Assembly (NCBI GenBank): GCA_009995045.1
Contig: JAACQG010000015.1
Coordinates: 43,674-107,673, forward strand
From: Alphaproteobacteria bacterium
Lineage (GTDB): Bacteria > Pseudomonadota > Alphaproteobacteria > Micavibrionales > Micavibrionaceae
Direction: 5' to 3'
DNA length: 64,000 nt
Part shown: piece after piece, positions 1-64,000 of the stretch
Numbering within the stretch: the stretch's first letter is position 1
Layout of the letters: every line of letters begins with the position of its first letter
Program-made: the position numbers and the translations under genes
Notes under the pieces: model-generated
The model's input: the letters and a program-made list of their open reading frames with translations, nothing else
Database searches by the model: none
Told to the model about the DNA's origin: nothing

Positions 1-1
1 G

Positions 2-310
2 CTCGTTGCTGTCGTGTTTTTAATCATATCGGGTTATGCATGGCTCATGACGCAATTTACGCAACCCATGGCCGCGCTAATCACAGCAGCGTTCATAATG
101 GGGGCAGCTGTCATATCAGCGCTTACTGGTGTTTTAATAGCTAAAAGTAAAAAACAGCCAGAGGTGCATACGGATGAACTTGCTGAATTAACCGGCATCA
201 TTACCGACCTACTTGGTGAAGAACTAGCACAGCCGATCATCGACAACCCAAAAACAGCAGTGCTTTTAGCCAGCGCAGCAGGATTCGTAGCAGGCGATCG
301 CCTGAATTAA
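2..310 (+). CDS. membrane protein fragment, 5' end outside window
   Basis: The reading frame is open from base 2, so the gene probably begins upstream; a GTG at position 14 is the first possible internal start. The visible part has two hydrophobic stretches (about residues 1-15 and 24-46 of the fragment), then a basic SKKQ turn and an acidic helix, ending with a short small-residue helix (LLASAAGFVAGD). The layout of two membrane helices and a charged tail resembles small holin-like or stress-induced inner-membrane proteins of proteobacteria. That resemblance is only by pattern, and I do not assign a family. It lies 65 bp upstream of the entericidin-like gene on the same strand. Confidence 0.6.
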   Translation, partial: LVAVVFLIISGYAWLMTQFTQPMAALITAAFIMGAAVISALTGVLIAKSKKQPEVHTDELAELTGIITDLLGEELAQPIIDNPKTAVLLASAAGFVAGDRLN

Positions 311-375
311 TTTGGAACCATTTACCAAGGCTACACATTAGTAAAATATAACTAACTCAAAAGGAGACTATAACC

Positions 376-513
376 ATGAAAAACTCAAAGCTTTTAACAC
401 TCACTCTTCTATCACTCGGCGTAATCTCACTCGGCGCGTGTAATACACTCGACGGCGCTGGTCAAGATATTGAGCAAGCAGGTGAATCTGTACAGAGCGC
501 CGCTTCTAAGTAA
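376..513 (+). CDS. entericidin-like small lipoprotein
   Basis: This 45-residue protein has a classic lipoprotein signal: MKNSKLL, a hydrophobic core, then the lipobox LGAC with Cys22 as the lipidated residue. The mature part, NTLDGAGQDIEQAGESVQ, matches the entericidin A/B family pattern (NT..G.G.DI..AGE.I). Entericidins are small membrane lipoproteins linked to envelope stress and, in enterobacteria, to a toxin/antidote pair. A good ribosome site (AAGGAGA at 361-367) precedes the ATG. The next small gene starts only 10 bp downstream, so the two are probably co-transcribed. Family assignment is confident; physiological role here is inferred. Confidence 0.88.
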   Translation: MKNSKLLTLTLLSLGVISLGACNTLDGAGQDIEQAGESVQSAASK

Positions 514-523
514 GAGGTGAGCC

Positions 524-667
524 ATGAACAATAAAGGTCTACTAACCGTAATCGCAGTTGTTCTTATTGGAATACTAACAATATTGGCTATCCAAGCCAG
601 CAAAGACTCTCCAGCAGAGCAAGTTGCAGATAGCGTAAGTAACATTGCTGAAAACATTAGCAATTAG
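524..667 (+). CDS. 47-residue single-helix membrane peptide
   Basis: A short ORF (MNNKGLLTVIAVVLIGILTI...) with one strong transmembrane helix at residues 5-22 and a 24-residue polar tail containing SPAEQVADSVSNIAENI. The spacing from the entericidin-like gene (10 bp), a GAGGTGA ribosome site just before the ATG, and the terminator directly after it support a real bicistronic unit. The tail AEQVADSV..IAENI resembles the amphipathic tail of entericidin-type peptides. It may be a partner peptide of the upstream lipoprotein; this is inference and no named family is claimed. Confidence 0.7.
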   Translation: MNNKGLLTVIAVVLIGILTILAIQASKDSPAEQVADSVSNIAENISN

Positions 668-690
668 AAAAAACATAAGTATATTTTTTA

Positions 691-719
691 AAAGCCTGCC
701 AATAGTGCAGGCTTTTTTA
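691..719 (+). terminator. Rho-independent terminator
   Basis: The inverted repeat AAAGCCTGC / GCAGGCTTT with a 7-nt loop is followed by a T-run. It closes the small-peptide unit at 376-667. Confidence 0.85.
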
Positions 720-786
720 TTATGCAAACGATAAATATAACGGCATAATCATTGGCTAAGTTTAAGACAAAAAAGGATTTAGCATT

Positions 787-1047
787 ATGTCTGAAGTAGA
801 ATGGAAAGTACAAAAACTCTGTACAGATATTGGCGATTACGAACTCATCGTTGAGCAACAAAAGCGTGATTGGCAATGTGATCAATCATCACAATCATGG
901 AAATGGGTTGTTGTTTTTCATGGATCAATAGTCGCAAGTGGCAGCGTAAACGACGCGGAAGAGGCAAAACGTTACGCTGAGCAAAACGTACCCAAAAACG
1001 TAGAACAAAGCGCAAATGATTGCGCCAGCTGCGCAGAAGGCGAGTAG
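787..1047 (+). CDS. small hypothetical protein, Cys-containing C-terminus
   Basis: An 86-residue soluble protein with no signal peptide. Its centre (WKWVVVFHGSIVASGSVNDAEEAKRYAE) looks like a small alpha/beta domain: two strands followed by a helix, similar in look to short DUF2188-type domains, although I do not recognise it firmly. The C-terminal tail carries a CASC motif (Cys-X2-Cys) that could bind a metal or form a disulfide. It is monocistronic, flanked by terminators at 691-719 and 1086-1114. An AAAAAGGA ribosome site precedes the ATG. Confidence 0.7.
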   Translation: MSEVEWKVQKLCTDIGDYELIVEQQKRDWQCDQSSQSWKWVVVFHGSIVASGSVNDAEEAKRYAEQNVPKNVEQSANDCASCAEGE

Positions 1048-1085
1048 TATAGTCATACATACATCATCTAAAGGCCGAACATAAA

Positions 1086-1114
1086 AAAAGCCGCCCAATT
1101 GAGAGGCGGCTTTT
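1086..1114. terminator. bidirectional terminator between convergent genes
   Basis: AAAAGCCGCC / GGCGGCTTTT stem with a 9-nt loop. A-tract on the left and T-tract on the right let it serve both the plus-strand gene ending at 1047 and the minus-strand gene ending at 1141. Confidence 0.85.
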
Positions 1115-1140
1115 ATAATATTTAAAACTGTATATACGAA

Positions 1141-1692
1141 TTAATTATAACGCTCTTGTTCAGCATTCTCTGGCTTGGTCATCTCAATATAGCCTTTTTT
1201 CCATTCATTAAGCTCAATCACGTTATTGTCGTTTAGATCAAGCTTCTGAAAGCCGACATTGATAAATTCAGATGCAGATAGGCCATCTTTATTCTTATCA
1301 AACAAGATCAACGCAGATTCTTTATAGAACTCGTTATATGTGTATGTCGTAACCTCTGTAGTGCCATCATCATTATAATCGACAAATTTATACGTTTCTT
1401 GTTCCATTGGGGTAATGGTGAAAACGCTTTTCCTATCCCATTCAATGTTGTCTATAACTTCATTGCCATCGCGGTCAAATGAATAGAAAAGCTTCTCACC
1501 GACTTCAGGCTTGGAATAAATGCCATCTTTATTGGTATCAAACGCAGAAAAATCAATTTGATTAATGCCTTCGACATCTTGCGCTTCAACGATCGTCTGC
1601 GTAGTAACCTTCGTGGTTTCTGCTTGAACGCTAAAGGGCAGGGCGCATGCAACACATGCCGCCGATGTTAAAAGTGTTTTTGAAATATTCAT
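1141..1692 (-). CDS. secreted EF-hand calcium-binding protein
   Basis: A 183-residue protein with an N-terminal signal peptide (MNISKTLLTSAACVACALPFSVQAE, cleavage after VQA). The mature part holds paired EF-hand loops: DTNKDGIYSKPE, DRDGNEVIDNIEW, DKNKDGLSASEF and DLNDNNVIELNEW. Each has Asp at loop position 1 and an acidic residue at position 12 or close to it. The start at 1692 was chosen over the longer frame because it gives the signal peptide and has an AAAGGAGAT ribosome site. Likely periplasmic or exported calcium-binding protein; partner unknown. It is transcribed divergently from the PRC-barrel gene at 1873. Confidence 0.88.
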   Translation of the reverse strand: MNISKTLLTSAACVACALPFSVQAETTKVTTQTIVEAQDVEGINQIDFSAFDTNKDGIYSKPEVGEKLFYSFDRDGNEVIDNIEWDRKSVFTITPMEQETYKFVDYNDDGTTEVTTYTYNEFYKESALILFDKNKDGLSASEFINVGFQKLDLNDNNVIELNEWKKGYIEMTKPENAEQERYN

Positions 1693-1872
1693 TGTAAATC
1701 TCCTTTGAGGATTGTGGTTGTGTATATCAAACGCATCAGCACACGCTAAGTTCCCACCCTTGCCATTTGGAACGCTTTCGACCTTTGATGCGTTCGTATA
1801 GTTAAGTACAGACATTTAATAAATCGTAGTGTCCTTATTTATTGATAAATAATAATAAGAAAGAAAATAGAT

Positions 1873-2886
1873 ATGTTTAGTAATGACCCAAGAATTGATC
1901 CCAATAACGCGAATGTCGTAGGCGCCAGTGAATTACGCCAGCCCTATACACGTCGTGCCATTCACGCGATTTTAGGGTTTGCGTTTGCTTTGGTTGTTAT
2001 CGGCGCAATCGTTGGCTGGTTCTTCTTCTCCCCATCAAATGATAACGAGGATACCGCCCCCTCTAACCAGCAAACGCAGCAACTCGCGGTAAATTCACAA
2101 ATGCCGGGCAATGACTACAGCGAAGGGTCAGGGCGCAGCGCGGTCTATAATTTCTTTTATAAAATGTTTGGCGGTATCGAAGATGGCTTAGAAGACAGTC
2201 CGCATAACCTTAAAAATGTTGAACACGTCCAAAATGCTGGCTTAGGGCCCCTGCAAACAAAAGGCGACAGTCCTACAATCACGTTAGATAGAATAGCAGA
2301 GCGCAGAGCTGCATATATAAATGCCCAAAACCAAGACGAATATAGACACTCGGTAAGAGACGTTGTAGGCAGTGAAGTCTATGGCGTTAATGGTGAAAAA
2401 GCGGGATCAATTTTTGACATTCTGGTCAACAAAGAAACAGGCCAAGCGCGCGCTATCATCGTTAATGATGACGATGCCAGATACGAACGTGATTTAACCG
2501 CAATCGGTTTTAAAAATGTTATAAAGCAACAATCTGACGGTGACGTATCTGTGACGATGGCGGAGGAAAAAGTTGAAGACAAACCTGACTATAATTATTC
2601 CTCAATTGAAGATACAAATTATGTAAGCCTTCGCAATCTTTACGATGGACAGCTCATAGACTTTGAAGGCAATGTAACAGGGCAAATTGATGCGGTTATC
2701 TATGAAAACGCAGAAGCACAGAATGTTTATTTCACATTGCGCGCAACATTAGCGCAAGCATTAGGAGCCAGAACATTCGCCCTGCCATTTGACGAGGTAA
2801 ACATCATCGAAAGCGCCGATGGCTATGATATTAAGCTCACAAAAGAGCAAACGCTTGCCCTCGCACAGCACTTAACAAAAGAATGA
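1873..2886 (+). CDS. PRC-barrel domain membrane protein
   Basis: A 337-residue protein with one transmembrane helix at about residues 29-51 (HAILGFAFALVVIGAIVGWF) and a large exported part. Two PRC-barrel-like units follow: one at about residues 162-225 (VVGSEVYGVNGEKAGSIFDI) and a second at about 250-320 (LRNLYDGQLIDFEGNVTGQI). PRC barrels are small beta domains found in RimM, photosynthetic reaction-centre H subunits and many alphaproteobacterial envelope proteins; their role in the latter is unclear. The gene lies 6 bp upstream of the DUF2254 gene, so both are likely co-transcribed. Confidence 0.82.
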   Translation: MFSNDPRIDPNNANVVGASELRQPYTRRAIHAILGFAFALVVIGAIVGWFFFSPSNDNEDTAPSNQQTQQLAVNSQMPGNDYSEGSGRSAVYNFFYKMFGGIEDGLEDSPHNLKNVEHVQNAGLGPLQTKGDSPTITLDRIAERRAAYINAQNQDEYRHSVRDVVGSEVYGVNGEKAGSIFDILVNKETGQARAIIVNDDDARYERDLTAIGFKNVIKQQSDGDVSVTMAEEKVEDKPDYNYSSIEDTNYVSLRNLYDGQLIDFEGNVTGQIDAVIYENAEAQNVYFTLRATLAQALGARTFALPFDEVNIIESADGYDIKLTKEQTLALAQHLTKE

Positions 2887-2892
2887 TAATGC

Positions 2893-4215
2893 ATGTTATT
2901 AAAGATATATAATTACTGGCAATTGCTAAAAAGTAACCTTTGGTTTGTACCGGCAGCATTTTGCATAGGATTTTTAGCATTCACCGCCAGTTTATATTAT
3001 GTCGAAATCACGTATCTGCATGATTTAGAATACCCAAGCTTTCTATTCCAAGGCTCAACAGATGATGCAAAATCAGTAACCATCGCGCTAATGTCTGCCA
3101 TGATAACAATGGCCACACTCGCAATATCGATCACAATGGTTGTGTTATCATTAGCCGCATCGCAATTAGGGCCGCGCTTAATCCGAAGCTTCATGAGCGA
3201 TCAAAAAACAAAAGATTTTATCGGGCTGTTTTTCGGCGCGGTTATGGCGTGTTTCGTTTTGACCATTATCCTGCATTCACGCGGATCTCAAATGGTTACG
3301 CCGCAACTGACGATATCTGTGGTCTTTGTAATATGTGCAATAAATCTATTCATATTCTTAGGTTTTGTGCACCATGTCGCGCAATCAAGCATTGCCGACA
3401 ACGTCATATTAAAAGTCTCGAATGATCTGAAATCGGCTCTAAACCGCTTAACAAAAGACATCATAAAAAAACGTTATGAAGCTTCTAAAGATAACGGCGA
3501 ATGGCCGAAAGATTTTGAGCAAATGAGCACACGCATCGTGTTTGAGCGATCCGGTTATGTTCAAAATATTGATTACGATGCGATCATGGATATTGCATGC
3601 AATCATGACTTACGTGTAAGGGTGGACTTCAAGGCTGGCCGTTATATCGTAGAAGGTGAAGACGGATTACGTATTTATTCGAAGGTGAAGGATAAAACGG
3701 ATGATATTGAAAAACGCATCAAAAACACATTCATCATCGGAAATCAGCACACCGCAACACAAGATATAAGCTATTCAATCCGTCACCTCGTCGAAATTGC
3801 CATCCGCGCGTTATCGCCTGGGATTAACGACAGCTTCACAGCAATGAGCGTTTTGGATCACCTGTCTGGCGCGCTCGCCATTTTATTCGAAAAAGAAACA
3901 CCCGCCGAAGATTTTTATGATGATGAGGGCATAAAACGTATGCACGCAAAGCAAAGCGATGAAGCAGACATCATCCTCAGCGCATTTGATCAAATACGTT
4001 TTCACGGGCGCGGAACCCCAAGTATGATTCGCCATCTGCTAAAGAAATTTAAACCAATGGCCGAACTCGCGAAAGACAAAGCAACAAAAACAGCGATTAT
4101 AAAACAATTAAACGCCATCGCCCACGATCTAAAAACAATGAACGATTCAGAACCTGATATTGAAGACCTCCGCATCGCAACAGATGAACTCATCGCAGCA
4201 TTGAAACAAGAGTAA
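2893..4215 (+). CDS. DUF2254 family integral membrane protein
   Basis: A 440-residue protein with four predicted membrane helices in the first half (about residues 16-38, 60-88, 110-128 and 138-160), then a long soluble C-terminal domain. The features RHLVEIAIRALSPGINDSFTAM and ASQLGPRLIRSFMSD are typical of the DUF2254 family, whose biochemical role is not established. It follows the PRC-barrel gene by 6 bp, which suggests an envelope function in a shared operon. Confidence 0.85.
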   Translation: MLLKIYNYWQLLKSNLWFVPAAFCIGFLAFTASLYYVEITYLHDLEYPSFLFQGSTDDAKSVTIALMSAMITMATLAISITMVVLSLAASQLGPRLIRSFMSDQKTKDFIGLFFGAVMACFVLTIILHSRGSQMVTPQLTISVVFVICAINLFIFLGFVHHVAQSSIADNVILKVSNDLKSALNRLTKDIIKKRYEASKDNGEWPKDFEQMSTRIVFERSGYVQNIDYDAIMDIACNHDLRVRVDFKAGRYIVEGEDGLRIYSKVKDKTDDIEKRIKNTFIIGNQHTATQDISYSIRHLVEIAIRALSPGINDSFTAMSVLDHLSGALAILFEKETPAEDFYDDEGIKRMHAKQSDEADIILSAFDQIRFHGRGTPSMIRHLLKKFKPMAELAKDKATKTAIIKQLNAIAHDLKTMNDSEPDIEDLRIATDELIAALKQE

Positions 4216-4263
4216 TATCTGCCCATAAACATTGTGCAACGCTTTAGGAAAAAGTATCCTGAC

Positions 4264-4279
4264 TGGCACATATCTTGCA
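4264..4279 (+). promoter_or_regulatory. sigma-54 (RpoN) promoter of the lectin-flagellin gene
   Basis: TGGCAC, five bases, TTGCA: the -24 GG and -12 GC are exactly 10 bases apart, and every core base fits the sigma-54 consensus. It ends 37 bp before the flagellin start, a normal leader length. Sigma-54 control of flagellins is well established in Caulobacter and relatives. Confidence 0.85.
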
Positions 4280-4316
4280 AATATATGGGCGTGTATATTT
4301 TACTCATCGGTAAGCA

Positions 4317-5681
4317 ATGATTAGCAAATTCGGAAATATTTTATCAGGAACACAAGATGCTATCTTGCAATCCATTAAGCGCACCCAAGGGCTCGTTGAT
4401 AAAGTGCAGCTAACGCTGGCATCCGGTAAGGATGTAAACCGTGCGATTGATAATCCTCAAAATTTCTTCACATCCCGCACTCTCACAAGCGAAGCCGATG
4501 ATTTAAGGGGGCTTTTAGACGGCATCACTACAAGCATCCGCACCATCCAAGAGGCAGATACGGGCGCAAATGCCATCCTACAATTAATCGACCAGGCCGA
4601 TGCCCTATTAGATGAAGCACTTACTGAATTATATTCAGATCCTGAAATCACAAGCCTCGTCGCAGAATTAACACCAGCCGATATCTCGGCAATTTTAGCC
4701 GACAACCCTGGCATTACATACTCCAGCGACAGCGAGAGCTTCTATCAAGTGGTCACGGCGAATGCCAATTGGAATACAGCAAATGCCAACGCGCAAAGCG
4801 CAACATTAATCGAGCCGTCCACCGTATCCGGTGTTGCAGGAGTGACGGGGCATCTCGCTGTTATCACCTCACAAGAAGAAAATGATTATATCAATGCTCT
4901 ATCACCGAACAATACGTGGATCGGTGGAAGCGACCAAACCGTGGAAGGAGAATGGCGCTGGGTTGGAGGCTCTGAAGATGGGCAACAATTCTGGCAAGGC
5001 GGCACAGGGGGCAGCGCAGTAAACGGCGCGTATGAAAACTGGCGCAGCGGTGAGCCAAATAACTCCGGCAACGAAGACGGCGTTCATCTCCGCCCAGACG
5101 GGGCTTGGAATGATCAAGGGGTTGGGTCGAGTTATGATTACGTAATTGAGTGGGACTCAAGCCTTTTCGTCAACGAAGACCACCCAGAACTGGCTGAACG
5201 CGCAAGAGAATACCAAAGCCAGTACCTTGATATCATGGAGCAAATAGACTTTTTGGCAAAAGATACGCAATTTCGCGGTTTGGGCTTATTAAACAGCGAG
5301 CATTTAAGAACTGATTTCAACGTACTGCGCACTAGCACATTAATCAGCGAGGGGATCGACGCAACGTCCTTGGGCTTGGGCCTTGCAAATAATAACTTTT
5401 TAACACTCGCAGGGCTAAGCGCAGCCCGTGAGGAAATCGATATCGCCCGCGAAACGTTGCGCAGCTACGCAGGCTCTCTTCAGGTGGATCTCGGCATCAT
5501 CACCGCTCGTCAAGATTTCACGCAAATCAATATTAACACGCATAGAGCGGGGGCTGATGACCTTGTGGTCGCCGACCAAAACGAAAAAGGAGCAGAGTTG
5601 CTTGCGCTTCAAACGCGACAACAATTACAATTTCAAGCATTAAGCCTATCCAGCGCCGATCCAATCGCCGATCTTTTATAA
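4317..5681 (+). CDS. flagellin with an inserted C-type lectin-like domain
   Basis: A 454-residue protein. Residues 1-115 form a flagellin N-terminal D0/D1 helix pair (ILQSIKRTQGLVDKVQ, LASGKDVNRAIDNPQNFF, heptad hydrophobics). Residues about 300-454 form the flagellin C-terminal helices, ending LSLSSADPIADLL. In place of the usual variable domain sits a C-type-lectin-like fold at about residues 140-285: GHLAVITSQEENDYI, WIGGSDQTVEGEWRW, the EPN calcium/mannose-type motif at 246-248 and the WND motif at 264-266, then YVIEW. No cysteines are needed for the fold in bacterial versions. A sigma-54 promoter lies upstream. No other flagellar gene is adjacent, so this is an orphan filament gene. The start codon has only a weak ribosome site (GGTAAG). 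Confidence 0.88.
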   Translation: MISKFGNILSGTQDAILQSIKRTQGLVDKVQLTLASGKDVNRAIDNPQNFFTSRTLTSEADDLRGLLDGITTSIRTIQEADTGANAILQLIDQADALLDEALTELYSDPEITSLVAELTPADISAILADNPGITYSSDSESFYQVVTANANWNTANANAQSATLIEPSTVSGVAGVTGHLAVITSQEENDYINALSPNNTWIGGSDQTVEGEWRWVGGSEDGQQFWQGGTGGSAVNGAYENWRSGEPNNSGNEDGVHLRPDGAWNDQGVGSSYDYVIEWDSSLFVNEDHPELAERAREYQSQYLDIMEQIDFLAKDTQFRGLGLLNSEHLRTDFNVLRTSTLISEGIDATSLGLGLANNNFLTLAGLSAAREEIDIARETLRSYAGSLQVDLGIITARQDFTQININTHRAGADDLVVADQNEKGAELLALQTRQQLQFQALSLSSADPIADLL

Positions 5682-5773
5682 AAATCTCCACACAATTGTA
5701 CTCAAGCCACCAAAAACTATAATATTAAGAATTATCACATATGATACAATCAAGACGAGTTAAGGGAGCTTTG

Positions 5774-6181
5774 ATGGCGAAAGTAATAAAAAACGAAGAC
5801 GATCAAAATTATAAAGTACTTTTGGTCGAGGACGAAGCCGCCGACGTTATTTTAGGGAAAAACCGTATATTGGATATATGGCCCGACGCCACGATTATAT
5901 CCGTCCAATCAATCGGTGAGGCGTACAGCGCATATTCAAAACATAATTTTAATCTCATTCTGTTGGACTTAAACCTCCCTGATGCATATGGCGCAGCCGC
6001 AGTGCAAGAGGTCAGAAGCTTTAACAAGGGGACGCCGATTGTTGTTTTAACGGGAATGGGTACGGACATGACTGTTAACCAGGCAATTAAGCTCGGCGCA
6101 AACCACGTGGTATTGAAATCTCAAATCATGAACGATGATTTCAAAAACATACTAGAGCAACACGTAGTAGAAACATTTTAA
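5774..6181 (+). CDS. single-domain response regulator receiver
   Basis: A 135-residue CheY-like receiver without output domain. The acidic pocket is E19/D20, the phosphoacceptor is Asp65 in LLDLNLPD, with Thr93 (VLTG) and Lys115 (VLKSQ) as switch residues. The LLDLNLPDAYG signature resembles the Rcp1-like receivers that pair with phytochrome-type kinases. The start at 5774 was chosen over an in-frame ATG at 5741 because AAGGGAG sits 5 nt upstream. The histidine kinase follows 72 bp downstream and is the obvious candidate partner (inference from position). Confidence 0.88.
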   Translation: MAKVIKNEDDQNYKVLLVEDEAADVILGKNRILDIWPDATIISVQSIGEAYSAYSKHNFNLILLDLNLPDAYGAAAVQEVRSFNKGTPIVVLTGMGTDMTVNQAIKLGANHVVLKSQIMNDDFKNILEQHVVETF

Positions 6182-6253
6182 TTTCTCTTTCATAATAGCA
6201 TTTAAAGATATAATTGCGCTCATCATCAAATGATGACGATAAGGGGACATTGA

Positions 6254-6979
6254 ATGGCGGCCACGGAAAAGTTAGAAAGCGAAATCGATAATGCGCAGCT
6301 AGTCTTAAATGAATACGCTGATTTCGCGTATACCGTGTCCCATGATTTAAGCGCGCCCCTACGTCATATCAAAGAATTCGCGCGGCTTTTAATCGCATCA
6401 CGCGCAGATCAACTCAACGAAGAAGAACGTGAATACGCAGACTATCTGCAGAAATCCTTAGAACGCGTGGATAAAATGCAACAGGGCTTATTGGCGTTCT
6501 CTCGGGTGAACACGCGCAGCCAGTCCAGCGAAAGCATCAATACAAATGAGCTAATAGCCAATGTACTATGCAGCCTAGAAGGTGAAATCACCGAATTAAA
6601 TCCTTCTATTAACCACGGCGAAATGCCAGAGATTTATGGCGACCCATCACAAATTCATACTGTATTCTTGAGCATAATTGATAACGCCATAAAATTTCAT
6701 AAAGAGGGAAGCGCGCGCGAAATATCAATAGATGCAAAAAGCAAAAGCGACAAAGTTATATTCACAATCCGCGACAATGGCATCGGCATGCAGGAAAAAT
6801 TTTGCACGGAAGTATTTCGCATGTTTCGAATGCTCCACCCTGCCGGTAAATTCGCAGGACATGGCGTAGGGTTAACACTCGCTAAAAAAATCATTGAACG
6901 CCACGGCGGAGAAATTAACATTAAATCAAGCCCTAATGAATGGACTGAGGTTACGTTCTCTCTGCCGCAAAAGCCTTAG
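6254..6979 (+). CDS. sensor-less histidine kinase (HisKA + HATPase_c)
   Basis: A 241-residue kinase core only. The H-box has His30 in YTVSHDLSAPLRHI, the N-box has Asn144 in IIDNAIKFH, G1 is DNGIGM (174-179) and G2 is GHGVGL (202-207). The H-box style and the short, membrane-free N-terminus match phytochrome-type and cyanobacterial soluble kinases, but there is no PAS, GAF or transmembrane sensor. It must therefore receive its signal through a partner protein or act as a phosphotransfer hub. It lies between receivers at 5774 and 7141 on the same strand. Confidence 0.88.
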   Translation: MAATEKLESEIDNAQLVLNEYADFAYTVSHDLSAPLRHIKEFARLLIASRADQLNEEEREYADYLQKSLERVDKMQQGLLAFSRVNTRSQSSESINTNELIANVLCSLEGEITELNPSINHGEMPEIYGDPSQIHTVFLSIIDNAIKFHKEGSAREISIDAKSKSDKVIFTIRDNGIGMQEKFCTEVFRMFRMLHPAGKFAGHGVGLTLAKKIIERHGGEINIKSSPNEWTEVTFSLPQKP

Positions 6980-7140
6980 TCAGAGCCTGCATACAAAATA
7001 TAAATCTCTGGCGACTTTTCAAAAACGCACATAAAATAAAACTATAAACACACAGATATTATCTATGTGCTCTGCATAAATGCGTAAAAAAATCGGAACA
7101 TGATCCGAACAAAAAAAACTTGCTTTATGGGGGAATAAAT

Positions 7141-8100
7141 ATGGGCAATCTTACTATTTTACATGTTGAAGATGACGCAACAGACGCGGTCATCTTTAAA
7201 GAAGCTTTAAGCCGCAATGCTGGAAGCAAAGAGGTTTTCGCTATCACTCGTGTTGAAACTATGGGCGCCGCCATTAAGGAAGTCTATAGCAACGAATACA
7301 GCGCCGTATTGCTTGATCTCAACCTGCCGGATTTGCGCGGGATCGATAATGTGAAATGCCTGCGCGCAGAAAACCCGTTAGTGCCAATTGTCGTCCTGAC
7401 AAGCGTAGACAGTGACAATTGGGCCAATGAAGTTCTGGAAGCGGGCGCGCAAGAATACCTCGTAAAAGGTCATTGCACCGGCCAAATATTAAGCCGTGTC
7501 ATACAATCATCAATCAGCCGTAAAAAAATCGAAAACAAATTATTTGAACAAGCCCATTATGATGAATTAACGGGGCTGCCCAATAAATTGTTTTTCCGAG
7601 ACACCCTCAACGCCTCGCTCGCACGCGCTAAAAGAAGAAAAAACCAAGAAGCCTTTTTCTTCATGGATATTGAAAATTTCAAAACCATCAACCGCACATT
7701 TGGCGAAGATCTCGGCAATTGTCTCCTAAAAGAGGTCGCAAAACGTATCAAAGACAATCTTCGGGAATGTGACTTCATCGCGCGCTATGAAGGTGACACA
7801 TTCGCAATCCACCTCGACAATGAAAATGACGAAAAAATCAAAAGCCGCTGTATGCTGGTTGCACAAAAGATACAAAATTTTATGCAAGACCCTTTCGAGC
7901 TTCAAGGCAGCAATATACGCGTATCTGTTAATATCGCCATGGCGCTCTACCCTGAATGCGGGCAGGAGTTTGATCAAATCATGGGCAATGTCGAAGTCGC
8001 GATGCATTTTCTAAAGGTTAATAACAAAACCAAATTCTGCTTCACAAAAAACCTCCATGATCACTTCATGGATAAAGACACAAAAACAGCCAAAAAATAA
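7141..8100 (+). CDS. receiver protein with degenerate GGDEF domain
   Basis: A 319-residue two-domain protein. The receiver (residues 1-125) has the acidic pair E10/D11, phosphoacceptor Asp59 in LLDLNLPD and Lys109. A diguanylate-cyclase fold follows (about residues 138-310: HYDELTGLPNKLFF, MDIENFKTIN). The active-site GGDEF signature is replaced by EGDTF at 217-221, so cyclase activity is unlikely; it may act as a c-di-GMP or GTP sensor or a scaffold. The ATG at 7141 was preferred over a TTG at 7120 because GGGGGA precedes it. A paralogue faces it at 8267-9232. Confidence 0.85.
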   Translation: MGNLTILHVEDDATDAVIFKEALSRNAGSKEVFAITRVETMGAAIKEVYSNEYSAVLLDLNLPDLRGIDNVKCLRAENPLVPIVVLTSVDSDNWANEVLEAGAQEYLVKGHCTGQILSRVIQSSISRKKIENKLFEQAHYDELTGLPNKLFFRDTLNASLARAKRRKNQEAFFFMDIENFKTINRTFGEDLGNCLLKEVAKRIKDNLRECDFIARYEGDTFAIHLDNENDEKIKSRCMLVAQKIQNFMQDPFELQGSNIRVSVNIAMALYPECGQEFDQIMGNVEVAMHFLKVNNKTKFCFTKNLHDHFMDKDTKTAKK

Positions 8101-8266
8101 TGCCATCGAACAAATAAAAAAAAGGGACGCTCTGCTGAAGGTAGAACGCCCCTATAGTTCGGAGTGTGTGCATGGCTAGTAGTAGAAGACTACGCAGTAA
8201 ACGCAATTGATCGGACGTGAGCTTAAAGGAGAAAAGAATCGCCAACCAATCGCGTATTCAAAATAA

Positions 8267-9232
8267 TCATAGATTGGCGCCGCTCGCTGCGCGTGTGCCG
8301 GCTGGCTCAATAAGCTCTTCATTGGCCATACAATATTTCGAATGACCATAACTTGTTGCGATAAACAGGGCATCGTAAGCGCTATCCAAAAGCTCATCGT
8401 AATTCTGACCCGTATCGGGAAACACCGCCGCGCCTATATTGACAGTGACATCAACTGCCCGTCCTTTGATCGAATATTGTGTCGAGCATCGATCAATTAA
8501 TTTTTCGGACAAATCGGAGATACTGCGACCAATGTCATGAAGTGCATTATTATGCACGTAAATCAAAAATTCCCCCTCATTCAGGCTCCCTGCAAATTCC
8601 TCACGCAGCCCTTCACGCATATTCTTGACTGTGCGAATACCAACCTCTCGCGCGACCTCTCTGCCAAATTGGGCGTAGATATTCTTAAAATTCGATATCG
8701 ACATAATCATCATCGCATCCTGATGCCCCCATTCCTCAGCCTTCTTGATAAACGAATTGACCGTCTGGCTTAAAAACACATTATTCGGCAGGCCGGTATT
8801 GTTATCAAATTGCGCCTGATTACGCAGTGCATTTTCAATATTCTGGCGGAAAATCGAGGAGCGAATAATGCGGTTTAAAACATAAGCATTCCCGTATCCC
8901 TTAACGATAAATTCCTGCGCCCCCTCTCGGAGTGCCTCCATCGCCAAACGATCACAATTGGTTGATGTCAGGCATATAATCGGCGTCTGAGGGGCATGTT
9001 TTTTAAAGATTTTCACATTCTTCTCACCCGCCCCCTCCGGCAGATTAAGGTCCAATAAGATCGCATCATAGTGATGCTCCCCAACCATATTCAATCCATC
9101 AATAAGATCGCCCGCATGGTCAATCGTATATTCGTTTTGAAACCCCTTCGTGCTTCTTAATGTCTCCTGAAGGATGGTGACGTCATATGGATCGTCTTCG
9201 ACATAAAGAACCCTTATCGTGTCATTGCTCAT
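8267..9232 (-). CDS. receiver protein with degenerate GGDEF domain (paralogue)
   Basis: A 321-residue protein of the same design as its neighbour at 7141. The receiver has D13/D14 and phosphoacceptor Asp61 (LLDLNLPEG) with Lys111. A linker helix follows (SSIFRQNIENALRNQAQFDNNTGLPNNVF), then a GGDEF-fold domain. The signature is NEGEF at 218-222 and the metal-binding MSISNFKNI segment is also altered, so cyclase activity is unlikely. It is transcribed convergently with the neighbour, 166 bp apart. The two genes are probably products of an old duplication with inversion (inference). AGGGGAGA precedes the ATG. Confidence 0.85.
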   Translation of the reverse strand: MSNDTIRVLYVEDDPYDVTILQETLRSTKGFQNEYTIDHAGDLIDGLNMVGEHHYDAILLDLNLPEGAGEKNVKIFKKHAPQTPIICLTSTNCDRLAMEALREGAQEFIVKGYGNAYVLNRIIRSSIFRQNIENALRNQAQFDNNTGLPNNVFLSQTVNSFIKKAEEWGHQDAMMIMSISNFKNIYAQFGREVAREVGIRTVKNMREGLREEFAGSLNEGEFLIYVHNNALHDIGRSISDLSEKLIDRCSTQYSIKGRAVDVTVNIGAAVFPDTGQNYDELLDSAYDALFIATSYGHSKYCMANEELIEPAGTRAASGANL

Positions 9233-9375
9233 GAACGATCTCCCCTTATTTGGTTATTAACAGTAACGCAAAATTATTATTTGAATGATGTAAGTATTAA
9301 TAAAACATTAACAAAAATTCCGATAATCCATCAAGGTTTATCGATTCGAATTTATTTCAAATTTTATGAATTCAA

Positions 9376-11208
9376 TTAGGCTGCGGCGTTAATGGCATCA
9401 AGGAATACTTGCCCATACTTATCCAGTTTCGATTGGCCAACACCCGGCACACCGCTCATCGCCGTCAAGCTCAGCGGCTGGCGCAAAACCATATCAATCA
9501 GCGTACGATCATGAAAAACCACATAAGGCGGCACATTATTATCTTTCGCAATTTTCATCCTGAGCGCCTTAAGCGTGGCAAATAAATCTTGCTCGGCCTC
9601 ACTCTCAAGGCTCAACGCAGGATCCGTCTTCTTTGCATTGCCCGATGACGCGCCGCCAACACTTTTTGGATCAAGCCGCACCTCAAGCGCAGGCTTATCA
9701 CGCAAAAAATCAGCTCCATTTGGCGTCATCTTCAAGCCGCCATGCGCATCCATATCCACATATACAAGCCCACGCGCCACCATCTGCCGAATAAGGCTTT
9801 GCCATTCTTTCGATGAATGCTCGCCGCCAATGCCAAATGTGCTGAGCGTGTCATGCCCGTTCTTCGCTATGCGATCATTGCTCTTACCCAAAAGCACATC
9901 AATCACATACCCGCCGCCGAACATCTGGCCCGTGCGCAAGATACATGACAAGAGTTTCTGTGCGGCAATGCTGCCATCAAACGTCTTGGGCGGGCGCAAG
10001 CATGTGTCACAATTGCCGCACGGCTCGCCGCTATCATCAAAATAATGCAACAACACTTGCCGCCGACATGTCGCGCTCTCGCAATACCCTAAAAATGCAG
10101 TGAGCTTTTGCCGCTCAATACGCTTTTGTTCTTCGGGTGCATCTGATCCTTCAATCATTTGCCTCTGCAACGCCAAATCTTGTAATCCGTATACCATCCA
10201 CGCAACACTCGGCAAGCCATCACGCCCCGCACGCCCTGTCTCTTGATAATATGCTTCAATGTTTTTCGGCAAATCCATATGCGCCACAAACCGCACATCG
10301 GGTTTGTTAATCCCCATGCCAAACGCGATGGTCGCCACCATAATCACGCCTTCTTCTTTCAAGAACCGCTCTTGGTTGCGCGCCCGAACGCTCGCGTCAA
10401 GGCGTGCATGATAGGGCAGGGCGTTATACCCCTGTCCTGCAAGCCAAGCCGCCGTGTCTTCAACCTTCTTGCGTGACAGGCAATAAACAATCCCGCTTTC
10501 GCCTGCATCACGCCCTTTGAGGAATTTAATCAATTGTGATCGCGGATTATCCTTAATCGCCACTTCATATGTAATATTGGGGCGATCAAACCCCGCCACA
10601 TATAATTTCGGCAAGCCTAGCCGTTCAACAATATCTTTGCGCGTCGGTTGATCAGCCGTCGCCGTCACGGCAATGCAAGGCGTATCGGGATAGCGAGTCC
10701 GCAAAAGCGAGACCTGTCGATATTCCGGCCTAAAATCATGCCCCCATTGTGAAATACAATGCGCCTCATCAATAGCAAACAGCGCGACATTGATATCATC
10801 AAGAATATCCAGAAACATATCATTCACAAGGCGTTCCGGCGCAACATAAACCATATCCAGATGACCATTGCGCAGATCATTCAAATTCCCCTGAAGCTCC
10901 GCATACTCCAAACCCGAATGAATAGCCGCCGCCCTCACGCCAAGCTCTCGCAGCGCCACGACCTGATCTTGCATCAATGCAATCAACGGCGAGACAATAA
11001 TCCCAACCCCATCCATGCATATGGACGGAATCTGGTAGCACAGCGATTTCCCGCTCCCCGTGGGCATCAATACCCCACAGCTTCGTCCTGCAATCACATC
11101 ATTGATAATCTCTGCCTGTTCCCCACGAAACGCATCATATCCAAACACAGAGGATAAAACCTCTTGCGGGGATGGGGAATGGATATCGGAAACGTGAACA
11201 CTTTGCAT
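9376..11208 (-). CDS. recQ: ATP-dependent DNA helicase RecQ
   Basis: A 610-residue superfamily 2 helicase. Walker A lies at about 48-56 (MPTGSGKSL), the DEAH box at 147-150 within AIDEAHCISQWGHDFR (RecQ aromatic loop), and motif VI is YYQETGRAGRDG. The RQC zinc cysteines are in CESATCRR and CGNCDTC. An HRDC domain occupies the last about 75 residues. Length is normal for bacterial RecQ. It acts in recombination and stalled-fork repair. It is monocistronic and divergent from the glucokinase gene. Confidence 0.96.
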   Translation of the reverse strand: MQSVHVSDIHSPSPQEVLSSVFGYDAFRGEQAEIINDVIAGRSCGVLMPTGSGKSLCYQIPSICMDGVGIIVSPLIALMQDQVVALRELGVRAAAIHSGLEYAELQGNLNDLRNGHLDMVYVAPERLVNDMFLDILDDINVALFAIDEAHCISQWGHDFRPEYRQVSLLRTRYPDTPCIAVTATADQPTRKDIVERLGLPKLYVAGFDRPNITYEVAIKDNPRSQLIKFLKGRDAGESGIVYCLSRKKVEDTAAWLAGQGYNALPYHARLDASVRARNQERFLKEEGVIMVATIAFGMGINKPDVRFVAHMDLPKNIEAYYQETGRAGRDGLPSVAWMVYGLQDLALQRQMIEGSDAPEEQKRIERQKLTAFLGYCESATCRRQVLLHYFDDSGEPCGNCDTCLRPPKTFDGSIAAQKLLSCILRTGQMFGGGYVIDVLLGKSNDRIAKNGHDTLSTFGIGGEHSSKEWQSLIRQMVARGLVYVDMDAHGGLKMTPNGADFLRDKPALEVRLDPKSVGGASSGNAKKTDPALSLESEAEQDLFATLKALRMKIAKDNNVPPYVVFHDRTLIDMVLRQPLSLTAMSGVPGVGQSKLDKYGQVFLDAINAAA

Positions 11209-11285
11209 ATGCCGATCATAGAGCGAGCCATCCAGAGAAGTCTAAGCCTAATCCAAATTACCCACTTTCAAATTGAGGATAAGCA

Positions 11286-12170
11286 TTGCATGATAATAAG
11301 ATGAAGATCGTATCTGACATCGGTGGCACCTATGCCCGCTTTGCCCAAGTAAGTGGCGGTGCACCAATATATATCAAAAAATACAGCGTTGGCGATTTCC
11401 CAAATCTCGAAAGCACACTCATGCAATATTGCACCGATCATACCCTTGCTGAAACGGGTGAGCTATCAATTGCTGCCGCGGGCTACCCTGATAATACTGT
11501 CTGGAAAATCACCAACAACCCTGACTGGGTTATCACCCCCGCCGATATCGAAAGTGCGGGATGGCGCATAAAAACCATCCTCAATGATTTCGAAGCAGGC
11601 ACATACAGCCTGCCCCTGCTAACAAAAGACGATCTAAAAACCCTGAATACTGGCACGGAAAATAACAATTCCCTATGCCTCATAGGCGCTGGAACAGGGC
11701 TAGGTCTAGGATATTTCCATCATCCAAACCTCGTGCAAAAGACCCATGGAGGCCATTTCCCCATCGCTAGCCTCAATGACGAACACGGCAGCGCGATAAA
11801 GGACATCCGTGCCACGCTCAACCGCGCTTTAGTGTTCGAAGACATCGTCAGCGGCCCAGGCCTGCACAAGCTCCGCGATATGTACGCCCCCGATAAAGCC
11901 TCGCGCCTATTCCATGAATTCTTGGGGATATTCGCCGCAACCGCTCTTGTTACGGGGCATGCTTATGGCGGCCTCTACATGACGGGCGGTGTTATTACTC
12001 ATTTAATCAAAGACGGCGCTTTTGATACCGATCGCTTCAAAAACGCATTATGCTTTGACGCGGTCGATTGTGTGAAACAAGATATCGTAAACACACCCGT
12101 TCATGTCATCACCGACCCATACCCCGCCCTAAGAGGATTAATCCATGCCCAAAGCCTATCTGACAATTGA
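11286..12170 (+). CDS. glk: glucokinase (ROK-independent, Glk family)
   Basis: A protein of about 290 residues, normal length for proteobacterial Glk, which phosphorylates glucose to glucose-6-phosphate with ATP. The phosphate loop is SDIGGTYARFA near the N-terminus, IGAGTGLGLGYF is the second glycine-rich motif, and GGHFPIA and ITGGV-like MTGGVITHLI segments are conserved. Start choice is open: TTG at 11286 has GAGGA 6 nt upstream, while ATG at 11301 (MKIVSDIGGT) has the more usual N-terminus but no clear ribosome site. It overlaps the next gene by 26 bp, so the two are translationally coupled. Confidence 0.88.
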   Translation: MHDNKMKIVSDIGGTYARFAQVSGGAPIYIKKYSVGDFPNLESTLMQYCTDHTLAETGELSIAAAGYPDNTVWKITNNPDWVITPADIESAGWRIKTILNDFEAGTYSLPLLTKDDLKTLNTGTENNNSLCLIGAGTGLGLGYFHHPNLVQKTHGGHFPIASLNDEHGSAIKDIRATLNRALVFEDIVSGPGLHKLRDMYAPDKASRLFHEFLGIFAATALVTGHAYGGLYMTGGVITHLIKDGAFDTDRFKNALCFDAVDCVKQDIVNTPVHVITDPYPALRGLIHAQSLSDN

Positions 12171-12849
12171 CGACAGCCCGTCAAATGACACGCACGCGCT
12201 GGTGGATTTTTTGGTAGAGAATAAAATCCCCGCAATACTATTCGTGCGCGGCAAAAGGTTAGAGCAAAACCCTAAGGCAATCGAATACGCCATCCAAAAT
12301 GGTATCATCATCGGCAATCATTCCTACGCCCATATCGCCGCAGGAGACATGGAACCCCAAGATTGGGCTGATGATTTAGAAACATGCGAGCACCTGATCG
12401 AGGCCGCATACCGCCGCGTTGATATCCAACGCAAAGCAAAATACTATCGCTTCCCCTATATTGATCGCGGAGACGGCGTAAAGCTGGAGCAAATCGACGC
12501 GCGATCCATCTCACAAACCGAAAAAATCCGCACGTTCCAAAAATACCTTCACACCTATGGCTTCCACCAACCTTTTGAAAATACGCCGCCATCCTACCCA
12601 AGCGCCGCCGAAGACTGTCTTTACACCTTCACCGCCCGCGATTGGATGCTAAACGATGAACATCGTGACAAACACGATATCAAAACCACTGACGACCTTA
12701 TCGCCCGCGCCGCTGCCGACAAAACTATACAATCCGAAGATCACAATCACATCCTCCTCCTCCACGACCAAAACGGTATGACCCAAGATGCAATCGCGCT
12801 CATCCAATATTTTTTAGAAAATAATTTCGAATTCCTTGATTTCGATTAA
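12145..12849 (+). CDS. polysaccharide deacetylase (NodB-like) family protein
   Basis: A 234-residue protein with the NodB fold. Motif 1 is LTIDDSPS (catalytic Asp9, metal Asp10), motif 2 is HSYAH (metal His59 and His63), and motif 3 is RFPYIDRG near residue 108. A late His (LLLHDQ) fits motif 5. No signal peptide is visible, so it may act in the cytosol or be exported another way. It overlaps glk by 26 bp. Substrate cannot be told from sequence; candidates are N-acetylated sugars of the envelope. Confidence 0.85.
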   Translation: MPKAYLTIDDSPSNDTHALVDFLVENKIPAILFVRGKRLEQNPKAIEYAIQNGIIIGNHSYAHIAAGDMEPQDWADDLETCEHLIEAAYRRVDIQRKAKYYRFPYIDRGDGVKLEQIDARSISQTEKIRTFQKYLHTYGFHQPFENTPPSYPSAAEDCLYTFTARDWMLNDEHRDKHDIKTTDDLIARAAADKTIQSEDHNHILLLHDQNGMTQDAIALIQYFLENNFEFLDFD

Positions 12850-12898
12850 AAAAGGGATTAACACTCTTTCATCATGCTTATTGCGTGACATATGTGAT

Positions 12899-12923
12899 GC
12901 GAAGCAAGCCGCAGGTTTGTTCG
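12899..12923. repeat. dispersed hairpin repeat, copy 1
   Basis: This 25-bp sequence differs from 30158-30182 by one base. It folds as CGAA-CAAGCC, loop GCA, GGTTTG-TTCG with one bulged G. It is directly followed by ACTAG-type sequence in both copies. It lies between the deacetylase gene and tRNA-Gly. A second small stem, AAAATTC/GAATTTT, follows at 12931-12951. Confidence 0.7.
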
Positions 12924-12959
12924 CCACTAGAAAATTCTTAAAACGAATTTTCGTATTAA

Positions 12960-13033
12960 GCGGGCGTAGTTCAATGGTAGAACGGCAGCCTTCCAAGCTG
13001 CATATGCCGGTTCGATCCCGGTCGCCCGCTCCA
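12960..13033 (+). tRNA. tRNA-Gly (anticodon UCC)
   Basis: A complete 74-nt cloverleaf. Acceptor arm GCGGGCG/CGCCCGC, D-arm GTTC...GAAC, anticodon arm GCAGC/GCTGC with loop CTTCCAA (anticodon TCC, reads GGA and GGG), T-arm CCGG TTCGATC CCGG, discriminator U73, and an encoded CCA. All stems pair. The variable loop is short, as expected for glycine. Confidence 0.97.
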
Positions 13034-13120
13034 TTTTTCATTTGCCTCAAATGTTCCAATTAGTACCTATCAAAGCACATAATTCCGCTGTTTGTATGGA
13101 TTCTCATGCATGTGCCACAT

Positions 13121-13149
13121 CTTATAAAAATGATCACTATTTTTATAAG
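13121..13149. repeat. AT-rich perfect inverted repeat
   Basis: CTTATAAAAA and TTTTTATAAG are perfect 10-bp arms around a 9-nt centre that begins TGATCA. It lies between tRNA-Gly and the tuf promoter, in a 289-bp non-coding stretch (13034-13322). It could end tRNA transcription or serve as a protein-binding site. The lack of G-C pairs argues against a strong terminator. Confidence 0.55.
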
Positions 13150-13190
13150 CAAAATAAAGCAACGAAAGTCGCCAAATCTTAAAAAATCCG

Positions 13191-13219
13191 TTGACTTTAG
13201 GGCTGTGTTTTCCTAATCA
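13191..13219 (+). promoter_or_regulatory. candidate sigma-70-type promoter of tuf and the S10 operon
   Basis: TTGACT (5 of 6 to the -35 consensus) with a weak -10 at about 13212-13219 (CCTAAT or TAATCA, depending on spacing). It leaves a leader of about 100 nt before tuf. The -35 hexamer is identical to that of the rpsM promoter at 28110. Confidence 0.45.
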
Positions 13220-13322
13220 AGACATTGTAATTCGTGGCGGTTGTAATTAACGATATGACCGATGGCTAAAAACGCGAAGCTATTGAAACCTAAACGCAAA
13301 CTAAAATAAAGGACGATAAGGA

Positions 13323-14501
13323 ATGTCTAAGGAAAAATTTCAAAGAAACAAACCGCACGCGAATATCGGCACAATTGGTCACGTTGACCATGGTAAGACG
13401 ACATTGACAGCGGCATTGGCGCTTAAATTCGGTAATGGTGAGTCAGTTGATAAAATTGACAAAGCCCCTGAAGAAAAAGCACGCGGCATCACAATTTCAA
13501 CGGCGCACGTTGAATACGAAACAGAAAAGCGCCACTACGCGCATGTTGACTGTCCCGGTCACGCAGACTACGTGAAAAACATGATCACTGGTGCGGCGCA
13601 AATGGATGGTGCAATTCTTGTTGTGAACGCAGCGGATGGCCCAATGCCACAAACACGCGAACACATCTTGCTTGCACGCCAAGTTGGTGTTCCTGCGCTT
13701 GTTGTTTACCTCAACAAAGTTGATCAGGTTGATGACGAAGAGCTTCTTGAGCTTGTGGAAATGGAAGTTCGTGAGCTTCTTTCATCTTATGATTTCCCTG
13801 GTGATGATATTCCAATCATCAAAGGGTCTGCGCTCGCAGCTGTTGAAGGTCGTGATCCTGAGATTGGTGAGAACTCAATCGTTGCATTGATGGACGCCGT
13901 TGATGAATACATCCCGACACCAGCACGTGACACAGACAAAGATTTCTTGATGCCCGTTGAAGACGTGTTCTCAATTTCTGGTCGTGGAACAGTTGTAACT
14001 GGTCGTATCGAAACAGGTATCGTGAACGTGAACGACGAGATTGAAATCGTTGGTATCAAAGACACACAGAAAACAATCTGTACTGGTGTTGAAATGTTCC
14101 GCAAGCTGCTTGATCGCGGTGAAGCTGGTGACAACGTTGGTGTTCTTCTTCGCGGTACGAAGCGTGAAGACGTTGAGCGTGGTCAGGTTCTCTGTAAGCC
14201 TGGTACAATCACACCACACACAAAATTCGTAGCGGAAGCTTACATCTTGTCCAAAGATGAAGGTGGACGTCACACACCATTCTTCTCCAACTATCGCCCA
14301 CAATTTTACTTCCGCACAACGGACGTAACTGGCGAATGTGCCCTTCCAAGCGGTACAGAGATGGTGATGCCTGGTGATAACATCAACAACCTTGAAGTAA
14401 CACTCATCGCACCAATCGCGATGACCGAAGGCCTCCGTTTCGCGATCCGCGAAGGTGGACGCACAGTCGGCGCCGGTGTTGTTTCTAAGATCGTTGAATA
14501 A
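13323..14501 (+). CDS. tuf: translation elongation factor EF-Tu
   Basis: A 392-residue GTPase that delivers aminoacyl-tRNA to the ribosome. G1 is GHVDHGKT, the switch I region is ARGITI, G3 is DCPGHADY, and G4 is usually NKxD and reads LNKVDQ here. Domains 2 and 3 ([30 protein letters not shown]) are complete. It is slightly short (396 is common), with a shortened segment after the first helix near residues 35-45. It heads the ribosomal run without fusA, rpsG or rpsL next to it, 28 bp before rpsJ. AAGGA precedes the ATG. Confidence 0.98.
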
Positions 14502-14529
14502 GACATAAAGCGTAAAGGATAACAGAACA

Positions 14530-14856
14530 ATGGACGCACAAACAATTCGCATCACGCTCAAGGCATTCGATCACCGTATCTTGGATACGGCCAGTGCCGA
14601 GATCTTGAACACAGCAAAACGCACAGGCGCGAGCATTCGTGGCCCAGTGCCATTGCCAAACAAGATCAAGAAATTTTCTGTTATCCGTTCGCCTCACGTG
14701 AACAAAGGGTCACAGGAACAATGGGAAATGCGCACACACAAGCGTCTTCTCGATGTTGTTGAGCCAACACCTCAGACAATCGATGCTCTAATGAAGCTAG
14801 ATCTCCCTGCCGGTGTTGACGTTGAAATCAAGATCGGACAAATGCAGGCGGCGTAG
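14530..14856 (+). CDS. rpsJ: 30S ribosomal protein S10
   Basis: A 108-residue protein (E. coli 103) with the S10 signatures [28 protein letters not shown] and [12 protein letters not shown]. It is part of the 30S head and also the NusB partner in antitermination. It is followed by an unusual 99-nt spacer with two small hairpins (CCCCGC/GTGGGG near 14878-14894 and GTTGGG/CTCAAC near 14917-14935) before rplC. Confidence 0.97.
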
Positions 14857-14955
14857 CCGACAAATGACCGATCGCAGTCCCCGCGAAAGTGGGGATCTAG
14901 CAAAGTTTAAAACTAAGTTGGGTGTTGTGCTCAACCTCTAGGAAGGAAAAAAGAA

Positions 14956-15822
14956 ATGACTGTTGCAAAACAAAGAATAGGGCTTATCGCTCGCAAAGAA
15001 GGCATGACACGCATCTTCGATGAAGATGGTCGCCATGTTCCTGTTACTGTTCTGAAGGTTGATGAGTGCCAAGTAATTGCACACATGACGGAAGAAAAAG
15101 ACGGCTACACAGCTGTTCAGCTAGGCGCGGGTAAAGCAAAAGTAAAACGCACAAGCAAAGCCAATCGCGGCCACTTCGCAAAAGCGAAAGTTGAGCCAAA
15201 GAAAAAGCTTGTTGAGTTTCGTGTCGTGAATGAAAACATGCCTGACATTGGCGCAGAAATTGGTGCAAACCACTTCATCGCCGGTCAATTCGTTGACGTT
15301 ACCGCGACATCCAAAGGTAAAGGTTTTGCCGGTGCGATGAAGCGTCACAACTTTGGTGGTATGCGCGCATCTCACGGTGTGTCGATCTCTCACCGTGCGC
15401 ATGGTTCAACAGGTCAGTGTCAAGAACCTGGCCGCGTTTTCAAGGGTAAGAAAATGGCTGGTCACATGGGTGATGAGCGCGTAACAACGCAAAACCTTCA
15501 GGTTGTTGCTGTTGACCTTGAAGACAACCTCATTCTTGTTAAAGGCGCAGTTCCCGGTGCGAGATCCGGTTGGGTTGTCCTTAACGACGCAGTGAAGAAG
15601 GCATTTCCTGAAGATGCTCCAATGCCTGCAGGAATTAAGGTTGATGAAAAGAAAATGGAAGCTGAGCAAGCTAAGCTTGATGAAGAAGCCGCCGCATTGG
15701 CCGCTGAGCAAGAAGCAGAATTGCGCGCACAGCAAGAAGCAGATCTAAAAGCCGCTGAAGCTAAAGCAGAAGAAAATGCTGAAGCCGATGCAGAAACAAA
15801 AGAAGAAAAGGGTGACGAATAA
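14956..15822 (+). CDS. rplC: 50S ribosomal protein L3 with charged C-terminal tail
   Basis: A 288-residue protein. Residues 1-210 are normal bacterial L3, including the [13 protein letters not shown] loop that reaches toward the peptidyl-transferase centre and [12 protein letters not shown] with the methylatable Gln context. After about residue 215 a tail rich in Ala, Glu and Lys ([20 protein letters not shown] and on) adds about 70 residues not present in E. coli L3 (209 residues); it looks like a single charged helix. The stop overlaps the rplD start (TAATG), which indicates coupled translation. Confidence 0.97.
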
Positions 15823-16445
15823 TGAAAATCGCCGTTAAAACACTCGACGGAAAAGCATCAGGCGATATCACGCTTGATAAAGAGATCTTTGGCGTAGAAG
15901 TACGCAGCGATCTGCTTCACCGCATGGTTAATTACCAGCTTGCAAAACGCCGCTTGGGTAACCATAAAGTTAAACAACGCCATGAGATCTCAGGGACAGG
16001 TAAAAAGCCTTGGGCACAAAAAGGAACAGGGCGCGCACGTGCCGGTGACTTGAAGCGTAACATCGACCGTGGTGGTGCAACTATATTCGGTCCTGTCGTA
16101 CGCTCACACGCAATCGACCTTCCGAAGAAAGTCCGCAAAGCAGCATTACGCTCTGCACTTTCATCGAAAGCAGCCGAAGGGAAAATCATCATCCTTGATG
16201 ACGTGACAGCAAAAGAGCACAAAACCAAGCCAATGGTTGAAGCGCTTAAAAAGCTAGACATCACAAGTGCATTGATCCTCGGTGGCACAGAAATTGATGT
16301 AAACTTCGCCCGCGCAACAGCAAACATTCCTTTGATTGATGTTTTGCCTAGCCAAGGTGCAAATGTTTATGACATTCTCCGCCGCGACACATTGGTGCTG
16401 ACAAAAGCTGCAGTCAACGATTTGACTGAGAAATTGAAGGGATAA
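15822..16445 (+). CDS. rplD: 50S ribosomal protein L4
   Basis: A 207-residue protein of standard length. The basic loop KQRHEISGTGKKPWAQKGTGRAR that lines the exit tunnel is intact, followed by PRSHAIDLPKKVRKAAL-type sequence. In E. coli L4 autoregulates the S10 operon; whether that holds here is unknown. Start overlaps the rplC stop by 1 base; rplW follows after 6 bp. Confidence 0.97.
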   Translation: MKIAVKTLDGKASGDITLDKEIFGVEVRSDLLHRMVNYQLAKRRLGNHKVKQRHEISGTGKKPWAQKGTGRARAGDLKRNIDRGGATIFGPVVRSHAIDLPKKVRKAALRSALSSKAAEGKIIILDDVTAKEHKTKPMVEALKKLDITSALILGGTEIDVNFARATANIPLIDVLPSQGANVYDILRRDTLVLTKAAVNDLTEKLKG

Positions 16446-16451
16446 TTTATC

Positions 16452-16766
16452 ATGGCAAAAGCTAAGAAAACAGAAGCAACAGAGCGCGACTACAACACAG
16501 TCCTCGCGCCGCATGTAACAGAAAAAGCGACACTCGGCTCCGAACACGGCCAAGTGACTTTTAAGGTTGCATTGAAAGCAACAAAACCTGAAATCAAAGC
16601 AGCAGTTGAAAACCTCTTTGACGTTAAGGTAAAAGCTGTCAATACAATGATCCAAAAAGGCAAAACAAAGCGTTTTAAAGGCATCGTGGGCAAGCGTTCA
16701 GACTTTAAAAAAGCAGTTGTTACCCTTGAAGAAGGTGAAGTGATTGATACAGGTGTTGGAGTATAA
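16452..16766 (+). CDS. rplW: 50S ribosomal protein L23
   Basis: A 104-residue protein at the tunnel exit, the docking site for trigger factor and [27 protein letters not shown] and [12 protein letters not shown] are typical. It has a short N-terminal Lys-rich extension ([14 protein letters not shown]). It is followed not by rplB but by an 82-codon ORF of foreign look. Confidence 0.97.
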
Positions 16767-16772
16767 TTTACG

Positions 16773-17021
16773 TTGCGTACTGAGTTAGATTTAAATAAAA
16801 GAAGGCAACTGGTTGATCAGTTCTTAAAAATGGCCTTTCCACCTAACGGTATCGGTATGGGAACAGCCAGAAAAGATCAGCTATCAGAGGCTTTTAAGAT
16901 AAAACCTACTGGGTATCAGGCTCAGACTGCGATATCTGGTTTTATTAAATCTGTTGGAGCTAATCCTAGTCAAGCTACTGTTTCGGCAATGTCTAGAGAG
17001 TTAAGCGCAGCGTTTGAGTAA
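16773..17021 (+). CDS. unknown 82-residue ORF inserted in the S10 operon
   Basis: An open frame between rplW and rplB, where other bacteria have a few bases. It starts with TTG at 16773, with GGAG 11 nt upstream overlapping the end of rplW, and ends with GAGTAA. The product is soluble and helical (LDLNKRRQLVDQFLKMAF, ATVSAMSRELSAAFE), with a Gly/Pro-rich PPNGIGMG turn. I recognise no family. Codon use differs sharply from the flanking genes: four of five Arg codons are AGA/AGG, Leu is mostly TTA/CTA, and ACT, AGT and ATA are used. The flanking ribosomal genes use CGT/CGC and ACA/ATC. This suggests recent acquisition, but it is kept in frame without stops. Confidence 0.6.
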   Translation: MRTELDLNKRRQLVDQFLKMAFPPNGIGMGTARKDQLSEAFKIKPTGYQAQTAISGFIKSVGANPSQATVSAMSRELSAAFE

Positions 17022-17076
17022 AAAAGTTTTAAACCATGGTGGCTCGCCGAGAATGAGTGAATAAAGGAAGAAGAAA

Positions 17077-17901
17077 ATGGCACTAAAAAAGTTTAACCCA
17101 ACGACACCCGGACAGCGTCAGCTTGTCCAGATTGATCGTAAAGACCTATATAAAGGCAAACCTGAAAAGGCGTTGACCGAAGGTCTTACAAAATCTGGCG
17201 GACGTAATAACATGGGTCGCATCACTGCACGTCACATCGGTGGCGGGCATAAACGTCGCTACCGCATCATTGACTGGAAGCGTCAAAAATGGGACATGGA
17301 AGCAACAATCGTTCGCATCGAATACGACCCGAACCGTACTGCTTTCATCGCTTTGATCGAATATAAAGACGGCGAAAAAGCCTACATCGTTGCGCCTCAG
17401 CGCCTTAACGTTGGTGACAAAATTATCGCCGGTGAAAAAGTCGATGTGAAACCTGGTAACGCAATGCCACTTAAGAGCATGCCAGTTGGTACAATCGTTC
17501 ACAACATTGAGATGAAGCCTGGTAAAGGCGCGCAAATGGTGCGCTCTGCTGGTACATTCGCTCAACTCGTTGGTCGTGACCAAGGATATGCGCAGGTTAA
17601 ATTGGCCTCTGGTGAACTTCGCATCGTTCGCGGTGAGTGCATCGCAACTGTTGGCGCGGTTTCAAACCCTGACCACATGAACACAAATGACGGTAAAGCA
17701 GGCCGTACACGTTGGAAGGGCAAGCGCCCAACAGTACGTGGTGTTGCTATGAACCCGGTCGATCACCCTCTTGGTGGTGGTGAAGGTAAATCTGCTGGTG
17801 GTCGTCACCCATGTACACCTTGGGGTAAGCCGACTATGGGTTACAAAACACGCAAGAACAAATCTACGGACAAATATATTGTTCGTCGTCGTAAGAAATA
17901 A
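17077..17901 (+). CDS. rplB: 50S ribosomal protein L2
   Basis: A 274-residue protein of normal length, required for subunit association and peptidyl transfer. [30 protein letters not shown] and the [16 protein letters not shown] motif with the conserved His are all present. It has its own ribosome site (AAGGAAGAAG) after the inserted ORF. Confidence 0.98.
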
Positions 17902-17912
17902 GGAGCAATAAA

Positions 17913-18188
17913 ATGGCACGTTCAGTATGGAAAGGTCCATTCATCGAAAAAAGCCTTCTAAAGAAGGTAGAAACAGCAAGATCAGCTGGCAAGAACACTG
18001 TGATTAAAACATGGTCACGTCGTTCAACAATCCTGCCAAACATGATCGGCCTCACATTCGGTGTTCATAACGGTAAAAAATTCATCCCTGTCGTGGTTTC
18101 TGACCAAATGATCGGGCACAAGCTTGGCGAATTCGCTCCAACCCGTACATATTACGGTCATGGCGCGGACAAGAAAGCCAAGAAATAA
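17913..18188 (+). CDS. rpsS: 30S ribosomal protein S19
   Basis: A 91-residue protein of the 30S head. [30 protein letters not shown] and [13 protein letters not shown] are diagnostic. It is 11 bp after rplB. Confidence 0.98.
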
Positions 18189-18213
18189 TTGAAGGCATAA
18201 AGGAAACAAGACA

Positions 18214-18588
18214 ATGTCACAGACAAAAAACCCAAGACGCGTAGGCGACAAAGAAGCGATGGCTTTTGGAAAATATTTCCACACATCACCGCAAAAATTG
18301 AATCTGGTTGCACAAACCATTCGCGGTAAAAATGCTGCGCGCGCAATCACTGATCTTCAATTCTCTAAGCGCCGCGTTGCACAAGACGTGAAAAAGCTTT
18401 TGGAATCAGCAGTCGCAAACGCTGAAAACAACCATGGTCTAGACGTTGACCGCCTTGTTGTTTCAATCGCAACTGTTGGCAAGACAATGAAAATGCGCCG
18501 TTTCCGCGCACGTGCTCGCGGACGTTCCGCCAGCATCGAGAAAAAAATCAGCAACATGACAATTGTTGTTAAAGAACAAGAAGCATAA
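18214..18588 (+). CDS. rplV: 50S ribosomal protein L22
   Basis: A 124-residue protein whose beta-hairpin lines the exit tunnel. The core [20 protein letters not shown] and the hairpin [14 protein letters not shown] are intact. It has an N-terminal extension of about 12 residues compared with E. coli (110 residues). Confidence 0.97.
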
Positions 18589-18604
18589 AAGGAGCTTTTG
18601 AAGT

Positions 18605-19291
18605 ATGGGACAGAAAATTAACCCAATTGGTCTGCGCGTAGGAATTAACCGTACATGGGATTCCCGTTGGTATGCTGGTCGTGACTACGCTGAAAAGCTC
18701 GTTGTTGACCTTAAGCTCCGCGAATTCGTGCAAGAAAAATTGAAATCCGCAGGGATCTCAAAAGTCATCATCGAACGTGCCGCGAAAAACACAAAGGTAA
18801 CAGTGCATACTGCTCGCCCTGGTGTGATCATCGGTAAAAAAGGTGCTGACATCGAAAAACTCCGCTCACAATTGTCCCAACGTGCCGGCGGTGAAGTATC
18901 ATTGAACATCGTTGAAGTGCGTAAGCCTGAGCTTGATGCACAACTCGCCGCAGAGGGCGTTGCACAACAACTTGAGCGTCGCGTATCTTTCCGCCGCGCA
19001 ATGAAACGTGCAGTGCAATCAGCGATGCGTCTTGGCGCACTTGGTATTCGTATTAACGTATCTGGTCGTCTTGGCGGCGCAGACATCGCGCGCACTGAAT
19101 GGTATCGTGAAGGCCGCGTGCCTCTCCACACATTCCGCGCTGATCTTGACTATGGAACATCAGAAGCTCTCACAACATTCGGTATCATTGGCGTGAAAGT
19201 TTGGATATACAAAGGCGACGTTTTGGAGCATGACCCAATGGCCCGTGACAAGCGTTTGGAAGCACAAGGTGGAGGTCCTCGCCGCGATTAA
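18605..19291 (+). CDS. rpsC: 30S ribosomal protein S3
   Basis: A 228-residue protein at the mRNA entry site. It has the KH domain [15 protein letters not shown] and the C-terminal [21 protein letters not shown]. It is followed by a 185-nt spacer before rplP, where most bacteria have overlapping or adjacent genes. Confidence 0.98.
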
Positions 19292-19406
19292 TTCGGCGAG
19301 ATCAAAATTTTGTAAAAAAGTACTGGCTTTATTGAATAAGTTACGATATAAAGCCGCACAACATCATAAACGTTTAATCGTTTAGCCATATAGGAACTGC
19401 CTTCAA

Positions 19407-19499
19407 ATGAAGAAAAGTCTATGTGAATGTGAATTTTTGCGTATCTACGCATTGGATAAAAATAAGGAATTTTGGCATGTTAAGTCCAAAGAAGTTTAA
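19407..19499 (+). CDS. possible 30-residue leader ORF overlapping the rplP start
   Basis: In the 185-nt rpsC-rplP spacer, an ATG at 19407 opens a 30-codon frame ([20 protein letters not shown]...) ending at 19499, 23 bases inside rplP in another frame. AGGAA lies 10 nt upstream of the ATG. A perfect TGCGTA/TACGCA hairpin with a 2-nt loop lies inside it at 19438-19451. It could couple or attenuate rplP translation, or be chance. The spacer also holds AT-rich sequence near 19340-19360 that might contain an internal promoter. Confidence 0.25.
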
Positions 19500-19911
19500 A
19501 CATAGAAAGCAGCACAAAGGCCGTATCCACGGTAACGCAAAAGGTGGCTTCACATTAAGTTTTGGTGCATATGGCCTTAAGGCTCTTACACCAGACCGTG
19601 TTACCGCCCGCCAAATCGAAGCGGCCCGTCGTGCAATTACCCGTCACCTTCGCCGTCAAGGTAAAGTGTGGATCCGTATATTCCCAGATGTTCCTGTAAC
19701 ATCTAAGCCTCTTGAAGTTCGTCAAGGTAAAGGTAAGGGGTCTCCGGATTATTGGGCAGCCCGTGTTAAACCTGGTCGTATCATGTTCGAACTTGATGGC
19801 GTGACACCAGAACTTGCCCGCGAAGCACTTGCCCTTGCTGCAATGAAGCTTCCGGTAAAAACAAAATTCGTAAGCCGTATCGGCGCGGATGCAAATAAAG
19901 AGGCAGCATAG
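19477..19911 (+). CDS. rplP: 50S ribosomal protein L16
   Basis: A 144-residue protein (E. coli 136). The start is [16 protein letters not shown] at 19477, which matches the family and has AAGGAA 7 nt upstream; a longer frame to 19423 exists but has no support. [20 protein letters not shown] and [12 protein letters not shown] are diagnostic. It binds near the A-site tRNA. Confidence 0.97.
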
Positions 19912-19913
19912 AC

Positions 19914-20171
19914 ATGAAAGCTGAAGATCTAAAAACAAAGACAACAGATGAGCTACAAAAGCTTCTCTTGGATCAGAAAAAAGCGCAATTCAATTTGCGT
20001 TTCCAAGTGAGCGGTGGCCAATTGGATAACACGTCTGACATACGCAAAACACGTCGTTCGATTGCGCGTATCAAGACATTTTTGAATGCAAAACCTGTCG
20101 AGGCGAAGGCTGCTCCTAAAAAAGCGGCGAAGAAATCTTCTCCTAAAAAGACAGATGAAAAAGCAGCGTAA
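19914..20171 (+). CDS. rpmC: 50S ribosomal protein L29 with Lys/Ala tail
   Basis: An 85-residue protein. Residues 1-62 are L29 (MKAEDLKTKTTDELQKLL, TSDIRKTRRSIARIKT). Residues 63-85 form an extra tail of Ala, Lys and Pro (EAKAAPKKAAKKSSPKK). It starts 2 bp after the rplP stop. Confidence 0.96.
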   Translation: MKAEDLKTKTTDELQKLLLDQKKAQFNLRFQVSGGQLDNTSDIRKTRRSIARIKTFLNAKPVEAKAAPKKAAKKSSPKKTDEKAA

Positions 20172-20183
20172 GGAACCAGAGAT

Positions 20184-20531
20184 ATGCCAAAACGTATTCT
20201 AGAAGGTGAAGTTGTAAGCAACAAAACAGACAAGACAATCACTGTCCTTGTTGAGCGTCGCTTCATGCACCCACTCTACAAAAAATACATTAAGAAAACA
20301 GATAAATATGCTGCGCATGACCCTGCGAACCAGTGTCAAATCGGTGAGCGTGTTCAAATTATCGAATGCCGCCCAATTTCAAAAAGCAAGCGTTGGACGC
20401 TTGTTGGTGCAAACGAAGTAGAAGCTGCGCCTAAGGAAGCAAAAAAAGCTGCGCCTAAAAAAGACGAAGCTAAAAAGCCAGCGGAAAAGAAGCCTGCGGC
20501 TAAAAAGACAACTGCAAAGAAGGATAAATAA
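20184..20531 (+). CDS. rpsQ: 30S ribosomal protein S17 with Lys/Ala tail
   Basis: A 115-residue protein. Residues 1-78 are S17 ([38 protein letters not shown]). The C-terminal 35 residues are a low-complexity Lys/Ala/Pro tail ([17 protein letters not shown]) absent from E. coli S17 (84 residues). Confidence 0.96.
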
Positions 20532-20534
20532 GCC

Positions 20535-20903
20535 ATGATCCAGATGCAAAGTAGAATGAGTGTGGCAGACAACAGCGGAGCGCGTGAAGTACAATGTATT
20601 AAAGTGCTCGGCGGGTCTAAGCGTCGCACAGCAAGCATTGGCGATGTTGTGATCGTATCTGTTAAAGATGCAATTCCACGCGGCAAAGTAAAAAAAGGTG
20701 ACGTTCGTCGCGCTGTTATCGTGCGTACAAAATTCGCACACAAACGCGCTTATGGCGAAGCGATCCGTTTCGACACAAACTCATGTGTTTTGATTTCAGC
20801 CAACGATGAGCCAATCGGCACACGTATCTTTGGCCCAGTTCTTCGTGAATTGCGTGCAAAGGGCTTCATGAAAATCATTTCACTCGCTCCGGAGGTGCTC
20901 TAA
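20535..20903 (+). CDS. rplN: 50S ribosomal protein L14
   Basis: A 122-residue protein of exactly the usual length. [33 protein letters not shown] and [18 protein letters not shown] are diagnostic. It starts 3 bp after the rpsQ stop. Confidence 0.98.
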
Positions 20904-20905
20904 CA

Positions 20906-21229
20906 ATGACACAACCTAAGTTTAAAATTAAAAAAGGCGATGAAGTTATCGTTTTAACTGGTAAGGACAAGGGCTCAAAAGGCGAAGTTCTTCAGGTTAT
21001 TACTGACAAAAGCCGTGTCCTTGTAAAGGGCGTTAATGTTGTAACAAAGCACAGTAAAGCAACGCAGATTTCTGCAGGCGGTATTGAAAAAGTTGAGCGC
21101 AGCATTCACGTATCAAACGTAGCTTTGGCAGACCCTAAATCAGGCAAGCCAACCCGCGTTGGTTACAAAACATTAAAAGACGGAAAGAAAGTGCGCGTAG
21201 CATTGAAGTCCGGCGAAACTGTAGAATAA
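20906..21229 (+). CDS. rplX: 50S ribosomal protein L24
   Basis: A 107-residue protein, an assembly initiator for the 50S subunit. It has the KOW motif [20 protein letters not shown] and [20 protein letters not shown]. It starts 2 bp after rplN. Confidence 0.98.
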
Positions 21230-21241
21230 GGCGATAGATAA

Positions 21242-21787
21242 ATGACTAAAACGCGTTATCAAGAATTATACGAAAAAGAAATCGTTCCTGCGTTGCAGGA
21301 AAAATACGGTTACGAGAATGTTCACCAGATTCCAAAATTGGAAAAGATCGTCATTAATATGGGCGTGGGTGAAGCAACACAAGACCGTAAGCACATCGAA
21401 AATGCTGTTGCTGACATGGCGGCGATCTCTGGTCAGAAGCCAGTAATCAACAAGGCTCGTCAGTCAAACGCATCTTTCAAAGTGCGTGAAGATCAAGCAA
21501 TCGGTTGTAAGGTTACACTTCGCCGTGCGCAAATGTACGAATTCCTCGACCGTTTGATTACAATTACAATGCCACGTATTCGCGACTTCCGCGGAATTAA
21601 CGGCAAAAGCTTCGATGGTCGTGGCAACTACGCGATGGGTATGTCTGAGCAAATCGTGTTCCCTGAAATCAATTACGATAAAGTGGACGCAATTCGTGGA
21701 ATGGACATCGTGATCTGTACATCTGCTAACACAAACGAAGAAGCAAAAGAATTGCTTAAAGGCTTTAAGATGCCTTTCAAGAATTAA
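21242..21787 (+). CDS. rplE: 50S ribosomal protein L5
   Basis: A 181-residue protein that binds 5S r[33 protein letters not shown] and [18 protein letters not shown] are diagnostic. Length is normal (E. coli 179). Confidence 0.98.
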
Positions 21788-21803
21788 GAAGGACAAATAG
21801 ACA

Positions 21804-22109
21804 ATGGCAAAAGTTTGTATGATAGAGCGAGAAAAGAAGCGTAAAAAGCTTGTCGCAAAATATGCTGAAAAGCGTGCTGCTCTTAAAGCTATTATTAAAG
21901 ATAAAAGCGTACCTGCTGATGAGCGTTTCCAAGCGCAACTCGCAATCGACGAATTGCCTCGCAATTCATCAAAAATACGCATGCGTAACCGCTGTTCGGT
22001 CACTGGCCGTCCGCGCAGTTACTACCGTAAATTAAGCATCTCACGCATTGCGTTGAGAGACTTGGCTTCTCGTGGTGAGTTGCCAGGTGTAACGAAATCA
22101 AGCTGGTAA
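21804..22109 (+). CDS. rpsN: 30S ribosomal protein S14
   Basis: A 101-residue, zinc-free long-form S14 (no CxxC pair). [18 protein letters not shown] and [18 protein letters not shown] are diagnostic. Start has AAGGAC upstream. Confidence 0.98.
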
Positions 22110-22122
22110 GGAGCCGCATACA

Positions 22123-22521
22123 ATGACAATGAGCGATCCTCTTGGTGATATGTTGACACGTATTCGTAACGGACAAATGGCAGAGAAAACTGTTATTGAA
22201 TGCCCGTTTTCGAAATTGCGCGAAAATGTTTGTAAGGTTCTTGCTGATGAAGGTTTCATCCGTGCTTACAAAGTTGTAGCAAACGACAACAACAAAAAAT
22301 CACTTCACATCGAATTAAAATATGATGATGGCCGCGGTGTTATCCGCCAGATTGACCGTGTGTCAAAACCTGGCCGCCGCACATATACAGGCGCAAAAGA
22401 TATGCCGCGCTTTTATAACGGTCTTGGCGTATTTATCGTTTCAACACCAAAAGGTGTCATGGCCGATCACAAAGCACGCGACGAAAATGTCGGCGGCGAA
22501 GTGCTCTGTCAGGTATTCTAG
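22123..22521 (+). CDS. rpsH: 30S ribosomal protein S8
   Basis: A 132-residue protein. SDPLGDMLTRIRNGQMAEK and STPKGVMADHKARDENVGGE are diagnostic. In E. coli S8 represses the spc operon. A second ATG two codons inside is an alternative start. Confidence 0.98.
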   Translation: MTMSDPLGDMLTRIRNGQMAEKTVIECPFSKLRENVCKVLADEGFIRAYKVVANDNNKKSLHIELKYDDGRGVIRQIDRVSKPGRRTYTGAKDMPRFYNGLGVFIVSTPKGVMADHKARDENVGGEVLCQVF

Positions 22522-22547
22522 AGAATAAGGTTTAAAGGACTAAAACA

Positions 22548-23126
22548 ATGTCACGTATTGGAAATAAACCAGTCACCCTCCCCGAAGGCGTTGAATTCAG
22601 CGTTAACGGTCAGGAAGTAAAAGCCAAAGGCAAGCTCGGTGAGCTTACCCTTCAAATCAATGACGAGGTCTCCATCAAATTGGATGACGTTGCCAATGAT
22701 GAAGGCAAGACTGAAAAAGTAATCACGCTTGAGCCAAAATCAAACAGCCGTTTCGCAAAGCAAATCTGGCCAACCATGCGCACTCTCGTTGACAACATCG
22801 TCATCGGCGTAAGCGAAGGTTTCAGCAAGAAGCTTGAAATCAAGGGTGTTGGTTACCGTGGAAACCTTCAAGGCAAAACTTTGGTTCTTGCTCTCGGTTT
22901 CTCACATGAAGTGCGTTATGACGTTCCTGAGGGCGTTGAATTGAAAATGCTTGATGCAGCTGGTAAGCCAAGTCAAACAGATATTGAAATAACAGGCATC
23001 GACAAACAACTCGTTGGTCAAGTTGCTGCAAAAATTCGCGGTTTCAAAAAACCTGAACCTTACAAGGGTAAAGGTATCCGCTATGTTGACGAATATGTCG
23101 TCCGCAAAGAAGGGAAGAAGAAATAA
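22548..23126 (+). CDS. rplF: 50S ribosomal protein L6
   Basis: A 192-residue protein (E. coli 177). [32 protein letters not shown] and [15 protein letters not shown] are diagnostic. An insertion around residues 44-55 ([12 protein letters not shown]) and a longer loop near 140 explain the extra length. The stop overlaps the rplR start (TAATG). Confidence 0.98.
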
Positions 23127-23515
23127 TGGCTAAGCAAAAGACAACAGCTGCACAGCGTAGAACATTCCGTACACGTAACAAAATTCGTCGCGTGAACATT
23201 GATCAAAACGCAACACGTGAAACACGCCCACGTCTTTCTGTGTTCCGCTCTGGAAAACAGATTTATGCGCAAGTGATTGACGACCTTAACGGTGTAACAC
23301 TCGCTGCGGCATCGACACTTGAAGGCGACCTTAAAGAAAAACTTAAAAAGGGCGGTGCTAACAAAGAAGCAGCGACTGAAGTTGGTAAACTTGTCGCCGC
23401 ACGCGCGAAAAAAGCAGGCGTTGAGAAAGTGGTTTTTGACCGCGGTCGTTTCGTCTATCACGGACGCGTAAGAGCATTAGCCGATGGAGCCCGCGAAGGC
23501 GGTCTTCAATTCTAA
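23126..23515 (+). CDS. rplR: 50S ribosomal protein L18
   Basis: A 129-residue protein that carries 5S rRNA with L5. [20 protein letters not shown] and [24 protein letters not shown] are diagnostic. An insertion around residues 73-85 ([13 protein letters not shown]) makes it longer than E. coli L18 (117). Confidence 0.98.
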
Positions 23516-23533
23516 GGATATAAGGATATAAAA

Positions 23534-24112
23534 ATGGCACACCCACAACAAAACGACAAAAGAAACCAAGGCCGCGAAGACCGCGAAGAGCCAGAATTCA
23601 TGGAACGCTTGGTTGGTATCAACCGCGTTGCAAAAACTGTAAAAGGTGGTCGTCGCATGGCATTCGCCGCTCTTATGGTTGTTGGCGATGGCAAAGGCCG
23701 CGTTGGTTTCGGTTCAGGAAAAGCAAAAGAAGTTCCTGAAGCAATCCGTAAAGCAACAGAGCAAGCAAAACGCAACATCATCCGCGTTCCATTGCGCGAA
23801 GGCCGCACATTGCACCATGACGTAAAAGGTCGCCACGGCGCAGGCCGCGTATTCATGCGCTCCGCACCACAAGGGACTGGTATTATTGCTGGTGGTCCAA
23901 TGCGCGCGGTATTCGAAGCTGTTGGTGTTCAAGACGTTGTTGCAAAAGCAATTGGTTCAAACAACCCATACTCAATGGTCAATGCAACATTCGAAGGCTT
24001 GAAGAACATTCAAAGCCCACGTCACATTGCATCACGTCGCAACAAAAAAGTAGCTGACATCGTGTCTAACCGTGAAGGCAAGCCTGAAGTTGACGCAACA
24101 GATGAAGCTTAA
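23534..24112 (+). CDS. rpsE: 30S ribosomal protein S5
   Basis: A 192-residue protein involved in decoding fidelity and mRNA unwinding. [37 protein letters not shown] and [17 protein letters not shown] are diagnostic. Short acidic and basic N-terminal extension of about 20 residues. Confidence 0.98.
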
Positions 24113-24137
24113 AGCTAGAAGTTAAGGATTAAGAACA

Positions 24138-24515
24138 ATGGCTGAAGATAAAAAAGAAACAAAAAAAGCACCTGCAAAAAAAGCGGCAACATCCGCAGTG
24201 CAGGAAACATCCGTTGCAAAAACACCGGGTACAAAAGACAAGACAGTTGCAAAGCAACCTTCAGGTGACACAAAAAAGGCAACAGCAAAACCTGCTGCTA
24301 AAAAACCTGCGGCCAAGAAAAAGCCAACAGGTAAAACTGTGACTGTGACACAAATTGGTTCTCCAATTGGTCGCAAAGCGTATCAACGTGCAACTTTGAT
24401 CGGCCTTGGCCTTAACAAAATGCACCGCACTCGTACACTTGAAGATACAGCTTCAGTACGCGGCATGATTAACAAAGTAAGCCACTTGGTTGAAATCATC
24501 GAAGACGCGGCTTAA
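24138..24515 (+). CDS. rpmD: 50S ribosomal protein L30 with long N-terminal extension
   Basis: A 125-residue protein, twice the normal L30 length (about 60). Residues 66-125 are L30 ([36 protein letters not shown]). Residues 1-65 are a low-complexity Lys/Ala/Thr/Pro arm ([29 protein letters not shown]). The ATG at 24138 has AAGGA 12 nt upstream and no better internal start, so the arm is probably translated. Confidence 0.95.
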
Positions 24516-24580
24516 TTAAAGATAAAAGCTTTACAGGAATAGTTCTCAAGTAGCGAAGCGGTAGAACAAAAGGATAAGTT

Positions 24581-25078
24581 ATGAAACTCAATGAATTAAA
24601 ACCACAAGACGGATCAACAAAGAACCGTACTCGCGTTGGTCGCGGTATTGGCTCTGGTAAGGGTAAAACCTGTGGATCAGGTCAAAAAGGTCAGAAATCA
24701 CGTTCAGGCGTAGCCATCAATGGTTTTGAAGGCGGACAAATGCCTCTCTATATGCGCATGCCCAAAAGTGGTTTCAACAACAAGAAATTTACAACAAACC
24801 TCTCTGAGCTCACTCTCGGTCGCCTCCAAGAAGCAATCGATGCAAAACTCATCGACACAAAGAAAACTGTCGACGAAGATGCTCTTGTTAAAGCAGGTGT
24901 TGTTGGTAAGAAACAAGACGGTATCAAGCTCCTTACAAAAGGCGAGCTTAAAACTAAGATTGATCTTAAAATTACAAAAGCAACAAAATCAGCGCAAGAA
25001 GCCGTTGAAAAAGCAGGCGGTAAAATCGAATTTATCGTGCGCGAAATTGCTCCAGTTGTGCGTAAAAAATCATATTAA
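24581..25078 (+). CDS. rplO: 50S ribosomal protein L15
   Basis: A 165-residue protein, a late 50S assembly protein. [40 protein letters not shown] and [15 protein letters not shown] are diagnostic. A C-terminal stretch of about 15 residues is longer than in E. coli (144). A terminator follows, so secY is not in the same simple transcript. Confidence 0.97.
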
Positions 25079-25100
25079 AATACACGCATCTATAGATTAC

Positions 25101-25133
25101 AAAAAACTCGCTTCCCCCGTAGCGAGTTTTTTT
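25101..25133 (+). terminator. Rho-independent terminator after rplO
   Basis: AAAAAACTCGCT / AGCGAGTTTTTTT, a 12-bp stem with an 8-nt loop and a T-run. It separates the spc genes from secY, which is unusual because rplO and secY normally share a transcript. Confidence 0.9.
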
Positions 25134-25253
25134 ATGGCCGGGGCTTCGGAAATACTCAAAAAACATTATGTGATTAACAACGGCGTTTGTTTTTGCGCTG
25201 CGATGTTTTTCTGCTAGGCTAAAGACGAATAAAAATAACCAAAGATATTTTTC

Positions 25254-25976
25254 ATGCGCGCGGCACATCTCACTCATTTTCGATACATGCTTTTCATCAT
25301 TATGCTGACCATGCTTCCCGTAAACAGTGCTTACGCCCAACGCGATCGAGTTTCTCGTGGCGGCGGCGCAACTTTATGTAGCGACGAAGAGCCAAAAGTC
25401 ATCGTCAAGCTTGCGACAAGCCCGACCAAATACTATAAAAACTACGACGCCCGTTCGATTAACGCGATCCATAACGCGAAAGGCGGCGGAACCATTCTGG
25501 GCCTTGCCGGCGGCCCTTTAGAAATTGAAACACGCGGCCAATTCTCAATTCGCACCCTAAATGGCAAAGCATGCGTCCAAATTAAGAATATAGAAGTCAT
25601 GTTATGGACAAAGCCCGCGATCATCATTGCCAGCAATTTTAAAAAAGGCACATGCGAATACCGCGAAGTATTTGCCCACGAACAACGCCATATACGAACC
25701 ACACGTAAATTCGTACGCGAATACGCCCCTAAATTGCGAAGCGAAGTCAAAGAAATCATCCGCACATCCCGCCATCATATCATCGCCAGACAAGATCGCA
25801 TTGAAGACGCGCAAGAAGAATTGCAAAAACCGATTCTAGGGCGAATCTCTCAATTCCAAAATAAAATAATGCCTGTCCTGCAAAGCCGACAGGCGGCAAT
25901 CGACACCCCGGAAGAATACAAAAAAGTATCAGATAAATGCGAGGATTGGGGCAAACGGCTCGCCGAGGGTGGATAA
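25254..25976 (+). CDS. secreted HExxH-motif protein (DUF922-like, putative Zn protease)
   Basis: A 240-residue protein with an N-terminal signal peptide (hydrophobic core MLFIIMLTMLPVNSAYA). The sequence EVFAHEQRHIRTTRKFV at about residues 138-154 contains HEQRH, a zinc-metalloprotease HExxH motif. A conserved Cys pair (C41 and the KGTCEYRE Cys) may form a disulfide. The arrangement of a beta-rich N-terminal half followed by the HExxH helix recalls DUF922 secreted proteases; this is a judgement by pattern. It sits between rplO and secY, normally adjacent genes. An alternative start lies at 25287. Confidence 0.65.
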   Translation: MRAAHLTHFRYMLFIIMLTMLPVNSAYAQRDRVSRGGGATLCSDEEPKVIVKLATSPTKYYKNYDARSINAIHNAKGGGTILGLAGGPLEIETRGQFSIRTLNGKACVQIKNIEVMLWTKPAIIIASNFKKGTCEYREVFAHEQRHIRTTRKFVREYAPKLRSEVKEIIRTSRHHIIARQDRIEDAQEELQKPILGRISQFQNKIMPVLQSRQAAIDTPEEYKKVSDKCEDWGKRLAEGG

Positions 25977-26074
25977 CCGCATTTTCTTGCTAAAGAACGC
26001 AAAAACCCCTCTTGCCCCTGCCATTCCTTTTCTCTAATAATAATGCCTTAGATTAATTAAAGGACATCTTAAAT

Positions 26075-27415
26075 ATGGCTTCCGCTGTTGAACAGCTTGC
26101 GAAAAATGCAAACTGGGGCGCGCTTGCAAAAGCAACCGACCTAAAAAAACGTCTTCTCTTTGTTATGGGCGCGCTTCTCGTTTATCGCCTCGGAACATAT
26201 ATCCCCATTCCGGGCATTGATCCAACGGTTTGGAATGAGATTTTCACGCAAAAAAGCGGCGGCCTTCTTGATGTGTTCAACATGTTCTCTGGTGGTGCGT
26301 TATCGCGAATGACTATTTTCGCGCTGAACATCATGCCTTACATTTCGGCTTCTATTATCATGCAGCTCGGCAGCGCGATGTCGCCAAAGCTTGAAGCGAT
26401 GAAAAAAGAAGGTGAAATGGGCCGGATGAAAATCAACCAATACACCCGCTATCTTACGGTTCTTCTCGCAACAGTTCAGGCATACGGCCTTGCTGTCGGT
26501 CTTGAAGGTATGCAGGGATCCGCAGGCTCCGCAGTGCTTGATCCAGGCTTATTCTTCCGCATTCAAACCATCATCACAATCGTCGGCGGTACAATTTTCA
26601 TCATGTGGCTCGGTGAACAAATCACCGCTCGCGGCATCGGAAACGGTATCTCCCTCATCATCTTCGCCGGTATTGTTGCCGAGCTTCCGCGCGCCTTCGC
26701 ATCCACATTGGAACTTGGTCGCCAAGGAACATTTAGCGGCGGAACATTGATCCTTCTGGCTGGCCTTGTGATCGGCGTGATCGCGCTTATCGTCTTCATG
26801 GAACGTGCGCAACGCCGTGTTGTCGTGCAATATCCCAAACGCCAAGTCGGGCGGCAAATGATGGCGGGCGAAACAAACCACATCCCGCTTAAACTCAACA
26901 CCGCGGGCGTGATTCCACCAATCTTCGCATCCTCTTTGCTCCTCCTCCCTATGACAATCATTGGGTTTTCAGGCGCAGAAGGCGGCGATTTCACCGCAGG
27001 ATTGGAACAATTCCTTCAGCACGGACAGCCCGTCTACATGATCTTATACGGTAGCTTGATTGCGTTCTTCTGTTTCTTTTATACCGCAATCGTATTCAAC
27101 CCCGAAGAAAACGCAGAAATGCTTCGCAAATATGGCGGGTTCATTCCTGGTATCCGTCCCGGCAAAAATACAGCCGACCACCTCGATTACATCCTGACCC
27201 GTGTGTCGGTCATTGGTGCGGCCTATTTGGTGTTTGTTTGTTTGCTGCCTGAGTTTTTGATCTCGAAATACAACATGCCGTTTTATTTCGGCGGGACATC
27301 TCTCTTGATTGTTGTGACCGTTACACTCGACACAGTCGCGCAAATTCATTCACACCTCATTGCCCACCAATATGAAGGTCTGATGAAAAAAGCAAAATTG
27401 GGTAAGCGTAGATAG
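26075..27415 (+). CDS. secY: preprotein translocase subunit SecY
   Basis: A 446-residue, ten-helix protein forming the Sec channel. The plug and TM2 region (DVFNMFSGGALSRMTIFAL), PYISASIIMQL, GNGISLIIFAGIV and the C-terminal loop TYVKKVIPG-like IVFNPEENAEMLRKYGGFIPGIRPG are conserved. AAAGGAC precedes the ATG. A 103-nt spacer with GCCCC-AA-GGGGC (27452-27463) and AAAACG/CGTTTT (27475-27492) hairpins follows before adk. Confidence 0.98.
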   Translation: MASAVEQLAKNANWGALAKATDLKKRLLFVMGALLVYRLGTYIPIPGIDPTVWNEIFTQKSGGLLDVFNMFSGGALSRMTIFALNIMPYISASIIMQLGSAMSPKLEAMKKEGEMGRMKINQYTRYLTVLLATVQAYGLAVGLEGMQGSAGSAVLDPGLFFRIQTIITIVGGTIFIMWLGEQITARGIGNGISLIIFAGIVAELPRAFASTLELGRQGTFSGGTLILLAGLVIGVIALIVFMERAQRRVVVQYPKRQVGRQMMAGETNHIPLKLNTAGVIPPIFASSLLLLPMTIIGFSGAEGGDFTAGLEQFLQHGQPVYMILYGSLIAFFCFFYTAIVFNPEENAEMLRKYGGFIPGIRPGKNTADHLDYILTRVSVIGAAYLVFVCLLPEFLISKYNMPFYFGGTSLLIVVTVTLDTVAQIHSHLIAHQYEGLMKKAKLGKRR

Positions 27416-27518
27416 ATCGGTATAAAGTCAATTTTATCGACACACTAGGATGCCCCAAGGGGCGTGAACATTAAAAAACGTCTAGGCGTTTTAAAATAGG
27501 TTAAAAGGAAACAGTGAT

Positions 27519-28100
27519 ATGAACCTCATTATGTTTGGCCCACCGGGCGCCGGAAAAGGCACGCAGGCAAAAAGACTGCAAGAACGTTACAAAATCAAGC
27601 AACTCTCAACGGGCGACATGCTGCGCGGTGAAGTCTCTAGCGGTAGCGAGCTTGGCCAACGCCTCAAATCCATCATGGATTCCGGTGAGCTTGTGTCTGA
27701 TGACATCATCATTGAAATCATCGCCAACTGCATCGCCGAACCGGAATGCCAAAAAGGCTTCATACTTGATGGCTTCCCGCGCACTGTTGCCCAAGCCCAA
27801 GCCCTTGACGATATGCTCAAAAACATGGCGCGTGAAATTGACCATGTCATTGTCTTGAACGTTGATGATGAAGAGCTTGTTGGCCGCGTCAAAACACGCG
27901 CAGAAGAGAGCGGCAACGCCCGCAGCGATGACACCGAAGAAACCATCCGTCACCGCCTCACTGTCTACAACGAGCAAACCGCGCCATTATTGCCTTACTA
28001 CAAAGAAAAAGGCCTCATCCGCAACATTGATGGCATGGCCGCAATCGATGATGTGAGCGCAGAAATCGAAAGCATCGTCAGCCGCGAAAAAGCTGCGTAA
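27519..28100 (+). CDS. adk: adenylate kinase, short-LID form
   Basis: A 193-residue kinase interconverting ATP, AMP and ADP. The P-loop is GPPGAGKGTQ (residues 6-15), with the AMP site LSTGDMLR and LDGFPRTVAQA. The LID is the short type without zinc cysteines (VKTRAEESGNARSDD), as in many alphaproteobacteria. AAAAGGAAA precedes the ATG. Confidence 0.97.
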   Translation: MNLIMFGPPGAGKGTQAKRLQERYKIKQLSTGDMLRGEVSSGSELGQRLKSIMDSGELVSDDIIIEIIANCIAEPECQKGFILDGFPRTVAQAQALDDMLKNMAREIDHVIVLNVDDEELVGRVKTRAEESGNARSDDTEETIRHRLTVYNEQTAPLLPYYKEKGLIRNIDGMAAIDDVSAEIESIVSREKAA

Positions 28101-28109
28101 ATAAAAACA

Positions 28110-28137
28110 TTGACTCACAGCCAAAAACCCCTATAAA
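28110..28137 (+). promoter_or_regulatory. sigma-70-type promoter of rpsM-rpsK-rpoA
   Basis: TTGACT, 16 bases, TATAAA (followed by T). Both hexamers are 5 of 6 to consensus. Transcription would start near 28144 and give a leader of about 120 nt, beginning inside the long hairpin at 28122-28170. Confidence 0.65.
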
Positions 28138-28170
28138 TACTGCAGAATTCCGTGATGAACGGGGTTTTTG
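28122..28170 (+). terminator. long-loop hairpin, possible adk terminator
   Basis: CAAAAACCCC and GGGGTTTTTG are perfect 10-bp arms around a 29-nt loop, with the T-run within the 3' arm. It could end adk transcripts, while transcripts starting at the overlapping rpsM promoter would hold only the 3' arm and escape termination. Confidence 0.5.
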
Positions 28171-28262
28171 TTTGGAAACCGGCGCGGCGTAAATCTAACG
28201 CATGGAGCTGTAAACGGTTTTGCTGGGGAATAATCCTCGATAAATTGAAAAGGAACTACAAT

Positions 28263-28634
28263 ATGGCACGTATTGCCGGGGTCAATGTACCCGACAAAAA
28301 ACGCACGCCAATCGCCCTGACTTATATTCATGGTATTGGCCCAACAACAGCATTCGCACTCTGCGAAAAGCTTGGCATCGACGTCACCAAACGTATGGGT
28401 GAACTCGACGAAGATACACTTAACCGCATCCGCGCAGAAATCGACACTGATCAATACCTCATCGAAGGGGATCGCCGTCGTGAAGTATCCATGAACATCA
28501 AACGCTTGATGGACATGAAATGCTACCGTGGTTTGCGCCATCGCTCCAATTTGTCCGTTCGCGGCCAAAGAACAAAAACAAACTGCCGCACGCGTAAGGG
28601 CCCTGCTAAGCCTATCGCCGGTAAGAAAAAATAG
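28263..28634 (+). CDS. rpsM: 30S ribosomal protein S13
   Basis: A 123-residue protein bridging to the 50S subunit. Start [20 protein letters not shown] at 28263 matches the family and has AAAGGAA upstream; the longer frame from 28152 is spurious. [20 protein letters not shown] is diagnostic. Confidence 0.98.
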
Positions 28635-28648
28635 GGGAGCATTGAACA

Positions 28649-29032
28649 ATGGCTAAACCAAGCACAAAGAAAAAAGTTAAAAAGAACATCCAGTCTGGTG
28701 TTGCGCATGTGAACTCCACATTCAACAACACAAAGATCATGATCACTGACGTTCAAGGCAACGCAGTATCATGGTCATCTGCTGGAACGATGGGCTTTAA
28801 AGGCTCTCGTAAATCCACACCATATGCCGCGCAAATCGCAGCAGAAGATGCAGGAAACAAAGCTAAAGAACACGGCATGAAAGAACTCGAAGTTCTTGTT
28901 AAAGGCCCGGGTTCAGGCCGCGAATCTTCACTGCGTGGATTGGCGTCTGCTGGCTTTACGATCACAAAGATCAATGACATCACACCCGTTCCACATAACG
29001 GCTGTCGTCCACCGAAAAAGCGCCGCGTTTAA
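28649..29032 (+). CDS. rpsK: 30S ribosomal protein S11
   Basis: A 127-residue protein of the mRNA exit platform. [39 protein letters not shown] and [18 protein letters not shown] are diagnostic. It is 14 bp after rpsM. A spacer of 104 nt with CCGC/GCGG and CCGG/CCGG hairpins follows; rpsD is not here, as usual for alphaproteobacteria. Confidence 0.98.
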
Positions 29033-29136
29033 GACACAGCCCTTTTTTATTAAAGTTTTGGACTCTCCGCGTTGTGCGGGGGGCCAATCAAACCAGAGGC
29101 CGGTTAAGAGCCGGATGACGTTACAAGGAAAATCAC

Positions 29137-30153
29137 ATGATACAAAAAAACTGGCAAGAACTCATTAAGCCCGCCAAGCTTGATATCTCACACAGCGCAC
29201 GCGCAAACACTGGTAAAGTTGTTGCAGAACCCCTAGAGCGTGGCTTCGGTCTTACACTCGGTAACGCACTTCGTCGTATCTTGCTTTCATCATTGCAAGG
29301 CGCAGCCGTAACTGGCGTACAAATCGAAGGCGTTCTTCACGAATTCTCTTCCATCGAAGGCGTTCGCGAAGATGTAACAGATATCATTTTGAACCTCAAA
29401 GCTCTTGCTGTTCGTATGCACGCGGAAGGTCCAAAGAAAATGCGTTTGAACGCAACTGGCCCATGTGAAGTGACTGCCGCGCAAATCGAAGCGGGCGCAG
29501 ACATCGAAATCATGAACCCTGACCTCGTGATCTGTACGCTTGATAAAGGCGCGAAGCTCTCCATGGAAATGACAGTGAACACTGGCAAAGGTTACCGCCC
29601 AGCGGCTCAAAACCGTCCTGAAGAATGCCCCGTTGGCCTTATTCCAATCGACTCTGTATTCTCACCAGTTCGCAAAGTAACATACGAAGTTGAAGACACA
29701 CGCGTTGGTCAAATCACTGACTACGACAAAGTGACATTGAACATCGAAACAAACGGCGTGATCTCTCCTGAAGACGCGGTGGCTTATGCTGCGCGCATCC
29801 TTCAAGATCAACTCCAGGTGTTCGTGAACTTCGATGAGCCAGAAGCCGAAAGCGCGAAGGAAGAAGAAGAAGAACTTCCATTCAACAAAAACCTTCTCAA
29901 GAAGGTTGAAGAGCTTGAACTTTCTGTTCGTTCTGCAAATTGCCTCAAAAACGACAACATCGTTTACATTGGTGATTTGGTTCAAAAGAGCGAAGGCGAC
30001 ATGCTTCGTACACCAAACTTTGGCCGCAAATCTTTGAACGAAATCAAAGAAGTGCTTACAAATATGGGGCTTCACCTCGGCATGCAAACCGAAGGATGGC
30101 CTCCTGAAAACATCGAAGAGCTTGTTAAAAAGGTCGACGATCAACAGTTCTAG
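29137..30153 (+). CDS. rpoA: RNA polymerase alpha subunit
   Basis: A 338-residue protein of normal length. The N-terminal dimerisation domain includes [22 protein letters not shown] and the C-terminal domain binds UP elements and activators ([33 protein letters not shown]). An acidic linker ([14 protein letters not shown]) joins the two. ACAAGGA precedes the ATG. Confidence 0.98.
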
Positions 30154-30157
30154 GCAC

Positions 30158-30182
30158 GCGAAGCAAACCGCAGGTTTGTTCG
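30158..30182. repeat. dispersed hairpin repeat, copy 2
   Basis: This copy matches 12899-12923 at 24 of 25 bases. Stem CGAA-CAAACC / GGTTTG-TTCG, loop GCA, one bulged G. Immediately after it, GGCC-GCA-GGCC (30188-30198) repeats the CCGCAGG core as a smaller hairpin. It begins 5 bp after the rpoA stop. Confidence 0.7.
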
Positions 30183-30215
30183 TACTAGGCCGCAGGCCGA
30201 TAAGAGATTTGACGG

Positions 30216-30330
30216 CTAGGGTGCGCATATAGTACCCTAGTTGTCATAAGGGCAGCAGTTGCCCGCACATGTGATAAAAGCTGGGAGAGAGACAATCCCT
30301 CCCACGCTTGCTCCCAAAAGGGATCACATG
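30216..30330 (+). ncRNA. structured RNA element with a three-way junction, before rplQ
   Basis: In the 242-nt rpoA-rplQ spacer, three units follow each other. Hairpin A: CTAGGGT/ACCCTAG (30216-30222/30234-30240). Hairpin B: GGGCA/TGCCC (30250-30254/30260-30264). Junction: outer stem CATGTGAT/ATCACATG (30268-30275/30323-30330), enclosing AAGC-TGGGAG / CTCCCA-c-GCTT (30278-30287/30299-30309, one bulge, 11-nt loop) and TCCC-AAAA-GGGA (30312-30323, sharing its last base with the outer stem). All helices use perfect or near-perfect pairs. No U-run follows, so it is not a terminator. It may be an r-protein leader for L17, a processing site, or an independent RNA; it does not match a class I know. 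Confidence 0.6.
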
Positions 30331-30395
30331 CCGTAAAATGGTCTTACCCGATTAAGGCCGCAACATCGCCAAAAAGGCGGAGAAAGTGAAATGCA

Positions 30396-31001
30396 ATGAA
30401 ACATGGCATTAAACAACGTAAACTAAACAGATCCTCTAGCCACCGTAAGGCGATGCTAGCGAACATGGCTGCGTCCCTCATCAAGCATGAGCAAATCGTA
30501 ACAACAGTGCCAAAAGCAAAAGAGCTTAAGCCATATGTTGAAAAAATGATCACTGCCGCAAAGCAGGGCACAGCAAATCCAGACAAAGCCGTTGCAAAAC
30601 GTCGTCAAATTATCTCCAAGCTTCGTGATGAAACACAAGCAAAGAAACTCTTCGATATCCTCGCTGAGCGTTACGAAGAGCGTCCTGGTGGATACACACG
30701 CATCATGAAAGCGGGCTTCCGCTATGGCGATGCGGCGCCAATGGCTGTTATCGAGCTTGTTGATCGTGACGAATCTGCAAAAGGTCAAGACTCTGGCCCA
30801 ACTCAGTTCAGCAACGATGACGATGCACCTGTTGGCCCATCCGAAGAAATGAAAGCTAAGCAAGCTGAAATCGCTAAGGATAAGGCGCCTAAAGCGCCTA
30901 AGAAATCTCAAGCCGCTCCAATCTCTTCGAAAGAAGACACACAGGCAGAGAAAAAAGCGCCTAAGCAAAACACCGGTAAATCAGGCAACCGCGGCGGCTG
31001 A
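30396..31001 (+). CDS. rplQ: 50S ribosomal protein L17 with charged C-terminal tail
   Basis: A 201-residue protein. Residues 1-125 are L17 ([39 protein letters not shown]). Residues 126-201 are a disordered tail with Ala, Lys, Asp and Pro ([18 protein letters not shown]). E. coli L17 has 127 residues; some alphaproteobacteria have shorter extensions. Preceded by a structured spacer; a strong terminator follows. Confidence 0.96.
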
Positions 31002-31032
31002 TCTTAGCCTCGTTATGTGTTAAACAAAATTC

Positions 31033-31062
31033 AAAAAGCCTGCATTTCGATGCGGGCTTTTT
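31033..31062 (+). terminator. Rho-independent terminator after rplQ
   Basis: AAAAGCCTGCA / TGCGGGCTTTT with a 6-nt loop and a T-run. It ends the alpha operon. Confidence 0.88.
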
Positions 31063-31111
31063 TATATTCTAGCTACGTATATGCCTCATCGAGATAGATT
31101 AGGTGATGAAA

Positions 31112-31867
31112 CTAAGCGGAAATATTATCAATCAACCGCGTTTTACCAATCCAAGCCGCGGCCAATCTGCGTCCCCACCGCTCCTCAATATAATCAACCT
31201 TATCAAAACCCGCATCAATCAACGCATCGGGAGTAGGGTGCTTGGATCGCAAAACCATATTAAGCCGCCGCGCAATCTCCAATTCTTCCGCGCTCAAATA
31301 CGCATTGCGCGACGACAGAGCTAGCCCATATACATCGCGCATAATCGGCGCGCCAATCACCTCAATGCCCATCTCATGCGCCGCAACCATCTCGCGAATT
31401 ACCATCAATTGCTGATAATCCTTCTCGCCAAACACCGCGACATCGGGGCGCACAATCTCGAATAAGCGATGCACAACGCTGCACACCCCATCAAAGAAAT
31501 GCGGACGAAAATCACTCTCTAATCCCGCCGCCGCCGTGCCCGCGTGAACAGTAACCGCTGCCCCATTTGGATAAATCTCCTCAACAGACGGCAGATAAAC
31601 ACCATCCACCCCAACGCGCCCAAGCATCGATACATCACGATTCGTATCGCGCGGATACGCCTCAAAATCCTCACCTGGCGCAAATTGCGTGGGGTTAACA
31701 AAGATGCTCACAACCACAAAATCACACACATCTTTCGCCATCTCAACCAATGACAAATGCCCGTCATGCAGCGCGCCCATCGTCGGCACAAAGCCAATCC
31801 TCTTGCCTGCTGCTCGCGCTTGCGCAACCGCGCGTGTTAAACCCATCTGAGTGTCAAAAACATCCAT
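31112..31867 (-). CDS. panC: pantothenate synthetase
   Basis: A 251-residue enzyme that joins pantoate and beta-alanine with ATP, the last step to pantothenate. VPTMGALHDGHLSLV carries the HxGH nucleotide motif; FVNPTQFAPGEDFEAYPR, VFGEKDYQQL and LALSSRNAYLS are diagnostic. It is shorter than usual (about 280) because the C-terminal beta-alanine-lid region is reduced, but it still ends IGKTRLIDNI. It follows panB by 9 bp on the minus strand. Confidence 0.95.
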   Translation of the reverse strand: MDVFDTQMGLTRAVAQARAAGKRIGFVPTMGALHDGHLSLVEMAKDVCDFVVVSIFVNPTQFAPGEDFEAYPRDTNRDVSMLGRVGVDGVYLPSVEEIYPNGAAVTVHAGTAAAGLESDFRPHFFDGVCSVVHRLFEIVRPDVAVFGEKDYQQLMVIREMVAAHEMGIEVIGAPIMRDVYGLALSSRNAYLSAEELEIARRLNMVLRSKHPTPDALIDAGFDKVDYIEERWGRRLAAAWIGKTRLIDNISA

Positions 31868-31876
31868 AGACTATGG

Positions 31877-32686
31877 CTATCCCTTTTTAGGGCGGTAAAC
31901 ATTGTCATCAAACGGAAAGCGCCGCGCCCGAACATCCGCCGCGTAATCGCCCGCCGCTTTTGCAATCTGCTCCGAGACTTGTGCGTATTGCTTGACGAAT
32001 TTCGGCACATGATCACCCGTAATCCCGACCATATCTTCCGTCACCAAAATCTGCCCGTCACACGCACGCGACGCGCCAATTCCAATCGTCGGAATGCCAA
32101 TCGCGGCTGTCATCTCCGCCGCAACATCCTCGATCACTGCCTCAATCACAACCGCCGCAGCGCCCGCGGCCTCAATCGCTTTCGCATCACGTACCAATTG
32201 CGCGCGCCCGTCATCTGTGCGGCCTTTAACACGAAACCCGCCGCTATCTTGCGCCGTTTGCGGCAACAGGCCAATATGCCCAACCACGGCAATACCCGCC
32301 GCAACAATCGCCGCAACCGCAGGGGCCAAATCTTCACCCCCCTCAAGCTTCACGCCATCTGCGCCGGTTTCATCCATAATCCGCTGTGCATTTTGCACCG
32401 CTTGCTGCGGGCTGTCTTCGTAACTGCCAAATGGCATATCCACAATCACACATGCCTGCGCCGATCCGCGCACGACACCCTTGCCATGGCGGATAATCAT
32501 GTCCAAATCCACATCCCGTGTGTTTTCCATCCCATACAGCACCATGCCCATAGAATCCCCGACCAACAGCAAATCACAATGCGCATCCAACAATTGCGCC
32601 ACCCGCATCGTATAGGCGGTTAAACACACCAACGGTTCGCTCTTATTCTTATGCGCTTTAATTTGCTCTATTGTTTTTCGTGTCAT
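31877..32686 (-). CDS. panB: 3-methyl-2-oxobutanoate hydroxymethyltransferase
   Basis: A 269-residue enzyme adding a hydroxymethyl group from 5,10-methylene-THF to ketoisovalerate. LTAYTMRVAQLLD, LLVGDSMGMVLYG (metal and substrate), DMPFGSY, VKLEGG and GHIGLLPQ are diagnostic. It heads the panB-panC operon. Its start lies only 19 bp from the divergent degP-type gene. Confidence 0.96.
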   Translation of the reverse strand: MTRKTIEQIKAHKNKSEPLVCLTAYTMRVAQLLDAHCDLLLVGDSMGMVLYGMENTRDVDLDMIIRHGKGVVRGSAQACVIVDMPFGSYEDSPQQAVQNAQRIMDETGADGVKLEGGEDLAPAVAAIVAAGIAVVGHIGLLPQTAQDSGGFRVKGRTDDGRAQLVRDAKAIEAAGAAAVVIEAVIEDVAAEMTAAIGIPTIGIGASRACDGQILVTEDMVGITGDHVPKFVKQYAQVSEQIAKAAGDYAADVRARRFPFDDNVYRPKKG

Positions 32687-32705
32687 TTTCGTTAAATTCT
32701 CTTTT

Positions 32706-34160
32706 ATGATGTTAAAAACGATTACCAGAGTTTCACTCCTCTTTCTAGTCCTTACGGCCTCAAACGCACGCGCTCAAGACAATATCCAAGACAATATCCA
32801 AGACAGCCGCGTGCAAAAACAAGTGCCGCAAAATCAAACCCAATTACAGCTATCCTTTGCCCCCGTGGTCAAAAACGTAGCGCCCGCCGTGGTGAATATC
32901 TACACCAAGCGCACGGTCACACGCACCGTAAGCCCCTTCGCCAACGATCCGTTCTTCTCTCAATTTTTCGGCAATAACGCATTCGGCGGACGCATGAAAA
33001 AACAAGCCGAAAGCTCCCTCGGCTCTGGCGTGATTATTGATTCTAATGGCTTGATCGTAACAAACGCCCATGTTATCCACGGCGCCGAAGAAATCAAGGT
33101 CGTCCTCGCCGATGGGCGGGAGCTAGACGCAAAACTCATCCTCTCCGATAAAGCCTCCGACCTCGCCATGCTCCGCGTACAAAGCGATGCGCCGCTACCA
33201 AGTGTCTCCATTCGCCCGAGCGAAACGCTTGAGGTCGGTGACATTGTCCTCGCCATCGGCAACCCATTTGGCGTCGGGCAAACCGTCACCAGCGGAATCG
33301 TCAGCGCAAAAGGACGCTCCTCCCTCAATATCAATGATTTCAACTTCTTTATCCAAACCGACGCCGCCATCAACCCCGGAAATTCCGGTGGCCCGCTTGT
33401 CGCGCTCGACGGAAGCGTGGTCGGCATTAACACCGCCATCTATTCACGCGATGGCGGCTCACTTGGCATCGGCTTTGCTGTGCCGACAGAAATGCTCGCC
33501 TCTGTCATTGCCGCTGAAGAATCTGGCGTGACCGGTGAAAAAGGGATCATCCGTCCTTGGCTCGGCGTTAGCGCACAAGCCATAACAAGCGATATCGGCG
33601 AAAGCCTGTCCCTGCAAACCCCGCGCGGCGCCATCATAAGCCACCTCCACCCCGCATCCCCGTTATTAAAGGCTGGGATCAAAGTCGGCGATGTTGTCAC
33701 AAGTGTGAACGGACGCGCCATCCGCGATCCGGGTGAGATGAAATTTCGCATGGCAACCATCCCTTTGGGGCAAAAGGCCGAGATCACAATCACCAGACAA
33801 GGCGAAACCAAAAGCTTCAACGTCGAAGCCATCGCACCCCCCGAAGAGCCACCCCGCAACGAAACCAAAATCGAAGGGCGCAACATCCTGAACGGCGCCA
33901 CGATCGCCAATCTCAACCCCGCGATTGCCGTGCAATTGGGGATCATCTACAACGAAGAGGAAGCCGTCATTGTCACGGACGTTCCCCGCGGAACACAAGC
34001 CTCGCGCATCCTTAATGTTGGCGATCTTATCCTCGAGATAAACGGCAATAAAATCCAACGCGTCAGCGACATAGAAAAAGCCCTCAAACGCGAAAGCGCT
34101 CAGGGCATATCATTGGTCATCAATTCAAACGGAAGAATCCAGAATATTAGGCTGCGTTAA
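32706..34160 (+). CDS. degP: periplasmic DegP/HtrA serine endoprotease
   Basis: A 484-residue protein with a signal peptide (cleavage near residue 23, NARA-Q). The trypsin-like triad is His122 (TNAHVIHG), Asp152 (SDLAML) and Ser227 (GNSGGP). Two PDZ domains follow (about 285-370 and 395-480). It degrades and refolds misfolded envelope proteins. A 12-bp duplication codes for the repeated DNIQ near residue 28. There is no clear ribosome site before the ATG-ATG start, and the 19-bp gap to panB means the promoter overlaps panB. Confidence 0.95.
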   Translation: MMLKTITRVSLLFLVLTASNARAQDNIQDNIQDSRVQKQVPQNQTQLQLSFAPVVKNVAPAVVNIYTKRTVTRTVSPFANDPFFSQFFGNNAFGGRMKKQAESSLGSGVIIDSNGLIVTNAHVIHGAEEIKVVLADGRELDAKLILSDKASDLAMLRVQSDAPLPSVSIRPSETLEVGDIVLAIGNPFGVGQTVTSGIVSAKGRSSLNINDFNFFIQTDAAINPGNSGGPLVALDGSVVGINTAIYSRDGGSLGIGFAVPTEMLASVIAAEESGVTGEKGIIRPWLGVSAQAITSDIGESLSLQTPRGAIISHLHPASPLLKAGIKVGDVVTSVNGRAIRDPGEMKFRMATIPLGQKAEITITRQGETKSFNVEAIAPPEEPPRNETKIEGRNILNGATIANLNPAIAVQLGIIYNEEEAVIVTDVPRGTQASRILNVGDLILEINGNKIQRVSDIEKALKRESAQGISLVINSNGRIQNIRLR

Positions 34161-34163
34161 CGA

Positions 34164-34664
34164 TTAAGCCGCGTCAAGGTCCAGACGTGATTCAACAGGT
34201 TTAGGTTCTTCATTAATGTTTTGTGCCCATAACTGCATTTGCAAATCGCTCGCATAAGGAAGAAATTTCGCGCCCGCAATCATGGCCCAAATTAGGGCCG
34301 CACTATGACGCCCATCCGGCCTGTTATCATTACGGAGATCATCAACCTGTGCATTGACAAAAGGCTTGTAAAGCTTGTCGTTTCCCATCGCCTGGATCAT
34401 GGCCAGATAACTTGTTGTATCCATAAAACGCTTTTGCGCATTCGGATTATCTTTCAAATAAGACTGACGTTTCGAAGCAGCCACAAGGTCAGGGTGAAAC
34501 CCTGACGTGCTTTTTTTGACCAACTTCTTAACGGGTTTTCCATCAACTATAACGATCTCTTCTTCAAAAGAAGAGCTTGCCGCTTGAATAGAGCCAGTAT
34601 TAACCATTCCTGAAACGGATAGGCCATCTGCGCCTGAATGTGGGTTGTAATCAGTATCGCTCAT
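34164..34664 (-). CDS. unknown 166-residue cytoplasmic protein
   Basis: No signal peptide or membrane helix. The first 60 residues are Ser/Gly-rich and probably flexible, with a DGKPVKKLVKKSTSG basic patch. The rest is helical (LVAASKRQSYLKDNPNAQKRF, TTSYLAMIQAMGND, HSAALIWAMIAGAKFLPYASD). I do not recognise a family. It is convergent with degP (4 bp apart). The region upstream (34665-34806) holds only the terminator of the next gene. Confidence 0.6.
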   Translation of the reverse strand: MSDTDYNPHSGADGLSVSGMVNTGSIQAASSSFEEEIVIVDGKPVKKLVKKSTSGFHPDLVAASKRQSYLKDNPNAQKRFMDTTSYLAMIQAMGNDKLYKPFVNAQVDDLRNDNRPDGRHSAALIWAMIAGAKFLPYASDLQMQLWAQNINEEPKPVESRLDLDAA

Positions 34665-34730
34665 ATTTTTTATATCTCTTATATACGCCCACAGTATAGT
34701 AAAACTGCGGTCTTTGTCAAATTTTATGGC

Positions 34731-34776
34731 AAAAAGACACGGGGTCAGTGTGTGTGCTTATGGTTATAACCCCGTG
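34731..34776 (-). terminator. terminator of the small minus-strand gene
   Basis: Arms CACGGGGT (34738-34745) and ACCCCGTG (34769-34776) pair perfectly around a 23-nt loop. On the minus strand the stem is followed by TCTTTTT. The large loop lowers certainty. Confidence 0.5.
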
Positions 34777-34806
34777 CCTTCTCTCTGCTATTTGCCCCAC
34801 AGAAAA

Positions 34807-34986
34807 TTAATTCCAATAATTGCTCGGCTCCAAGGGTGGTAAGACCCAATTGACCTCTTCTTTACGCGCCGCGTATTCATCCCCGCGTGTTAACTGACGG
34901 CTAAATTCCGCTAAACCTTGTCCTGCTTTTAAATTTCCCACGCAACCTGCAAGGCCCGCGAGTGATCCTGTGCTTTTGATACTCAT
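34807..34986 (-). CDS. small putative lipoprotein, 59 residues
   Basis: Start at 34986 (MSIKSTGSLAGLAGCVGNLK), chosen over an ATG two codons upstream because AGGGG lies at proper distance. LAGC looks like a lipobox, although the preceding hydrophobic stretch is short, so lipidation is uncertain. The tail is polar with an aromatic end (EVNWVLPPLEPSNYWN). A terminator follows at 34731-34776, supporting a real transcript. Family unknown. The region between it and glyS (34993-35222) is AT-rich with no gene. Confidence 0.45.
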   Translation of the reverse strand: MSIKSTGSLAGLAGCVGNLKAGQGLAEFSRQLTRGDEYAARKEEVNWVLPPLEPSNYWN

Positions 34987-35222
34987 AGTCATCCCCTGTT
35001 GATACTCAGTTCACCTATGTCTTTTCGACTTTTATTGAGGTATTGATTGCATGATATACGATTCTTTTATGTATGTCAATAAAGCATTTTAACCATGCAA
35101 ATTATGCATAGTATAAGGCGCAACCTAACCAAATCAACGCTTTCATGTGCTATTGCACTTGCTTTTAAATCCCACCCAAGGCAATTTATAAAAATAATTT
35201 TTACCAAAGGATAACAATTCCA

Positions 35223-36731
35223 ATGACCCAATCCGCAGATAAGCCAGTTGATATGAAAGACATCGTAGCCCTATGCAAACGTCGTGGCTTCATTTTCCAA
35301 GCCTCCGATATTTACGGCGGATACAACGGCTTTTGGGATTTCGGCCCATTGGGAACAGAGCTAAAGAACAACCTTCGCGATTCATGGTGGAAAAACATGG
35401 TTGTTACCCCGCCAATCGGCCCAGACGGAACGCCTGTTTCTATCGTCGGCCTCGACAGCGCAATCATCCAAAACCCACGCGTATGGCAAGCCTCCGGCCA
35501 TGTCGGCGGTTTCAATGACCCGATGGTCGACTGCCGCGAAAGCAAAGCCCGTTACCGCGCCGATCACCTCTTGGTATACACAAACGACGGCGATATTTGG
35601 CCTGCATTCTATAACGTCGAAGACGCCGCCGATATCCCAAGACGCCTCAAAAAGCTGAAGCAAAACGAAGATATTTCCACATACAAAATTGTCTCCTTCG
35701 ATCAAATCAGCGCAGATGACTACGCCAAAATCATCGGCCCAGACACAAAAACCGCCGGAACATTAACCGAGCCACGCCAATTCTCCATGATGCTCGACAC
35801 ATTTCCTGGTGTGATCCGCGACGAAGAGCGCAAAGCATATCTTCGCCCCGAAACCGCCCAAGGCATCTTCACCAATTACAAAAACATCATCGATTCCATG
35901 CGCGTCAAACCGCCATTCGGCATCGCGCAAATCGGTAAAGCCTTCCGCAACGAAGTCACACCGCGCAATTTCATCTTCCGCTCCCGCGAGTTCGAGCAAA
36001 TGGAAATGGAATGGTTCTGCCCTCCCGAAGATCACGCAATGTGGTTCGAATTCTGGGTCGATCAGCGTAAAAAATGGTGGGAAAGCGTTGGCATGGACGC
36101 CAATAAAATTTTCCTCCACGACATCGAAAAATCTGAGCTAGCGCATTATTCCGCGCGCACGATCGATATCGAATATAAATACCCATTCTCCGATCCCAAT
36201 TTCGACGAGCTTGAAGGAATCGCCCATCGCGGTGATTACGACCTATCAAAGCATCAGGAACATTCAGGCCAAAAACTGGAATATTTCGACCAACAGGAAA
36301 ATCGCCGCTATCTTCCGCATGTCATCGAACCCGCTGCTGGCCTTACGCGCGGTGTGCTTGCACTCATCTGCGAAGCATACACGATCGACGAAAACCGTCC
36401 ATCTGGCGTTTACCTCAATTTCCACCCATCCATGGCCCCGAAAAAGGCAGCAATCCTGCCGCTCACCGCCAAGGAAGATCATGTCCCCATCGCAACCAAG
36501 CTATACCTCGATTTGCGTGAGGAATTTTCCGTCGACCTCGATATCAAACAAAATATCGGCAAGCGTTACGCCCGTCAGGACGAAATCGGCACACCCTATT
36601 GTTTCACCATCGACAATGACACAATCTCCGATCAAACCGTCACCGTCCGCGAACGCAACACCATGGCGCAAGAACGTATCCACATGGACAAGATCGCCGA
36701 GTTTTTGCGAGAGAAGATGAAAGCGGTTTAA
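35223..36731 (+). CDS. glyS: glycyl-tRNA synthetase, single-chain alpha2 type
   Basis: A 502-residue class II synthetase. Motif 1 region, motif 2 (FRNEVTPRNFIFRSREFEQ) and motif 3 (EPAAGLTRGVLALI) are visible, and the C-terminal anticodon-binding domain is complete (AAILPLTAKEDHVPIA to the end). The N-terminal DIYGGYNGFWDFGPLGTELK is typical of the bacterial alpha2 GlyRS. Most alphaproteobacteria instead use the two-subunit glyQ/glyS enzyme, so this may be a lineage replacement by transfer. AAAGGATAA precedes the start. Monocistronic. Confidence 0.93.
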   Translation: MTQSADKPVDMKDIVALCKRRGFIFQASDIYGGYNGFWDFGPLGTELKNNLRDSWWKNMVVTPPIGPDGTPVSIVGLDSAIIQNPRVWQASGHVGGFNDPMVDCRESKARYRADHLLVYTNDGDIWPAFYNVEDAADIPRRLKKLKQNEDISTYKIVSFDQISADDYAKIIGPDTKTAGTLTEPRQFSMMLDTFPGVIRDEERKAYLRPETAQGIFTNYKNIIDSMRVKPPFGIAQIGKAFRNEVTPRNFIFRSREFEQMEMEWFCPPEDHAMWFEFWVDQRKKWWESVGMDANKIFLHDIEKSELAHYSARTIDIEYKYPFSDPNFDELEGIAHRGDYDLSKHQEHSGQKLEYFDQQENRRYLPHVIEPAAGLTRGVLALICEAYTIDENRPSGVYLNFHPSMAPKKAAILPLTAKEDHVPIATKLYLDLREEFSVDLDIKQNIGKRYARQDEIGTPYCFTIDNDTISDQTVTVRERNTMAQERIHMDKIAEFLREKMKAV

Positions 36732-36810
36732 AAAACGCCGTCATCGTGAGGCGCAAAGCGGCGCGTCAAATGATAATGTTGCATTTATCAGCTCTGCTTA
36801 AAGTGTCATT

Positions 36811-37557
36811 TTATATTCCCTGTTTAAATCGGGTTAAATAGTAAAGTTTATGGCGAAGTTCTCTTGGTAAATTTCGCCAATTATCTTTAATCTCTGTTTT
36901 GAAAGTTTTAGGTAGCCACTCATCCACCACACCCCAGGTCACTGGCTCATCGGTGATCTCAAGCGTAATTCCCTTCAAGCGAACACCTTCGCCGAATAGC
37001 TCCTCAAAGCGATTAACCGCTGTATAAGTGCCGGATTTCATAACGCCCTCGCATTCGGCTGGTGGCTCTTTTGCCCATGCGCACACACCCTTACCATAAA
37101 CAAGCGCAACACTTTTCGGATCATCCATATCGGTAAACGTCACCAATTTTATATAACGATCAGTGCCCAGATCGGCTTTGGTGCCGACAGGTAATAATGC
37201 GTAATATTTTATGCCTTCGGGCGTTGATCCCCCATCATTGGGTGTAGGAAAGGTCGCATAAAATTCCAAATCGCTGCCGTCACCGATCAGCGCGAACAAA
37301 ACCCCGCGCTCACCCAGATCAACCACAACGGCTTCCCCGCGCATGTTTGCTGGGTTTCCAACATCTGGAAGGTCGATGATCGGTTTACTGTTGCTCATTT
37401 CCCGCACCGCGCTGCCCGAGACTTCCCCCTCGGGCGTTTCCACCGTCACGGTTATTTTATACCGCCAGCTATAGCTCTTGTAAGAAAATTGGAAAACCGC
37501 AAACGCCGCGCCCGCGATTAAAACCAAGCCTATAATCAGTGATAATATCGTCTTCAT
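36811..37557 (-). CDS. membrane-anchored unknown protein, 248 residues
   Basis: Start at 37557 (MKTILSLIIGLVLIAGAAFAVF) with GAGG 5 nt upstream; a longer frame would overlap the S49 peptidase. One N-terminal signal anchor, then a beta-rich exported domain (ITVTVETPEGEVSGSAV, GEAVVVDLGERGVLFALI, GVCAWAKEPPAEC). The two Cys in CAWAKEPPAEC may form a disulfide. No family recognised. It lies 25 bp downstream of the S49 peptidase, suggesting a shared operon. Confidence 0.7.
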   Translation of the reverse strand: MKTILSLIIGLVLIAGAAFAVFQFSYKSYSWRYKITVTVETPEGEVSGSAVREMSNSKPIIDLPDVGNPANMRGEAVVVDLGERGVLFALIGDGSDLEFYATFPTPNDGGSTPEGIKYYALLPVGTKADLGTDRYIKLVTFTDMDDPKSVALVYGKGVCAWAKEPPAECEGVMKSGTYTAVNRFEELFGEGVRLKGITLEITDEPVTWGVVDEWLPKTFKTEIKDNWRNLPRELRHKLYYLTRFKQGI

Positions 37558-37582
37558 CTTGGCCTCATCTCCTGCCGAATCA

Positions 37583-38452
37583 CTAAACCCCAAACCGCGC
37601 CCATGCCGCTTTTGTCTCTACCGCTTCGGCGATGTCGTCGGGCAGGGATGCTTTGGCCTCCATGCCAAGGAGGGAGGGCATAAAGCTTTTATCGGGGGTG
37701 AATTCGGCGAATTTAATATCCTCACCAAATTTTTCTTGTGCAAAGCTACGCACCTCGCCGATACCATCAAGTATACCAAGGTCGATGGCCTTGTCCGCGG
37801 TCCAAAATTGCCCCTCGAACATCTCTTTATCATCGCCCGTCAAACGATCTCCGCGACGCTCCCGTACCCAATCTTTGAAAATCTCATGCAAATCTTCCTG
37901 CAAGGATTTCAGGCGCAGCACATCTTCGGGCTTTTCATGCAAAAACGGATCAAGGAATGATTTATCCTTGCCCGCCGTATGCACGCGGCGCTCCACGCCA
38001 TGTTTATGGATCAACTCTTGAAAGCCAAACCCGCTGGAGATCACGCCAATTGATCCCGCAATCGACGAGGACACGCCGTAAATCTCATCCGCGGCACAAG
38101 CGAGACAATACCCGCCGCTGGCTGCGACATCTTCGATAAACGCATAAACAGGCACATCTTTTTCATCTGCAAGGCGACGGATATAATCACCGAGCAACTG
38201 GCTCTGCGCGGGGCTTCCGCCGGGGGAGTTGATGACAAGCGCAACCGCCTTAAGGTCAAACACATCAAACGCATCTTTGATGGAGCTGCGATATTTATGA
38301 TAGCTAATCCCGCCGCGCTTCATGCCCGCATCGGCAATCACCCCCGACATGCGGATAATCGCAACTTTCGGCTTGGGTTTTAAGATCGCGCCAATAACAG
38401 GGACATTGCCCAATTTACCGCATGTCTTGCTGATTTTATGTTTAAGAGCCAT
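37583..38452 (-). CDS. S49 family peptidase (SppA/SohB-like)
   Basis: A 289-residue protein. VALVINSPGGSPAQSQ forms the oxyanion region, the catalytic Ser lies in VAASGGYCLACAADEIY, and the partner Lys follows in the KSFLDPF region after SIAGSIGVISSGF. Single-copy S49 domain without a strong signal anchor, so closer to the short S49 type than to full SppA. The start at 38452 has AAGGA at proper distance; a GTG one codon upstream is also possible. It belongs to a minus-strand group with the methyltransferase at 38610 and the gene at 36811. Confidence 0.9.
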   Translation of the reverse strand: MALKHKISKTCGKLGNVPVIGAILKPKPKVAIIRMSGVIADAGMKRGGISYHKYRSSIKDAFDVFDLKAVALVINSPGGSPAQSQLLGDYIRRLADEKDVPVYAFIEDVAASGGYCLACAADEIYGVSSSIAGSIGVISSGFGFQELIHKHGVERRVHTAGKDKSFLDPFLHEKPEDVLRLKSLQEDLHEIFKDWVRERRGDRLTGDDKEMFEGQFWTADKAIDLGILDGIGEVRSFAQEKFGEDIKFAEFTPDKSFMPSLLGMEAKASLPDDIAEAVETKAAWARFGV

Positions 38453-38609
38453 CACTCATATTCCTTCACTTTGTTTTTGCCCATTATGTGTGCCACGGGT
38501 GGGCGGGGCCTTGTTTTAAAACAGTTTTTATCACTTTGTTTTGCGCGCCTTCCCCACAGGAAAGACAGCAAACACAAACGCAAAATAATAGGACAAATTT
38601 CCTAAATTG

Positions 38610-39356
38610 TCAATCCAAGCATAATGGATTCGGGTGTCGCAAAACACGCTCTGCGGCGGCGGTATACTCTCCATCGTTGTTATGCAGGACAATGCCCGGA
38701 TGCAGCGTCGACGGAGATTTGCGGTCTTTAATCCCGCGAATAATCACACGCTTGGCTTTGGTTGATAATTTAGGCCATAACGGAATGATTTCAATCGCGC
38801 CGAATTTACGCCCCATCTCGCGGATGATCTTATCGGTGGCATCGGCGCGGTTGATAATCGTCAACGCCCCGCCAGAGCGCAAATTGCGGTGCGCTGCGGT
38901 GATCCAATCCTTAAGGTCCATCTCATCCTCGCCATGACCGATGGCAAGCTGTTTATGCGCCGATGGTGATTGAATATGCGCGCCGCTCTCAAGGTAAGGG
39001 GGATTACAAATGACCTGATCAAATCCTGTGCCGCCATGAATTTGCGGTTCAAAATCACGGATATCAACGGCAATGAAAGACGCCCGCGCGTCAATATCAT
39101 TCAGCTCCGCATTCTCACGCGCCAAGGCGACATGATCGGGCAGGACATCAATCCCCGTGAGTTGCACATCCTCAAGCCGCGTCAGCACGCAAAGCCCTGC
39201 GCTGCCGACGCCGCATCCTAAATCCAAAATACGATCATTATCTTTGGCCGGACACGCCGCCGCCAACAACACAGAATCCATTGAGGTTTTAAACCCGTCA
39301 GGAATCTGTTTCAGGCGAAGGCGCGTACCAAGAACTGTTATCTCATCACTCATCAT
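38610..39356 (-). CDS. TrmN6-like tRNA (adenine-N6) methyltransferase
   Basis: A 248-residue SAM-dependent enzyme. The SAM motif is ILDLGCGVGSAGLCV, motif IV is NPPY (VICNPPYLE), which marks adenine/glutamine N-methyltransferases. The N-terminal LRLKQIPDGFKTSMDSVLLAA is typical of the tRNA1(Val) A37 N6-methyltransferase group. Substrate is inferred from family. It lies upstream of the S49 peptidase, a pairing seen in other alphaproteobacteria. Confidence 0.85.
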   Translation of the reverse strand: MMSDEITVLGTRLRLKQIPDGFKTSMDSVLLAAACPAKDNDRILDLGCGVGSAGLCVLTRLEDVQLTGIDVLPDHVALARENAELNDIDARASFIAVDIRDFEPQIHGGTGFDQVICNPPYLESGAHIQSPSAHKQLAIGHGEDEMDLKDWITAAHRNLRSGGALTIINRADATDKIIREMGRKFGAIEIIPLWPKLSTKAKRVIIRGIKDRKSPSTLHPGIVLHNNDGEYTAAAERVLRHPNPLCLD

Positions 39357-39434
39357 GGTGGTTTAGGAGAAATGAACAGCAAATACAATACCTAAACATC
39401 AGCACGAAAACATCAGTGCGACGCATGCGGGGTA

Positions 39435-40310
39435 TTAACGGAACAATGAGTTTTTCTTATCGCTCTCATTGTTTGAGAACGCATCCATGCCGGGCAGGTC
39501 TAGCTGGCTGAGGATCATAAGTTCAACGGGGGATTGAACAAGCTGAAAATTAGGAAGCGGGGAATAGTAATTCGAAGTGGTGGATTTAAACGCGAGCGAA
39601 TTATGGCGCGCTTCTTGAGTTTTTTGTGCCTCAAGATCAGGCGTATCGGCGGAAATACTCGCCATTTGCGCATCCTTGATCTGTTGGGAATCAATCTCGG
39701 GGATTTGAAATTTCTTATCAAAGAACGCATGAACCTCATCAAGGCTGCGCGCGCGTCCCGTTTTTGTGTCGTAAAACACATTGGGGTTGGCTTTCGCCGC
39801 AGACGGAAATAACACCGCCGCTGGCTTTAGCCCGTTTTCATCACGCGCATTCAAAAACGATGCCGCACCGCCCGCACCCATGAAATGCGCCAGATACAGC
39901 TCGGTCGATCCAATGTCTTTCTCACCCTTCGCCCAATGTGATTCAAGGAAACGCTCATTTTCCGATGCAAACTCCGCCGCCATATTGGACGCAATTTCGG
40001 GGTCTTTGCGTAAATCCAAAATCTCCTGCTTGCTCATCCCCTCTGTGTTGATGCCATGCTTCGCGCCGTATTTATCAACCATGTCCACCCATGTGGATTT
40101 GATGAATTGGAATAGCCCCGTCGCGCTGGAGGAGGAGGCCTTGACGGTGGGGTTAAAGTTGCTCTCTGCCTGCGCTTGTTGCACCAGATAGGCAAAATCA
40201 ACCCCGGTTTTTGCCGATGCATTGCCGATCGCATTCAAAACACCATTGGATGCACCCGATGTAATCGAGGCTAAGCCGCTGTTTTGTATAATATTTGTTA
40301 AATCTTGCAT
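39435..40310 (-). CDS. SLT-domain transglycosylase
   Basis: A 291-residue protein. The SLT domain lies at about residues 35-150: YLVQQAQAESNFNPTVKASS has the catalytic Glu (QAESNF), followed by SSATGLFQFIKSTW and YLAHFMGAGGAASFL. No clear signal peptide is present, which is common in flagellum-associated or type-III-exported muramidases. The C-terminal 110 residues are unstructured and end NNESDKKNSLFR. Possibly a cell-wall opener for flagellum or another envelope machine (inference). Confidence 0.82.
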   Translation of the reverse strand: MQDLTNIIQNSGLASITSGASNGVLNAIGNASAKTGVDFAYLVQQAQAESNFNPTVKASSSSATGLFQFIKSTWVDMVDKYGAKHGINTEGMSKQEILDLRKDPEIASNMAAEFASENERFLESHWAKGEKDIGSTELYLAHFMGAGGAASFLNARDENGLKPAAVLFPSAAKANPNVFYDTKTGRARSLDEVHAFFDKKFQIPEIDSQQIKDAQMASISADTPDLEAQKTQEARHNSLAFKSTTSNYYSPLPNFQLVQSPVELMILSQLDLPGMDAFSNNESDKKNSLFR

Positions 40311-40390
40311 GAGATAATGATCTTACTCTTAAATTATTCTATACTGGTATTTGCAATCAATGTGCCAACTCCGCATATAAGGACAAAATT

Positions 40391-42040
40391 ATGAGCTACA
40401 ATCCCCCAATCGACGACATGCAATTCCTGCTCCATGATGTGTTGGGCTTTGTGCATGAGGATTTAGATCGCGAGACCACGGACGCCGTTTTGGGCGAAGC
40501 CGCCAAGCTGGCCAGCAATGTGCTCGCCCCGATCAATTGGGACGGCGACCAGCATGGCGCAACGCTCAACGCCGATGACAACACGGTTAAAACCGCACCG
40601 GGCTGGAAAGCGGCCTATGATGAATACCGCGAGGGCGGCTGGAACTCTGTCGTGTTTGATCCTGAATTTGGCGGCCAAGGCATGCCATGGGCGCTCGCCT
40701 TCCCGATACAGGAAATGTGGCAGGCTGCGAATATGTCTTTCGGCCTCTGCCCGCTCCTCAATCAAGGCGCAATCGAAGCGATCCTCGCCCATGGCAGTGA
40801 TGAGCAAAAAGAAAAATACCTGCCCAATTTGATCGAAGGCATATGGACAGGCACCATGAACCTCACCGAACCGCATGCCGGATCCGACCTCGGCCTCCTG
40901 CGCACCAAAGCCGACAAACAAGATAACGGCACCTATAAGATCAGCGGCCAGAAAATCTGGATTACTTATGGCGAGCATGACCTCACCGATAACATTATCC
41001 ACCTCGTCATCGCGCGCACACCAGATGCCGGTGATGACGTGAAAGGCATCTCGCTTTTCATCGTGCCGAAATTCCTCGAAGACGGTACACGCAACGATGT
41101 GAAATGCGTCGGCCTCGACCACAAACTCGGCATCCATGCGTCCCCCACCTGCGTCATGCAATTTGGTGATGATGGCGGCGCGACGGGATATCTTGTCGGT
41201 GAAGAGGGGCAGGGGCTAAAATACATGTTCACAATGATGAACAACGCCCGCATGTCCGTCGGCCTCCAAGGGGTCGCCATCGCCGAGCGTAGCTATCAAC
41301 ATGCCGCGCAATATGCCGCCGAGCGCGTGCAGGGAAAATCCCTCACCACTGGAGAGCGTGTGACCATCGATCAGCATAAAGACGTGCAACGCATGCTTCT
41401 CACTATGAAATCACAAATCGAAGCAGGGCGCGCGCTCGCCTATGACGCTGCCCTTGCGCTCGACAACGCCCACAAAGGCGACGAGGCAGCGGCAGCAAAA
41501 GTGGATGTCATGACCCCGATTGTTAAGGCATGGTGCACAGATATGGCCGTTGAAGTCACATCATTGGGCGTACAAATCCATGGCGGCTCTGGCTTCGTTG
41601 AGGAAACAGGCGCGGCGCAATATTACCGCGACGCACGCATCTTGCCCATCTATGAGGGCACAAACGGCATTCAGGCGCTCGATCTTGCTTTCCGCAAAAC
41701 CCTGCGCGATGGCGGAACTGCCGTCAAAGCCTACATCGACAGCATCAAAACCGACACCCTCAGCGCGGAATTCGAAAAGCTGGAAGATGCCACAAACGCA
41801 CTCCTATCCGCAGGGGCAGATAAAAACCTAGACCTCGCCCAAGCCATGGCAACACCCTATCTCAAGGGGTTTGGCATTATCGCGGGGGCAGCCATGTTGG
41901 AAAAATCCGCAAACACGCCAAGTGGCAATGCGGATTTTGATACGAAAAAACAAAAACACGCGGCCTTCTTTATGGGCAACATCCTACCCATGGCGCATGG
42001 GCATTTAAACGCGGCGATCCATGGCGCAAAACATATTTGA
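40391..42040 (+). CDS. acyl-CoA dehydrogenase
   Basis: A 549-residue FAD enzyme with N-terminal, middle and C-terminal acyl-CoA dehydrogenase domains and the extra C-terminal helical region of the long FadE/DmdC-like subgroup. LTEPHAGSDLGLL binds FAD/substrate, MNNARMSVGLQGVAIAERSY is motif-like, and YEGTNGIQALDL holds the catalytic Glu position. AAGGAC precedes the ATG. Substrate chain length cannot be told. Beta-oxidation role inferred; it fits the ETF-QO gene at 57569, which accepts its electrons via ETF. Confidence 0.92.
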   Translation: MSYNPPIDDMQFLLHDVLGFVHEDLDRETTDAVLGEAAKLASNVLAPINWDGDQHGATLNADDNTVKTAPGWKAAYDEYREGGWNSVVFDPEFGGQGMPWALAFPIQEMWQAANMSFGLCPLLNQGAIEAILAHGSDEQKEKYLPNLIEGIWTGTMNLTEPHAGSDLGLLRTKADKQDNGTYKISGQKIWITYGEHDLTDNIIHLVIARTPDAGDDVKGISLFIVPKFLEDGTRNDVKCVGLDHKLGIHASPTCVMQFGDDGGATGYLVGEEGQGLKYMFTMMNNARMSVGLQGVAIAERSYQHAAQYAAERVQGKSLTTGERVTIDQHKDVQRMLLTMKSQIEAGRALAYDAALALDNAHKGDEAAAAKVDVMTPIVKAWCTDMAVEVTSLGVQIHGGSGFVEETGAAQYYRDARILPIYEGTNGIQALDLAFRKTLRDGGTAVKAYIDSIKTDTLSAEFEKLEDATNALLSAGADKNLDLAQAMATPYLKGFGIIAGAAMLEKSANTPSGNADFDTKKQKHAAFFMGNILPMAHGHLNAAIHGAKHI

Positions 42041-42051
42041 TGAAATAGGAT

Positions 42052-42729
42052 TTACCGTGTAAGAGGGCCTGCGCCATATATTTTACGCGCGCCAGCAGGG
42101 TCTCTGCAGGTTAATTTTGCGCGCGACATAAGGCTTACCTTGAGGTTAATTGTAATGCGACCTGGCCATTCTTCAAAATATTTGGCGAATGTATTGGCGT
42201 AGCAGCTGCAATATTCTTCGGGGTCAAGATGCGTTGGAGCATTTTCGATGTCTAATAAACATGCCTGATAAAGCTCACCAGCAATCCCTGTGGCATCTTT
42301 GCAATCATAGCCTAATTTGTTGCGGATAACAGACACGCCTGCGCTCGGCCCATATTCAATGCGTGCATCAAGGTATTTCACCGCCATACAACGACAATCA
42401 AAATGCTTGTTTAATTTGTCATTGTTGCGGCATTCATCTCCGAATTTGCTTGCCTCAATAATATACTCATCGGGAATATCGCTCATATCTGCGCCCAGGG
42501 GTTTGGATGTATCGACCGGTGCAGTAATGGGAGTTTGCGGATCTAAAATGTCTTGTGGCGCTGTTTCGGGCAGCGGCGCTTCTGGTCGCTCGCGAATAAA
42601 ATCTGGCAATGGTTTGATGGTTGTATCAACATTTTGCGCAAATGCACGATGATCAACAATATTGAACCCCGCGATCAAAAACGCGGAGAGCATAAAAACC
42701 ATTAAAACAAGGCGTCTGAAAAATATCAT
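42052..42729 (-). CDS. secreted Cys-containing unknown protein
   Basis: A 225-residue protein with a signal peptide (LVLMVFMLSAFLIAGFNIV, cleavage after AFA-Q). A Pro-rich linker (RPEAPLPETAPQDILDPQTP) leads to a domain with six regularly spaced cysteines (FGDECRN, DCRCMAV, YDCKDAT, YQACLLD, YCSCYAN, LTCRDP), probably disulfide-bonded in the periplasm. The CRC and YCSCYAN pairs look like a repeated unit. No family recognised. TATAAT lies about 12 nt before the start on the minus strand, so the leader is very short. Confidence 0.7.
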   Translation of the reverse strand: MIFFRRLVLMVFMLSAFLIAGFNIVDHRAFAQNVDTTIKPLPDFIRERPEAPLPETAPQDILDPQTPITAPVDTSKPLGADMSDIPDEYIIEASKFGDECRNNDKLNKHFDCRCMAVKYLDARIEYGPSAGVSVIRNKLGYDCKDATGIAGELYQACLLDIENAPTHLDPEEYCSCYANTFAKYFEEWPGRITINLKVSLMSRAKLTCRDPAGARKIYGAGPLTR

Positions 42730-42771
42730 AATATGATTATACCATCTTTTTTAAGTGTTGCGAAACACTAC

Positions 42772-42810
42772 AAAAAAAGGCCACAACAACAAAAGTAGCG
42801 GCCCTTTAAA
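42772..42810 (-). terminator. terminator of the HTH/coiled-coil gene
   Basis: On the minus strand, AAAGGGCCGC / GTGGCCTTTT forms 10 pairs (two G-U), with a 13-nt loop and a run of Ts after it. Confidence 0.75.
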
Positions 42811-42833
42811 ATGCTGATTAAGAAAAAACGAGC

Positions 42834-43412
42834 CTATTGCCCTTTAACTTTCTTCCAGAGGCCGTTGAAGTTGAACTTCTCGTCTTCTTGCTGGTTTTCA
42901 TTGTGTGGCTGAAGCTTGCTCACATTGCCTTCAAGATTTTGCTTCTTTGATTGTTGCTGCTGCATTTGCTCGCGGCGTGCGCGGGCGCGCTCTTCACGCT
43001 CTTTAATTTGCGCAGCCAAATCTTCGGCTTGTTTTTGTGAATACTGGCTGGTGAGAAGCACTTGTGATGCTTGCTTTTGCCATTGATCACGTTGAGCCTT
43101 AAGGTCTTCGATCTGTGCATTAGCACTCTCAAGCTGTTCTTCAAGCATGCGAATGCGCATCTTGTTGCGCTCGGCTTCCAGGAGGTTTTGCGCTTTGTCC
43201 AATTCTTGCTGAACGCTCGCCGCAGCAGGTGCAGATGACGCGCCGCTGTCATTTTGAAGGCCAAAGCAACGCTCTAGCTCCGAAACATCAATCACACGAC
43301 GACCATTATTGTCTAACTCAAATGAGAGCTTGCCGCTATTCATTGCGCGTTGAATTGTTGATTTTGATTTGCCCGTGAGTTCCCCCGCACGCTGTGCACC
43401 GACTTTTGCCAT
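42834..43412 (-). CDS. HTH plus coiled-coil protein
   Basis: A 192-residue protein. An excisionase/MerR-like helix-turn-helix is at residues 1-45 (AQRAGELTGKSKSTIQRAM, then a short wing and VIDVSELERCF). A long coiled coil runs from about 60 to 150 (LDKAQNLLEAERNKMRIRMLEEQL, DLKAQRDQWQKQA), followed by a Gln/Glu-rich tail. The design recalls plasmid-type KfrA-like and replication-associated DNA-binding proteins, but I cannot name the family. Start at 43412 has AAGGA 8 nt upstream. Monocistronic with its own terminator. Confidence 0.75.
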   Translation of the reverse strand: MAKVGAQRAGELTGKSKSTIQRAMNSGKLSFELDNNGRRVIDVSELERCFGLQNDSGASSAPAAASVQQELDKAQNLLEAERNKMRIRMLEEQLESANAQIEDLKAQRDQWQKQASQVLLTSQYSQKQAEDLAAQIKEREERARARREQMQQQQSKKQNLEGNVSKLQPHNENQQEDEKFNFNGLWKKVKGQ

Positions 43413-43489
43413 CGCATTCATCCTTTTGCTAAATCTATGATTAAATGACAAATAGCACTTTCAATTCGCGCTTACAAGAATCCATTCCA

Positions 43490-43531
43490 TAAAAATGAAC
43501 AGGGCTCTGAATAACTATATCCAAAGCCCTG
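43490..43531 (-). terminator. candidate terminator after sapC-like gene
   Basis: CAGGGCT (43500-43506) pairs with AGCCCTG (43525-43531); on the minus strand it is followed by TTCATTTTTA. Moderate strength. Confidence 0.5.
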
Positions 43532-43559
43532 AAAAATAACGATAATGACTGTGTTCTTA

Positions 43560-44357
43560 TTATGCCGCTTTAGCTTCGATTTGCGCATTTAAGATCGCAG
43601 TAAGGCGCTGCCATTGTGCACCGGAGAACAAATGTGCATAGACAAACGGCAACCACCCTTTGGCACGCCATTCAAGAAAGACCTTGTCATCAAGCTCGGC
43701 AAGTTTCTTTTCGTCAATGATTTTAAAGCCTGAGAAATTGATGCGCTTATTGCCCGCAATGTTAATCTGCGCTTCGCGTTCAACCAACAATCCGCTATCC
43801 GCCAATGATTTGCTGAACTCAATCGTTTGTTGGGCTGCGGCGTGGTAAGATTTGCAGAACTCAAGCGCGTTTTGCGAAAGCTGCGTGGCTTTCCCGTCTT
43901 TATCGAAAAACGGTTGCTCGCCTTTATCTTCCAAAATATTTTCATCCATATCAACGCATAACGTCAATTGGTCACCATCGGGCATCTCTGAAAAGATAAA
44001 CGGATAACGGCGGATATAGGCAGGGACATACGTATTTTCAAGCCATGTACCGTCGTCTTTAAGGAATAGATTTTCATTATCGCGTAAACCCATAATCGCA
44101 ACGGGTGTTGCATTACCATCGGGTGAGAACGCGATAGGGTAGTAATGGCAGACTTGTGGCATCTCAATAAGGTTCACAGGAACCGCATTGACCCCTTCGG
44201 TAAAGCCAAAACCAAAATTCTTTTTCAACGCCAAATTTGCATGCGCTTTCGCATCAAGCGGCGTGGGTTGTTTGTAAAACAACGGCATATTCGCAGCCTG
44301 CTGCGCGGCGCCATTTGCTTTGGGTGTTTTCGTGTCGCTATCTGTTGTGTTAGCCAT
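43560..44357 (-). CDS. SapC family protein
   Basis: A 265-residue protein. FGFGFTEGVNAVPVNLIEMP, YPIAFSPDGNATPVAIMGL, ENLFLKDDGTWLENTYVPAY and IRRYPFIF are hallmarks of the SapC family, named from an S-layer gene locus of Campylobacter and widespread in alphaproteobacteria; the molecular role is unclear. No signal peptide. The N-terminal 25 residues are low-complexity. AGGAA lies 9 nt upstream of the start. Confidence 0.88.
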   Translation of the reverse strand: MANTTDSDTKTPKANGAAQQAANMPLFYKQPTPLDAKAHANLALKKNFGFGFTEGVNAVPVNLIEMPQVCHYYPIAFSPDGNATPVAIMGLRDNENLFLKDDGTWLENTYVPAYIRRYPFIFSEMPDGDQLTLCVDMDENILEDKGEQPFFDKDGKATQLSQNALEFCKSYHAAAQQTIEFSKSLADSGLLVEREAQINIAGNKRINFSGFKIIDEKKLAELDDKVFLEWRAKGWLPFVYAHLFSGAQWQRLTAILNAQIEAKAA

Positions 44358-44662
44358 GCCAAAAAATTCCTATACGTTAATAATTTTCAAAAAGAGTTTA
44401 ACCAGTTTCACAGGGGGAGCGCAATCTTTAAGAGGGGATGCGCGCGAAGTTACGAAATGTACCTTCCTAGAATACCCTTCTTAATCTTAAGAAAACCTTT
44501 ATGAATGCTATAAAGACAAGCCCTTGAATTTTAACGAATGGATAGACGATATTATAGAGCAAAATGAAGGATCATAATGTGCGCCATAATTTACCCCTTG
44601 TCTGCGCGGCTCCAATTGGCTATATGTCTGGCACTTACAGTTAAAAAACGGAAATAGACGAC
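44358..44662. other. 305-bp non-coding region between sapC-like and cysD
   Basis: No gene is seen. It holds the divergent control regions of sapC-like and cysD. The only clear element is a perfect palindrome TTCTTA-ATCT-TAAGAA at 44478-44493, 170 bp upstream of cysD, possibly a regulator site. Confidence 0.5.
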
Positions 44663-45475
44663 GTGCATAATTATTTAGACGAGCTTGAAGCAAAATCCAT
44701 TTACATCATCCGCGAGGCTTATAACAAGCTAAACCCGTTGGGTATGATGTGGTCAATCGGCAAAGATTCAACCGCTCTCCTTTGGATGGTGCGTAAAGCA
44801 TTCTATGGTCGTGTACCGTTCCCTGTTGCCCTGCTTGATACAGAACAAGAGATGGACGAGGTCTATGCATTCCGTGATCGTTTGATTAAGGAATGGGATC
44901 TCGATTGTATCAATCAAATGTGCCCCCCCGAAGAAGACATGGACCAAACATTGCCGCCCAACACACGCGCCGCAATGCGCAAAACCGAAGGGCTAAAGCT
45001 TCTCCTTCAAGAGCATAAATTCAAAGGCATCTTCGGCGGTATCCGCCGTGATGAGCAAGGCTTGCGCGCCAAAGAACGCGTCTTCTCCCCGCGCTCAATT
45101 GACGGATCATGGGATTTCAAAGATCAACCACCTGAATTTTGGGATCAATACAAAACCGAATTCCCCGAAGGCGCGCATTTACGCGTCCACCCGATCTTGC
45201 ATTGGACAGAAAAAGACATCTGGCGTTATCACCAACGCGAAGGCATTCCCTTTTGCGACCTTTACCTCGCGCATGAAAATGATAAGGGCGAGATGGTGCG
45301 CTACCGTTCCCTCGGTGAGAAAAACCTCACCTTCCCCGTGCCTAGCAAAGCCAGCTCAATCGAGGAAATCATCCAAGAGTTGGAAACAACAAACACATCC
45401 GAGCGCGAAGGCCGCTCCATGGATAAAGAAACCGAAGACAGCTTCGAAAAATTGCGCGCACGCGGTTACATGTAG
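44663..45475 (+). CDS. cysD: sulfate adenylyltransferase small subunit
   Basis: A 270-residue protein, the ATP-binding subunit of ATP sulfurylase. The PP-loop is SIGKDSTALLWMVRKAF, and GGIRRDEQGLRAKERVFSPR and LHWTEKDIWRYHQREGIP are diagnostic. It is slightly shorter than the 300-residue average. cysN/C follows after 18 bp. Start is GTG at 44663 (no ATG nearby). Confidence 0.95.
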   Translation: MHNYLDELEAKSIYIIREAYNKLNPLGMMWSIGKDSTALLWMVRKAFYGRVPFPVALLDTEQEMDEVYAFRDRLIKEWDLDCINQMCPPEEDMDQTLPPNTRAAMRKTEGLKLLLQEHKFKGIFGGIRRDEQGLRAKERVFSPRSIDGSWDFKDQPPEFWDQYKTEFPEGAHLRVHPILHWTEKDIWRYHQREGIPFCDLYLAHENDKGEMVRYRSLGEKNLTFPVPSKASSIEEIIQELETTNTSEREGRSMDKETEDSFEKLRARGYM

Positions 45476-45493
45476 GATTGAGGACGTATAACA

Positions 45494-47422
45494 ATGACAG
45501 AAATAACAGAAGTAAATCACAATCAATTCCGCGTCGTCATCGTCGGCCATGTCGATCACGGTAAATCTACACTTATCGGGCGCTTGCTCTATGACACAAA
45601 AAGCCTGCCCGATGGCAAGTATGAGGAATTGGTGCAAATCTGTAAGAGCCGTGGCACGGATGCGCTGGAATGGTCTTTCGTTTTGGATGCATTTCAAGCC
45701 GAACGCGACCAAGCGATCACAATCGACACCACACAAATCTGGTTCTCAACGCAGGAACGTGACTACGTCATCATCGATGCCCCCGGTCACCGTGAATTCC
45801 TGAAAAACATGGTCAGCGGCGCGGCGGCTGCGGATGCCGCGATCCTCGTGGTTGATGCAACCGAAGGCGTGCGTGAGCAAACAAAACGCCATGCTTACCT
45901 TCTATCCCTCCTTGGTCTGCGCCAAGTCGGTGTTGTTATCAACAAAATGGACATGGTCGGGCATTCAAGCGAGACATACGCAAAAGTGTCCAAAGAAGTC
46001 GATGACTACCTACAATCCATAGGCCTGAGCGCCAATTACATCGTGCCAATCTCCGCCCGCGAAGGTGACATGATCTCAAGCCGCGGCGACGCAATGCCAT
46101 GGTATAAAGGCAAAACCCTTGTCGATGTGCTCGACGCATTCGAATATGACAGCCCGCCACTCTCACGCGCGCTGCGCTTCCCGATCCAAGACGTTTATCG
46201 TTTCGGCGAAGAGCGTATCCTTGTTGGGCGTGTCGAATCAGGATCGTTAAGCAAAGGCGATAAAATCCTCTTCTCCCCCACAAACGAAGAAGCGGTTATC
46301 ACCAACATCAAAACATGGCCAACAGATTCATCAAAAGTCACCGCAGGCGCAGGCGAAGTCACAGGGATCACCCTTGACGAGCGTATCTTCGTTGAGCGCG
46401 GCCATATCGGATCTCACACCACAAACCCGCCAATGCTATCGAATGTCTTCCGTGCCAACATCTTCTGGCTCGCGGCAAAGCCATTGAAGGTCGGTAATAC
46501 ATACAAGGTGCGTTACGCGACAGTCGAAGCCACAGTCACCGTTCAATCAATCGACCTCGTGATCGACACGGATGATCTCGGTCAAAATGAAAAAGCAGGC
46601 GAAGTCGGCAAAAACGCAGTCGCAGAAGTCACCTTCCGCTCACAAGACATGCTGCCGATTGATCCATATACGGATAACCAAAAAACCGGTCGCCTCGTGA
46701 TCTACGAAGATTACGACATTGCGGGCGGCGGCGCGATCAACATGGAAGGCTACCCCGATCAACGTCTCACATCACAGCCAAAATCCGAAAATATCTATAT
46801 GGTGGACACGCTGGTTTCTGATGAAACACGCATAGAGCTTAAGGGCCATGCAGGCGGCATATTCTGGTTCACTGGCTTGTCTGGTGCGGGTAAATCCACG
46901 CTTGCGATGGCTGTTGAAAAAGCGTTGTTCGAACGCGGTTTGCACACATATGTGCTCGATGGTGATAACGTGCGCCATGGCCTCAACCAAGATTTAGGCT
47001 TCTCGCCCGAAGATCGTGCAGAAAACATCCGCCGTATCGGTGAAGTGGCTGCGTTGATGGCAGATGCAGGCTTGATCGTAATCTCTGCATTCATCTCCCC
47101 CTATCAAGAAGACCGCAATCGCGCCCGCGCCGCTGCGCCTGATGTGTTCAACGAAATCTATGTCTCCGCTGATTTGGCGACATGTGAAGACCGCGACCCT
47201 AAAGGCCTCTATAAAAAAGCACGCGCAGGTGAAATCGCTGAATTCACGGGGATCGACTCTCCCTATGAAGCGCCATCAAACCCCGAAATGGTGGTCGACA
47301 CACAAAATAACGACATTGATACATGCGTTGAGCAGGTCATCAAATATGTCGAAGAACGTGTCGCATTGAAATCAAGCGCGTCAAACGACCAAACCAAAAA
47401 AGAAAAAGCGATCGCAGTTTAA
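45494..47422 (+). CDS. cysNC: bifunctional ATP sulfurylase GTPase subunit / APS kinase
   Basis: A 642-residue fusion. The N-terminal 430 residues are CysN, an EF-Tu-like GTPase (G1 GHVDHGKST at 18-26, DAPGH, NKMD) that drives APS formation. The C-terminal 190 residues are APS kinase CysC (P-loop GLSGAGKST near 461-469, [17 protein letters not shown]), which makes PAPS. The fusion is common in alphaproteobacteria (also as NodQ). A terminator overlaps its 3' end. Confidence 0.96.
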
Positions 47423-47438
47423 TCTGCGGTCGTTTTCT
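47409..47438 (+). terminator. Rho-independent terminator overlapping the cysNC stop
   Basis: CGATCGCAG / CTGCGGTCG, 9 pairs (one G-U), 6-nt loop containing the stop codon, followed by TTTTCTTT. It implies that cysQ may depend on readthrough or its own promoter in the 122-bp gap. Confidence 0.75.
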
Positions 47439-47544
47439 TTGTCTGCAACGCATGATTTATGCGTGCAATCGCTTGTTTTGCACGATAGTGTATACGGACA
47501 AACAGCGTGATCCGCGCATGTATAAATGAAGGTAAATCACACCC

Positions 47545-48393
47545 ATGAGACCCAAGCCCCTTCCCGAAAAAACGCAAAAACTCCTCGATAATCCGGGAGC
47601 GCTATGCAACATGGTTAGACGTATCGCCATCGAAGCAGGCGAGATCACCTTGCATTATTTCGAAAGCCCCGACAACGGCCAAGTCGAAGATAAAGAAGAC
47701 GGCTCCCCCGTAACGCTCGCCGACCGCGAAGCCGAAACGCTTATCCAAATGCATCTTGAAATGATAACACCGGGCATCCCCGTTGTCGGTGAGGAAGCTG
47801 CAGCATTGGGCAGAGCACCTGAAAATTTCGACCGCGACGGATATTTCTGGATTGTCGATCCGCTAGACGGCACAAAAGAATTTATCGGCGGCGGCGGCGA
47901 TTACACTGTCAATATCGCACTTGTGAATAAAGGCGAGCCTATCCTCGGTGTGGTCTTTGCCCCCGCAAAAGGCGAGATGTATGCGGGATATGGCCCGGGC
48001 ACAGCAATCCGCTGGAGCGATGAGACCAATGTGGATAAAGAAATATCCGTACGTAGATCCCCCAAGGGTGGGCTTGTGGTTGTGGCGAGCAAACATCACG
48101 GCGACCAGAGCAGGCTTGATAATTTCCTTGAGCAATTCAAAATCGAAAAATTGGTCAAGCGCGGCAGCTCATTAAAGATGTGCATCATCGCATGTGGCAA
48201 AGCCGATATCTATCCCCGTTTTGGCCCCACATGTGAATGGGATACAGCCGCCGCAGACGCGGTTCTTCGCTCCGCGGGCGGGGTTATAACCGATCTCGAC
48301 GGTAAGCCGCTAAAATATGGCGGCTCGAATGACAAATGGTTAAACCCTGAATTCGTCGCATGTGCGTTTGAATGGTATAACGTTGAGCGCTAA
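47545..48393 (+). CDS. cysQ: 3'(2'),5'-bisphosphate nucleotidase CysQ
   Basis: A 282-residue inositol-monophosphatase-fold enzyme that removes PAP, a by-product of PAPS use. The metal motifs are EE in GEEAAALG, DPLDGTKEF and WDTAAADAVL. Position directly after cysD-cysNC supports CysQ over other members of the fold. It is convergent with the broken regulator at 48397. Confidence 0.92.
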   Translation: MRPKPLPEKTQKLLDNPGALCNMVRRIAIEAGEITLHYFESPDNGQVEDKEDGSPVTLADREAETLIQMHLEMITPGIPVVGEEAAALGRAPENFDRDGYFWIVDPLDGTKEFIGGGGDYTVNIALVNKGEPILGVVFAPAKGEMYAGYGPGTAIRWSDETNVDKEISVRRSPKGGLVVVASKHHGDQSRLDNFLEQFKIEKLVKRGSSLKMCIIACGKADIYPRFGPTCEWDTAAADAVLRSAGGVITDLDGKPLKYGGSNDKWLNPEFVACAFEWYNVER

Positions 48394-48396
48394 GCG

Positions 48397-49011
48397 CTAT
48401 AACCACTGCAATTTTGCGATCACCCTGCCGATAATCTTAAAATCATTTTTGCGTAAAATTTGCGACTGAAAGGATTGATTGCATGCGGAAACACGAATTT
48501 CTGTAGGAGAGGAATGTGGCACATATTCACAATTGCGCAGCATCACCCCAAACCCGTCCTAGATAATAAATGTGCCCGGCGGAGATGGCAGTGTATCAGA
48601 CAGATCAACAAGGACATGTCCCCCACGCCGAAAATCAGGTTCCATGAGTGTTTCTTTGACGGTAAATATTTTGATTTGGTTTGGCGGCGCTTGCGTTCGA
48701 GCCGATAAAATTTCCGCAGGAATAACCCAGCTATCCTGTCTGAGTTCTTCGTCTGGCTCCTTAAGCATCTGATCATTCCCCGCGAGTATATCAAGGCGAT
48801 AAGCATTTTTAGGCAATGCATTGCTGCGCTCACCATCCACGGGAAGCTCAAAATACAAACGCATTTGATTGTATTCATGCGCTTTAATCTGACGTGTGCC
48901 GCTTAAAATTTTGCTAATCGCAGGCGGCTCAAGGCGCAGCGCACGAGCCAGGCCAGCTTTGCTCTTGTCTGGGTTGTTTTTGAATTGTTTTTTAAGCCAC
49001 ATGGAATCCAT
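48397..49011 (-). pseudogene. XRE/S24 (LexA-like) regulator interrupted by an in-frame TAG
   Basis: The frame codes for an N-terminal HTH (GLARALRLEPPAISKILSGT, about residues 19-38) and a C-terminal S24 peptidase-like domain. After residue 150 (PPGTFII) a TAG at 48559-48561 stops it, then the same frame runs on for 53 more sense codons (DGFGVMLRNCEYVPHS... to IIGRVIAKLQWL) to a TAG at 48397. Relatives have Trp (TGG) at this place (FVLWDGFG), so one G-to-A change explains the stop. The S24 Ser is Leu (LMEP instead of SMEP) and the Lys is Arg, further signs of decay or of a non-cleaving regulator. Readthrough cannot be excluded. Confidence 0.8.
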
Positions 49012-49069
49012 AAAGGAGAGTATGTCATGGGTTTTGAATGATAAAAATGTCTAAAAGAGAAATTTACCC

Positions 49070-49099
49070 TTGATTATTGCCATTTTGGAAACATATAAT
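49070..49099 (+). promoter_or_regulatory. promoter of the XRE gene with flanking inverted repeat
   Basis: TTGATT, 18 bases, TATAAT (49094-49099), with a start near 49106. Inverted arms TACCCTT (49065-49071) and AAGGGTA (49121-49127) flank the promoter; the second arm includes the ribosome site. They could be operator half-sites for one of the two neighbouring regulators. Confidence 0.6.
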
Positions 49100-49133
49100 A
49101 CAACCTATAGTTTTGTTTATAAGGGTAAGCACA

Positions 49134-49508
49134 ATGAAAAAACAACCAGACGCAATAAGCCGCAACATGTCACAAACAATAGAGATGGTCGGAAAAAATC
49201 TCAAACATCTGCGAACGGAGCACGGGCTGACGCAAAAAGGTGTAGCCGATATTTTAGGGGTTTCTTTTCAACAGGTTCAAAAATATGAAACTGGATATAA
49301 CAAATTACCCATTGAGAACTTGCTTCTTCTCAAGCACTACTACAACACATCTTTTGATAGTTTCTTTCGCGGAATACATGCAATGACAGACGATGAAATG
49401 CAGGAAAACGAGGGCAATTTGCGCGCATCTGTGGCACGTATCAATGCAATGACGGATCAAGCAAAGCGCCGTAAAATTATCCGCGTTATTCAAATTCTGG
49501 CGGCGTAG
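49134..49508 (+). CDS. XRE-family transcriptional regulator
   Basis: A 124-residue protein. The HTH at about residues 19-55 (VGKNLKHLRTEHGLTQKGVA, ILGVSFQQVQKYETG) matches the SinR/XRE type common in alphaproteobacteria, followed by LPIENLLLLKHYYNTSFDSFF. Start at 49134 with AAGGG 8 nt upstream; the longer frame lacks support. It is divergent from the broken S24 regulator, with which it may have shared control. Confidence 0.9.
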   Translation: MKKQPDAISRNMSQTIEMVGKNLKHLRTEHGLTQKGVADILGVSFQQVQKYETGYNKLPIENLLLLKHYYNTSFDSFFRGIHAMTDDEMQENEGNLRASVARINAMTDQAKRRKIIRVIQILAA

Positions 49509-49515
49509 GATAAAC

Positions 49516-50301
49516 TTAAATTTCGTCTTTGACCTGCGCATAGGCAAGCAGAGCAAACAGACCGGTCCCGCCGATAATATTGCCAAGCCCCGCTGCGCCG
49601 ATATATCCAAACGCACCGGCAAGGCTGATATCATTAGACAAGAACAAAACAAACGCTTCGGCTGATCCCGCAACAACGTGGGTGAAATCGCCAATCGCGA
49701 TCAAATACGTCATCAAAAAGATCACGAGGAACTCGTTACTCTCCGCGCTTGGCAGCATCCAAACCAATGTCGCAATCAAAAATCCGGCTGGAATACCCTG
49801 AACAAAGACATCCCATAAATCACGATGAATGGCGTGATGGCTGACTTCAATAATGGATTCAAGATGCGCAGGCGTCGCAAAACTGAACTTCGTCATAAGC
49901 AAGGCAACAATGAATGTCCCAACAAGGTTGGACGCAAAAACAACCGCCCATAATTTCAACGTCTTATTAATATTGCGCCAAGCCGGATTTTCAAATACGG
50001 GCAACATCACCGTAATCGTATTTTCGGTAAATAACTGTAAACGCGCCATGATCACGATAATAAAGCCAAACGTATAGCCCATATTTTCAATCAACGGGGC
50101 ATAGACCTTATCGGGCATAAACATCTTGATATAAGCCTCGGCCAGCATGGAAAAGCTGATGCAAAAACCAGCCGCCAGACCAGACCACGCAAGTGCGCTA
50201 TAACGGCGTGATAATTCGGAACTACCCTCACGTGATACAATTTCATATATCGTTGCAGAATGGAGACGAAGCTTGTCGTTGACGCGTTCTTTTTGGCTCA
50301 T
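49516..50301 (-). CDS. formate/nitrite transporter family channel
   Basis: A 261-residue protein with six membrane helices of the FNT fold. RYSALAWSGLAAGFCISFSM, FTENTITVMLPVF and GDFTHVVAGSAEAFVLFLS are typical of the YfdC-like subgroup of FNT proteins. A cytosolic N-terminal arm of about 30 residues precedes helix 1. Substrate (formate, nitrite or another small anion) is unknown. It is 15 bp downstream of the symporter gene on the minus strand. Confidence 0.9.
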   Translation of the reverse strand: MSQKERVNDKLRLHSATIYEIVSREGSSELSRRYSALAWSGLAAGFCISFSMLAEAYIKMFMPDKVYAPLIENMGYTFGFIIVIMARLQLFTENTITVMLPVFENPAWRNINKTLKLWAVVFASNLVGTFIVALLMTKFSFATPAHLESIIEVSHHAIHRDLWDVFVQGIPAGFLIATLVWMLPSAESNEFLVIFLMTYLIAIGDFTHVVAGSAEAFVLFLSNDISLAGAFGYIGAAGLGNIIGGTGLFALLAYAQVKDEI

Positions 50302-50316
50302 GAAGTGAAATCCTGT

Positions 50317-51729
50317 TTAGGTTATGCTCTTTTTAAATAAAAGCTTTTGCGCAAAATAGCCAATAAAAAAGACAATAAACGCCGCAACAATACCGGGAAA
50401 AGCTTCATATATATAAGCATTCTGTCCTGTTATGCGCCAACCAATGCCAACACCTAGCCCCGTGATTATGGTGGCCAGCAATACCGCCGGATGCGTCTGT
50501 ACCTTAAAGCATCGCAAAATCAAAAGCGGCGTAAACCCGCAAGCCATCACGGTGATCGCGAGCAACACCATGTCAAACACACTTTTACTCGCGTAAATTG
50601 CAATAATTGAGGCAATCGCGGTAACCAATAATGTGCAGATTTTTAAGAAACGATACGATTCCTTATACCGATCAAAGATACGAATATCCCGTGACAGAGA
50701 TGCTGTACAGCTCAAGATCAATGAATCCGCCGTCGAAATCGTTGCCGCAAAAATCCCTGCGAAAATCACACCGACCAAAATATCAGGCAACATGTCCTGC
50801 GCAAGCTCCGGCAAAGCCAGCTCCTTATCAAACCCCGCCGCATCGGGAAGCAAAACCCGCGTACAAAGCGCAACCACATAAGCGGTGATATAAAACAAAG
50901 CATACGATCCTTCAAACCACATGATCGCACGCTTGGTATCTTTCGGGCTTTTCAGCGCCATAAAACGCGCCATCGTATGCGGAAAACCGAGAAAACTAAA
51001 CCCGAGGCTGAACCAGCCCAAAATAAACAAAAACGGCCCATACGGATTTTCGGTCGGTAAAAGCGTCACCAATTTCGGATCAATCGCCTCAAGCTTATCA
51101 AACAAGGCGCTAAAGCCACCAATCTCATTAATGGACACAACCGCCAAAATCGTCATCGCGCCATACATCACCACAATCTGCGCCGCATCCGTCCAGATAG
51201 AGGCGCGAATACCGCCCGCAAAACAATACAGCAACACAATCACCGCCCCGATCACAATGCCGTATGAATAATCCCAGCCCAGCAAAACATGCATCGCCTT
51301 GCTGCCCGCCGTAAGCTGCGCGGAGGCATAAAGCAACAACGCGACAATGCTAATCACCCCCAAAAGGCCGAGGAAATACGGGCGTGACTTGCCAAGATCA
51401 GATGTCAAAAATTCCGTGTAAGAGACTGATTTCGTACGATGGCTGAACGTGCGAAGGCGACGAGATATCGCGCCAAACGCAAAAAGTGAACCAAATAAAA
51501 TGCCGAAAATAAACCAGCTACCTGACAACCCCATCATGTACCCGTATCCGATAATACCGGTAAAACCGAACCCGCTGGCGGTGGATGCCGCGCCAGAAAG
51601 CCCGACAAACGCAGGGGAAACATTGCGCCCCGCCAAAAGATAATCATCCGCCGTATTCTGCTTTTTGCGAATGGATAACAGGCCGATGCATAAAAATGCA
51701 GCGAGAAAAACAAAAAAACTTAAAACCAT
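50317..51729 (-). CDS. sodium:solute symporter family protein
   Basis: A 470-residue protein with about 13 membrane helices. DDYLLAGRNVSPAFVGLSGA, the ASTASGFGFTGIIGYGY segment, GFPHTMARFMALKS and FAATISTADSLILSCTASLSRDI are SSS-family (PutP-like) signatures, including the Na+ site region STADS. Substrate is unknown; an amino acid or small organic acid is likely. No strong ribosome site before the ATG. Confidence 0.9.
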   Translation of the reverse strand: MVLSFFVFLAAFLCIGLLSIRKKQNTADDYLLAGRNVSPAFVGLSGAASTASGFGFTGIIGYGYMMGLSGSWFIFGILFGSLFAFGAISRRLRTFSHRTKSVSYTEFLTSDLGKSRPYFLGLLGVISIVALLLYASAQLTAGSKAMHVLLGWDYSYGIVIGAVIVLLYCFAGGIRASIWTDAAQIVVMYGAMTILAVVSINEIGGFSALFDKLEAIDPKLVTLLPTENPYGPFLFILGWFSLGFSFLGFPHTMARFMALKSPKDTKRAIMWFEGSYALFYITAYVVALCTRVLLPDAAGFDKELALPELAQDMLPDILVGVIFAGIFAATISTADSLILSCTASLSRDIRIFDRYKESYRFLKICTLLVTAIASIIAIYASKSVFDMVLLAITVMACGFTPLLILRCFKVQTHPAVLLATIITGLGVGIGWRITGQNAYIYEAFPGIVAAFIVFFIGYFAQKLLFKKSIT

Positions 51730-51780
51730 GACATTACATTACCCAATTAATGAGCTTTTACAAGTCACTATAGCAAAAGA

Positions 51781-52464
51781 TTAAAACGGGCAGGGGGAGT
51801 GAAAATGCATAAATTCATTGCTGCTTGGATGATAAAGCGACAAATCCTGCGCGTGTAAACAAAGGCGCTCGGCGGCCTTATAGGCATCCTCGTGCGCGTA
51901 AAAATCATCGCCCAAAATTGGATGGCCAATCTCCGCCATATGCACCCGCAATTGATGTGTGCGTCCTGTGATGGGGTGCAATACAACACGACTCGTATCC
52001 ACCCCCTTTGGCGTGCCACGCTCCATCACTGTCCAATCTGTCTGCGCGGCCTTGCCCTGTTCATGATCAACAATCTGACGCGGGCGGCGCTCCCAATCGC
52101 ACCGCACAGGCAAATCGACACGACCCGAATCGTTGTCCGGCATACCCCAAACAAGCGCAACATAGGCCTTTTCGGTCTTTCGCTTTTCGAATTGAATGCT
52201 CAAATGACGATGCGAATCGGCGCTCAACCCCATCACCATAAGCCCTGACGTATCCATGTCCAGGCGATGCACAATGCGCGCATCTGGAAACTCACGTTGC
52301 ACCCGTGCATCCAACGCCTCTCCCAACTGGTTTTCTGGCGTCGGGTTGCGGCCACGCACACTAAGCAACCCTGCGGGCTTGGAAAGCACAAGGATATCAG
52401 CATCTTGATGGATGATATCTAATCCATGATCTGCGGGTGGAATATAAACATAAGCATCACTCAT
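51781..52464 (-). CDS. RluA-family pseudouridine synthase
   Basis: A 227-residue enzyme. The catalytic Asp is in IVHRLDMDTSGLMVMG; KPAGLLSVRG and PITGRTHQLRVHMAEIGHPI are diagnostic. It lacks an S4 domain, so it is the short RluA/TruC-like type that modifies rRNA or tRNA; the target position cannot be told. GAGG precedes the ATG. Confidence 0.92.
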   Translation of the reverse strand: MSDAYVYIPPADHGLDIIHQDADILVLSKPAGLLSVRGRNPTPENQLGEALDARVQREFPDARIVHRLDMDTSGLMVMGLSADSHRHLSIQFEKRKTEKAYVALVWGMPDNDSGRVDLPVRCDWERRPRQIVDHEQGKAAQTDWTVMERGTPKGVDTSRVVLHPITGRTHQLRVHMAEIGHPILGDDFYAHEDAYKAAERLCLHAQDLSLYHPSSNEFMHFHSPCPF

Positions 52465-52582
52465 GCCTCATATCTAACTGTTAATTGTGGACATTTCACC
52501 CCCAAGCCCAGATTTTTTTGACGTTATTTTCCAAAACTGTATATAGTTGCCCCATCAACACACATAAAAAGAGTAGCTACAT

Positions 52583-54874
52583 ATGGGTTTTAAGCGCACA
52601 CCAGAGGGTCGGGTATTTTTCCAAGGAACAGATACAGCCAATGATGAGTCAGGGCCAAAACTCGGACAAAAGCAGGGACAGCAAAACGCACCCCAACAAA
52701 GAGCGTCCAACCCATCCCCACAAATGCGCTCCCCGCTTACGGGTGAAAAAACCCAAGGGCAGATTGTAACCCTCCTTAAAACGCTCAATGAACGCCTGAA
52801 AGTGACCCAAGCCGATCGTGACCGCATGATGGTCGAGCTGGAAAAACACCGCAACATCATCGAGGATCTTGAAGACAAAGCATCACGCAGCGAAAAACTC
52901 GCGCTCGATCTTGAGCATAAGCTTGAGACACAAAGCAAGAAAGCCAAGGATGATAACAATCAAGTTGCCATCAAAGAATTGGAAGAAACACGCCGCGCTT
53001 TGGCTGAAATGGAACGCAACCAAAGCGCCCATAACAAAGCCATCGTCGACAAAATCACCAAAAGCAGTTCAGGCATAAAAGCTCTGCATAAACGCATCGA
53101 ATCCACCGAAGCCAAGCAAGGCGTGATTGATGAACGCGTAGAAGCCGCCCTGACCGAACAAGCAAAAATCATCCGCAAAGTCGATAAAGCCATCGAAGAC
53201 CGCGCCCGTTTCATGCGCAAAATCGAACGCATCGAAGAAACTGTCATCCAAACCCGCGACGCTTTGAATGCAAAAGCAATGGTCGTGCTAACAGAGCAAG
53301 GCGTGCATGCGAACCAAACCCCATTAGCCGATAGCATCAATGAAGGCATCGCAAAATATTTACCCGATGATCTTGAGTCGCAAATCGAAGAGGCCGCAAG
53401 AAATGCACAGCGCGTAGCAGACATCAAAACCCCCGCCAGAAATACTGCGGGCAACAAAGATGAAAACACAGACAAAGCGATTTGGCAAAACCCGACATTT
53501 TACGGCGCATTAACGGGCGCGCTCGCCTTTATTCTCGCGATCGTGGTGATTGGTGGTTTGGCGCTCAATGATTGGAAACTGCCGTCACAAGGCGCGGATA
53601 ACGACGCCCAAGAAGCAGCCCAAGCAGAAACCTACTACCAAACACCTCAAGCACCGATAATCCCCCAGAGCGCGCAGCCCATCGAAGACATCACATGGTC
53701 AATCGAGGAACAGCCATCACAAGCATCGCAAGCCTCAAATGAGAGCGCAGCAGAGGAAAGCGCGGTTTCAAATGCACCTGATATAACAGCGATAGAAACA
53801 GAAGATGACGACATCGGCACCGTCAATATCAACGACACCGAACAAGTCGCCCGTCTGATCGAAACTGCACCGCAAAAAGTCGCTGAAGCGCTCAACCAGA
53901 TCGAGCCACAAAAACAAGCGCCGCAGCCCGCAATCGAAACACCAGCGCCCGCCGCCCCTGAACAAAAAGTAGAGGCCATTGCGCCCGCTCAAGAATCATA
54001 CGCCTCGCAACAACCCAACGCCGCGCAGGCGAATGTCCTATCCGCACAAGCCAGCCGCGATCCAAACCTGCCCAACGCCATTAAAAAAGTCGAAGACCAA
54101 GCGTTTGAAGGAATCGGAGAAGCGCAACACGACCTCGCCGCAATTTACACCGCTGGCCATGGCGGCGTGAAACAAGATTACAGCCGCGCCGCTTTCTGGT
54201 TCGAAAAAGCCGCCGAAAACGGTGTCGCCAATGCCAGCTATAACCTCGGCGTTCTCCATCATCAGGGCTTAGGCTTTGAACCGGATGTAAGGGCCGCTAT
54301 GGCATGGTATAAAGACGCAGCGAATAAAGGCCACCCCGAGGCACAATATAATCTCGGCATCGCCTATATCGAAGGGATCGGCGTGCCTTATGATCCTGTA
54401 TTGGCGTCAAATTATTTTGAAAAAGCGGCTCTTAATGGCGTTGTCGAAGCCGCTTATAATCTCGGTCTTATCTACGAAAACGGCCTTCTCGGCGCGGCTG
54501 AGCCCGATAGCGCCCTGCGCTGGTACAAAGCCGCCGCAGACCAAGGCAGCCCCGAAGCCAAACAAGCGCTCAACGACCTCGCCGGCAATCTCGGCATCAA
54601 CGCTAACGAGGTGAACCGTATCGCCGATGAGGTTAGCGCCTCTCAACCCGCAAATACCCAATCAAGCGTGATGGCCGCAACATCGAATCTCGGTCTCGTG
54701 GCGCAAATTCAGGAATATCTCATGCGCGCTGGTCTATACCCTGGCCCCGCTGATGGTGTTAGCGGCGCACTTACATCCGATGCAATCCGTGCTTACCAAT
54801 CCAATCATGATATGAATGTGGACGGAGAGGTGTCTCAAAACCTGCTCAGTCATATGCTTTCAAACGCGAATTAG
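52583..54874 (+). CDS. PodJ-like coiled-coil / Sel1 / peptidoglycan-binding protein
   Basis: A 763-residue membrane protein. Residues 60-240 form a cytoplasmic coiled coil (LLKTLNERLKVTQADRDRMM and on). One membrane helix lies at about 306-330 (ALTGALAFILAIVVIGGLAL). A Pro/Ala/Gln-rich periplasmic linker follows. Sel1-type repeats lie at about 506-670 (AQHDLAAIYTAGHGGVKQDY, ASYNLGVLHHQGLG, AQYNLGIAYIEGIG, AAYNLGLIYENGLL). A peptidoglycan-binding domain is at 706-763 (IQEYLMRAGLYPGPADGVSG). This is the domain order of Caulobacter PodJ, a polar organiser of flagellum and pili; orthology is inferred from architecture only. Confidence 0.85.
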   Translation: MGFKRTPEGRVFFQGTDTANDESGPKLGQKQGQQNAPQQRASNPSPQMRSPLTGEKTQGQIVTLLKTLNERLKVTQADRDRMMVELEKHRNIIEDLEDKASRSEKLALDLEHKLETQSKKAKDDNNQVAIKELEETRRALAEMERNQSAHNKAIVDKITKSSSGIKALHKRIESTEAKQGVIDERVEAALTEQAKIIRKVDKAIEDRARFMRKIERIEETVIQTRDALNAKAMVVLTEQGVHANQTPLADSINEGIAKYLPDDLESQIEEAARNAQRVADIKTPARNTAGNKDENTDKAIWQNPTFYGALTGALAFILAIVVIGGLALNDWKLPSQGADNDAQEAAQAETYYQTPQAPIIPQSAQPIEDITWSIEEQPSQASQASNESAAEESAVSNAPDITAIETEDDDIGTVNINDTEQVARLIETAPQKVAEALNQIEPQKQAPQPAIETPAPAAPEQKVEAIAPAQESYASQQPNAAQANVLSAQASRDPNLPNAIKKVEDQAFEGIGEAQHDLAAIYTAGHGGVKQDYSRAAFWFEKAAENGVANASYNLGVLHHQGLGFEPDVRAAMAWYKDAANKGHPEAQYNLGIAYIEGIGVPYDPVLASNYFEKAALNGVVEAAYNLGLIYENGLLGAAEPDSALRWYKAAADQGSPEAKQALNDLAGNLGINANEVNRIADEVSASQPANTQSSVMAATSNLGLVAQIQEYLMRAGLYPGPADGVSGALTSDAIRAYQSNHDMNVDGEVSQNLLSHMLSNAN

Positions 54875-54884
54875 GGGGAGGGCG

Positions 54885-55769
54885 TTAGTAACGCTCAACG
54901 CTCCCCAATGTCGCCGCGCGCACCCACCAATCAGGATTATCATCCTGCAAAGCCTGCGCCGCATCCTGCGCCAGTGCATTGTCAGCAAACAGGCCGAAAC
55001 AACATGAGCCAGAGCCGCTAATCCGCGCCAAATCGCAGCCATCTTGCACCGTTAAAGCCTGTAGGACATTGTCAATCTCGGGCACAAAAGAAATCGCACC
55101 ATCACGCAAATCATTGTTGCAGCGCTTCAACAACATGATCAGGGTTTCATACGTGCCAAAAGATTTTGGCAACGCCACCATCTCACGAAATCGCCCATCA
55201 TAACGCTGGAATACGTCCACCGTACCACATGGCTTGCCCGGATGCACCAACACACATGATAATTCGGGTAGGGCAGGAACGGCTTCAAACACATCCCCAA
55301 CGCCCTTAATCCGCGCAGACATCGCGGCAAAACAAACGGGCACATCCGCGCCCAATGACGCCAGTAAATCCACAACCCGCGCATCATCACGCGCAATATC
55401 CCAGATCGAGCATAACCCCCAAATCACCGCCGCCGCATCCGCTGATCCGCCGCCAATCCCCGCGCCGAGCGGTAAATTCTTGGTCAGGCGCACCGCCACA
55501 TCAGGCATACGATCAAATAGCCGTGCCAAACGCCACGCGGCTTTAACGACCAAATTCCCCGATTGCGGCCCCGCGTCAATATCTCTGCCCTTTAGGGAAT
55601 GCGCAAGCGGCCCATCGATTGTAAATTGAAATTCATCGCTGCGAGTAATCTCGATCTCATCACCGACATCGGCAAACATCACAAGCGAATCAAGCGCATG
55701 ATAGCCATTGCGCAATTTATTCGTCACATGCAGATAGAGGTTAACTTTCGCAGGAGCAAAAACGCGCAT
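54885..55769 (-). CDS. ispE: 4-diphosphocytidyl-2-C-methyl-D-erythritol kinase
   Basis: A 294-residue GHMP kinase of the MEP isoprenoid pathway. AKVNLYLHVTNKLRNGYHAL has the substrate site, LPLGAGIGGGSADAAAV is the ATP loop, and ISGSGSCCFGLF is motif III. Its ATG overlaps the stop of the TPR gene (TAATG), which indicates coupled translation. Confidence 0.96.
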   Translation of the reverse strand: MRVFAPAKVNLYLHVTNKLRNGYHALDSLVMFADVGDEIEITRSDEFQFTIDGPLAHSLKGRDIDAGPQSGNLVVKAAWRLARLFDRMPDVAVRLTKNLPLGAGIGGGSADAAAVIWGLCSIWDIARDDARVVDLLASLGADVPVCFAAMSARIKGVGDVFEAVPALPELSCVLVHPGKPCGTVDVFQRYDGRFREMVALPKSFGTYETLIMLLKRCNNDLRDGAISFVPEIDNVLQALTVQDGCDLARISGSGSCCFGLFADNALAQDAAQALQDDNPDWWVRAATLGSVERY

Positions 55770-57478
55770 TATTGCTCAATCGTCTCTTTGTCCGATGGCG
55801 GCATAACATGTTTTGCATCGGCTTCCTTGCTGACGGGGGTTGGTTGATCCAATCCGTTTTGCATTTTATCGGCAATTTGATCGATCAATGCGGGGTCATC
55901 CGTATGGTTACGCGTGCGCTCCCACTGAAAACGCGCCTCAAGGCGTCGTCCAACCTTCCAATAGGCATCCCCAAGATGGTCATTCACCGTCGGATCATAG
56001 GGAAGCAATTCCACCGCACGTTCCAGATGCGGAACCGCCGCCTCATATTCACCCACACGATACAAAACCCACCCAAGTGAATCCGTGATATACCCGTCTT
56101 GCGGTCTCAGGCGCACAGCCCTTTCAATCATCTTTTTCGATTTTTCAAGATTAAGCCCCTGATCCGCCCATGAATAGCCGAGATAATTCAGCACAAATGG
56201 ATTATCGGGTTGAAATTCAATCGCGGCCAAGAGATCGGCTTCCGCCTTGTCCCATTCGCCCATTTGCTCATATGACATGCCGCGCACGTAATGCAATTGC
56301 CAATAATCCGCAGGAATATCCCCGCCAAGCTTTTTCTCGACCTTATTATAAACCGTAACCGCTTTTTTATAATCTTCATTACGACGATATAGATCACCAA
56401 TCTGAACGAGCGCATCAAGGTTATCGCTGTTATCCACCAATGCCTGTAGCGCGGCCAAAGCGCCGTCAAAATCACCTTGCTCTTCCAACAAATTCGCAGC
56501 CATGCGCCGCGCATCAAAATATTTGGGATGACCCGCGGGAATCGATTTATAAAACGCAATCGCCTCCTCAATGCGGCCATAACGCGTGGCGATATGCCCA
56601 AGCAAAAGCGTAGCATCCATTTTATCAGGATTTAAAAACAATGACAGATGCGCAAAAATCCGCGCGCTTTCATCGCTATAATCCGAGTATAAAACCCGCG
56701 CCATATCGTACATCGCTTCCGATAAGCCTGCCTCCGGGCTATCAACCATGTCAAAGATTTTGATCTCTTCACCATTATCAATGCGTCCAAGGTTTTCGGT
56801 CACTTCGACATTATCTGGCTCAACCATCAAAACTTTAATATAAAGCTCTCTGGCTTTGCCCGTATCGCCAATATGCGCGTAAATCCCCGCAATGCGGGTG
56901 AGATCATCGGTTGATATATCACGCGCATTCAATGATTTTTCAAGCAATTCTTTAACGCTCTCATGCGCTTCCAGATAATCGGAAATCAAAATCGCGTGAT
57001 AAATATGCAGCGCGCTGTTCTTTAACGCATCCGTATCATTCACACCAATCGCTGCCTGTGACCAGCTATTCAAAAGCGGCATGATAAACGCCGACAAGCT
57101 GCCCTCGGGCATCTTTTTTATAATGGACGCGCCAGTCTTATAATCTTTGTTCTTATAAGCTTCCATCGCTTTAAACAAAAGCGCGAGCGCGTTATCAGGC
57201 TCATTTTTTAAAACATCAGATGCTTTTTCAATCGCAAGATCATATTGCCCCGCGCCCATGCCAAGCACCATCGCACGCTTGGTCAGTCCCAAATCATCGG
57301 GCGCATATTTTAAAACGCCATCAACAAAATCCGTCGCCTGCGCCCAATCATGATGGCGTTGTGCAAATCGTGAAGACAGGTAATTGCCCGCTAAAGTCGG
57401 GCGTATTTGCGCGCGAATGCGGTTGCCGTTCTCATCGCTTATAGATTGGCGAACGGTGCTGTATTCCGAGCCATCCAT
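55769..57478 (-). CDS. tetratricopeptide repeat protein
   Basis: A protein of at least 569 residues made of TPR helices throughout (KEPDNALALLFKAMEAYKNK, VEPDNVEVTENLGRIDNG, FQPDNPFVLNYLGYSWADQG, LRPQDGYITDSLGWVLYRVG, LLPYDPTVNDHLGDAYWKVG). The family occurs near ispE in many alphaproteobacteria and is usually secreted. The ATG at 57478 gives no signal peptide and has no ribosome site. Upstream, the same frame is open to the ETF-QO stop and codes for a signal-like stretch (IESIRTFLACLIGICPAP) after AGGAG, but with no ATG, GTG or TTG; an ATT at 57553 is the only placed candidate start. Confidence 0.9.
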   Translation of the reverse strand: MDGSEYSTVRQSISDENGNRIRAQIRPTLAGNYLSSRFAQRHHDWAQATDFVDGVLKYAPDDLGLTKRAMVLGMGAGQYDLAIEKASDVLKNEPDNALALLFKAMEAYKNKDYKTGASIIKKMPEGSLSAFIMPLLNSWSQAAIGVNDTDALKNSALHIYHAILISDYLEAHESVKELLEKSLNARDISTDDLTRIAGIYAHIGDTGKARELYIKVLMVEPDNVEVTENLGRIDNGEEIKIFDMVDSPEAGLSEAMYDMARVLYSDYSDESARIFAHLSLFLNPDKMDATLLLGHIATRYGRIEEAIAFYKSIPAGHPKYFDARRMAANLLEEQGDFDGALAALQALVDNSDNLDALVQIGDLYRRNEDYKKAVTVYNKVEKKLGGDIPADYWQLHYVRGMSYEQMGEWDKAEADLLAAIEFQPDNPFVLNYLGYSWADQGLNLEKSKKMIERAVRLRPQDGYITDSLGWVLYRVGEYEAAVPHLERAVELLPYDPTVNDHLGDAYWKVGRRLEARFQWERTRNHTDDPALIDQIADKMQNGLDQPTPVSKEADAKHVMPPSDKETIEQ

Positions 57479-57568
57479 GCGCGGTGAAGCGCCATCAGGG
57501 GCAGGGCATATGCCGATAAGGCACGCAAGAAATGTTCGTATAGATTCAATAATGACTAGGTACTCCTG

Positions 57569-59209
57569 CTACATGCCTGAATAATTCGGGCCATCACCAC
57601 CTTGTGGTACAACCCAATTAATATTTTGTGACGGATCTTTAATATCACATGTTTTACAATGAACACAGTTTTGTGAGTTGATCTGAAATTTCGGCGAACC
57701 GCTTTCATCAGTTACAAATTCATAAACACCCGCAGGGCAATAACGTTGCGACGGCCCATCATAAACCGCGAGGTTTTTATCAACGGGTACAGACGGGTCA
57801 ATCAATTGAAGATGCACAACCTGATTTTCCGCATGATTGGTGTTGGAAAACGAAACTGATGTCAGGCGATCAAACGTAATCACACCATCAGGTTTCGGAT
57901 ATTCGATCTTTTCACAATCCGCCGCGGGTTTCATCTGCTTATGATCCGCATGATTCTTAAGCGTCCATGGCGCAAGGCCCATCGTAACCGTTTCAAACAC
58001 GGCGTTCATAAGACCGACCCATAACCCCTTATGAAAGCCCGGGCGAATATTGCGCACTTTTTTAAGCTCTTTCCAAACCCATGATTTTTTCATGTTATCG
58101 GCATAGGCATTGCATTCCGTGCCAAACGCGTCGTTATCCTTGAGATGCGCGATAATACTCTCCGCGGCAACCATCCCTGATTTCATCGCCGTGTGATTGC
58201 CCTTAATCTTGGGCGTGTTGAGAAAACCAGCTGTATCGCCAATTAATAGGCCGCCGGGGAAGGTCAGTTTAGGGATGGATTGAAACCCACCCTCAACCAG
58301 AGCGCGCGCGCCATAAGAAATGCGTCGTCCCCCCTCAAGCAAAGGCTTGATGGATGGATGCGTTTTAAAACGCTGCATCTCTTGATAGGGGGACAGATAT
58401 GGATTTTCGTAGTCCAGCCCAACCACATATCCGATCGACACCAGATTATCACCATATTGATAAATCCACGATCCGCCATATGTCTTTTTATCCATCGGCC
58501 AACCAAGCGTGTGAATGATTTTCCCGCTTTGGAAATTCTCGGGTTTAATCTCCCACACTTCTTTAATGCCAAGGCCATAGGTCTGTGGATCGGAGTTTTC
58601 ACGCAAATTATATTTGCCAATCAATTGCTTGGTCAGCGACCCGTGACATCCTTCCGCAAACACGACTTGGCGTGCATGGATTTCCATACCCGGTTCGAAT
58701 GCGTCGGTTTTCTCGCCCGCCGCATTAATACCCATGTCGCCTGTCGCAACGCCGATCACCGCGTCTTTATCATCGTAAAGAATCTCCGCCGCTGCGAATC
58801 CCGGAAAAATCTCAACGCCCAAAGATTCGGCCTGCTCACCCATCCAACGCCCCAATGCGCCGAGTGAAATAATATAATTCCCATGATTTTTCATCTGCGG
58901 AGGGACGGGAAATTTAATCGCGGTTTTCTCGGTTAAAAACAAAAATTGATCCGCGCCCGCAGGTGTATCAAGCGGCACGCCATCCATATTTTTCCAATCA
59001 GGAAACAATTCATAAAACGCCTTCGGATCAAGCACAGCGCCAGATAGCAAATGCGCGCCAACCTCTGATCCCTTCTCCAAAATACAGACATTCACATCGG
59101 GATCGACCTGTTTTAGGCGTATGGCACATGAAAGCCCCGCGGGCCCCGCGCCGATAATCACAACATCATAATCAATAGCATCTCTGTCTGAACGTATAGG
59201 ATCTGGCAT
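57569..59209 (-). CDS. electron transfer flavoprotein-ubiquinone oxidoreductase
   Basis: A 546-residue FAD and 4Fe-4S enzyme that passes electrons from ETF to ubiquinone. The FAD site is [17 protein letters not shown] (residues 17-33), and the Fe-S cysteines are in YCPAGVYEF and [12 protein letters not shown] near the C-terminus. [20 protein letters not shown] and the ubiquinone region [18 protein letters not shown] are conserved. First gene of the operon ETF-QO > TPR > ispE; partner of the acyl-CoA dehydrogenase at 40391. Confidence 0.96.
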
Positions 59210-59275
59210 TTTAATCTTTCTTCTTAATCATAATCTCTTATTATACAGATAAATGAGATAGTTTTTAGTGAAAAT

Positions 59276-60145
59276 ATGGCCACAGCAGAACAAAAGGCAG
59301 AATACATCGCGGCAAAAGCAGCGCTTGAATTTTACATCGATCACGGTGTTGATATTGCCGTCAATGATGATGTGATCGATAAAACCGCGCTCACCCCCAT
59401 TCAAAGCCCCCCGCCAGAGCAAACGTCCAATAAAACAAAAAGCTCCAGCATCGTTCAGGCCGCCGCTGCTCCTGCGCCGCTTCTCGGTAAAACAGATGCC
59501 CATGCCAAAGCGGTAGAATTCGCAAAAGCCGCCAAAACGCTGGACGAGCTCAAAGAAGCCATCGCGCAATTTGACGGCATCGGCTTGAAAAAAACCGCAA
59601 CCAATCTGGTCTTTTCAAGCGGCAATCAAGCCGCCAAAATCATGCTGATCGGTGAAGCCCCCGGCGCCGACGAAGACCGCGTAGGACAAGCATTCATGGG
59701 CGCGGCTGGCGATCTCTTAAACAAAATCCTCGCCTGCATTGATATCGACCGCGCAGATGAAGACCCGCTAAAATCTGTCTATATATCAAATATCCTCAAC
59801 TGGCGACCACCGGGCAACCGCACGCCAACCCCCGCCGAAATCGCCGTCAGCCTGCCGTTCATTGAACGCCATATTCAACTGGCCAAGCCTCAGCTTATTA
59901 TCCTATGCGGCGGTGTTCCCGCTAAATCGCTTCTCGGCAGCGGCGATAGCATCTCACGCCTGCGCAAGAAATGGCATGATTACACCCCGCAAACTGCAGA
60001 ACTCTCAGATGGTGCAAAACCAATCCCCGCCATCGCGACCTATCACCCGTCTTATCTCCTGCAAACCCCTGCCCAAAAACGTGCAGTATGGCAGGACATG
60101 TTGATGTTAAACACCAAGCGTAAAGACTTGAATCTATTGCCATAA
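59276..60145 (+). CDS. uracil-DNA glycosylase, family 4-like, lacking Fe-S cysteines
   Basis: A 289-residue protein. The catalytic core is at residues about 98-280: GEAPGADEDRVGQAFMGAAG (motif A), YISNILNWRPPGNRTPTP, and HPSYLLQTPAQKR (motif B). N-terminal 90 residues are a linker with Pro/Ala-rich sequence, common in alphaproteobacterial versions. Family 4 enzymes hold a 4Fe-4S cluster through four cysteines, but this protein has only two Cys in all (ACID, ILCGG), and the usual Cys before LKKTATN is Ile-Gly. It likely removes uracil from DNA without the cluster, or is altered. Divergent from the ETF-QO gene. Confidence 0.85.
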   Translation: MATAEQKAEYIAAKAALEFYIDHGVDIAVNDDVIDKTALTPIQSPPPEQTSNKTKSSSIVQAAAAPAPLLGKTDAHAKAVEFAKAAKTLDELKEAIAQFDGIGLKKTATNLVFSSGNQAAKIMLIGEAPGADEDRVGQAFMGAAGDLLNKILACIDIDRADEDPLKSVYISNILNWRPPGNRTPTPAEIAVSLPFIERHIQLAKPQLIILCGGVPAKSLLGSGDSISRLRKKWHDYTPQTAELSDGAKPIPAIATYHPSYLLQTPAQKRAVWQDMLMLNTKRKDLNLLP

Positions 60146-60207
60146 ACGCTGTGGTGTTTCATTTATATATAGACAAATTGCCGCAATCTCATATAAAATA
60201 AAGCATC

Positions 60208-62274
60208 ATGATAAACAGGAAAACCCGATCATTGAGGCGCATAGGCCTATGCGCCGCCACAGCAGCGCTCGTAATGGCGGCCTATCCTGTTATTGCGGAT
60301 GAGGCAGGTCAAAGCGAAGACGCGCAAAAGAGTGAGACAGACGCGGGCTTTTTCGATTTCAGCAAAACATTAAATGGCATCATGAAGCCAAGCACAGATA
60401 GCGCCAAACAAACACAGACCATCATCACACCCGCCAAAAAGCCACAAGGGATTGTCGATCAAGTAGAAGCAATCAACGCGGCAAAAGCCAAAAGCCAAAA
60501 GCCGAAAAACGCACCGCCAACCCCGCTCAAAAAACCATCATTCGACAACAGGGCTGCCCCGCCTACAGATACCGCGCAATCGGATACGCCCCAACCGCGC
60601 GCAGGCAAACAAAACCACCTGTCAGAAATTAGCCGAAAAAACACCGATCTCTATAAACAGATATTCACCCTGCAGGAAAAAGGCGAGATCGACAGCGCCA
60701 ATGCATTAATCAACCAACTCACTGATACCCGCTTATACGGCTACGTCCTCCAACAGCGTTACCTCCATCCGACGGCATATCAATCAAGCTTTGCAGAGCT
60801 TCAAGAATGGCTCGAAAAATATGGTGATCATCCCGGCGCAAAACGCATTTATGCCTTAGCAGAGCGTAAACGCCCCGCCGGAAACAACACGCGCCTGCAA
60901 GATCCGCAGACAAAAATTCAAATTACACGCCGCGTTGAACCCACCATGGTCGTAGCAAAGCGCTACGCCTCAGCCCGCAACCGCTCAAGCGCCGAAGCGC
61001 AAAACGTGCGCGCCCTTCAAAAATCAATCTCCGCCAAAACAAGAAGCGGCCAAATGAACGCAGCGCTGAGCGAACTAAAAGGCACCACTCTATTGGATGA
61101 CATTGAATATGATATCCTCAATGCCCGCATCGCCGCCGCTTACCTATATTCAGGAAACACAACCAAAGCTTTCGCCCTTGCCTCAAAAAGCGCGGCGCGA
61201 TCGGGTCTCCATGTGCCGCTGGCAAGCTGGGTCGCGGGGCTGGTCTCATGGAAACGAGGCAAATACACACAAGCCGCCAGCTATTTCGAAACCGTTGGTC
61301 GCTCGAATTATGCTTCTGGCTGGAAACGCTCTGCGGGAGCGTATTGGGCGGCGCGATCCCATATGCGACGCGGCGATATAAAATCAGTCAGCACATGGCT
61401 GCGCCGTGGTGCGCAAAATCCACGTACTTTCTATGGCCTGATCTCCACCCGCGCATTGGGTGAGGATTTTGATTTCAACTGGAAAATGCCGACCTTCACC
61501 AATGACAATCACAAAACCCTGTCATCCGACCCGCGCGGCGCACGCGCCATAGCCTTGGCAAAAATCGGCGACATCACAAAAGCACAAGCCGAATTGCTCC
61601 GCGTTGACCCAAAGCAAAACGAAGCCATGCATAACGCGCTCTTATCCTTTTCCGGCTATGCACGTTTGCCGGGTGTATCCATGCGCCTCGGCGCGCGTCC
61701 CGCCAACGCGGATAAAGAGCTATATCATGATGGCGCGTTATATCCCATCGGCCCATGGGAGCCGAAAGACGGCTTCACGGTGAACGCCGCGCTGGTCAAT
61801 GCCATCATCCGCCAAGAATCGCGCTTTAACCCCGAAGCTGAAAGTCCGTCAGGGGCAAAAGGCCTGATGCAGTTGATGCCCGCCACCGCAAAATCAGTGG
61901 CAGATAGCGCAGATCCAGATATGGAAGATCCCGCCATCAACCTTCAACTGGGGCAAAGATATTTATCACAGCTTCTGCAATCGTCGCGCGTTGATAACAA
62001 TCTATTATCGCTGCTCATTGCATATAATGCGGGGCCGGGGAACCTGTCCAAATGGAAGCGTCGCTGGTCAAAAGTCAAAGACCCGCTTTTGTTTATCGAA
62101 CTGATGCCATCAGGGGAAACACGAAGCTATGTTGAGCATGTCTTGTCGAATTACTGGATATACCGCATGCGTGAAAAACAACCCACGCCAACCCTCGACG
62201 CAGTCGTTGCGGGTGCGCCCGTTAAATATGCGAGCAATGGCAGCGGCGGCATCGACACCGCGTCTTTAAAGTAA
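60208..62274 (+). CDS. soluble lytic murein transglycosylase
   Basis: A 688-residue periplasmic enzyme. Signal peptide MINRKTRSLRRIGLCAATAA, cleaved near VIA-DE. After a Pro/Lys-rich linker comes a helical superfamily-U-type ring (residues 140-480). The catalytic SLT domain has Glu537 (IIRQESRFNPEAES, SGAKGLMQLMPATA) and LIAYNAGPGNLSKWKRRW. This is the Slt70 family architecture. The 3' end overlaps the convergent gene at 62266 by 9 bp. Confidence 0.93.
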   Translation: MINRKTRSLRRIGLCAATAALVMAAYPVIADEAGQSEDAQKSETDAGFFDFSKTLNGIMKPSTDSAKQTQTIITPAKKPQGIVDQVEAINAAKAKSQKPKNAPPTPLKKPSFDNRAAPPTDTAQSDTPQPRAGKQNHLSEISRKNTDLYKQIFTLQEKGEIDSANALINQLTDTRLYGYVLQQRYLHPTAYQSSFAELQEWLEKYGDHPGAKRIYALAERKRPAGNNTRLQDPQTKIQITRRVEPTMVVAKRYASARNRSSAEAQNVRALQKSISAKTRSGQMNAALSELKGTTLLDDIEYDILNARIAAAYLYSGNTTKAFALASKSAARSGLHVPLASWVAGLVSWKRGKYTQAASYFETVGRSNYASGWKRSAGAYWAARSHMRRGDIKSVSTWLRRGAQNPRTFYGLISTRALGEDFDFNWKMPTFTNDNHKTLSSDPRGARAIALAKIGDITKAQAELLRVDPKQNEAMHNALLSFSGYARLPGVSMRLGARPANADKELYHDGALYPIGPWEPKDGFTVNAALVNAIIRQESRFNPEAESPSGAKGLMQLMPATAKSVADSADPDMEDPAINLQLGQRYLSQLLQSSRVDNNLLSLLIAYNAGPGNLSKWKRRWSKVKDPLLFIELMPSGETRSYVEHVLSNYWIYRMREKQPTPTLDAVVAGAPVKYASNGSGGIDTASLK

Positions 62275-63027
62275 AGCCTTCACATCCTCAAACAATGACG
62301 CATCACCACACGCCACAACAGTGCTGGTCCCGCTATCAATCGTAAGGGCTTGCCCTTTAAAATCACAGATACAGCCCCCCGCGCCATCAATCACAGGCAC
62401 AAGCGCGAGATAATCATAAGGCTGCATCCCTGCTTCCAAAATCACATCGACAAACCCATTGGCCATCAAACCATATTGGTAACAATCACCGCCCCAGAAA
62501 AACTTACTCTCGTTGAAATTTTTATAAACATGGCCATGCGTGTTGGATTTGCTATCAAACATCGCGGGCGTGGTGCTGCCGATCCGCGCTGTATCCAATG
62601 ACCCGCAAATCGCGGTCGTCACTGACGCACCGTTAAATGTCGTCCCGCTCGCGCTTCCAACCCAACGCTCATTCAAAATCGCCTGATCAATCACCCCCAA
62701 AATCGGCACACCATCTTTACAAAGCGCAATCAGAGTCCCGAAAGTCGGTCGGCCAATGACAAAACTCTTCGTCCCGTCAATCGGATCAAGCACCCACGTA
62801 TAGCCGCTCGAACCCTCTTTAATGCCAAACTCTTCCCCGTAAATCCCGTCATCGGGACGTTCCGCATCCAAAATTTCACGCATCCGTTTTTCAACATTGC
62901 GATCGGCAATTGTCACGGGGCTGTCATCGCCCTTGGTTTCCACATCAAACGGGGTGCGAAAATATTTCCGCACAATTTCACCCGCTTCATCGGCCAACCT
63001 ATTGGCAATCGCTATAAATTCCTGCAT
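62266..63027 (-). CDS. hisN: histidinol-phosphatase, inositol monophosphatase fold
   Basis: A 253-residue enzyme. The metal motifs are YGEEFG, DPIDGTKSF and the late YDYLALVPVI region, a combination typical of HisN-type phosphatases (histidine biosynthesis) rather than of CysQ (47545) or SuhB. Start at 63027 (MQEFIAIANRLADEAG) with AAGGATG upstream; the longer frame to 63183 would cross the alaS leader. Specific substrate is inferred from the motif style. Confidence 0.82.
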   Translation of the reverse strand: MQEFIAIANRLADEAGEIVRKYFRTPFDVETKGDDSPVTIADRNVEKRMREILDAERPDDGIYGEEFGIKEGSSGYTWVLDPIDGTKSFVIGRPTFGTLIALCKDGVPILGVIDQAILNERWVGSASGTTFNGASVTTAICGSLDTARIGSTTPAMFDSKSNTHGHVYKNFNESKFFWGGDCYQYGLMANGFVDVILEAGMQPYDYLALVPVIDGAGGCICDFKGQALTIDSGTSTVVACGDASLFEDVKALL

Positions 63028-63117
63028 ATATACATCCTTAAAGTAAAAAATCTCTTGCGCAGTATAGTCAAAGCATTTTGCTTTTGCACTAGGCGTTAAA
63101 GACAAAAGGCAGACAAG

Positions 63118-64000
63118 ATGAGCATTAAGACAGTTAAAGAAATCCGCAACGAATTCCTCGGCTTTTTCGAAAAGAACGGCCATACCCGCGTGGAATCAGG
63201 ATCGCTCGTGCCGCAAAACGATCCCACATTGATGTTTACAAATTCCGGCATGGTGCCCTTCAAAGACGTCTTCACCGGCAAGGAAAAACGCGATTACAGC
63301 CGCGCCACCACCGCGCAAAAATGCGTGCGGGCAGGGGGCAAGCATAACGACTTGGAAAACGTAGGCTACACGGCGCGCCATCATACATTCTTTGAAATGC
63401 TCGGCAACTTCTCTTTCGGTGATTACTTCAAAGAAGATGCAATCGCCTTTTCATGGGAAATGTGCACGAAAAACTTCGGCCTCCCCCCCGAAAAGCTCTG
63501 CGTGACCGTCCATACAAGCGATGAAGAAGCCGCAGGGATCTGGAAAAAAGTCACAGGGTTCAGCGACGATAAAATCATCCGCATCGCAACCGACGATAAT
63601 TTCTGGCGCATGGGCGATACTGGCCCATGTGGCCCCTCGACCGAGATTTTCTACGATCACGGCGATCATATCTGGGGCGGCCCACCGGGCAGTCCCGAAG
63701 AAGACGGCGACCGTTTCATCGAAATTTGGAACAACGTCTTCATGCAATACGAACAAATCGACCCCGATACCCGCATCGACCTGCCCGCACAAAGCGTCGA
63801 TACAGGGATGGGCTTGGAACGCATCACCGCCACATTGATGGGCAGTCACGATAACTACGCGATTGATATCATGCGCAGCCTGATCGAACATGTCGCCGAC
63901 CTCACCTCCGTTGATCCCGATGGCGAGATGAGCGCAAGCCACCGCGTTATCGCCGACCATATCCGTTGCGCCGCCTTCCTCATGGCCGATGGCGTGATGC
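63118..64000 (+). CDS. alaS: alanyl-tRNA synthetase, 3' end outside window
   Basis: The first 294 codons of a class II synthetase. [40 protein letters not shown] (motif 1 region), [20 protein letters not shown] (motif 2), [15 protein letters not shown] and [20 protein letters not shown] are diagnostic. AAAAGG lies upstream of the ATG. It is divergent from hisN with 90 bp between. Confidence 0.97.

Follow-up and report, generated by a model that had tools for sequence, protein, structure and literature searches.

Known flagellins and surface fibres with binding domains

Flagellins that carry additional domains are already known (PMC5595980), and functions of flagellin outer domains have been described (PMC8931119). 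Flagellinolysin (Eckhard et al. 2017, PMC5595980) is a flagellin with a metallopeptidase insert; this functional domain occupies the hypervariable region and is presented along the filament. Among 26,587 flagellins, the survey in the same paper counted 61 families of insert domains; the word "lectin" is absent from its main text, the supplement being outside our search. Another flagellin survey required both PF00669 and PF00700 (PMC7018530), so that the gene described below, in which PF00700 has no match, would be passed over. Among bacterial predators, the MAT fibres of Bdellovibrio (Caulton et al. 2024, PMC10769870) are surface fibres with diverse adhesive tips. The tip of Bd2740 adopts a C-type lectin fold, and one member of the group binds prey glycans. 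For M. aeruginosavorus, carbohydrate receptors were reported in the interaction with prey and later questioned (PMC3189940; the receptors of Micavibrio were proposed in 1986, as cited there). The same paper describes flagellar genes that are high in attack phase and an RTX protein with a lectin motif, GMV2456.

The window analysed here (the whole stretch of 64 kb of DNA) encodes a flagellin of the same lineage as GMV2456, with a C-type lectin-like domain (CTLD) in its central region. The protein resembles flagellinolysin in the position of its insert and differs in the nature of it, which is Lectin_C and not a protease; the HExxH motif of the protease is absent from the 454-aa translation. The likeness to the MAT fibres appears, by analogy, to be one of use on a different scaffold: these are trimeric β-helices with a C-terminal tip, whereas the CTLD of the flagellin lies inside a helical core and would be displayed laterally. 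GMV2456 and the RTX/CTLD open reading frames L010, L019 and L020 share the Pfam Lectin_C domain with the flagellin; however, the RTX proteins are ~ 1,000 aa or longer, and CTLDs outside flagellins keep the calcium ligands less strictly. The carbohydrate recognition domains (CRDs) of animal C-type lectins (ASGR1, MBP-C, CLEC10A and the DC-SIGN family) have the same fold and the same EPN-E-WND site, but their canonical disulphides are impossible in a protein with no cysteine among 454 residues, and the domain is not filed as an animal-type CRD. In the literature searched, which did not extend to subscription papers or the supplement of Eckhard et al. and where a prior mention is possible, we found no description of a flagellin with a C-type lectin or laminin G domain, nor of a lineage with several lectin-type flagellins.

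The lectin flagellin gene and its domains

The gene and the features of its product are as follows.

4317..5681, plus strand: lectin flagellin gene, 454 aa, ATG to TAA, single frame, no cysteine
4317..4652, plus strand: N-terminal D0/D1 helices, residues ~ 1–112 (Pfam Flagellin_N and helices in the model)
4683..5174, plus strand: C-type lectin domain, residues ~ 123–286 (structure model)
4917..4928, plus strand: WIGG, residues 201–204 (Trp201 in nine of nine flagellin CTLDs)
5052..5060, plus strand: EPN, residues 246–248 (nine of nine flagellin CTLDs)
5106..5114, plus strand: WND, residues 264–266 (nine of nine flagellin CTLDs)
5184..5678, plus strand: C-terminal D1/D0 helices, residues 290–454 (NCBIfam PRK12688, FljN in the PDB, filament fold match)

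The sequence-only reading had described flagellin termini that enclose a C-type lectin-like domain, an arrangement confirmed by Pfam, NCBIfam and phmmer searches of the PDB. The four motifs on which it drew, EPN, WND, WIGG and YVIEW (residues 275–279), are all present in the translation. Pfam Lectin_C matches residues 177–273 (E 5.8e-12, 46.7 bits, cut-off 22.6) and Flagellin_N (PF00669) residues 15–118 (E 4.5e-8, 33.7 bits, cut-off 26.6), both above the cut-off. Flagellin_C (PF00700) has no match in the protein at E values up to 1. The C-terminal part matches the NCBIfam flagellin model PRK12688 over residues 299–446 with an E value of 8e-41, but under the whole-protein cut-off of that model. 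In the PDB, phmmer aligned residues 300–449 with the flagellin FljN (E 6.4e-7) and residues 177–278 with CLEC4F (E 5e-11). The domain assignments exceed chance. WIGG corresponds to the WIGL core motif of CTLDs. In C-type lectins EPN provides calcium and sugar ligands and WND calcium ligands; with a glutamate they make up calcium site 2, and an EPN-E-WND site is typical of binders of the mannose/GlcNAc/fucose type. A frame artefact is refuted by the same N-CTLD-C order in eight other genomes of the family, one of whose copies is interrupted by a stop.

Predicted structure

A single-sequence AlphaFold2 prediction yielded a pLDDT of 37 and was discarded, and the alignment-based model alone was used. 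This model contains a confident CTLD at residues ~ 123–286, flanked by the D0/D1 helices, and a long C-terminal helix (residues 364–446). Confidence is low at either D0 end, where residues 1–7 and 448–454 score under 50. A Foldseek search with the CTLD returned CTLD-fold entries as the best 50 matches listed, the VIA Z of CTLD fold matches reaching 19.4; the antifreeze protein 2zib, which has the CTLD fold, is among them. The whole chain matches filament subunits. The C-type lectin fold proposed from sequence was thus borne out by structure prediction and fold search, and we regard the modelled CTLD fold as almost certain and the identity of the protein as a filament subunit as very likely. 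Both the existence and the structure of the lectin flagellin are well supported; the function discussed below is what we infer for it.

Distribution of lectin flagellins

The genome assembly that contains the window, which resembles those of the Micavibrionaceae, comprises 1.89 Mb in 32 contigs and is 93.75% complete. It holds two Flagellin_N matches and one Lectin_C match, the latter being the lectin flagellin itself. A profile built from three full-length sequences of relatives detects, at E ≤ 1e-60, a lectin flagellin in nine of the 105 genomes of the family, belonging to five of its 39 genera, which provides the relatives with the same insert that the earlier reading had proposed to look for. 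The only long matches among 143 genomes of the order are the same nine; other matches, at ~ 1e-50 to 1e-60, are to flagellin ends or to a CTLD alone, all of them in this family. Of 385 genomes sampled evenly from the class, two matched, the own genome and G060, both of this family (in some genomes only four candidates were scored). A pattern-based scan of contigs detected 61 loci, with the fusion within one open reading frame in eight. In the G060 copy (L040; L078:6001-7345) a stop precedes the long C-terminal helix, and C-terminal sequence lies in the next open reading frame; this copy is either a pseudogene or an assembly error.

The flanks of the nine loci, compared over up to 6 kb, have no convincingly shared neighbour gene; the comparison gave two weak matches only, one between translation GTPases and one between response regulators. 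No flagellar cluster was seen by eye among the listed open reading frames of the window. The lectin flagellin gene is solitary, and its retention is patchy. Each of the eight other carriers has at least one additional frame, 525 aa or longer, that matches Flagellin_N, and all have FlhA, in support of the earlier view of an accessory filament protein. Downstream of the gene in the window, at 5741–9232, there are a response regulator, a histidine kinase and a response regulator-GGDEF protein, with a further response-regulator-like open reading frame recognized by eye; these genes are not common to the other lectin flagellin loci.

Flagellins with other inserts

A set of 71 distinct flagellins was assembled from loci fetched by several searches, and local profiles divide it into 15 laminin-G, nine CTLD, six that share an unnamed β type and 41 others, the first three being counts of the set and not of the family. 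Pfam matches at E up to 0.01 number 71 for Flagellin_N, 36 for Flagellin_C, 21 for Flagellin_IN, 15 for Laminin_G_3 and nine for Lectin_C. The laminin-G/ConA-like domain occupies the variable region of its 15 carriers, which include L084, L087, L104, L105, L108, L016, L101, L114, L118 and L007; the genes of the first five end ~ 160–225 bases 5' of the start of an ordinary flagellin. The second flagellin of the own genome (436 aa, L001:478-1788, minus strand, contig C32) has a different, β-rich insert of the type common to six of the 71. Single Pfam scans of L001, L006 and L009 gave no match for this insert, nor did a sequence search of the PDB.

A quick tree of the D0/D1 regions was built from 66 rows, leaving out L046 (short) and L029, L040, L119 and L121 (cut or truncated). 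The 37 ordinary flagellins form one supported clade with the insert-bearing flagellins outside it, and the branching among the latter is unsure. The free tree places the lectin flagellins in two groups of four; holding the eight together raises the likelihood by 15.2 (AU p 0.785). The free tree also nests the laminin-G flagellin L118 among the β type (95), which resembles domain exchange, but the likelihood is higher by 15.6 when the six β rows are held together and no exchange is claimed. Insert types change four times on the tree, the least possible number being three. These tests are compatible with a single origin of the CTLD insert, and likewise of the β insert, on the flagellin core. In a 29-row CTLD tree the nine flagellin domains lie on one side of a branch from 20 others (support 93, not starred). 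Between one and three C-type lectin domains occur in each of the RTX-type or cadherin-type open reading frames L010, L019, L020 and L082 of the family: L010, L019 and L020 are of the RTX type with Lectin_C, L010 also having Laminin_G_3, and L082 combines cadherin domains with two CTLDs.

Conservation of the calcium site and of the insert

Glu246, Pro247, Asn248, Glu253, Trp264, Asn265 and Asp266 are invariant in all nine lectin flagellins, the position of Glu253 being alignment-dependent in the five members of the other subclade. Because 52 of 155 CTLD residues are invariant among the nine, ligand invariance by itself is not rare. Across the 20 CTLDs from non-flagellin open reading frames, by contrast, 70 of the 100 ligand cells (five per domain) retain the ligand; this count and the CTLD tree took in domains of 120 aa or longer, and the Pfam scan for the source frames covered L010, L019, L020 and L082.

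Median pairwise identity among the 37 ordinary flagellins is 0.29 in the central region versus 0.68 in D0/D1, and the respective values for eight lectin flagellins are 0.49 and 0.48. In the laminin-G flagellins (0.44 in the insert, 0.50 in the core) and the β type (0.47 and 0.51) the insert is a little less conserved than the core, with insert identity at or above that of the core in 30 of 105 laminin-G pairs and four of 15 β pairs. In the lectin flagellins the central region is conserved to about the same degree as the filament core. That a normally drifting region is about as constrained as the core argues for a binding function, and suggests that the "hypervariable" region of flagellins may be strongly constrained when it bears a real binding domain. 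The sugar-binding domain of the sequence-only reading thus finds support in its invariant ligands, while binding itself stays a prediction, which on this evidence we consider likely.

Proposed function and alternative explanations

The protein is probably an accessory flagellin of a polar filament that presents an outward array of calcium-dependent, glycan-binding CTLDs for attachment to prey or matrix. It would be exported by the flagellar machinery and assembled with other flagellins into the polar filament, where, according to the predicted structure, an outward-pointing C-type lectin domain replaces the usual variable domain. Copies of the CTLD along the filament would constitute a multivalent, calcium-dependent glycan-binding array, and its sugar binding, of the EPN kind (mannose/GlcNAc/fucose), would serve in attachment. 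Flagellins reach up to 20,000 copies per assembly (PMC7643111), so that even a minor subunit would be multivalent. The weakest step concerns the targets, of which prey surface polysaccharides would be the likeliest, since cultured members of the lineage attach to and feed on other bacteria, and the biofilm matrix the next. By this analogy prey may be the main target, a view that we hold tentatively. The lectin flagellin, with its intact calcium/sugar site, is a small and testable candidate for a part in the way epibiotic bacterial predators choose and hold their prey. If the proposal is true, glycan recognition joins the jobs of flagellin outer domains, and a swimming tail could become a sticky, glycan-recognising fibre.

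Some CTLDs bind neither calcium nor sugar. A domain that is mainly structural or protein-binding would agree with the presence of the non-sugar binder 2zib among the fold matches, and the fold alone does not give the function; nonetheless, all calcium-site ligands are kept in nine of nine lectin flagellins whereas they vary in non-flagellin CTLDs, and we consider this explanation unlikely. Slightly less probable still is a secreted, non-polymerising flagellin-like lectin, or a cap or junction protein akin to FlgL, that acts as a soluble or matrix adhesin after flagellar export. The gene is unlinked, the FlgL model TIGR02550 gives a weak match (E 2.2e-4, 20.7 bits, far under the cut-off of 127.2), and a role of this kind has been proposed for flagellin-homologous proteins in Vibrio biofilms (PMC6692518). 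However, the fold matches filament subunits over its full length, the C-terminal part matches the flagellin model at the E value given above, and the D0/D1 tree, in which FlgL is not represented, places the lectin flagellin beside other insert-bearing flagellins.

A sugar-binding filament may also recognize self or matrix glycans and not prey, so as to bundle with glycosylated sister flagella or to promote autoaggregation or biofilm. TPR-rich proteins are a kind known in flagellin glycosylation, and TPR-rich open reading frames adjoin, by eye, the lectin flagellin L074 and the main flagellin of G002; yet patchy presence better fits a variable external target. Self-recognition is the less likely use, though the strongest of the competitors. 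The least probable alternative is that the gene is a relic, the lineage having lost its flagellum. Searches of the 93.75% complete own genome found no FliF, FlhA or rod/hook domain Flg_bbr_C. A search for its flagellar cluster by synteny failed, as Ffh/RimM is followed by TrmD-RplS and not by a flagellar block as in G002 of the same genus, where a single block of some 45 kb, interspersed with other open reading frames, contains the flagellar genes (names by eye). Against a relic, FlhA is present in 98 of 105 family genomes, both flagellins of the own genome are open, and the ligands are kept. Moreover, contig C32 ends 30 bases from the ATG of a complete MotB (356 aa, L149:628-1698, minus strand), so that the assembly breaks beside a flagellar gene, and a block like that of G002 could sit on a missing contig. 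The missing flagellar genes are a probable assembly gap.

Beyond the single attachment filament that we favour, the flagellum of the Micavibrio lineage might conceivably be a lectin display, in which D0/D1 serves as a platform for three or more kinds of insert (the C-type lectin, a laminin-G/ConA-like domain and the unnamed β domain), two of them of types also found on RTX proteins of the lineage, and mixtures of inserts set the prey surfaces held by the attack-phase filament. We regard this extension as more doubtful than the choice of prey as main target. If true, the insert mixtures would parallel, on the flagellum, the repertoire of MAT fibres in Bdellovibrio.

A sigma-54-type promoter site

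Late flagellar genes of alphaproteobacteria are under sigma-54 control. The following site lies upstream of the lectin flagellin gene.

4264..4278, plus strand: sigma-54-type (−24/−12) promoter, TGGCAC-N5-TTGC, exact match, 38 bases between site and ATG

The site, TGGCACATATCTTGC, is one of two exact matches in the 64 kb window, compared with a mean of 0.28 expected; four of 100 shuffles reach two. With zero or one mismatch it recurs in all four members of the subclade of the window (own, L004, L035 and L036) and in none of the five lectin flagellins of the other subclade. Among 70 flagellin upstream regions, four have an exact site and three a site with one mismatch, these seven belonging to four lectin and three laminin-G flagellins, and 39 are devoid of any site with GG/GC. 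In 7,000 composition shuffles of flagellin upstream regions the exact site never occurred and the one-mismatch site occurred in 0.2%. The one-mismatch pattern is not above chance in the window (eight observed, 6.75 expected); weight is given solely to the exact match and to its recurrence in the subclade. The sigma-54-type site suggests that the lectin flagellin may be controlled with flagellar genes. The only other exact site of the window lies 42 bases upstream of a 291-aa open reading frame (39435–40367, minus strand) that resembles the lytic transglycosylase/endolysin gp144 and is possibly a flagellar muramidase.
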